From IMG/VR virus record IMGVR_UViG_3300042474_001569, positions 1-22,790 of that record: a stretch of 22,790 nt of DNA. One strand, written 5' to 3'. The position numbers and the translations under genes are program-made. This document shows, in pieces, positions 1-22,790 of the stretch; position 1 is the stretch's first letter; every line of letters begins with the position of its first letter. This DNA comes from a virus. The notes under the pieces were generated by a model. The model worked only from the letters and a program-made list of their open reading frames with translations. It searched no databases and had not been told where the DNA came from.

Positions 1-44
1 CCCGACATGATATAGAAGACGCAATTGCGCCTTTCAAGAAAGTG

Positions 45-476
45 TTAGAGCTCAATGAGTTTTGGCCAAACTTCTTGGACCAAAGCCTTAGTGAGACCTT
101 TGTATTTGCCCGCAAACTTCTTATCCTTTACGGCAAGCAGAATCTCTGCATCCTTTGGATGGATACCTTCAAGCACTTGAAGAAATATACGTTCACGCTT
201 GACCGGCATTAATTTGTCTCCCTGACCCTTCTTTACAAAGTAGGTCATCATCTTGGTCTGGCGGAGAAGTGATGTCGGAGTGAGACCTTCCTTTGATACA
301 TTTGATTTGTATTCGGGGACTCCTGGAGGAAGATTAAATTCAATGAAATCATCATAGGCGGCACGGAGAATATCCCTGAGACCAAGTGAGTCATACTTTT
401 TGAGGACATTAATTTTCTCCACTCTCGTTGGAGCAGCGGCAGCCTTTTCAAGGATTTCGTAGATTTCTAGTTTCAT
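45..476 (-). CDS. Conserved T4-like phage protein (DUF6433-like)
   Basis: A 143-residue, Lys-rich soluble protein with no signal peptide or membrane segment. The pattern of an N-terminal 'EILEKA' helix, a central 'LPPGVPEYK' stretch, and a C-terminal 'VKRERIFLQVLEGIHPKDAEILL' then 'KYKGLT' region is one I recognise from T4-like cyanophages and related marine phages; I associate it from memory with DUF6433, whose function is unknown. The start codon overlaps the stop of rnh in an ATGA arrangement, so the two are translationally coupled and probably co-transcribed. A TATAAATA octamer at 574-581, inside rnh, could supply extra late transcription. Nothing in the sequence points to an enzymatic activity. 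Presence of the gene is certain; the family assignment is moderately sure. Confidence 0.85.
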   Translation of the reverse strand: MKLEIYEILEKAAAAPTRVEKINVLKKYDSLGLRDILRAAYDDFIEFNLPPGVPEYKSNVSKEGLTPTSLLRQTKMMTYFVKKGQGDKLMPVKRERIFLQVLEGIHPKDAEILLAVKDKKFAGKYKGLTKALVQEVWPKLIEL

Positions 477-1318
477 AGTGAATTAAATTCCTCTGCACAT
501 TCAATAAGTTGAGTGCATCGTTTTGATATAAGATAGTTTAGGACGTTTGAATTGGGTTTCACCGATTCAAAGGTATTTATAATAAGCGCCTTCTTGTCCC
601 GAGGTACTTTGTTTAGGTCAATAAGAGCTTGGTTACGCTGGAAGTTACGGTAGGTCGCTTCGTCCATTACCTTATCAAGGTTATCATAAGAAGCAATCCA
701 TTGCTCGATTTTCTTGGTAGAAATAGGCTTCTGACGAATCTTATCGACAAACGTATTGTCGGGAGAAAGGACATTGGGAATACCATCGCCACTGTCTCCA
801 CGCATAATATGCTCGTAAAGATAATTAAAAGGCTTGTTTTCCTTCACAAAGGCTTTCGTCATAGGGGAGAATTGACGAACATTGGGGTACCGCTGGAGCT
901 GAATAAAATCCTTGTCGGCAGAAATGATCATGACGGGCCCGCGCTCGAGGTACCAATGATTTTCGGTTAAGGTACCAATGATGTCATCGGCTTCGATATT
1001 CTGGATATGAACCACTTTGTAGGGAAGGTGTTCCTTGACCTCGTCACGAACCACACTCAGGATGCGGAAGAATTCATTCCAATCAAGCCCACTGGCGTCA
1101 CGGCTGGTCTTACGGCTGGCTTTGTATTGCGGAAAGATTTCCTTGCGCCATGAACCACCGTCACACGCAAGAACCATTGTACCGTATTCCTTGCGGTATT
1201 TAAGGTTGTACATCCGCAAAGAGTTTAGGATCATGTGGCGTACCATATCCTCGGAGACGGTAACTTTTTGTGCAAAGATGTTGGAAATGGCAATGCCGGA
1301 ATAGTCGATGAGTATCAT
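473..1318 (-). CDS. rnh: RNase H / 5'-3' exonuclease of the T4 Rnh (FEN) type
   Basis: Likely removes RNA primers from Okazaki fragments during phage replication, as T4 Rnh does. At 281 residues it is close to the T4 protein in length. The acidic metal-binding residues of the 5'-nuclease family can be followed along it: D5 in LIDYSG, D53 in ACDGGSWRK, E109/D111/D112 in IEADDIIG, D135 and D137 in SADKDF, and D175/D178 in GDSGDGIPNV, which is the helix-hairpin-type segment. The arch region 'WRKEIFPQYKASRK' is also typical. The ATG is supported by a promoter (TTTACA-N16-TATGAT) whose -10 hexamer ends only 9 nt upstream, so the message would be almost leaderless. No Shine-Dalgarno is seen. The gene is the first of a two-gene unit with the downstream conserved hypothetical. 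Confidence 0.95.
   Translation of the reverse strand: MILIDYSGIAISNIFAQKVTVSEDMVRHMILNSLRMYNLKYRKEYGTMVLACDGGSWRKEIFPQYKASRKTSRDASGLDWNEFFRILSVVRDEVKEHLPYKVVHIQNIEADDIIGTLTENHWYLERGPVMIISADKDFIQLQRYPNVRQFSPMTKAFVKENKPFNYLYEHIMRGDSGDGIPNVLSPDNTFVDKIRQKPISTKKIEQWIASYDNLDKVMDEATYRNFQRNQALIDLNKVPRDKKALIINTFESVKPNSNVLNYLISKRCTQLIECAEEFNSL
574..581 (-). promoter_or_regulatory. Possible internal late promoter octamer
   Basis: TATAAATA on the minus strand, inside the 3' part of rnh and about 98 nt upstream of the next gene's start (position 476). It matches the T4-type late octamer exactly, but because it lies in coding sequence it may be chance. Confidence 0.3.
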
Positions 1319-1327
1319 TATGAATCA

Positions 1328-1355
1328 ATCATACCATATTACGGCTCCTTGTAAA
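1328..1355 (-). promoter_or_regulatory. Sigma70-like promoter of rnh
   Basis: On the minus strand, TTTACA (1355-1350), a 16-nt spacer and TATGAT (1333-1328). The start codon of rnh begins 9 nt after the -10 hexamer. The same -35 and spacing recur at four other sites in the window. The -35 lies in one arm of an inverted repeat (1350-1385). Confidence 0.7.
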
Positions 1356-1385
1356 CCATAAAATTCATCTATTTGATGGTTTACA
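1350..1385. repeat. Inverted repeat carrying two back-to-back -35 elements
   Basis: Perfect 10-bp arms, TGTAAACCAT (1350-1359) and ATGGTTTACA (1376-1385), separated by 16 bp. The arms contain the -35 hexamers of two divergent promoter candidates. It could be an operator for a repressor or activator, or simply a mirrored promoter. The 16-nt loop and the lack of a T-run make a Rho-independent terminator unlikely. Confidence 0.6.
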
Positions 1386-1407
1386 TTTAACCTGTAACCG
1401 TTATAAT
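1380..1407 (+). promoter_or_regulatory. Consensus-like promoter pointing against the genes
   Basis: On the plus strand, TTTACA (1380-1385), a 16-nt spacer and a perfect TATAAT (1402-1407). It mirrors the rnh promoter. Transcription would begin near 1414 and run antisense to the SegE-like gene, the Cys-rich gene and nrdA. No plus-strand gene follows it, so the product, if any, is an antisense RNA. Confidence 0.5.
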
Positions 1408-1413
1408 GAATCT

Positions 1414-1848
1414 CTATTCAACTGTATTAACCAATAAGGACTTACGGTACTTTGTGAGTTGAACACGAGTCACTCTTACACGAATCTGGTCATTGTAGTA
1501 CTCGTCGGAGAGAATGGCATTTCTTTCCACCTGTTCCTTCATTTCTAAATAGGAACACTCGCTCTTGCTGGTGCATAGGTGCAGAATAATCCTACGGAAA
1601 TTTATTTTGCCTATTTCATCTAAATCCTTTTGAAGTGCATTGCTGGAACCATAATAGGTCTTCCAGTCCGACTCAACAAGGATGCGCTTCTTTTTCTTCT
1701 TGACCGTTTTAAAGCCCTTAAAGAAAAAGAGTTTCTTTCCGACGTACTTACGACCATTCACGAGGTTCTCTATTAAATAGACGAACCCGTAAATTTTTTT
1801 TGGGTCTAATTCAATTGGTTCAAACGGAGAGTCATGATGAAGCCACAT
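1414..1848 (-). CDS. SegE-like protein with GIY-YIG domain
   Basis: A 144-residue protein whose N-terminal half matches the GIY-YIG nuclease fold: 'YGFVYLIENLVNGRKYVGKKL' spans residues 20-40, with the first motif at G21/Y24 and the YVG motif at 35-37. A basic stretch of consecutive lysines follows at about residues 50-54, then 'ESDWKTYYGSS' and 'EQVERNAILSDEYYND', which I recognise from the SegE-like GIY-YIG family of T4-like cyanophages. T4 SegE is a homing endonuclease, but members of this shorter family are ubiquitous single-copy genes with no DNA-binding C-terminal domain, so a homing role is not assured. The start follows the stop of the Cys-rich gene, and a GATAAATA octamer lies 7 nt before the ATG, giving a possible late promoter. 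Confidence 0.88.
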   Translation of the reverse strand: MWLHHDSPFEPIELDPKKIYGFVYLIENLVNGRKYVGKKLFFFKGFKTVKKKKKRILVESDWKTYYGSSNALQKDLDEIGKINFRRIILHLCTSKSECSYLEMKEQVERNAILSDEYYNDQIRVRVTRVQLTKYRKSLLVNTVE

Positions 1849-1855
1849 AATGGCT

Positions 1856-1863
1856 TATTTATC
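1856..1863 (-). promoter_or_regulatory. Late promoter octamer GATAAATA
   Basis: Minus-strand GATAAATA overlapping the stop codon of the Cys-rich gene, 7 nt upstream of the SegE-like ATG. Same form and spacing as other octamers in the window. Confidence 0.5.
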
Positions 1864-2044
1864 ATTCCTCGTCGATGTCGCCTTCTTCGCTGCAATGATT
1901 GCCGCACATTGGGCAATACTCGGGATAGTTCTCTACCGAAGTATCCTCCTCACCTTCATCCACATCAGGATCGACAATCTCCTCTATGAATGAAATGGTG
2001 GAGGTGCAACCGCAGCAATAGCAATTAATTTGTACTTTAGGCAT
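1862..2044 (-). CDS. Small acidic Cys-rich protein, probable zinc ribbon
   Basis: A 60-residue protein with seven cysteines: C8, C10, C11 and C13 near the N terminus, and C44, C47 and C51 in 'CPMCGNHC'. Two CxxC knuckles about 30 residues apart suggest a zinc ribbon; the middle and end are strongly acidic. The start codon overlaps the nrdA stop as TAATG, so it is translationally coupled to the reductase gene. That coupling hints at a role connected to NrdA, perhaps redox or assembly, but the sequence does not look like a glutaredoxin or thioredoxin fold (too short, no cis-Pro region). I do not recognise a named family. Confidence 0.8.
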   Translation of the reverse strand: MPKVQINCYCCGCTSTISFIEEIVDPDVDEGEEDTSVENYPEYCPMCGNHCSEEGDIDEE

Positions 2045-3702
2045 TAGGCTTCGCAGGACGCGCAGTTAAGTAGGTTACGACCAAGCTCCTGAGCCGGGTG
2101 CGTTCCACGTTGGTAATAGAGTGTCTTAATCTTGTTCTCCCAGGCGTAGATCATAAGCTGATTTACTTCCTTCGGAGAGGTCTTTGGATGGACCATAAGG
2201 TTCAAGGACTGACCTTGATCAATGTATTTCTGGCGAGCAGAGGCTTGGATAATAATTTCCTTTTGAGAAATCTCACCGAATGTCTTGAAGACTTCTTTTT
2301 CCTCATTCGTGAGGAACTTTAGATGAAGTACCGAACCACCATGGGTCAGGATTGACTTCCATGTATCCTCATCGTTTCTATCGTGCTTCTTGAGCACGTC
2401 CTTGAGATATGGATTCTTATAGGTAAAGGAACCCTTGGCCAATTTCTTTACGAAGTAATTAGAATTCAATGGCTCAATTGACGGAGAAACCTGACCCAGA
2501 ATAAAGCTGGATGAAGTGGTCGGAGCCACGGCAAGCGTGGTCACATTACGGCGACCGGTACCCTTCAAGAGTTCCGGCTCACCAAACTTTGCACCAAGCT
2601 CCAGAGTGGCTTTATCGGCACGTTCACGAATGACGCGCCAGATGCCCGTATTGAGCAGTTTGGCTTCAATGGATTCAAAACCGATGGACTTGGACTGTAG
2701 CAATGAGTGCCAGCCAAGAACACCAAGACCCAATGCGCGTTGATTCTTTGCAAACTGGTGCGGAGCCTCCATAAACTTCATATCTGAAGTCTTATCCACG
2801 AACTCTTGGTTCACGGAATCAAGGAAGTAGATCATTGTCTCAACGGCATCGGTCTCCTTAATTTCTTCCCAATGTAGGAGATTCAGAGAGGAAAGGACGC
2901 AGACGAATGACTCATCCTCATTGGATGAAAGACAGATTTCGGAACAAAGATTGCTTGAATTAATCTTGCGCTTCTTTTCTTTGTAAATTGCAGGAGCTCC
3001 TTTATTGACGGTATCCGTAAAGAAGATGTAGGGATAACCAGTCTCAAAGCGTTTCTTAATGACATTCGTCCATGTCTCACGTTTATCCTTATCACCGGCA
3101 ATCATGGACTCCATCCACTTGTCTGTAATGGTAATACCAATTGACATATTCTGAATGGCATGACCGTCCGAACGAATCTGAAGGAATTCTGCCACATCTG
3201 GATGCTCGATTGGTAGATACGCAGCAAAGGAACCACGACGGGCGGAACCCTGTGAGATGACTTCGGCAATGGTATCAAACAGTTCCATGAAATGAACGGG
3301 ACCCGAAGATTCACCGCCGACAGAGATGGGAGTACCGCGAGCACGAAGGTCTCCGAAGTAACCCGAGGTACCTCCGCCATGCTTCGACATAATACCAACT
3401 TCTGCGGCCTTATTCAGGATGACTTCCATCTTGTCGCCAATATGGGAATTGAAGCAGGAGACTGGAAGACCGCGGTCATTACCATAGTTGGTCCATACCG
3501 GAGTGGAAAGTGAATAGAATCCACGTGCCATATAGTCCTCGAACTTATCGGCAAAACCTTCAATATCCAACAGTTTCTCTGCACGGTCGGCAATCTGACG
3601 AATACGCTTTTCCGGAGTCATTCCTTCCTTCAGGTATCCTCTTTCAAGGAACTGACGCGAGTGCGTGTTTAGCCAATAGTATTTTTCTTGCGTGGAACTC
3701 AT
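2044..3702 (-). CDS. nrdA: Class I ribonucleotide reductase, large subunit
   Basis: Reduces ribonucleoside diphosphates to deoxynucleotides together with NrdB. The catalytic set is complete: C83 in LPVSCFNS and C268 form the active-site redox pair, N251/C253/E255 lie in NSSNLCSE, the radical-relay tyrosines are Y529/Y530 in TLYYQRG, and the C-terminal shuttle pair is C547/C550 in NCASC. At 552 residues it is about 200 shorter than E. coli or T4 NrdA. Only about 82 residues precede the first redox cysteine against about 224 in E. coli, so the N-terminal ATP-cone and part of the N-terminal helical domain are absent, which implies no dATP overall-activity switch. It follows nrdB by 2 nt and has no evident Shine-Dalgarno. 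Start chosen from the first ATG after nrdB. Confidence 0.97.
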   Translation of the reverse strand: MSSTQEKYYWLNTHSRQFLERGYLKEGMTPEKRIRQIADRAEKLLDIEGFADKFEDYMARGFYSLSTPVWTNYGNDRGLPVSCFNSHIGDKMEVILNKAAEVGIMSKHGGGTSGYFGDLRARGTPISVGGESSGPVHFMELFDTIAEVISQGSARRGSFAAYLPIEHPDVAEFLQIRSDGHAIQNMSIGITITDKWMESMIAGDKDKRETWTNVIKKRFETGYPYIFFTDTVNKGAPAIYKEKKRKINSSNLCSEICLSSNEDESFVCVLSSLNLLHWEEIKETDAVETMIYFLDSVNQEFVDKTSDMKFMEAPHQFAKNQRALGLGVLGWHSLLQSKSIGFESIEAKLLNTGIWRVIRERADKATLELGAKFGEPELLKGTGRRNVTTLAVAPTTSSSFILGQVSPSIEPLNSNYFVKKLAKGSFTYKNPYLKDVLKKHDRNDEDTWKSILTHGGSVLHLKFLTNEEKEVFKTFGEISQKEIIIQASARQKYIDQGQSLNLMVHPKTSPKEVNQLMIYAWENKIKTLYYQRGTHPAQELGRNLLNCASCEA

Positions 3703-3704
3703 AA

Positions 3705-4676
3705 TTAAAATAGATCAGATTGATTGAAGCTCTGCCCCTTCTTGGAGTATTCAATAGGACGTGAATGGAAGAAGTCGGTCATATTGTTACCGAGAATCTG
3801 TTCATCGAACCAAAGTGTTTTCTTAACCATTTCCTTATTGACATCAAACAGCTTTTCAAAGCCAATCTGGACGAGGGATTCATTCATACGGTTCTTAATG
3901 AACTCTCGGAGAATGGGTGTGTTGAGACTTTCAACGCTATAACCATTCATAATCCAATCAATGATCTTGCACTCATATTCAATGGCAAGGAGTGATTCAG
4001 AAATGATTTTCTCTTTGAGTTCGGCATCGAATAACTCGGGGTGCTCGTCGCGGATCGTATTAATGAGCTTAATGCCGATCATGGCATGGAGGTTCTCTTC
4101 ACGAGAAGTATATTCCACTTGCTTATTGGTATCCTTAAGGAGATTGCGGAAACGACCAAAGTAGCTAATAGTATAGAATTGACTAAAAAGAGCAATGTTC
4201 TCAACGAACAGTGTGAACAGAATCAGCGAATAAACGAACTGTTTTTTCTTGTCGGGAGTAAATGGCTGGAGGTACTTACGAAGGTAGGTAACACGACCGC
4301 GAATAATGTCCTCTTGAAGAATACGATCGAACGAATCATCAATACCTAAAACATCCAGGAGGCGTTCATACGCATCACCGTGGACAACTTCGGAGTTGGC
4401 CATTACATAACCGAGGTCGGTGATTGTAGGATGCGGAAGATTTTCACCCACCTTGGCCCAGAACTTCTTGACTGAAATCTCAAGCTGTCCGATGGTAGAA
4501 AGGGCACGAACAATAATCTCACGTTCCTGAGGAGTCAGAGTGACTCTGTAATCCTGAATATCACTTTGAAAATTGAATTCTCTATGGGTCCAAAAACCAT
4601 TTTGCATTGCCTCAATGTAGTCCTGCGTCCAAGGATAGTAGTCGGGTTTCCGGGAGATTTGTTCTTCAAAAATCAT
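3705..4676 (-). CDS. nrdB: Class I ribonucleotide reductase, small (radical) subunit
   Basis: Ferritin-like subunit that holds the metal cofactor and radical used by NrdA. By eye alignment to E. coli NrdB the ligands are E66 (first position, Asp84 in E. coli), E96 and H99 in SEVVHGDAY, E159 in LFVEN, and E194 and H197 in EENLH. The radical tyrosine is kept as Y103. A glutamate in the first ligand position is unusual for classical class Ia enzymes and recalls Chlamydia-type small subunits, although those lack the tyrosine. Length (323) is normal for the family. The gene heads the nrdB-nrdA-Cys-rich operon, preceded by a promoter candidate at 4728-4754 and about 50 nt of leader. Confidence 0.97.
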   Translation of the reverse strand: MIFEEQISRKPDYYPWTQDYIEAMQNGFWTHREFNFQSDIQDYRVTLTPQEREIIVRALSTIGQLEISVKKFWAKVGENLPHPTITDLGYVMANSEVVHGDAYERLLDVLGIDDSFDRILQEDIIRGRVTYLRKYLQPFTPDKKKQFVYSLILFTLFVENIALFSQFYTISYFGRFRNLLKDTNKQVEYTSREENLHAMIGIKLINTIRDEHPELFDAELKEKIISESLLAIEYECKIIDWIMNGYSVESLNTPILREFIKNRMNESLVQIGFEKLFDVNKEMVKKTLWFDEQILGNNMTDFFHSRPIEYSKKGQSFNQSDLF

Positions 4677-4727
4677 AAGTCGTTAAAGTTTTGTTGTTGG
4701 GTTAATTAATTTGAATGTTGGTACAAC

Positions 4728-4754
4728 AGTATATTGCCTACCCCTATTTGTAAA
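4728..4754 (-). promoter_or_regulatory. Promoter candidate of the nrdB-nrdA operon
   Basis: Minus-strand TTTACA (4754-4749), a 15-nt spacer and TATACT (4733-4728). The -35 matches the other early-type promoters in the window; the spacer is one base shorter. A palindrome (4769-4801) lies just upstream of the -35. Confidence 0.55.
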
Positions 4755-4768
4755 CATCAAAATACGTT

Positions 4769-4801
4769 TAAGGTAGGTTATGTATATCATAACGCACCTT
4801 A
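4769..4801. repeat. Imperfect palindrome upstream of nrdB
   Basis: Fourteen-base arms around a 5-nt centre (TATAT at 4783-4787), with an inner perfect core GTTATG/CATAAC, a 2-bp mismatch (AG against GC) and an outer perfect TAAGGT/ACCTTA. It sits between the end of the late block and the nrdB promoter. No T-run follows in either direction, so an operator is more likely than a terminator. Confidence 0.5.
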
Positions 4802-4823
4802 GACTACAAGCTATTTTTGCTTT

Positions 4824-5129
4824 TTAGCGTCGGCGGATTGCTCTCAGAGCTCCGTTATCCGAATTACGAAGAACAATCACATGGTTGGGATTCTTCTTGG
4901 CGTATTCATAAATGCTGGTATGACCTTCATTTTGCATATCGAGGTACTTGGACCAGTGTTCAAACTTAACCTTGCCCTTTTCAAATTTATTGAACAGTTT
5001 TGAATCAACATTGAATGCTTTGTATTTGCGGCGCATAAGCCCACCCGATGTCGGTGGCATTGCCATGGTGGAACTATCTCCCGTTACATTTGCCGCAACT
5101 CCGCCTTCGTCTTCTTTAATGTTGCTCAC
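4824..5129 (-). CDS. Small conserved phage protein, likely virion-associated
   Basis: A 101-residue protein with a flexible, Gly/Ser/Thr-rich N terminus ('VAANVTGD...PPTSGG'), a basic middle ('LMRRKYKAF'), and a C-terminal segment of the type 'F..WSKYLD...IYEYAKKNP...IVLRNSDNGAL..IRR'. I recognise this layout from small proteins of T4-like marine phages, where the last part reads as a compact alpha/beta domain; no function is known to me. The start overlaps the end of the preceding gene as ATGA, so it is the last gene of the late block. No membrane segment or catalytic motif is visible. Confidence 0.75.
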   Translation of the reverse strand: MSNIKEDEGGVAANVTGDSSTMAMPPTSGGLMRRKYKAFNVDSKLFNKFEKGKVKFEHWSKYLDMQNEGHTSIYEYAKKNPNHVIVLRNSDNGALRAIRRR

Positions 5130-5476
5130 AGCTTTTTAATGTTGTGGTTCGTTCCGTGGAAACCTTTACCGGATGCCGTACGGTTTACTTCAAACTTATC
5201 GCCGGTAGTTTTATGTTGGTATACGCTGGTACCAGAACCACCAAATCCAGTGCGCACATGATTTACGCTATATGTTGAATGAAAGTGTTCGGCGTCCTTT
5301 TCATGTTTCGGAGTCGGAGCCGAAGTGGAATGATCACCCTTATGTCCGGCAACATAGTGCTTTGCAAACTCGGCAGATGCGGCATCGTGTTCAACGCGAT
5401 TGTTCTTATCAAGGTTGTAACCCTCGGCGATTTCGTTGTACTGTTGAACTAGTGATTGTAGAAGTTTTGTTTCCAT
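5126..5476 (-). CDS. His-rich hypothetical protein with possible capsid-targeting N terminus
   Basis: A 116-residue, His- and Lys-rich protein. The N terminus (LLQSLVQQYNEIAE|G, residues 5-19) resembles the N-terminal motif of other late proteins here (SVAxxYxxM), and IAE|G fits the hydrophobic-x-Glu pattern of T4 prohead-protease sites. The rest has an unusual 'HKGDHST', 'HEKDAEHFHSTY' run, a glycine-rich turn and a C-terminal 'KFEVNRTASGKGFHGTNH'. It lies between two late genes with a 4-bp overlap downstream and a 1-nt gap upstream. Function unknown; an internal head protein is an inference. Confidence 0.7.
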   Translation of the reverse strand: METKLLQSLVQQYNEIAEGYNLDKNNRVEHDAASAEFAKHYVAGHKGDHSTSAPTPKHEKDAEHFHSTYSVNHVRTGFGGSGTSVYQHKTTGDKFEVNRTASGKGFHGTNHNIKKL

Positions 5477-5477
5477 G

Positions 5478-5846
5478 TTAGATTTTTCTGAGGATTGAAA
5501 TTACATAATCGTCCATTGGTATTTCTACCTTATCCGCTTCAGGAAGATAGTTGAGATAAACAAGAAATGTCTTTAGAACGGGCCATAACTCCTTTTCGAT
5601 CTTGTAAAAGATCATCCGGTTTGCGGCTTCGATTCCGAAGACATTATAGAGAACAATGATGTGGTTGAGAACGAGTCTTTCCTGAACAATACCCGACTGC
5701 TGATATTTTCTCAACAGTCTCTTGATATACTTGAACCTTGATAGGTCATCATAAAACTCATCAACGTCGAGACATTGTGGGTTGTCATAATTCTTTGCCG
5801 CGAACAACAAAAAATTCTCTTCATTTAGTTCTTCAAATACTTTCAT
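5478..5846 (-). CDS. Conserved T4-like phage hypothetical
   Basis: A 122-residue, mostly helical protein beginning 'MKVFEELNEENFLLFAAKNYDNP', with 'DVDEFYDDLSRFKYIKRLL', 'ERLVLNHIIVLYNVFGIEAA' and a C-terminal 'LWPVLKTFLVYLNYLP'. I recognise the family as widespread in T4-like cyanophages and relatives but know of no function. It has its own late octamer (GATAAATA) 6 nt before the ATG and a 31-nt gap to the upstream gene, so it probably starts a late transcript that continues into the two genes downstream. Confidence 0.85.
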   Translation of the reverse strand: MKVFEELNEENFLLFAAKNYDNPQCLDVDEFYDDLSRFKYIKRLLRKYQQSGIVQERLVLNHIIVLYNVFGIEAANRMIFYKIEKELWPVLKTFLVYLNYLPEADKVEIPMDDYVISILRKI

Positions 5847-5852
5847 CGTGGT

Positions 5853-5860
5853 TATTTATC
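5853..5860 (-). promoter_or_regulatory. Late promoter octamer GATAAATA
   Basis: Minus-strand GATAAATA in the 31-nt gap between two late genes, with ATG following after only 6 nt (GATAAATA-ACCACG-ATG). Confidence 0.6.
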
Positions 5861-5877
5861 ACGATGAAAGGTGTGTT

Positions 5878-6285
5878 TTAAAGATCAAAATGTTTTGCCA
5901 GTTTTGAGACCAACTGAGATTTCTTTTCCTTACCCGTCAGAATGACTCCTGCATTTTGTGCCATAACCTGAAGTTCAAGTTTTGACATTTTTGTGAGGTC
6001 GGTTTTTGATACAGATTTGACACTGGGTGCTGGAGTTTCGGGTACTGGATCCAACGCTTCGTCAAGAACTACTGGAGCATCGTCGCACTTGAATTCTTCG
6101 TCGTATGTAAAATCCGATGTCTGTTTGCACCCACATTTGTTAGGGCAATCTGAATCCCCTGGAGTGCAAACTTTCACCGGTTCATTCTTTTCATCCAGCT
6201 TGTAATAATAGGATGCTGGTTCATCCTTGAAAAGATTAGTAATACCTTTCCAACAATCTTTAATTGATTCAATCACGTTTTTCAT
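5878..6285 (-). CDS. Hypothetical protein with Cys cluster and SAP/Rho-N-like C terminus
   Basis: A 135-residue protein of three parts. An N-terminal amphipathic segment (residues 1-20) is followed by a Cys cluster 'CTPGDSDCPNKCGCK' that could bind a metal, then an acidic Pro-rich linker. The last 38 residues ('LTKMSKLELQVMAQNAGVILTGKEKKSQLVSKLAKHF') have the helix-extended loop-helix look of SAP/LEM/Rho-N modules, which bind DNA, RNA or protein. It lies in the late block. Together this could be a nucleic-acid-binding virion or scaffold component, but that is an inference; I do not recognise a named family. Confidence 0.7.
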   Translation of the reverse strand: MKNVIESIKDCWKGITNLFKDEPASYYYKLDEKNEPVKVCTPGDSDCPNKCGCKQTSDFTYDEEFKCDDAPVVLDEALDPVPETPAPSVKSVSKTDLTKMSKLELQVMAQNAGVILTGKEKKSQLVSKLAKHFDL

Positions 6286-6306
6286 ATCTTTTATTTTGCG
6301 GTTATG

Positions 6307-8202
6307 TTATTCCGAGTGGATTACTTTATGCGGTGAACCGTAGCCAATACGATCCCCGTGAAATAATTCAACACGGTGAGGTCCTTTTGCATATTCTTTT
6401 GCTTTTTTTAGTATATTAGAGTGCGATCCGCGTACAACGGTCTTATTGCTCATTCCAACCTCATCATACGATCCGTCGGAATTTTTACGAGTTATAATTG
6501 CTGTCATGCTTTCATTTGTCATCACGGGAGCGGTAATAACTGGAACCTTTGGAAGAGCAGCAGATGAATTGGCTGGAGCTGGTTTATCGGCCGGGGTTAC
6601 CTTATCGCCGCCGTCCTGAGCTGCGCCTGGAACTCCATCTTTAATTTCGGTTTCATCATCGGTGTCATCCTTGGCTTTTTGAGTAACTGGATCCATAACC
6701 TCTGGACCAGCTTCTGCATCAGCCGCCGTACCTTCCTTCACAGGTGAGGATGGGAGGTCTGCAGTACGGATGCAATCGCTCTTCATTGCAATGAGCTGTT
6801 GGGTGAAGTTATGAATGTCCTCGTCGGTCTTAAAATCTTCACGGGCTCTTTCAAGAACACGGATGAAGGCAGGAACATCAAGATGGAGTTTATCTGCTGG
6901 ATTGTCTCCTGCATATTCATCATTCTCATTGACCATTGAAGCATCAGCCGCGGTACCTTCCTCAACTGATTTCTTTCCGTAGTGTTTCGCTGCTGCATCG
7001 CTTGCCTCTCTGTCTTGATCCGCCGAAACAAGATGAAGCATATGATGGTTGTACATACTCCGATGGAATTCATGATGGATATTAGCTGCGCCTCGAACCA
7101 TCGGATCGTGGTGTTGGTGAGCGTACACGCGGTAGTGTTCTGCTGCTAGATGGTGAGCATGCTGAGCATCCTCATGATGCGTGTCCGACCCGGACGAGTG
7201 AGCCAGGGCGGTTAACTCATTTGCTTTGGCGGAGAGTTTATGTGCATGAGGATCTCCTGCAACGTTCTCATTGACCATTGCAGCATAAGTTGCAGCAACA
7301 GAAGCAATGGTTTGTTCTCCGGTCATTTTTGGCTTCTCGTCTTCGTCTTCATCTTCGCCCTTGTTATCGGCGTCATGATCGCTTGGACCACCCATGTTGT
7401 CTGCATCGGGTTCTGGATGTTCTTCTTCGGAATCTTCTTCCTTTTCTTCGCCGCGAAGTTTCTTGAGGTCTTCACCATCAATTTTACCGTTCTTATTGAC
7501 ATCAAGCTTGTGTTGATTTCCGACAAGCTCTTCGCTACGGAGTTTCTTTAGATCCTCTCCGTCAATCTTGCCGTTCTTATTCACGTCAAGTTTATGCTGA
7601 TTGCCGACAAGCTTTTCGGCCATTTCTGCACGTTTGTCGCCTGGTGCTTCCGAAGCAGCAATTCTCTGCATTTCTTCTGCATCCTTTTCTTTTTCATCAT
7701 GATTGTCCATCTTGATCTCTTCTGCATCCTCTTCCTTGACTTCGGAAGGAACCTCATCGGATGCTTGCTTTGGTGCATTTTCTGCATCCATGTCCTGAAT
7801 CTTCTTTGACTTGTCATCATCCTCGGCATTCGTCGTCTCCTTCTGAGTATATTTGTCACGAAGTTTTGCGTGTTCTGCAGCTGTTGCCGTATGTCGAGCT
7901 GCTTCAGCATGATCACCAGCTTCCTTAGCTTTCTTAGCAAGAGCAATACTATCCAGGCGGTCATTCTCATGCTCTGCATAACGGCGACCATCATAAACTG
8001 AAGCCTCTGTAATACCGTATCTCTTACCATCAAATTTAACGATGGACTTATTGGCCTTACGGGCTTCAGTAACAGCTTGAACAAATGCTGGTACATTTTC
8101 TTCGGTAATGGAAGCTGGTACCCACTTTGGACGGGCAACTGCTTGTGGAGGATTTACCATCTTGCGATAGGCATCGGCGATAATCTGAGTGATTGTTGGC
8201 AT
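6307..8202 (-). CDS. Large acidic, His-rich repeat protein with EF-hand-like tandem, possible head precursor
   Basis: A 631-residue protein built from segments. Residues 1-16 (ITQIIADAYRKMV) resemble an N-terminal motif shared with other late genes, and 297-312 (TIASVAATYAAMVNEN) repeats it internally. A 'VPAF(V/I)' helix occurs twice (about 37-51 and 443-457). Two 28-residue units (198-253) contain DVNKNGKIDGED loops of the EF-hand/dockerin type with ligands D206, N208, N210 and D217. Long Asp/Glu tracts (about 250-292) and a His-rich helical domain (335-400) follow. Elements MVNEN...AGD and EGTAADA each occur twice. Several V/I-x-E sites (ITE, VTE, VKE, VNE, VEE) fit prohead-protease cleavage. 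Possible role: scaffold or internal head precursor. No membrane segment; function unproven. Confidence 0.8.
   Translation of the reverse strand: MPTITQIIADAYRKMVNPPQAVARPKWVPASITEENVPAFVQAVTEARKANKSIVKFDGKRYGITEASVYDGRRYAEHENDRLDSIALAKKAKEAGDHAEAARHTATAAEHAKLRDKYTQKETTNAEDDDKSKKIQDMDAENAPKQASDEVPSEVKEEDAEEIKMDNHDEKEKDAEEMQRIAASEAPGDKRAEMAEKLVGNQHKLDVNKNGKIDGEDLKKLRSEELVGNQHKLDVNKNGKIDGEDLKKLRGEEKEEDSEEEHPEPDADNMGGPSDHDADNKGEDEDEDEKPKMTGEQTIASVAATYAAMVNENVAGDPHAHKLSAKANELTALAHSSGSDTHHEDAQHAHHLAAEHYRVYAHQHHDPMVRGAANIHHEFHRSMYNHHMLHLVSADQDREASDAAAKHYGKKSVEEGTAADASMVNENDEYAGDNPADKLHLDVPAFIRVLERAREDFKTDEDIHNFTQQLIAMKSDCIRTADLPSSPVKEGTAADAEAGPEVMDPVTQKAKDDTDDETEIKDGVPGAAQDGGDKVTPADKPAPANSSAALPKVPVITAPVMTNESMTAIITRKNSDGSYDEVGMSNKTVVRGSHSNILKKAKEYAKGPHRVELFHGDRIGYGSPHKVIHSE
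6716..6962. repeat. Direct repeat inside the 631-aa gene
   Basis: A 22-bp element at about 6716-6737 and 6941-6962 (one mismatch) encodes the repeated EGTAADA peptide. Flanking DNA also repeats in part (the MVNEN segment), pointing to a past internal duplication. Confidence 0.65.
7444..7611 (-). repeat. Tandem 84-bp repeat encoding two EF-hand-like units
   Basis: Two adjacent 28-codon units (residues 198-225 and 226-253 of the 631-aa protein) that are identical in protein except near the end, where RSEE changes to RGEE, yet differ at many synonymous positions. The calcium-type loop reads D-V-N-K-N-G-K-I-D-G-E-D in both. Confidence 0.85.
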
Positions 8203-8232
8203 ATTTTTAACTATTGATTGTTGGAGAGTTTA

Positions 8233-8664
8233 TTAGCAATTCCATTTGCGTAGGGCAAGAGCCTTACGTGTGGGTCTACCTTTTTTATCCTTCATGGGAC
8301 CTTTGACGCCGCTCATTCTGGCGCAAAAACTCTTACGGCGACCTGCAGCTTTGCTACCCGGTTTTAGCTTGCTCGGCTTTGTTGTGACGGGCGCCTTTAG
8401 ATTGCTGCCAGTCTCTCTATTGTATGCGTCACGACCTTTTTGAGTGAGACCACCAGTAGAACTTTTATGGCCTTTGGCGTCGATTGCAGCCTCGAAGAGT
8501 TCGGTATCATCTACCGATTCAAAATCTTCCCAAATGACTTCAGGATCTACGTTGTTCTTTTCGGCAAGGTCCATTACCATTTCCTCAATGGTATCAAACT
8601 GTTCATCAAGAACAATCATCTGTTTGTAGGATTCTGCGACGGATAAAATGCTGTTTGGATTCAT
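8233..8664 (-). CDS. DUF6321-like protein with possible capsid-targeting N terminus
   Basis: A 143-residue protein in two halves. The N-terminal half (ILSVAESYKQM, residues 6-16, then an acidic helical stretch to about 60) shares the SVAxxYxxM motif with other late genes here. The basic C-terminal half (about 69-143) contains GGLTQKGRDAYNRETGSNLKAPV, then KPGSKAAGRRKSFCARMSG and ends in RKWNC; I recognise this as the DUF6321 module found in phages and a few bacteria, function unknown. Its conserved Arg/Lys/Cys residues suggest binding to nucleic acid. A TATAAATA octamer lies 9 nt before the ATG, so it likely starts its own late transcript. Confidence 0.85.
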   Translation of the reverse strand: MNPNSILSVAESYKQMIVLDEQFDTIEEMVMDLAEKNNVDPEVIWEDFESVDDTELFEAAIDAKGHKSSTGGLTQKGRDAYNRETGSNLKAPVTTKPSKLKPGSKAAGRRKSFCARMSGVKGPMKDKKGRPTRKALALRKWNC

Positions 8665-8673
8665 GGAGAAATA

Positions 8674-8681
8674 TATTTATA
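8674..8681 (-). promoter_or_regulatory. Late promoter octamer TATAAATA
   Basis: Perfect minus-strand TATAAATA, 9 nt upstream of the DUF6321-like ATG, overlapping the end of the coiled-coil gene's 3' region. Confidence 0.65.
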
Positions 8682-8683
8682 TT

Positions 8684-8974
8684 TCATTTGCGGGCAAACC
8701 ACATACCGATGACGGTTGCACCGATTGCCGACATTCCGATCCAGAAGAATCGGTTAATAAAGGATAGACTTGATGCAGTCTCGCTGGTGTTTCTTTCTAC
8801 CTGGAGTAGGCGTTCCTCAAATTTGAGCATTTTCTCCATAAGGAACTTCTTGTCATTTTCAAGTTGAATCAGTTTTTCTTCGGCACGGGCCAATGAAATA
8901 ATTGCCTCGGCAAGCTTGTCAATCTTCGACTCAATCCGATCAAGTCGTTGTTGAGTTTCTACTGTTTTAGTCAT
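8684..8974 (-). CDS. Coiled-coil protein with C-terminal membrane anchor
   Basis: A 96-residue protein. Residues 5-68 show heptad-like leucine/isoleucine spacing among charged residues (RLDRIESKIDKLAEAI...), typical of a long coiled coil, and 74-93 (NRFFWIGMSAIGATVIGMWF) form one hydrophobic segment followed by RK. I recognise similar small proteins in T4-like cyanophages, without known function. Topology is probably a cytoplasmic coiled coil with a C-terminal tail anchor; a role in lysis or at the membrane during assembly is possible but not shown. The start overlaps the stop of the 614-aa gene as TAATG. Confidence 0.8.
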   Translation of the reverse strand: MTKTVETQQRLDRIESKIDKLAEAIISLARAEEKLIQLENDKKFLMEKMLKFEERLLQVERNTSETASSLSFINRFFWIGMSAIGATVIGMWFARK

Positions 8975-10818
8975 TATGATTTATTGGCAACGTTATATTT
9001 GACTTTTCTAAAGATGCTTTCATCTGAACTAATGGCTCCAATAAGGTTCTGGAGCAATTCAAAGAGAACATCTTTTTCCGCAGTTGTCGTAACCGGAATT
9101 TTGTTATCCAGTTTCTTAATCGCACGTGTAACAGTATTCAGTTTAAGGCGGTCAAGGAGGCCAAGACGGACAAGCATCTGCATACGGGCAAGTTCCTTTG
9201 CATCGTTATTAGAAGCAACATCCTCATTTACCTGTTCGGTGGCATATTCCTTCTCTGCTTCCGGTTGGTCGTCATAGAGGTCCTGGGTGTATTCAACATA
9301 GGAATGAACATCATCCATTTGATCACGCGCACTTGTAATTTTTGCTTGGATCCAGGCTTCCAGTTCATCCTCGTCATCCATTGAATCGGCAAGGTCCTTG
9401 GCCATATCGGCAATCTTAAGGAGCTGTCCCTTGGCCATGATGATTTCCTCTTGATCGTCGTCATGCTCGGCTTCCTCATTTACTGCACCTTCGCCAGCCT
9501 TCAGCTTGCTTACCATATCTAAATGGAATTTCTGAGCAGCTTTATCGCCGCGCTTTTCTGCATTGAGTGCCAATTGCGAATGACGAGTAATTTTAAGGTT
9601 TATTTTCTCATCGGCTGCTTCGGCTGCCATTTCTACGGCTTCCTTAAGCCCCTGTTTGACCAGGCGGTGTGCCATGAACTTGTGAAGTGTCGAAGAACGA
9701 TTATGGCTTTTTGCCATAGTCTCAAGTGGCTTCAATTCGCTTGCTTCACCGCCCGATTTAATATGGGCCGCAATCTTCTTTTCATACGCCGATGCAGCTT
9801 TTGCGTGTGCATCGGAAGCGCGGACGTGCGTTGAGATAGAAGGATTCAGTTTGGCTTTCTGAGAGAACTTAGCAGCCTTGACTCCGTGTACCGATTCATC
9901 AAGACTTTCCTCGGTGCCTTCTTTAACACCTTCTTTTGGTACGCAGTTTGGAACCTTTCTGCCATTCTTCATCTTCATTCCGATTGCTTCATAACCCTTC
10001 CAGCACGCATTTTCAAGGTCCTCTTCCATACGAGTGACGGGCTTCTTTGCATTTTCTGCATCCCGTTTCTTGGCAACTTCAAACTTAGCATCCATGTGTT
10101 TATGGAACGCATCGTTGTCGCCGGCAGCCTTTGCTGCTTGAGCGGCATCATGATGTTTGGCCATATCTTCCTCTGCATCTTCATGAATCTGCTGACTATC
10201 CCACATCGTAAACTTTCCATTTGGATGAGCCTTCTGATGCATTGCAATTGCCTTGTGGTCAGCGTCATTCTGATGTTTAGCCTTCACAACATACTCATGT
10301 TTCTTTTCACCCTCAGGATGTTCATGAGCAAATGTGACTTTAAAATTCTTTTCCTCAGTCACATTAGAACTCTGGCCCGGAGTTGCATTCTTGTACTTGT
10401 TAGTAAGTTCTGCTGTACCCAATTCTCCGGCGCCGAGTTCTTCTTTTATGGCACGAAGGTGTTCTTTTCCTAATTGAACAGAACCTGCATCATGGTCTAC
10501 TGTATATGTTTTTGCAGCTGTTTTATGTAAACCATGTTTGATTTCACCAATGCGACCCATCTTACCCTGAACATCTTTCGGTCCGCCAACAATCTTTACC
10601 TTATCTCCTACTTTATGAGCTTCATCTACATTTTCTTCTTTTACAAGATTCTTGTAGAGACCGCCGGGACCAGCAAGTTTTTTCTTGGCTGGCTTCTTCC
10701 ATTTAGAATCAAATTCTGATTTGGACATTGCACCTGCATTCACACGTGCCATATCCGATCTCTTTTTCTTTGAGACTTCTTCTAAGTTAGATTCGCGGAT
10801 TTGTTTGATGCTCTTCAT
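8974..10818 (-). CDS. Large multi-segment virion-type protein, possible protease-processed polyprotein
   Basis: A 614-residue protein made of modules seen separately in marine T4-like phage proteins. The N terminus MKSIKQIRE|S resembles the T4 capsid-targeting sequence. Residues about 68-125 look like a KOW/SH3 fold (KVGDKVKIVGG...GKMGRIGEI). A Cys module at about 270-295 (ACWKGYEAIGMK...PNCVP) is one I know from many phage proteins. Then come helical Ala/His/Lys-rich stretches, a helical module at 455-512 (MAKGQLLKIADMAKDLADSM..LEAWIQAKI), and a conserved C-terminal module (575-607). Hydrophobic-x-Glu sites sit at module boundaries: IRE, VKE, IKE, VTE, IHE, VKE, LKE, VNE and VNE. The start overlaps the upstream stop (ATGA). 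Confidence 0.85.
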   Translation of the reverse strand: MKSIKQIRESNLEEVSKKKRSDMARVNAGAMSKSEFDSKWKKPAKKKLAGPGGLYKNLVKEENVDEAHKVGDKVKIVGGPKDVQGKMGRIGEIKHGLHKTAAKTYTVDHDAGSVQLGKEHLRAIKEELGAGELGTAELTNKYKNATPGQSSNVTEEKNFKVTFAHEHPEGEKKHEYVVKAKHQNDADHKAIAMHQKAHPNGKFTMWDSQQIHEDAEEDMAKHHDAAQAAKAAGDNDAFHKHMDAKFEVAKKRDAENAKKPVTRMEEDLENACWKGYEAIGMKMKNGRKVPNCVPKEGVKEGTEESLDESVHGVKAAKFSQKAKLNPSISTHVRASDAHAKAASAYEKKIAAHIKSGGEASELKPLETMAKSHNRSSTLHKFMAHRLVKQGLKEAVEMAAEAADEKINLKITRHSQLALNAEKRGDKAAQKFHLDMVSKLKAGEGAVNEEAEHDDDQEEIIMAKGQLLKIADMAKDLADSMDDEDELEAWIQAKITSARDQMDDVHSYVEYTQDLYDDQPEAEKEYATEQVNEDVASNNDAKELARMQMLVRLGLLDRLKLNTVTRAIKKLDNKIPVTTTAEKDVLFELLQNLIGAISSDESIFRKVKYNVANKS

Positions 10819-11720
10819 GATTGTTTACGGAATTTGCTTAAAGGAATACCCTCGCTTGATGGTACTCTAATTTTAGGTTGATAGATTGGAAATGCTTTTT
10901 CTTCTAGTTTCTGGTCTTCCTGAATGATGACCTTTTTCTCGACAGGCTCCACGGCATTCAGCCACTTACGGACCTTCTTGCCATCGGTAAGTTCGACAAT
11001 AAGATAATTGGATCCGCAATGAGTAATCTTGCCAACCTCTTCGGATTCCTTAATGACAACATCGTCGCCAATCTCAAAGAGTTCTCCAGACACATATGCT
11101 TCTCTACGGTCGCCAACGGATTCCAACTGGATGTGTTTACGAAAGTTGCGGGATTCCTTGAGCCCAAGACCATTACGGACGGCATTAAAATAATCCTCGC
11201 ATTCGGCAAAGTCGGCTGGAAGCCCCTTTGAAAAGGTCTCAAGGTCATTTGCAATCGCAGCAGCACGTAATTTTGATTCCGAAAGGATATTGTTGCATTC
11301 TGTTGCCGCAACAACCTTGACGCCACCTTTAAAGGTAAATGCAAAACCATTATAACTATCCAGGAGTGCTTGGTACTCAACCACTCTGTCGGCAGGAGCA
11401 ACCATGGTGGCACCAGTGAATCCTTGTTCAAACAGTTTTGTGCAGATGGCAAGAGGACCATCAACATCATCGCTCATAATGTTCCGAGCATATTTCGGAG
11501 ACATTTTGCGCATCCACTTCACCTTTTCTTCAAGCTTGAGGGGATTGTTCTTTTGGTCATCGACATGAGAAGTATAGATGCGATATGTTATACCGTTCGC
11601 AATCTTTGCTACATTCTCAATGAGGTCTTCACTCTCAATCGTGGGCGGATTAAATTTGCCAAAGGTAAAAACAACCTCCTTGGTAACCGACTCACTTACA
11701 AATTGTATAAAGGACTTCAT
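10815..11720 (-). CDS. Nucleotidyltransferase-like protein with degenerate HxGH motif and KOW-like tail
   Basis: A 301-residue protein. Residues 1-11 (MKSFIQFVSE|S) match the T4 capsid-targeting pattern. Residues 16-160 form a HIGH-type adenylyl/cytidylyltransferase domain: GKFNPPT (21-27), SH..D.K.NPL (51-61), a DR...E..LL..YNG block (111-125) and the C-terminal SESKLRAAA (147-155), all aligning with the plus-strand paralogue at 14600-15220. The catalytic TxGH is changed to TIES (27-30), so activity is doubtful. Residues about 214-258 (FEIGDDVVIKESEEVGKI...RKWLNAVEP) are a KOW/SH3-like module common in phage proteins. The gene is 2 nt after the 150-aa gene and overlaps the 614-aa gene. Confidence 0.85.
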   Translation of the reverse strand: MKSFIQFVSESVTKEVVFTFGKFNPPTIESEDLIENVAKIANGITYRIYTSHVDDQKNNPLKLEEKVKWMRKMSPKYARNIMSDDVDGPLAICTKLFEQGFTGATMVAPADRVVEYQALLDSYNGFAFTFKGGVKVVAATECNNILSESKLRAAAIANDLETFSKGLPADFAECEDYFNAVRNGLGLKESRNFRKHIQLESVGDRREAYVSGELFEIGDDVVIKESEEVGKITHCGSNYLIVELTDGKKVRKWLNAVEPVEKKVIIQEDQKLEEKAFPIYQPKIRVPSSEGIPLSKFRKQS

Positions 11721-11722
11721 TA

Positions 11723-12175
11723 TTACTTAGAAGGCTTCTTTTTCAGACGGTTCCGCTTTTTTTCACGATCCTTATCCGCTAAACCGTGGAGAGTTTTAAT
11801 GATCGCTAGCTCTCGGCTTCTTCCAACACTTACGTTATCCGTTTCTTCTTCGAGACCAAAGTGTTTTGCAACATGTCTATCGCCGTGGCGGTAGCGAAGA
11901 ATATCTCCGATCATTGCTCTTTTACCACCAACTTCGGCTGGAGTGTATTTTGAATGAACCCTACCTAGTGTTCCCTGATGAATTTTATGGACTTCATCTG
12001 TGGATTTGCTCTTTAGGCTCTCGTGGTCCTTTTTAATGTCCGCCTGTCTACGGGTATCAAGAGCATCATTCTCTTCATCCATAGGACGGCGCTTACGCTT
12101 CATCGCGTTAAGGTCCTGCTGTTCGGATTCGCCGCCGGTATATTGTACTGGAGTAAAGTCTTTAAAACTGAGCAT
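11723..12175 (-). CDS. Hypothetical basic protein, first gene of the late block
   Basis: A 150-residue charged protein starting MLSFKDFTPVQYTGG, whose first seven residues match the targeting-like start of its neighbours (MLSFKQF), although no clean x-x-Glu cleavage site follows directly. The middle has 'MKRKRRPMDEEND', then 'HKIHQGTLGRVHSKYTPAEVGGKRAMIGDILRYRHGDRHVAKHFGLEEE', and the tail ends in a basic stretch. I do not recognise a family. It begins the transcription unit that runs down to the 614-aa gene, served by a TATAAATA octamer 61 nt upstream of the ATG. Confidence 0.8.
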   Translation of the reverse strand: MLSFKDFTPVQYTGGESEQQDLNAMKRKRRPMDEENDALDTRRQADIKKDHESLKSKSTDEVHKIHQGTLGRVHSKYTPAEVGGKRAMIGDILRYRHGDRHVAKHFGLEEETDNVSVGRSRELAIIKTLHGLADKDREKKRNRLKKKPSK

Positions 12176-12236
12176 GATAGTTTCGAGTTTCCCATAGGTA
12201 ACAATGGAATTACTGTTACCCGTTTATGTAGAATAC

Positions 12237-12244
12237 TATTTATA
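12237..12244 (-). promoter_or_regulatory. Late promoter octamer TATAAATA
   Basis: Perfect minus-strand TATAAATA with 61 nt to the ATG at 12175. It drives the late block. Unlike the other octamers it leaves room for a normal leader. Confidence 0.7.
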
Positions 12245-12265
12245 CATTGTCCATGCTTTCGGTTT

Positions 12266-12273
12266 TATAAATA
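12266..12273 (+). promoter_or_regulatory. Late promoter octamer TATAAATA of the lipoprotein gene
   Basis: Plus-strand TATAAATA, 7 nt before the ATG at 12281 (TATAAATA-TACCTGC-ATG). Divergent from the octamer at 12237-12244. Confidence 0.7.
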
Positions 12274-12280
12274 TACCTGC

Positions 12281-12586
12281 ATGAAATACACAACACTTAT
12301 CACCCTTGCAGTTATCACTGCTCTTCTCACCGGTTGCGGAACTGTTGATTCGGCGTACCAATCCACAAAGGGTATTGGTTCTGCTGCTATCGGCGGCGTA
12401 GGCAATATCGTCGGCAATGGCGCGTCGGATGCTTCCAAGACTCTTGGAGTCGCTTCTGAAGCCACCGGCAAAGTTGTTTCTGGCGCGGGTAGAGTTGTTG
12501 GCGGCGGTCTCGATCTTGTTGGCGGCGTCGTAAAAGGCACCTCCGATATTATTGCTCCTTCGACACCAGCTCCAAAGCAGTACTAA
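12281..12586 (+). CDS. Small Gly-rich lipoprotein, moron-like
   Basis: A 101-residue protein with a lipoprotein signal peptide: MK, a hydrophobic core (residues 3-15) and the lipobox LTGC with C19 as the lipidated cysteine. The mature part is Gly/Ala/Ser-rich with repeated GG and VGG pairs and no charged core, ending in a Pro-rich tail. It should be anchored in a host membrane. Phage lipoproteins of this size can block superinfection by masking receptors (for example T5 Llp), or act in lysis; which applies here is not shown by the sequence. It is a self-contained unit, with its own late octamer and a strong terminator, opposite in strand to its neighbours on both sides. Start chosen at 12281 because the longer in-frame reading lacks a signal peptide and overlaps the promoters. 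Confidence 0.85.
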   Translation: MKYTTLITLAVITALLTGCGTVDSAYQSTKGIGSAAIGGVGNIVGNGASDASKTLGVASEATGKVVSGAGRVVGGGLDLVGGVVKGTSDIIAPSTPAPKQY

Positions 12587-12613
12587 TCGTTTAGGTAAAT
12601 CTTAACAACATTG

Positions 12614-12645
12614 ACCCCGGGAGCAATCTCGGGGTTATTTGTTTT
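12614..12645 (+). terminator. Rho-independent terminator after the lipoprotein gene
   Basis: Nine-base-pair stem ACCCCGGGA (12614-12622) with TCTCGGGGT (12627-12635), one G-T pair, a GCAA tetraloop and a T-rich tail (TATTTGTTTT, 12636-12645). It lies 28 nt past the stop codon and overlaps the 3' end of the convergent glycosyltransferase gene. Confidence 0.85.
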
Positions 12646-13342
12646 CGTAAAAGCCGCGGTACAATTCGGTTTCTTCGGCTCCGATATTCTTTCTGAGGAA
12701 TTCAAGTGCTGGGTCTCGGGTACCGTCGATACGATTGTGTCCGTTACCGTAACCACCACTGACTCCATACATACCTTTGATTCCGATAAGAGTTCTCTCG
12801 AAATCTTTGGGTTCATGGATCTTTTTACTTGCCTTCTTTATGTTCCAGAGGCGAACATCGATGAATGGGCAGGTATCCCTGAGGATGTTGGGCATCTCGT
12901 GGAATAGATTACGATTAAACGAGCTCTGACAGAGACTGCAATGAGTCATATTGCTATGGATCGACCACGTTCTTTTAAGCACATTATAATAAAGAGCGCG
13001 ACCTTCTCCGACTAGATCGTAGGTGCCCGAATTAAACCAGCCTATTGTTTTTTCAAGATAGTCCTTGGAATACCAGTCATCGTCCTCGATAATGACCACG
13101 GCATCTCCCGTAATCATTTCCTGGTGTTCGAATAGATTCCGCATCTTTAACACCAAACTCTGTTTTCCCTTGGTCTCGGGCGTATGGATATGCTGCTGAC
13201 CAAGTGTGCAATTGACGGGCATTGTGCTATCGTCCAAGACAATCCATTGATGATAAGGCACCGTCTGTCGAGCCATAAATCTTTCACAGAGTTTAAATGC
13301 TTCTTGACGGTTGCATGTGGGAGTCACAAGAGTAAGTTTCAT
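12635..13342 (-). CDS. GT-A fold glycosyltransferase (family 2-like)
   Basis: A 235-residue protein starting MKLTLVTPTCNRQEAF with the nucleotide-sugar-binding beta strand typical of GT-A enzymes, then WIVLDDS (33-39) and VVIIEDDDWYS (82-92), whose DxD-type acidic cluster (86-89) would hold the metal and sugar diphosphate. It transfers a sugar from an NDP donor to an unknown acceptor; in phages the targets are DNA bases, virion proteins or host surface glycans. The lack of a membrane segment implies a cytoplasmic enzyme. It is a single-gene minus-strand unit with a late-type octamer (AATAAATA) 7 nt before the start, so a late role such as decorating the virion is plausible. Confidence 0.9.
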   Translation of the reverse strand: MKLTLVTPTCNRQEAFKLCERFMARQTVPYHQWIVLDDSTMPVNCTLGQQHIHTPETKGKQSLVLKMRNLFEHQEMITGDAVVIIEDDDWYSKDYLEKTIGWFNSGTYDLVGEGRALYYNVLKRTWSIHSNMTHCSLCQSSFNRNLFHEMPNILRDTCPFIDVRLWNIKKASKKIHEPKDFERTLIGIKGMYGVSGGYGNGHNRIDGTRDPALEFLRKNIGAEETELYRGFYENK

Positions 13343-13349
13343 AAATGGT

Positions 13350-13357
13350 TATTTATT
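13350..13357 (-). promoter_or_regulatory. Late promoter octamer AATAAATA of the glycosyltransferase
   Basis: Minus-strand AATAAATA, 7 nt before the ATG at 13342. It shares base 13357 with the divergent octamer on the other strand. Confidence 0.5.
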
Positions 13358-13364
13358 ATAAATA
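13357..13364 (+). promoter_or_regulatory. Late promoter octamer TATAAATA of the ligase-like gene
   Basis: Plus-strand TATAAATA, 8 nt before the ATG at 13373 (TATAAATA-GAACATCC-ATG). Confidence 0.7.
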
Positions 13365-13372
13365 GAACATCC

Positions 13373-14596
13373 ATGTTTGAACTACTTTCACTTCAATCTG
13401 TTGCCGATACGTACATCGATATGTTGTCGGAAGCAACGAATCCCAATCAGCTGACTCATATTCATCATCCGGAAGACCGCCCTTTAATGCACGGCTCGCA
13501 GGGATTTGAACATGCACACGCAGCTCTCATGCATGCTCATGAGCATATGAAGGCGAAGAAACATAGTTCCGACCTTACCATGAAGTATGATGGTTCTCCT
13601 TCATTGGTCTTCGGACATCATCCAGTCACCAAGAAATTCTTTGTTGCGACCAAGTCGGCTTTCAATAAGAATCCAAAATTAAACTATTCTGATTCCGATA
13701 TTGAAAAGCATCATGGTCATGCTCCGGGCTTGGTCGGTAAGTTGAAACATGCTCTGAAGCATCTTCCAAAGGTTGCTCCAAAGCAAGGCGTCTATCAAGG
13801 CGACCTCATGCACACCCGTGAAGATCATAAACTGCATGAAGCAGTCTCATTCACTCCCAACACTATTACCTACACGGCACGCGGAGATGAAGAAAAGAAG
13901 GTAAAGCAATCTCATGTCGGTATCGTGGTGCATCAACAGTACCATCCGCATCCGAATAAGCCGGGCGTCGAGCATATGTCGGTAAGCCCGCATCCCGACA
14001 CTCACAATTTTAAACAGCATCCCGACGTTCATCTCAAGACTGCCGAACACGATACCAGCAAGATTAATTACGGCAAGTCCGATCAAAGTGCGTTCCATAA
14101 GCACATGAATGCAGCCAAGGCGATTCATACCAAGCACGGCGCATCAATGTACAAAGCAACCGCACGTCACCAGGGCGAGGCTGGACATCTTTCAACATAC
14201 ATTAATCAGACCGTTCGTACCGGTGAATCTCCAAATGCACAGGGCTTCCAAAAGCATCTTATGGGTCATCATGCCAAACTGGCGTCAAAGGTAAAGACTC
14301 CGGCTGCAGTTGCTCGCCATCACGCAACCGGTGCCGAACACGTCTCCCACGTTGCAAAGCATGCGGGCCATTACAACAATCTTCTTTCAATGCACAGTCA
14401 TCTAGCCGCCGCAAAGAATACCCTTGTAAAGAACCTTGAGACCCATGAAGGCGGTCTGGAACATCATATCGGAGCGGCAAAATCTAAGCCCGAAGGTTTT
14501 GTGATTAACCACAAATTCAAGGGTAAGACTCATCCGACCAAACTGGTGAATCGTGCCGAATTTGCAAAAGCAAACTTTGCCAAAGTAAGAGGATAA
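13373..14596 (+). CDS. Ligase-superfamily nucleotidyltransferase (DUF6267-like), possibly packaged in the head
   Basis: A 407-residue, very His-rich protein. The covalent nucleotidyltransferase motifs are in order: motif I KYDG with nucleophile K71, a TKSAF strand (93-97), YQGDLM (141-146) as motif III, SHVGIVVH (180-187), and near the C terminus PEGFVIN (motif IV) and TKLVNR (motif V). A long His/Ala-rich helical insert (about 230-370) separates the halves. I recognise it as the DUF6267 family of marine T4-like phages; the substrate is unknown. The N terminus (SVADTYIDMLSE|A, residues 9-21) resembles a capsid-targeting peptide with a protease site. The ATG at 13373 is chosen over an upstream in-frame one at 13184 because the latter reads through the promoter and the divergent gene. 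Operon with the next gene. Confidence 0.88.
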   Translation: MFELLSLQSVADTYIDMLSEATNPNQLTHIHHPEDRPLMHGSQGFEHAHAALMHAHEHMKAKKHSSDLTMKYDGSPSLVFGHHPVTKKFFVATKSAFNKNPKLNYSDSDIEKHHGHAPGLVGKLKHALKHLPKVAPKQGVYQGDLMHTREDHKLHEAVSFTPNTITYTARGDEEKKVKQSHVGIVVHQQYHPHPNKPGVEHMSVSPHPDTHNFKQHPDVHLKTAEHDTSKINYGKSDQSAFHKHMNAAKAIHTKHGASMYKATARHQGEAGHLSTYINQTVRTGESPNAQGFQKHLMGHHAKLASKVKTPAAVARHHATGAEHVSHVAKHAGHYNNLLSMHSHLAAAKNTLVKNLETHEGGLEHHIGAAKSKPEGFVINHKFKGKTHPTKLVNRAEFAKANFAKVRG

Positions 14597-14599
14597 TCC

Positions 14600-15220
14600 A
14601 TGCTATCATTCAAACAATTTGTCACTGAAGCCGCGGCAGCCGATTCGCACCATGTGTTGGCATTCGGTCGTATGAATCCTATTACCAACGGGCACGAAAC
14701 CGTGGTGAATAAGGTCCATGAAATTGCAAAGAAGCATAATGCAGGACACACCGTTGTGGTGTCTCACTCGCAGGATGCAAAGAAGAATCCTCTCACAGGC
14801 GAACAGAAAGTAAAGCACGCCAAACATGCCTTTCCTGGTACCAATGTTGTTGCTTCCAGTAAGGAAAGCCCAACGATTCTGCATCACGCGGCTCATCTAT
14901 CCGACAAAGGCGTGAAGCATCTACACGTGATTGTGGGTTCCGACCGCGCGAAGGAGATGCACGGTTTACTCCACAAGTACAATGGAAAGCCATCGGCTGG
15001 TGGACACAAGGGTTACAATTTCAAATCAATTACCGTCCACTCTGCGGGACAACGTGATCCGGATGCAGAAGGTGTGAGCGGCATTTCAGCAAGCAAGATG
15101 CGCGCTCATGCTGCAGAGGGTAACAAGAAAGCCTTCCATGCAGGAGCACCTTCAAAAATGTCGGCTGCTCATAAGGACGCCATGTACCATGATGTCCGTA
15201 AGGGAATGGGCGTTGGTTAA
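14600..15220 (+). CDS. HxGH adenylyl/cytidylyltransferase with capsid-targeting-like N terminus
   Basis: A 206-residue protein. Residues 1-11 (MLSFKQFVTE|A) closely resemble the T4 capsid-targeting sequence (MKTYQEFIAE|A). From residue 19 it is a HIGH-family nucleotidyltransferase: FGRMNPITNGHE with T29/G31/H32, the block SHSQDAKKNPL (55-65), GSDRAKEM..LLHKYNG (113-129) and the ATP-binding ISASKMRAHA (162-171). Relatives include NMN adenylyltransferases (making NAD) and phosphopantetheine/glycerol-phosphate enzymes; the substrate here is unknown. It follows the ligase-like gene by 3 nt and has a good Shine-Dalgarno (AGAGG, about 9 nt before the ATG), unlike most starts in the window. It ends 1 nt from the convergent gene. 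Confidence 0.9.
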   Translation: MLSFKQFVTEAAAADSHHVLAFGRMNPITNGHETVVNKVHEIAKKHNAGHTVVVSHSQDAKKNPLTGEQKVKHAKHAFPGTNVVASSKESPTILHHAAHLSDKGVKHLHVIVGSDRAKEMHGLLHKYNGKPSAGGHKGYNFKSITVHSAGQRDPDAEGVSGISASKMRAHAAEGNKKAFHAGAPSKMSAAHKDAMYHDVRKGMGVG

Positions 15221-15221
15221 A

Positions 15222-15929
15222 TTACTTTTTTGATATAGAACCTAATATCTTTAGGAATTCTTTATCATCTAAGTTTTTATTAGATCTCTTTAGACTTCCC
15301 TGTACGGCTTGAATTGCAGTAGTAAATCTATAGTTGTAAATAGGCATTGAACCGCCTCGTTTCAATCTAATTCTTAAACGCAGATTCAGATCGAATCTAG
15401 GTACCTTAAGATCGGCAACATCTTCGCCCATAAAATATAGACCGAAACCTGCACCTATTTGAATGTAATATGTTTTCTTACTGTTGTAGTATTTTTCAAC
15501 AGAATTTTTTGGTATGTTTACAAAAACATCTTTAAAGTATTTGTAGTCGTGAGCAACATCGGAGTCTGAATAGTATTCCGTATCTACTGTAAATTTTTTA
15601 GGTGGACCGTATTGACCCCATGCTTCATTTACCATTTTAGGTACACCAATCGCTTCCAGAAACTCTCTCATCTGAACAGCAGAATCTGTTTTTGCTCCGC
15701 CGAGAATCCACTTTTTATTTTTTAGATCATAATCTAATGAGCCCTGTCCAAAATCAACTTTGGTATCTAATTTGACTTCTACCTTATGGTCATAACCCCT
15801 GATTCTCAATTCAGCATCGGGTGCATTAGAATCCGAGCCTGCAGGTTTAAAATTTGCTCTTTGAGCACCAGCAGACTGTAAATTTTTATTTAAAACTTTT
15901 TCGTATTCTAAGCCTTTATTGTCGGACAT
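15222..15929 (-). CDS. Putative PD-(D/E)xK nuclease-like protein, AT-rich
   Basis: A 235-residue protein beginning MSDNKGLEYEKVLNKNLQ. Residues about 36-52 read SNAPDAELRIRGYDHKVEVKLD, an arrangement of PD, a hydrophobic hairpin and E-V-K that fits the PD-(D/E)xK nuclease core, followed by 'DFGQGSLDYD'. I recognise similar late-gene proteins in T4-like cyanophages. The nuclease role is an inference from the motif only. The gene is clearly more AT-rich than its neighbours (many AAA, TTA and AGA codons), hinting at separate origin. It has its own TATAAATA octamer 5 nt upstream of the ATG and converges on the adenylyltransferase gene. Confidence 0.8.
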   Translation of the reverse strand: MSDNKGLEYEKVLNKNLQSAGAQRANFKPAGSDSNAPDAELRIRGYDHKVEVKLDTKVDFGQGSLDYDLKNKKWILGGAKTDSAVQMREFLEAIGVPKMVNEAWGQYGPPKKFTVDTEYYSDSDVAHDYKYFKDVFVNIPKNSVEKYYNSKKTYYIQIGAGFGLYFMGEDVADLKVPRFDLNLRLRIRLKRGGSMPIYNYRFTTAIQAVQGSLKRSNKNLDDKEFLKILGSISKK

Positions 15930-15934
15930 GCCTA

Positions 15935-15942
15935 TATTTATA
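15935..15942 (-). promoter_or_regulatory. Late promoter octamer TATAAATA within a small palindrome
   Basis: Minus-strand TATAAATA only 5 nt before the ATG (TATAAATA-TAGGC-ATG); it sits within the palindrome-like CCTATAAATATAGG. No room for a ribosome-binding leader. Confidence 0.65.
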
Positions 15943-15945
15943 GGG

Positions 15946-16425
15946 TCAATAGTCTGGATCCTTAGAGTACCACGGTTTCTTGTTGTACCGCTTGTCGGTC
16001 ACAAACATTTCGTAGAGACCCACCTCGCGCCCATACGCATCAATTTCCCACGGTAGTTCCCAATAACTACCGACATTGACGTGGTATTCTTTTCCCTTCC
16101 ACTTAACGATAAAGCAATTGTCGGTATCGCACATTTCTCGTTTCACAAACTGTTTGACGTGGACGCACTCGTGAGCCAGTGCCCGTAGGACGCCGTGCAT
16201 TTTCATGCTGGAATCAATTGTGATATTGAATTCTCGCGGCTTATCCCTGTCATCCTCCCAGATACAATCTGCTTTCAGCCCATCCTTCTTAAAGAGACCC
16301 TTACGCAGTTTGATCAGTAGCATGACTGAGTACGCTGGGATGAGGTCCTTGAGGTAATTGTTGGCGGCTTCTTTGACCAGCTTCTTTTGTAGCTTGGTAC
16401 CGCCGGAGACGATGATTTCATTCAT
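15946..16425 (-). CDS. SprT-like zinc metalloprotease
   Basis: A 159-residue protein with the zinc-protease signature HECVH (H85, E86, H89) in 'ALAHECVHVKQF' and a likely third ligand E127 in 'LPWEIDAYGRE'. A basic N-terminal helix precedes it, and no signal peptide is seen, so it acts in the cytoplasm. SprT-like proteins of cellular organisms cleave DNA-bound proteins; the target in a phage is unknown. The start overlaps the stop of the upstream secreted-protein gene by 4 bp (ATGA), so these two plus the next genes form one minus-strand operon. Confidence 0.82.
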   Translation of the reverse strand: MNEIIVSGGTKLQKKLVKEAANNYLKDLIPAYSVMLLIKLRKGLFKKDGLKADCIWEDDRDKPREFNITIDSSMKMHGVLRALAHECVHVKQFVKREMCDTDNCFIVKWKGKEYHVNVGSYWELPWEIDAYGREVGLYEMFVTDKRYNKKPWYSKDPDY

Positions 16426-16940
16426 GGTAATGGTTTCCAGTTGATGGGAGACTTGGAATTGACGCGGAATACGGCATACGTTCGACTAAAGAATTCCTTG
16501 GCGGTAATGCGTTCGGTGTGATAGACCCCTTGGTCCACTGTATGGAATATGATGTAGTCCTCCTCCGAGGTGACTATGACGATGGCGGCATGAACCATAT
16601 CCCTATTCACATTTCCGGGTACTCTTGCAGCAAGCTCGTCGGGTATTAGACCGATCCAGAAATAAGGCATACCGAAGTCCACATTGCAGTCAATGACATC
16701 GAGCCCCTTTGAGACCACATAGATGCACTGGAGTTTGGCAGTTGGCATCCGTTTGTTCCATGCTTCTATCGAAGCAAAGAATGTGGGAGCCGTTCGCCTA
16801 TCCGGAACTAATTTCTGCACCCATTCCTTATAGGATACCGGTGCATCCATAAGGCCCGAAAGAGTCTGATAGGTGAGCGGTACACAGTCGTTGGCCCGTA
16901 GCGAACCAATAAGGAGTAGGATGCAGAGGGGGAGTCTCAT
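16422..16940 (-). CDS. Secreted hypothetical protein with N-terminal signal peptide
   Basis: A 172-residue protein with a short but clear signal peptide (MR, then the hydrophobic LPLCILLLIGSL, likely cleaved after residues 'RA' near 16). The mature part has several cysteines (C19, C72, C85) and a 'MVHAAIVIVTSEEDYIIFHTVDQGVYH' segment in which conserved-looking His/Asp could belong to an enzyme, but I cannot assign a family. The product is expected in the periplasm or, if unprocessed, membrane-bound. It overlaps both flanking genes as ATGA, so it is part of an operon with the SprT-like gene. Confidence 0.75.
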   Translation of the reverse strand: MRLPLCILLLIGSLRANDCVPLTYQTLSGLMDAPVSYKEWVQKLVPDRRTAPTFFASIEAWNKRMPTAKLQCIYVVSKGLDVIDCNVDFGMPYFWIGLIPDELAARVPGNVNRDMVHAAIVIVTSEEDYIIFHTVDQGVYHTERITAKEFFSRTYAVFRVNSKSPINWKPLP

Positions 16941-17203
16941 ATTCCGTGTTCTTTACGCCAAAGGCCAAACAGACTTTGCGAGTCGAGCGGACTACAACCA
17001 ATTCGATCGGGCATGCAAAGATCGATCCAGATACGAATATCCTCGGGAGTCATCTTCTCGTATGGTGAAAAGTCACAAAAGACGGTAGTACCGTTTTCAT
17101 GAACGAAATCGTGCCAGAGTTTAGTGCAGTCACCATCGTCATGGCAGATCCATGGTTGGTACGACCAGCCCACGTGGCTATAAGTTTCAGTTGCGGTAAT
17201 CAT
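16937..17203 (-). CDS. Hypothetical Trp/Cys-rich protein
   Basis: An 88-residue protein (MITATETYSHVGWSYQPWI...) rich in Trp and Cys, with 'WICHDDGDCTKLWHDFVHENG' and 'WIDLCMPDRIGC'. The start at 17203 is preferred over an earlier in-frame start at 17254, which would overlap the upstream gene by 50 bp; at 17203 the ATG sits 1 nt after the upstream stop, with an AAGGA-type ribosome site about 10 nt before it. No recognised family. Confidence 0.65.
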   Translation of the reverse strand: MITATETYSHVGWSYQPWICHDDGDCTKLWHDFVHENGTTVFCDFSPYEKMTPEDIRIWIDLCMPDRIGCSPLDSQSLFGLWRKEHGI

Positions 17204-17204
17204 T

Positions 17205-17525
17205 TTAGTACCGTCCTTCGTTTGTGTAATTTGCTCCGAAAAGGCGAGTGCCAACTTCGGGTGGCATCCAGACGCTCAATTGATTAAACGAAAGACTACC
17301 CTTATAGTCCCAGATAGCGCACGGCATATCACGAGGACCCGCCATTGGAATGTCGCAAGGAACTGTCGCTTTAAACCGCCATTCGACCGTCACCTTACCG
17401 TCTCCAGCATCGAGCGACTCGGTAGCGGAAAATCCGAGTATTTTGTTCACTTCGTCGATCGAGACGTTAGTGAGAGTACCCGTGCGATGGGAAGGATAGA
17501 ATTCGCGTGTTTGTTTAATTTTCAT
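17205..17525 (-). CDS. Conserved phage hypothetical (CAIWDYKGS type)
   Basis: A 106-residue protein. It has the layout 'TGTLTNVSIDEVNKILGFSATE', a variable strand, then 'PCAIWDYKGSLSFNQLSVWMPPE' and a short C-terminal helix. I have seen this pattern in many tailed-phage proteins of unknown function; the 'N-x-IDEVNKILGF' and 'CAIWDYKGS' elements are its marks. AAGG lies about 9 nt upstream of the ATG. It is in the operon running from 17525 to 15946. Confidence 0.75.
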   Translation of the reverse strand: MKIKQTREFYPSHRTGTLTNVSIDEVNKILGFSATESLDAGDGKVTVEWRFKATVPCDIPMAGPRDMPCAIWDYKGSLSFNQLSVWMPPEVGTRLFGANYTNEGRY

Positions 17526-17545
17526 AGAAGGTGCCTTATAGGGTA

Positions 17546-18169
17546 TTAATCTGTTTTATTAGCCAATTCCATGAAAGAGTTGACGCGGTATGGTTCCAAT
17601 TTACGAATAAGGCCAGTTTTGCGATTGTATGTGTATGAAATTGAACCCTCGGGCTGCTGACCACTACTATTTTTTCCGCCACCCTGAATCTTCCACTTTC
17701 GCCAAACTTTTTTTGGAAGGTAGAAATAATGAGGTGTCAAGGAAAATGGATCGGTTATTACAACACGAAGAGCACCGTCTTTTAATTTTCCGGAACGTGA
17801 ACGAACACCTGTAATGTGACCTTGATGCGAATTTGGGAACCCTTTCATATGATTCTTACTAAAACTTGACGTTTTAGTATCGCTCTTTGTTCGTGTCACC
17901 TTGCAAATGTCATCCGAATGCTTACCATTAGTTTTTTTTAAATTCGGGTTATACCGGCGAATCATTTTTTCAACAAGATATGTCTCATCGTACTGTTCAG
18001 GGTCAAGCAGATCAGCGAATTGCGAACCCTTATAGTAAGGTACGACAATACATTCTAAAATTTGTATTTTTTTGAATTTCTTACCATCTATTTTGGGAAC
18101 TAGTTTATTAACTTTTTGTTTTAGAACCTTTAAATCTGCAATTTTCTTTTGCAAGGGAGTAATTTTCAT
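17546..18169 (-). CDS. AT-rich hypothetical protein, Lys-rich
   Basis: A 207-residue basic protein starting with a Lys-rich helical stretch (residues 1-40). A 'HQGHITGVRSRSGKL' segment and 'DPFSLTPHYFYLPKKVWRKWKIQGGGK' follow, so nucleic-acid binding is possible, but no catalytic motif can be named. Codon usage (AAA, TTA, AGA) is more AT-rich than its neighbours, similar to the 15222-15929 gene, suggesting later arrival. It starts 6 nt after the 18176-18379 gene and probably shares its promoter. No recognised family. Confidence 0.7.
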   Translation of the reverse strand: MKITPLQKKIADLKVLKQKVNKLVPKIDGKKFKKIQILECIVVPYYKGSQFADLLDPEQYDETYLVEKMIRRYNPNLKKTNGKHSDDICKVTRTKSDTKTSSFSKNHMKGFPNSHQGHITGVRSRSGKLKDGALRVVITDPFSLTPHYFYLPKKVWRKWKIQGGGKNSSGQQPEGSISYTYNRKTGLIRKLEPYRVNSFMELANKTD

Positions 18170-18175
18170 AAAATC

Positions 18176-18379
18176 TTATTCCTCGTTGGTGTTGATAAAG
18201 TTGTCGACATTGTACTTTGTCATCTCAGAGATGACCGAATCGCGTTCACGATCACCGACCTGGATAACTCCAAGGGCGAGAGCCTCATGCTTAGCCTTGA
18301 GGGATTTGCGGAGCTTAGCGATAACCGCAGCTTTGTTGACTTGGAATTTTCCGTTTGGAAGTTTCTTGGTTAATTTCAT
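18176..18379 (-). CDS. Small basic protein, early-type gene
   Basis: A 67-residue Lys-rich protein (MKLTKKLPNGKFQVNKAAVIAKLRKSLKAK...), probably one or two helices with a basic N-terminal half and acidic tail (NTNEE). It has its own promoter copy (TTTACT-N16-TACTAT) with only 6 nt between the -10 hexamer and the ATG. No recognised family. By position and promoter it could be an early host-directed factor; that is an inference. Confidence 0.7.
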   Translation of the reverse strand: MKLTKKLPNGKFQVNKAAVIAKLRKSLKAKHEALALGVIQVGDRERDSVISEMTKYNVDNFINTNEE

Positions 18380-18463
18380 AAGATAATAGTACTAAATTCT
18401 GGGTAAAAGTAAATCAAAACGATTTGCCTAAGTGATTGATGATCAATAGGGGTTAAAAATACT
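18380..18463 (-). repeat. Repeated intergenic block, copy A
   Basis: An 84-bp region that aligns with copy B (18818-18900) along most of its length: shared TAAAAGTAAATCAAA, GATT..CCTAAGT, TTGAT, AATA and AAAATACTT. It contains the promoter for the 67-aa gene. Confidence 0.75.
18386..18413 (-). promoter_or_regulatory. Early-type promoter, copy A
   Basis: Minus-strand TTTACT (18413-18408), 16-nt spacer, TACTAT (18391-18386). ATG follows after 6 nt. Confidence 0.65.
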
Positions 18464-18817
18464 TCAAGGTTTAGTGACAATCTGAGCGTATTCCTCACCG
18501 TTTTTAGAAAGGATGTACTTTCCATCGACGAGACAGGCTTCATAGCTGGTCGTTAGCGCCGCCGGGCTAGATTCACCTTTTGGCTTGTTAAAGGAAGCAA
18601 CCGACTGCTCCTTCGTCTGTTTCACCTTCACCGGCTTAGTCGATGCGCTAGCAGAACCTATGCGTTTGCCTTTTTTAGACCTGAAGGTCTTTTCAAGCAG
18701 CTCTAGCGAACCAGCCTTTTCGATACGCATGGAGATGTAATCCCAGCCGCGGTAGGTAACCAGCTCGCCGGTCACGGTGCATTTCAAAGTAAGCTTTTTG
18801 ATAGGTGTGTTATTCAT
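18464..18817 (-). CDS. Small basic protein, early-type gene
   Basis: A 117-residue protein. The N-terminal 45 residues (KKLTLKCTVTGELVTYRGWDYISMRIEKAG) may form a small beta fold; then 'FRSKKGKRIGSASASTKPVKVKQTK' is a basic flexible linker, and the end (YEACLVDGKYILSKNGEEYAQIV) is another short strand-rich unit. The overall charge is basic. Its own promoter copy (TTTACT-N16-TAGGAT) ends 9 nt before the ATG. No family recognised. Confidence 0.7.
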   Translation of the reverse strand: MNNTPIKKLTLKCTVTGELVTYRGWDYISMRIEKAGSLELLEKTFRSKKGKRIGSASASTKPVKVKQTKEQSVASFNKPKGESSPAALTTSYEACLVDGKYILSKNGEEYAQIVTKP

Positions 18818-18900
18818 TATGGTACAATCCTACAACATTCCGACTAAAAGTAAATCAAATAGATTGTCCTAAGTTGTTGATTAGTAATAACCCGACAAAA
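18818..18900 (-). repeat. Repeated intergenic block, copy B
   Basis: Aligns with copy A at 18380-18463. Carries the promoter of the 117-aa gene. A partial third unit resembling its upstream part (CATAAGTCGTTGATAACCAATA, shared core TAAGT..TTGAT) lies nearby at about 18915-18935. Confidence 0.7.
18827..18854 (-). promoter_or_regulatory. Early-type promoter, copy B
   Basis: Minus-strand TTTACT (18854-18849), 16-nt spacer, TAGGAT (18832-18827). ATG follows after 9 nt. Confidence 0.65.
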
Positions 18901-18947
18901 TACTTTGAACTTTCATAAGTCGTTGATAACCAATATAAACTAAATGA

Positions 18948-18973
18948 CTGGCTACCAATTGCTTAGTAGCCAG
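18948..18973 (-). terminator. Probable terminator after the 89-aa gene
   Basis: Perfect 8-bp stem CTGGCTAC/GTAGCCAG around a 10-nt loop, followed on the minus strand by a T-rich tail (TCATTTAGTTTATATT). It lies about 30 nt past the stop of the 19004-19273 gene. Confidence 0.6.
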
Positions 18974-19003
18974 CCGATTTAATGAACAAAAATCTCGAAG
19001 CAA

Positions 19004-19273
19004 TTACTTGCTGATCTGATACAACTTGGCAGCCGGACCACGGGAACCCTTGGCCTTAGGCGCATCACCGACAACGGTGGCGTTTTTCTTTACGTACTCC
19101 GAGACGTACCAGTGGTTGATACCAATAGCATTAACGGCTTCCTTAAGGGTGAACGGCGTGGCTGGAAAGTTAAACTTCGTGACCAAAGACATAGCCTCTG
19201 GCTTCTTGACTCCGCGGCGAGGAGTGTTGGTGGTAGCGGTAGTATTGGAACTAGCGGTGTTATTCGTATTCAT
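19004..19273 (-). CDS. Small protein with winged-helix-like C terminus
   Basis: An 89-residue protein. The N-terminal 25 residues are Asn/Thr/Ser-rich and disordered (NTNNTASSNTTATTNT), followed by PRRGVKKPEAM. The C-terminal part (FTLKEAVNAIGINHWYVSEYVKKNATVVGDA...GPAAKLYQI) has the helix-turn-helix plus wing look of small DNA-binding modules. The ATG at 19273 is used; an upstream in-frame TTG at 19324 would add 17 residues but is unlikely. Its promoter copy (TTTACT-N16-TATTGT) lies about 63 nt upstream, so this message has a leader. A stem-loop terminator follows. Confidence 0.72.
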   Translation of the reverse strand: MNTNNTASSNTTATTNTPRRGVKKPEAMSLVTKFNFPATPFTLKEAVNAIGINHWYVSEYVKKNATVVGDAPKAKGSRGPAAKLYQISK

Positions 19274-19336
19274 ATATTGCGTTTTGTGTTTATTGTTATT
19301 TGATGAGTGTTTGTTGTTTCTCAATCGATACCAATA

Positions 19337-19364
19337 ACAATAAACAAAAATGGTTCAAAGTAAA
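19337..19364 (-). promoter_or_regulatory. Early-type promoter, copy C
   Basis: Minus-strand TTTACT (19364-19359), 16-nt spacer, TATTGT (19342-19337). The flanking sequence also shares AAAGTAAAT and CTAAGTGATTGAT with copies A and B. Confidence 0.6.
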
Positions 19365-19410
19365 TAATAAAATGCTGAAATTGATTGCGTAAAAACTAAG
19401 TGATTGATCT

Positions 19411-20103
19411 TTAAGTATTTACGGAAAATTCGGTAATCATCGGAAAGATGGGAGCCAAAGCGACAGCCATATTCTGAGCCACTTCCATGTGCTCCTTCTG
19501 AGTACCATTGCCCGAACGTACCTCAATGTAATGGATGAAGCTGCGGAGCGTTCCGGAGATGTAAAGACGGGAGACCGTGTTACCTTCTGGTAGAATAGAA
19601 CGAGCTTGCTCTTTAGCGATACCACGTTCCAGTGCAGCTTTATAAGTTGCTGATGCTAAATCAATTACTTCTTGCTGTTTGATTTCCCACCACAATTTTG
19701 TGGCATCATCTGCGGTATCCAAGGAATTCTGGCGGTTCTTATCATCCTGGAGGCGCGCCTCACGCGTTACGAAGTCCAACTCCTTCACGGGGTCGGCATA
19801 GCGTTGGCTAAACTCCTGGAAGGAGAATGAGCGATGACGGAGAATCTGGCGGGCAATATCTCGGGTCGTATTGACTTCGACGCAGGCAGACACCATCTCC
19901 AAAGGAGACCAATGCTTGTTGCGAATAAGATACCGAATGAGTTTGTCGGAAGTCTCGGTATTGAACTGATTCTTTGGATTCGAGACTCTTGCACAAAATG
20001 CAATAAGATCCTGAAGATCCATACTGAAATTTTCAATTCCGATGGGTTTCATTCCATCTGCCATCTTGGAGTGGCTGATTAGTTTAACTTTTTTGGTTAT
20101 CAT
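19411..20103 (-). CDS. thyX: Flavin-dependent thymidylate synthase
   Basis: Makes dTMP from dUMP using FAD, NADPH and methylene-tetrahydrofolate. The ThyX signature RHRSFSFQEFSQRY (RHRxxSxxExSxRY) is at residues 89-102 with the ATG at 20103. Downstream, 'ARSILPEGNTVSRLYISGTLRSFIHYIEVR' carries the conserved catalytic/dUMP region. At 230 residues it is a normal ThyX length. An alternative in-frame TTG at 20133 would overlap the upstream gene further, so 20103 is preferred; even so it overlaps the upstream gene by 20 bp. With nrdA/nrdB it completes the phage's nucleotide supply. Confidence 0.95.
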   Translation of the reverse strand: MITKKVKLISHSKMADGMKPIGIENFSMDLQDLIAFCARVSNPKNQFNTETSDKLIRYLIRNKHWSPLEMVSACVEVNTTRDIARQILRHRSFSFQEFSQRYADPVKELDFVTREARLQDDKNRQNSLDTADDATKLWWEIKQQEVIDLASATYKAALERGIAKEQARSILPEGNTVSRLYISGTLRSFIHYIEVRSGNGTQKEHMEVAQNMAVALAPIFPMITEFSVNT

Positions 20104-20527
20104 GATTGATTTTATGTGTGAGATAGTACCCAAGCATTTTTACATTCTTCTGAGTGAATTCAAATTCATCACTGTAAATGCCACCATTCCGTTGGATAAA
20201 CTCTTCAGAAAAACCCTCCTTGAGCATACGGTTAACCATACCTCTGTTGAGAATGTAGGCACAAGAAGTCTTTTTTCCGAAATTAGGAAATACCATTATA
20301 GTACCAAAATCAGAATCGATTTTGGCTTTGGCAGCAATAAGTGTTTGACCTGAATTAATTGCAGTATCGAAATCAATGGATACCTTAATGTCCTTATTTT
20401 GTAGTTGCGCAGAATGGATAATGTCGTGAGCAAACTCCAAGACGCATTCATTAGTATGAACGTCGGTCTTGTGCTCGGAATAGTCTGGTTTGTTTTTTTC
20501 CTGTTCGTTATCGTCGTCGGCAAGCAT
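20084..20527 (-). CDS. Hypothetical protein
   Basis: A 147-residue protein with an acidic, hydrophilic N terminus (about 25 residues), then an alpha/beta body with 'CVLEFAHDIIHSAQLQNKDIKVSIDFDTAINSGQTLIAAKAKIDSDFGTIMVFP' and 'MLKEGFSEEFIQRNGG'. No motif or membrane segment is clear and no family is recognised. It overlaps thyX by 20 bp and follows the 227-aa gene by 1 nt, so it is an operon member. Confidence 0.65.
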   Translation of the reverse strand: MLADDDNEQEKNKPDYSEHKTDVHTNECVLEFAHDIIHSAQLQNKDIKVSIDFDTAINSGQTLIAAKAKIDSDFGTIMVFPNFGKKTSCAYILNRGMVNRMLKEGFSEEFIQRNGGIYSDEFEFTQKNVKMLGYYLTHKINHDNQKS

Positions 20528-20528
20528 A

Positions 20529-21212
20529 TTAGGTCCAAAGGAGTCTGCGGTTTTTAACTACCCATTCACATACCTGAGTGTCGGCTTCGACCAATTTGTC
20601 TTCTAATTCAGTGACTTTATTATACCGGTCCATTTTATTCTGAGCAATATCGTTCATCATAAGAGGAACATCTTCCCAGGCTTTTTGGATTTCCGTTAAA
20701 ATTTCTTGCCGACCCTTGGTCGCATAAGCATGACACTCCTTTAATTGAGCCGCGAAGGTTTTAACTTTCTCCGAATAGTCAAATAGAGTTTGGTCAAAGC
20801 ACTTCTCACGGTCGACATACTCGATGACGCATTGCAGACAGAATTCCACAATGATAGAATCAAGATCATTATACTCCCGAGTGAAGACCTTATCGCGCAT
20901 TTCGGCGCGCGGATGATGAATGTAGGGCTTTATCTTCCGTTTGATTCTTTTGCAACTTGTTTCGATGTCCCAAAAGAATCCAGCAACGGTATCGCGAAAG
21001 AAGTATTGCACTGGATACTCCTTTTTAACATACGCATCAAATTTTTCCCACTCGCCTACAAGGTCCTTTCCGGCACTGAGTGCATAGGGTTTGATGTAAA
21101 GAGGGAATGGCCAATACCACACAACCAGTTCTCTGGATTGCCGCGGCATCGCTTTGTATTCGTCAACGGTATGAACCATGACGCAGTGTTTGTAAGGATT
21201 GTCGTTAAACAT
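20529..21212 (-). CDS. Conserved phage hypothetical
   Basis: A 227-residue helical protein with aromatic-rich N-terminal part (VVWYWPFPLYIKPYAL), then 'AYVKKEYPVQYFFRDTVAGFFWDIETSCKRIKRKIKPYIHHPRAEMRDKV', and a long helical C terminus that ends near 'EADTQVCEWVVKNRRLLWT'. The 'YPVQYFFR' and following basic stretch recur in proteins of many tailed phages that I have seen, always without function. No signal peptide. The stop overlaps nothing; the start overlaps the phosphoesterase stop by 8 bp. Confidence 0.75.
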   Translation of the reverse strand: MFNDNPYKHCVMVHTVDEYKAMPRQSRELVVWYWPFPLYIKPYALSAGKDLVGEWEKFDAYVKKEYPVQYFFRDTVAGFFWDIETSCKRIKRKIKPYIHHPRAEMRDKVFTREYNDLDSIIVEFCLQCVIEYVDREKCFDQTLFDYSEKVKTFAAQLKECHAYATKGRQEILTEIQKAWEDVPLMMNDIAQNKMDRYNKVTELEDKLVEADTQVCEWVVKNRRLLWT

Positions 21213-21915
21213 AAGTGTAGACCTGTGCGATGTGTTCGGTTAGATCGAAGGCAATCGGCTTATTAATAGGTACATACTGTTCGTTGCAGATTGAAGCATT
21301 AATGTGTAATACATCCTCTGGAGAATAAGCGTAACCGTACGCAGCGTGAATATGACCGCAAACATGAGCTTTAAGATTTGGTAGTTTTTGAATTGTTTGT
21401 AACAGATTGCTGCATCCGACTTTTTCATTCACCCAAGGCATTTTGTAATTGGGGCATTCATCCACAAAACCATATGCGGGTCCGTGAGTGACGAGCACCT
21501 GAATATCCTTTGGAATAAGGTCCCAGTGTTTCTGGATAGCATCACCACGTCTGCGGTTGAATGCCCAGCCAAAGAACTCTGGTTGTACCGGAGAACCCCA
21601 GAACTTAACTCCTTCAATTGTGGCACCAGAATCATTTAGATAATGGAAACCTTCCGAGACGGGAAGCATTGCCTTAATGGCACTTTCACTACTGGGATAG
21701 TCGAGATGACCCGGGTCCATAAAAATATCATGGTTGCCCGCAATAATGACGCGATGCTTGTAGGGAAGTGCATTGAACCAGCCGAGGGCCCGAAGGGATT
21801 CCTCCATGGAACCGCGGTTACAGAAATCCCCGGCATGTACAATAACATCGGCTTCTGGTAAATCACCCAGGGCTTTGTGTAGCCCGTGGGTATCTGATAT
21901 GCAGAGGATTCTCAT
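21205..21915 (-). CDS. Calcineurin-like metallophosphoesterase
   Basis: A 236-residue protein with all metal-binding blocks of the superfamily: SDTHG (D8, H10), GDF (D30), GNHD (N61, H62, D63), VTHGP (H144) and CGHIH (H188, H190). The 'QPEFFGWAFNRRR' segment before the last His blocks is typical of the MPPED/UPF0046-like branch, which hydrolyses phosphodiesters such as cyclic nucleotides. The phage substrate is unknown. It starts 4 nt from a membrane-protein gene and overlaps the next one. Confidence 0.93.
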   Translation of the reverse strand: MRILCISDTHGLHKALGDLPEADVIVHAGDFCNRGSMEESLRALGWFNALPYKHRVIIAGNHDIFMDPGHLDYPSSESAIKAMLPVSEGFHYLNDSGATIEGVKFWGSPVQPEFFGWAFNRRRGDAIQKHWDLIPKDIQVLVTHGPAYGFVDECPNYKMPWVNEKVGCSNLLQTIQKLPNLKAHVCGHIHAAYGYAYSPEDVLHINASICNEQYVPINKPIAFDLTEHIAQVYTYV

Positions 21916-21919
21916 GTGT

Positions 21920-22108
21920 TTAATCTTTCTTCACGGTAACTCTTGCGGCAAATACTCCGGAAATAACCATTGTGGCACACCAGGTGCTAAATGTAAACGG
22001 GATGGTAAGACCGAATAGAAGATTGAGCGACCAGATGATGGCAATTGGATAAAATATAATGAATGCAATTGCAAATGCAATTACAAGAGCAATAAGGAAT
22101 TCTTTCAT
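21920..22108 (-). CDS. Small membrane protein
   Basis: A 62-residue protein (MKEFLIALVIAFAIAFIIFYPIAIIWSLNLLFGLT...). It has two hydrophobic helices (about 4-30 and 40-56) and a basic C-terminal tail. I recognise similar two-helix proteins in T4-like cyanophages, function unknown. The ATG at 22108 is taken instead of a longer reading, because it follows the upstream stop by 1 nt and gives the membrane protein directly. Confidence 0.72.
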   Translation of the reverse strand: MKEFLIALVIAFAIAFIIFYPIAIIWSLNLLFGLTIPFTFSTWCATMVISGVFAARVTVKKD

Positions 22109-22109
22109 G

Positions 22110-22385
22110 TTAGGCGACGGCTGGAGTTTCTTCGGTCTTGGCTGAGCGGCGGTCGGTATTGCTGCCTTCCATGGCAAGGAGGAAATAACGAATTGTTGAG
22201 CGATCAACGCGGAATTGATTCTTGTCCTTATAGTCGGCAAGCTCGCGGGCAGATGCCGAGGACTTTAGCTTTGGAGGCTGTCCCGGAATCTTTCTAAGTC
22301 CTCGGTAAGACTTAATCGCTTCGGTTAACTTTTTCAGTTTCCGACGATATGAATACGAGTTGGTGCGTTTGTCAGTATGGTTCAT
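22110..22385 (-). CDS. Small basic hypothetical protein
   Basis: A 91-residue basic protein (MNHTDKRTNSYSYRRKLKKLTEAIKSYRGLRKI) with a helical, Lys/Arg-rich first half, an 'ARELADYKDKNQFRVDRSTIRYFLLAMEG' region, and an acidic-to-Ala-rich tail. No family is recognised. The start overlaps the upstream gene's stop as ATGA. Confidence 0.65.
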   Translation of the reverse strand: MNHTDKRTNSYSYRRKLKKLTEAIKSYRGLRKIPGQPPKLKSSASARELADYKDKNQFRVDRSTIRYFLLAMEGSNTDRRSAKTEETPAVA

Positions 22386-22790
22386 GGCAGTTTATAGGAA
22401 ATTGTGTGAAGGAAAGAACCTGTTTTGTAAAGGGTAATGGATAATTTACGGCGAACCCAGCGGTAGGGCGATGTGTGGAAAATAAAGCGGTTGTACCAAC
22501 GAGAATTCTCGTATTCTCGGTCTGCATGCCATTTGCGCTCTTGCTCTTTTCTGTCGGCGCTGGGCACTTTTTTAAACTCAAAAAGTTCGGTAGATTGAAC
22601 CTTACCGTCAATGAGTACAACTTTAAATTCAATAGAACAGTCCCAAAGACCAAGCACATCATGACGGTAGTCATACATGTAAATAGTTTCAGTGATTTTT
22701 TGAAGTTCAAGATATGGTTCCGTACGTTTGAGGGAACCAATACGGTCCAACCAATTTTTAGAGTTGGCATCACCTTCGACCCATTTCTCA
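22382..22790 (-). CDS. Hypothetical protein, 5' end outside the window
   Basis: The frame stays open to the window edge, so the start is missing; 135 residues are visible. The reading continues past a TTG at 22750 that could be mistaken for a start, with upstream residues 'EKWVEGDANSKNW'. The visible part is alpha/beta with 'LYMYDYRHD', 'WDCSIEFKVVLIDGKVQSTELFEFKKV' and a Trp/Arg-rich middle ('RYNRFIFHTSPYRWVRRK'). No family recognised. Confidence 0.7.
   Translation of the reverse strand, partial: EKWVEGDANSKNWLDRIGSLKRTEPYLELQKITETIYMYDYRHDVLGLWDCSIEFKVVLIDGKVQSTELFEFKKVPSADRKEQERKWHADREYENSRWYNRFIFHTSPYRWVRRKLSITLYKTGSFLHTISYKLP

What the first reader, a model, noticed from the sequence alone, without database searches (positions are those of the whole stretch)
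10815..15220. Enzymes tagged with T4-like capsid-targeting N termini
T4 internal head proteins carry an N-terminal targeting sequence (MKTYQEFIAE|A) removed by the prohead protease after hydrophobic-x-Glu. Here MLSFKQFVTE|A (14600-15220), MKSFIQFVSE|S (10815-11720), MKSIKQIRE|S (8974-10818) and, in part, MLSFKDF (11723-12175) share the pattern in different proteins with unrelated bodies. An adenylyltransferase-type enzyme with this tag would be packed into the head and injected with the DNA. T4 Alt is a known packaged enzyme, but a packaged nucleotidyltransferase set is, to my knowledge, not described.
Basis: partly seen in the sequence, partly recalled or inferred. Interest (0 to 1): 0.82.

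Follow-up and report, generated by a model that had tools for sequence, protein, structure and literature searches.

The report
Phage enzymes tagged for head packaging
A T4-like phage puts the same short address label on the front of several proteins, among them likely enzymes, probably so that they are packed inside the virus head, and the same label sits on many unrelated proteins of related phages.

Summary
The tag is real and, by sequence evidence, very likely a T4-type capsid-targeting sequence. Two window proteins match it exactly (14600-15220, 10815-11720); they are paralogs, not unrelated bodies. Two match in part, and the DUF6267 protein at 13373 carries a variant.

A pattern from the T4 tag finds five T4 genes, four of them head proteins. 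In a collection scan, 124 of 125 matches open a gene, with bodies in 35 groups; with Glu changed to Lys, 3 of 20 do. In cyanophage S-CREM2, 5 of 6 tagged proteins are in the published virion proteome (p=0.003; pattern written after seeing those N-termini). In three cyanophages the cytidylyltransferase/NMNAT found in virions is tagged; in five other named phages the family is untagged.

So packaged nucleotidyltransferases are in print; I found no paper linking them to a tag. The 14600 protein has an NMN-adenylyltransferase-like fold; DUF6267 models as an RNA-ligase-type nucleotidyltransferase. Cleavage, packaging in this phage and injection are inferred.

The parts
14600..15220 (+). NMN-adenylyltransferase-like protein (cytidyltransferase family, 206 aa) with intact GRMNPITNGH and ISASKMR motifs
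   Evidence: phrog_3041 E 1.2e-60, PF01467 just over its cut-off, TIGR00125 just over its cut-off, Foldseek best match a NaMN adenylyltransferase, E 6.9e-5
14600..14629 (+). capsid-targeting tag MLSFKQFVTE, predicted cut before Ala 11
   Evidence: strict pattern; M1, F4 and E10 invariant in the 22 orthologs aligned, of 80 loci; 73 of 80 loci have a strict, one-residue-shorter or near tag at an ATG start
13373..14596 (+). DUF6267 protein (407 aa), RNA-ligase-type nucleotidyltransferase fold; start chosen by comparison with relatives
   Evidence: PF19782 E 1.3e-88; model pLDDT 89; VIA-align first 21 rows all RNA or tRNA ligases, Z up to 9.1; invariant KxDG and EGxV
13373..13432 (+). variant tag, YIDMLSE|A at residues 14-21, in a low-confidence N-terminal stretch
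   Evidence: aligns with MKSFSTFITE|A and MKSFKSFITE|A of relatives; residues 1-30 pLDDT about 50
10815..11720 (-). paralog of the 14600 protein (301 aa) with a decayed active-site motif (PPTIES in place of PxTxGH)
   Evidence: phrog_395 E 1e-43; motif comparison
11691..11720 (-). capsid-targeting tag MKSFIQFVSE, predicted cut before Ser 11
   Evidence: strict pattern; closest homologs keep MKSF.QFVSE, G002 has Asp for Glu
8974..10818 (-). 614 aa modular protein of unknown function
   Evidence: only unknown-function PHROG matches; homologs vary in length and modules
10792..10818 (-). shortened tag MKSIKQIRE (9 residues)
   Evidence: MK[SNT][IL]K.[IL]R followed by E, or by S in two, in most listed homologs that align from the start; MKNLRALRKE is an exception (by eye); not a strict match
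11723..12175 (-). 150 aa protein of unknown function, starting MLSFKDF
   Evidence: M.SFKDF..V.Y..G..E.QD kept in homologs that align from the start (by eye); no family match

Best explanation
The shared N-terminus is a capsid-targeting sequence of the T4 kind. It binds the inside of the prohead (scaffold core), carries the protein into the head, and is cut off after Glu (10 in the standard tag) by a T4-type prohead protease, so that the protein stays in the mature head. In the window it marks an NMN-adenylyltransferase-like enzyme, its paralog with a decayed active site, and probably an RNA-ligase-fold protein (DUF6267). Shown: the tag, its conservation, its presence on many unrelated bodies, and tagged homologs in published virion proteomes. 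Inferred: targeting, cleavage, presence in this phage's virions, and release into the next host with the DNA.
For: T4 positive control: the pattern gives 5 hits in 267 gene models: ipII, ipIII, 24 (annotated 'cleaved by gp21'), alt (annotated as in the capsid and entering the host) and 61.1, unknown.

Collection scan: 124 of 125 matches of MK[ST/R]FxxF.xEA open a gene, in 120 stretches, and the scan stopped at its limit; with Lys at position 10 the whole collection gives 20 stretches, 3 of 20 at a gene start. Tag codons vary synonymously (Glu GAA 100, GAG 25), so selection is on the protein.

Given M..[FY]..[FYILMW][ILVMF] at the N-terminus, position 10 is Glu in 14 of 22; internally Glu in 163 of 1616.

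S-CREM2: 5 of 6 strict hits (of 219 proteins) are among the 52 virion proteins, Fisher one-sided p 0.0032. Virion cytidylyltransferases of S-CREM2, S-SCSM1 and S-SZBM1 all have the tag (MKNFSSFLTE|A, MKSFLQFLKE|A, MRFRQFIIE|A). The untagged DUF6267 proteins of S-CREM2 (gp87) and S-SZBM1 (_141) are not in their virion lists.

73 of 80 loci of the 14600 family have a strict (35), one-residue-shorter (36) or near (2) tag. T4-type protease and gp23 in 11 of 16 records searched. Capsid proteins of four relatives have similar Glu sites by eye, such as SLHE|A and AITE|T.
Against: The looser pattern does not predict virion presence in S-CREM2 (6 of 16, p 0.15), and I wrote the strict pattern after seeing those N-termini. 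In S-SCSM1 one of the two strict hits (SSCSM1_30) is not labelled a virion protein. Of ten named phages whose cytidyltransferase start I read, four are tagged (S-CREM2, S-SCSM1, S-SZBM1, P-SSM4), DLP6 is partial (MKNIKDILE|A), and five are untagged: HTVC008M, S-PM2 and three jumbo phages, although all of these ten have a Peptidase_S77 protease. 27 of 68 distinct complete DUF6267 proteins have no tag-like segment by my search pattern. The window is a fragment, and its closest relative G001, also a fragment, showed no protease or capsid gene. No peptide evidence of cleavage was available. Virion proteomes may include co-purified proteins, as the S-SCSM1 authors say.
Confidence: 0.8

Rival explanations
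1. The N-terminus is a head- or scaffold-docking helix that is not cut; the Glu is part of the docking helix, not a protease site.
For: In the model of the 14600 protein residues 4-13 form a helix that runs through Glu 10. The residue after Glu is not always small: Gln in MKFRDFLRE|Q, Lys in MRFKEYLTE|K.
Against: T4 proteins with the same pattern include gp24, annotated as cleaved by gp21; Glu at position 10 is strongly favoured over Lys; similar Glu sites lie near the N-terminus of the capsid proteins of relatives (by eye).
Confidence: 0.15
2. The tag is an inherited N-terminus of one old gene family that spread with its genes and has no targeting role.
For: 57 of 121 bodies form one group around the cytidyltransferase, and the two exact window cases are paralogs.
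Against: The bodies form 35 groups without BLAST similarity at E 1e-4. DUF6267 bodies occur with and without it. The tag stays while the active-site motif of the 10815 clade decays. T4 head proteins match the same pattern.
Confidence: 0.06
3. The proteins act only inside the infected cell late in infection and are found in virion preparations as contamination.
For: The authors of the S-SCSM1 proteome raise this for their NMNAT; the peptide counts of the cytidylyltransferases are low (3 in S-CREM2, 2 in S-SZBM1).
Against: Found in two CsCl-purified preparations (S-SCSM1, S-SZBM1) and in S-CREM2, whose purification I did not see; in S-CREM2 tagged proteins are enriched among those found (5 of 6 against 52 of 219).
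Confidence: 0.1

Closest known systems
T4 internal proteins IPI, IPII, IPIII and the capsid-targeting sequence (Mullaney and Black 1996, cited in PMC9958956 and PMC9391042; itself not read)
   Same: Ten-residue N-terminal peptide M-x-x-Phe/Tyr-x-x-Phe-hydrophobic-x-Glu followed by a small residue, on otherwise different proteins; T4-type protease in relatives.
   Different: Here the bodies are enzyme-like (nucleotidyltransferase, RNA-ligase fold, and others in relatives); targeting and cleavage have not been shown in these phages.
T4 Alt ADP-ribosyltransferase
   Same: An enzyme in the head with an N-terminus that fits the pattern.
   Different: Different chemistry; none of the window proteins scanned matched it.
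Virion-associated NMNAT / cytidylyltransferase of cyanophages (S-CREM2, S-SCSM1, S-SZBM1, S-CBWM1)
   Same: Same protein family, detected in virions; in the three whose sequence I read, the same tag (S-CBWM1 was not read).
   Different: Those papers propose carriage in the virion but I saw no mention of a tag in the parts that I read; the phage of the window is a different one, known to me only from this fragment and near-identical IMG/VR records.
P1 DarB capsid signal and SPN3US propeptides (PMC9024508, PMC5694885; passages)
   Same: N-terminal signals or propeptides of head-packaged proteins.
   Different: DarB: a signal within the first 30 residues. SPN3US: mostly much longer propeptides cut at A-X-E.
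Head-packaged ADP-ribosyltransferases and polyvalent proteins (PMC9503650; passages)
   Same: Idea that enzymes are packed in phage heads and delivered early.
   Different: There inferred from fusions and gene neighbourhood, not from a short tag, in the passages that I read.

Membership tests
T4-type capsid-targeting sequence | N-terminal 10-residue pattern of T4 internal proteins | tested here: met
   two window proteins match exactly; pattern checked on T4
T4-type capsid-targeting sequence | directs the protein into the prohead | not testable with these tools
   tagged relatives occur in published virion proteomes; no targeting experiment
T4-type capsid-targeting sequence | removed by a gp21-type protease after Glu | not testable with these tools
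   no N-terminal peptide data; Peptidase_S77 in relatives
T4-type capsid-targeting sequence | gp21-type protease and gp23 capsid protein in the same phage | tested here: inconclusive
   present in relatives G002-G008 (G002 has an 85% identical 14600 protein); G001 and the window are fragments, and none was found in G001
NMN/NaMN adenylyltransferase | HxGH-type nucleotidyltransferase fold and motifs | tested here: met
   14600 protein: NPITNGH and ISASKMR, Foldseek best match NaMN adenylyltransferase E 6.9e-5
NMN/NaMN adenylyltransferase | intact GH of the motif in the 10815 paralog | tested here: not met
   PPTIES in the window copy; AH or HH in several relatives
NMN/NaMN adenylyltransferase | uses NMN or NaMN as substrate | not testable with these tools
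   NCBIfam nadR match far below its cut-off (16 against 341 bits)
ATP-dependent RNA ligase superfamily (DUF6267) | nucleotidyltransferase fold | tested here: met
   VIA-align: 48 of the 50 entries shown are titled as RNA, tRNA or DNA ligases and two are end-joining complexes; best Z 9.1, rmsd 3.7 over 185 residues. Foldseek alone gave no match at E 0.001
ATP-dependent RNA ligase superfamily (DUF6267) | motif I KxDG and motif IV EGxV conserved | tested here: met
   K71, D73, G74, E374, G375, V377 invariant in 35 sequences; the motif names are recalled
ATP-dependent RNA ligase superfamily (DUF6267) | seals RNA or DNA ends | not testable with these tools
   no assay

The most novel reading that the evidence does not exclude
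T4-like phages use one short N-terminal address code to load a large, exchangeable set of enzymes into their heads. In this phage group the set is a first-response kit made of an NMN adenylyltransferase (rebuilding NAD), an RNA-ligase-fold protein, and in a near-identical relative a phosphatase-like protein, elsewhere a KptA-like protein. It would be delivered with the DNA to undo host defences that deplete NAD or cut tRNA before any phage gene is expressed.
Probability: 0.2. Interest if true: 0.92.

Novelty: new variant of a known kind. Interest (0 to 1): 0.75.

Why it matters
If the tag works as in T4, the head cargo of many T4-like phages known only from sequence can be read from a ten-residue pattern, including proteins that may be injected. 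It gives a likely explanation for the puzzling enzymes found in cyanophage virions, gives DUF6267 a probable ligase-type function, and makes the question 'what do phages bring into the cell besides DNA' directly testable by deleting or swapping the tag.

Tried and rejected
Rejected: chance (register, internal-Met and Glu-to-Lys controls); a DNA- or RNA-level motif (synonymous codons vary); a simple rule 'protease present means tag present' (HTVC008M, S-PM2 and three jumbo phages have Peptidase_S77 and untagged cytidyltransferases).

Led nowhere: the HMM search of DUF6267 against solved structures gave no usable match, and Foldseek alone gave none at E 0.001; only the VIA-align second look was clear. 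S-CREM1 has a virion proteome, but its protein list is not in the passages that I read. Pfam named few of the cargo bodies: of 20 tagged proteins scanned, six matched a family above its cut-off. The phosphatase-like (HAD) call for the G001 protein rests on a DxDxT motif read by eye; Pfam, NCBIfam and PHROGs did not support it. Literature: 'capsid targeting' with 'cyanophage' gave one paper, a T4 review; the other searches listed mainly T4, P1, giant-phage and general papers, and none of those whose passages I read links virion enzymes to such a tag in these phages. 'DUF6267' is in no paper held.

Of the 80 loci, seven have no tag at an ATG start; one of these (L031) has it behind a non-ATG start, L084 has an altered one, four are fusions and L080 has none. 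The DUF6267 tag count used 68 distinct complete proteins of 113 hits; a few of its 41 positives (L036, L234, L025) are doubtful by eye. The 121 bodies clustered are the tagged proteins of at least 50 residues among 125 matches; bodies without BLAST similarity may still be related, so 35 groups is an upper estimate of independence.
Full report
What is there. The window is a whole virus record of 22,790 bases from a T4-superfamily phage. All four N-termini of the finding are present. Two, at 14600-15220 (MLSFKQFVTE|A) and 10815-11720 (MKSFIQFVSE|S), match a strict pattern M-x-x-[FYIL]-x-x-[FYILMW]-[ILVMF]-x-E that takes its positions from the T4 tag quoted in the finding; no other candidate start in the 35 gene models does. 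The other two are partial. The two exact cases are paralogs, so 'unrelated bodies' is wrong for them. A fifth protein, DUF6267 at 13373-14596, has a variant tag (YIDMLSE|A) that aligns with the standard tag of relatives.

Is it more than chance? Across seven genomes and 1295 proteins the pattern is at the N-terminus 18 times and 2.3 times on average in shifted registers. In T4 it gives five genes of 267 models: ipII, ipIII, 24, alt and 61.1. The first four are annotated head proteins, and gp24 is annotated as cleaved by gp21. With Lys in place of Glu the complete scan gave 20 stretches, 3 of 20 at a gene start. Selection is on the peptide, since codons vary. Of the 80 loci of the 14600 family, 73 have a strict, one-residue-shorter or near tag. 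In the 22 that I aligned, M1, F4 and E10 are invariant while the linker behind varies and has gaps.

Does the tag mark virion proteins? The S-CREM2 virion proteome (PMC10665884, Table 3, section read) lists 52 proteins; the record has 219. Of six strict hits five are in it: SAM hydrolase gp6, gp13, kinase gp14 (annotated start codon for Val), gp136, and cytidylyltransferase gp154 (p 0.0032). The sixth, gp175 (55 aa), is not. The Cas9-like gp12, also listed, has the same motif (LRFASFMAE|A) behind 16 extra residues. I wrote the pattern after seeing these N-termini, so the p value is not that of a blind test; the T4 control used the pattern unchanged afterwards. A looser pattern fails (6 of 16, p 0.15). 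In S-SCSM1 (PMC9602691, passages; labels in its record) the virion NMNAT is tagged and a second strict hit is not labelled. In S-SZBM1 (PMC9146016, section 16 and table passage) the virion cytidylyltransferase is tagged (MRFRQFIIE|A, one residue shorter); its neighbour DUF6267 is untagged and not listed. S-CREM2 gp87, an untagged relative of DUF6267, is not listed either. So three of three virion cytidylyltransferases whose start I could read are tagged, and neither of two untagged DUF6267 proteins is in a virion list. These are small numbers.

Cargo. The 121 tagged bodies from the collection scan fall into 35 groups by BLAST. The largest (57) is the cytidyltransferase/NMNAT group. Others include DUF6267, a DUF6321-like protein (by eye), a lytic-transglycosylase domain, an acetyltransferase, DUF5661, a member of a 5'-3' deoxyribonucleotidase family and a KptA-like protein (weak, below the family cut-off). 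In G001, a 66.5 kb record nearly identical to the window (98.7% in the flanks), one more tagged gene (MKSFLEFLAE|A, with a DxDxT motif by eye) sits between DUF6267 and the 14600 gene; the window lacks it. This looks like gain or loss of cargo behind a constant tag.

What the enzymes are. The 14600 protein models well (pLDDT 89), and Foldseek's best match is a NaMN adenylyltransferase (E 6.9e-5); its HxGH-type motif is intact. In the 10815 clade that motif has decayed (PPTIES in the window and its nearest relatives, AH or HH in others) while the tag is kept, with Asp in place of Glu in G002. DUF6267 models at pLDDT 89 with a low-confidence N-terminus. Foldseek alone found nothing at E 0.001, although ligases were among its top rows. 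VIA-align showed 50 entries, 48 titled as RNA, tRNA or DNA ligases and two as end-joining complexes; best are Naegleria RNA ligase (Z 9.1) and T4 RNA ligase 2 (Z 8.3). The tool's note warns that a Z under 8 can be a common arrangement, but the consistency of the rows and the invariant KxDG and EGxV support the assignment.

How it most likely works. The tag brings the protein to the prohead core, a T4-type protease cuts after Glu, and the body remains in the head. Relatives have the protease and gp23 (11 of 16 records), and four relatives' capsid proteins have comparable Glu sites by eye. The window is a fragment of a genome that in relatives exceeds 120 kb. Injection into the next cell is inferred from T4 Alt and internal proteins (PMC9391042, passages). 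What the enzymes do there is open. NAD rebuilding against NAD-depleting defence is suggested by the NARP pathway, seen only in a search listing with the start of an abstract and otherwise recalled. RNA end repair is suggested by the ligase fold.

What is known and what is new. The T4 tag and the packaging of foreign proteins by it are T4 knowledge (PMC9958956, passages). Enzymes in phage heads are known or proposed (PMC9503650, passages), and nucleotidyltransferases in cyanophage virions are in print. I found no paper that connects these enzymes to a capsid-targeting tag (searches; the library lacks most subscription journals). I therefore file it as a new variant of a known kind.

Limits. Of ten named phages whose cytidyltransferase start I read, four are tagged, one is partial and five are untagged although all ten have a Peptidase_S77 protease; 27 of 68 DUF6267 proteins have no tag-like segment. 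Packaging would thus be a property of the tagged forms, not of these families. No N-terminal peptide data were available.

Noticed in passing
L294 (T4 NC_000866 18966-19130, - strand): T4 gene 61.1 (54 aa, unknown) starts MKTFKEFIKE|D, the only one of the five strict T4 hits not annotated as a head protein: a candidate T4 head cargo.
   Followed up: partly
L180 6676-8097, L119 48819-50000, L098 7704-12846: A short module (DGHG.W...VAKT..G.LKF) follows the tag in many NMNAT-type proteins and also occurs in the S-CREM2 kinase gp14 and the Cas9-like gp12: a possible second shared header part.
   Followed up: partly
window 6307-8202, 8233-8664, 13373-14596: A second shared N-terminal pattern, roughly [IV]A[DENS].Y..M[ILV], on proteins with different bodies; similar N-termini are seen in G001 and G002.
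   Followed up: no
[quoted passage not shown]
   Followed up: no
window 10815-11720: The cytidyltransferase paralog has lost its active-site motif but keeps the tag, so it may have a structural or decoy role in the head.
   Followed up: partly
window 14594-15929 against G001 24703-26854: Nearly identical phages differ here by a tagged gene and by different neighbours (235 aa against 302 aa): a site of gene exchange.
   Followed up: partly
window 6307-8202: 631 aa protein with two identical DVNKNGKIDGEDLKKLR repeats that match EF-hand and dockerin models.
   Followed up: no
L160 3736-4149: Tagged protein with weak similarity to KptA-type RNA 2'-phosphotransferase, next to a tagged acetyltransferase.
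   Followed up: partly
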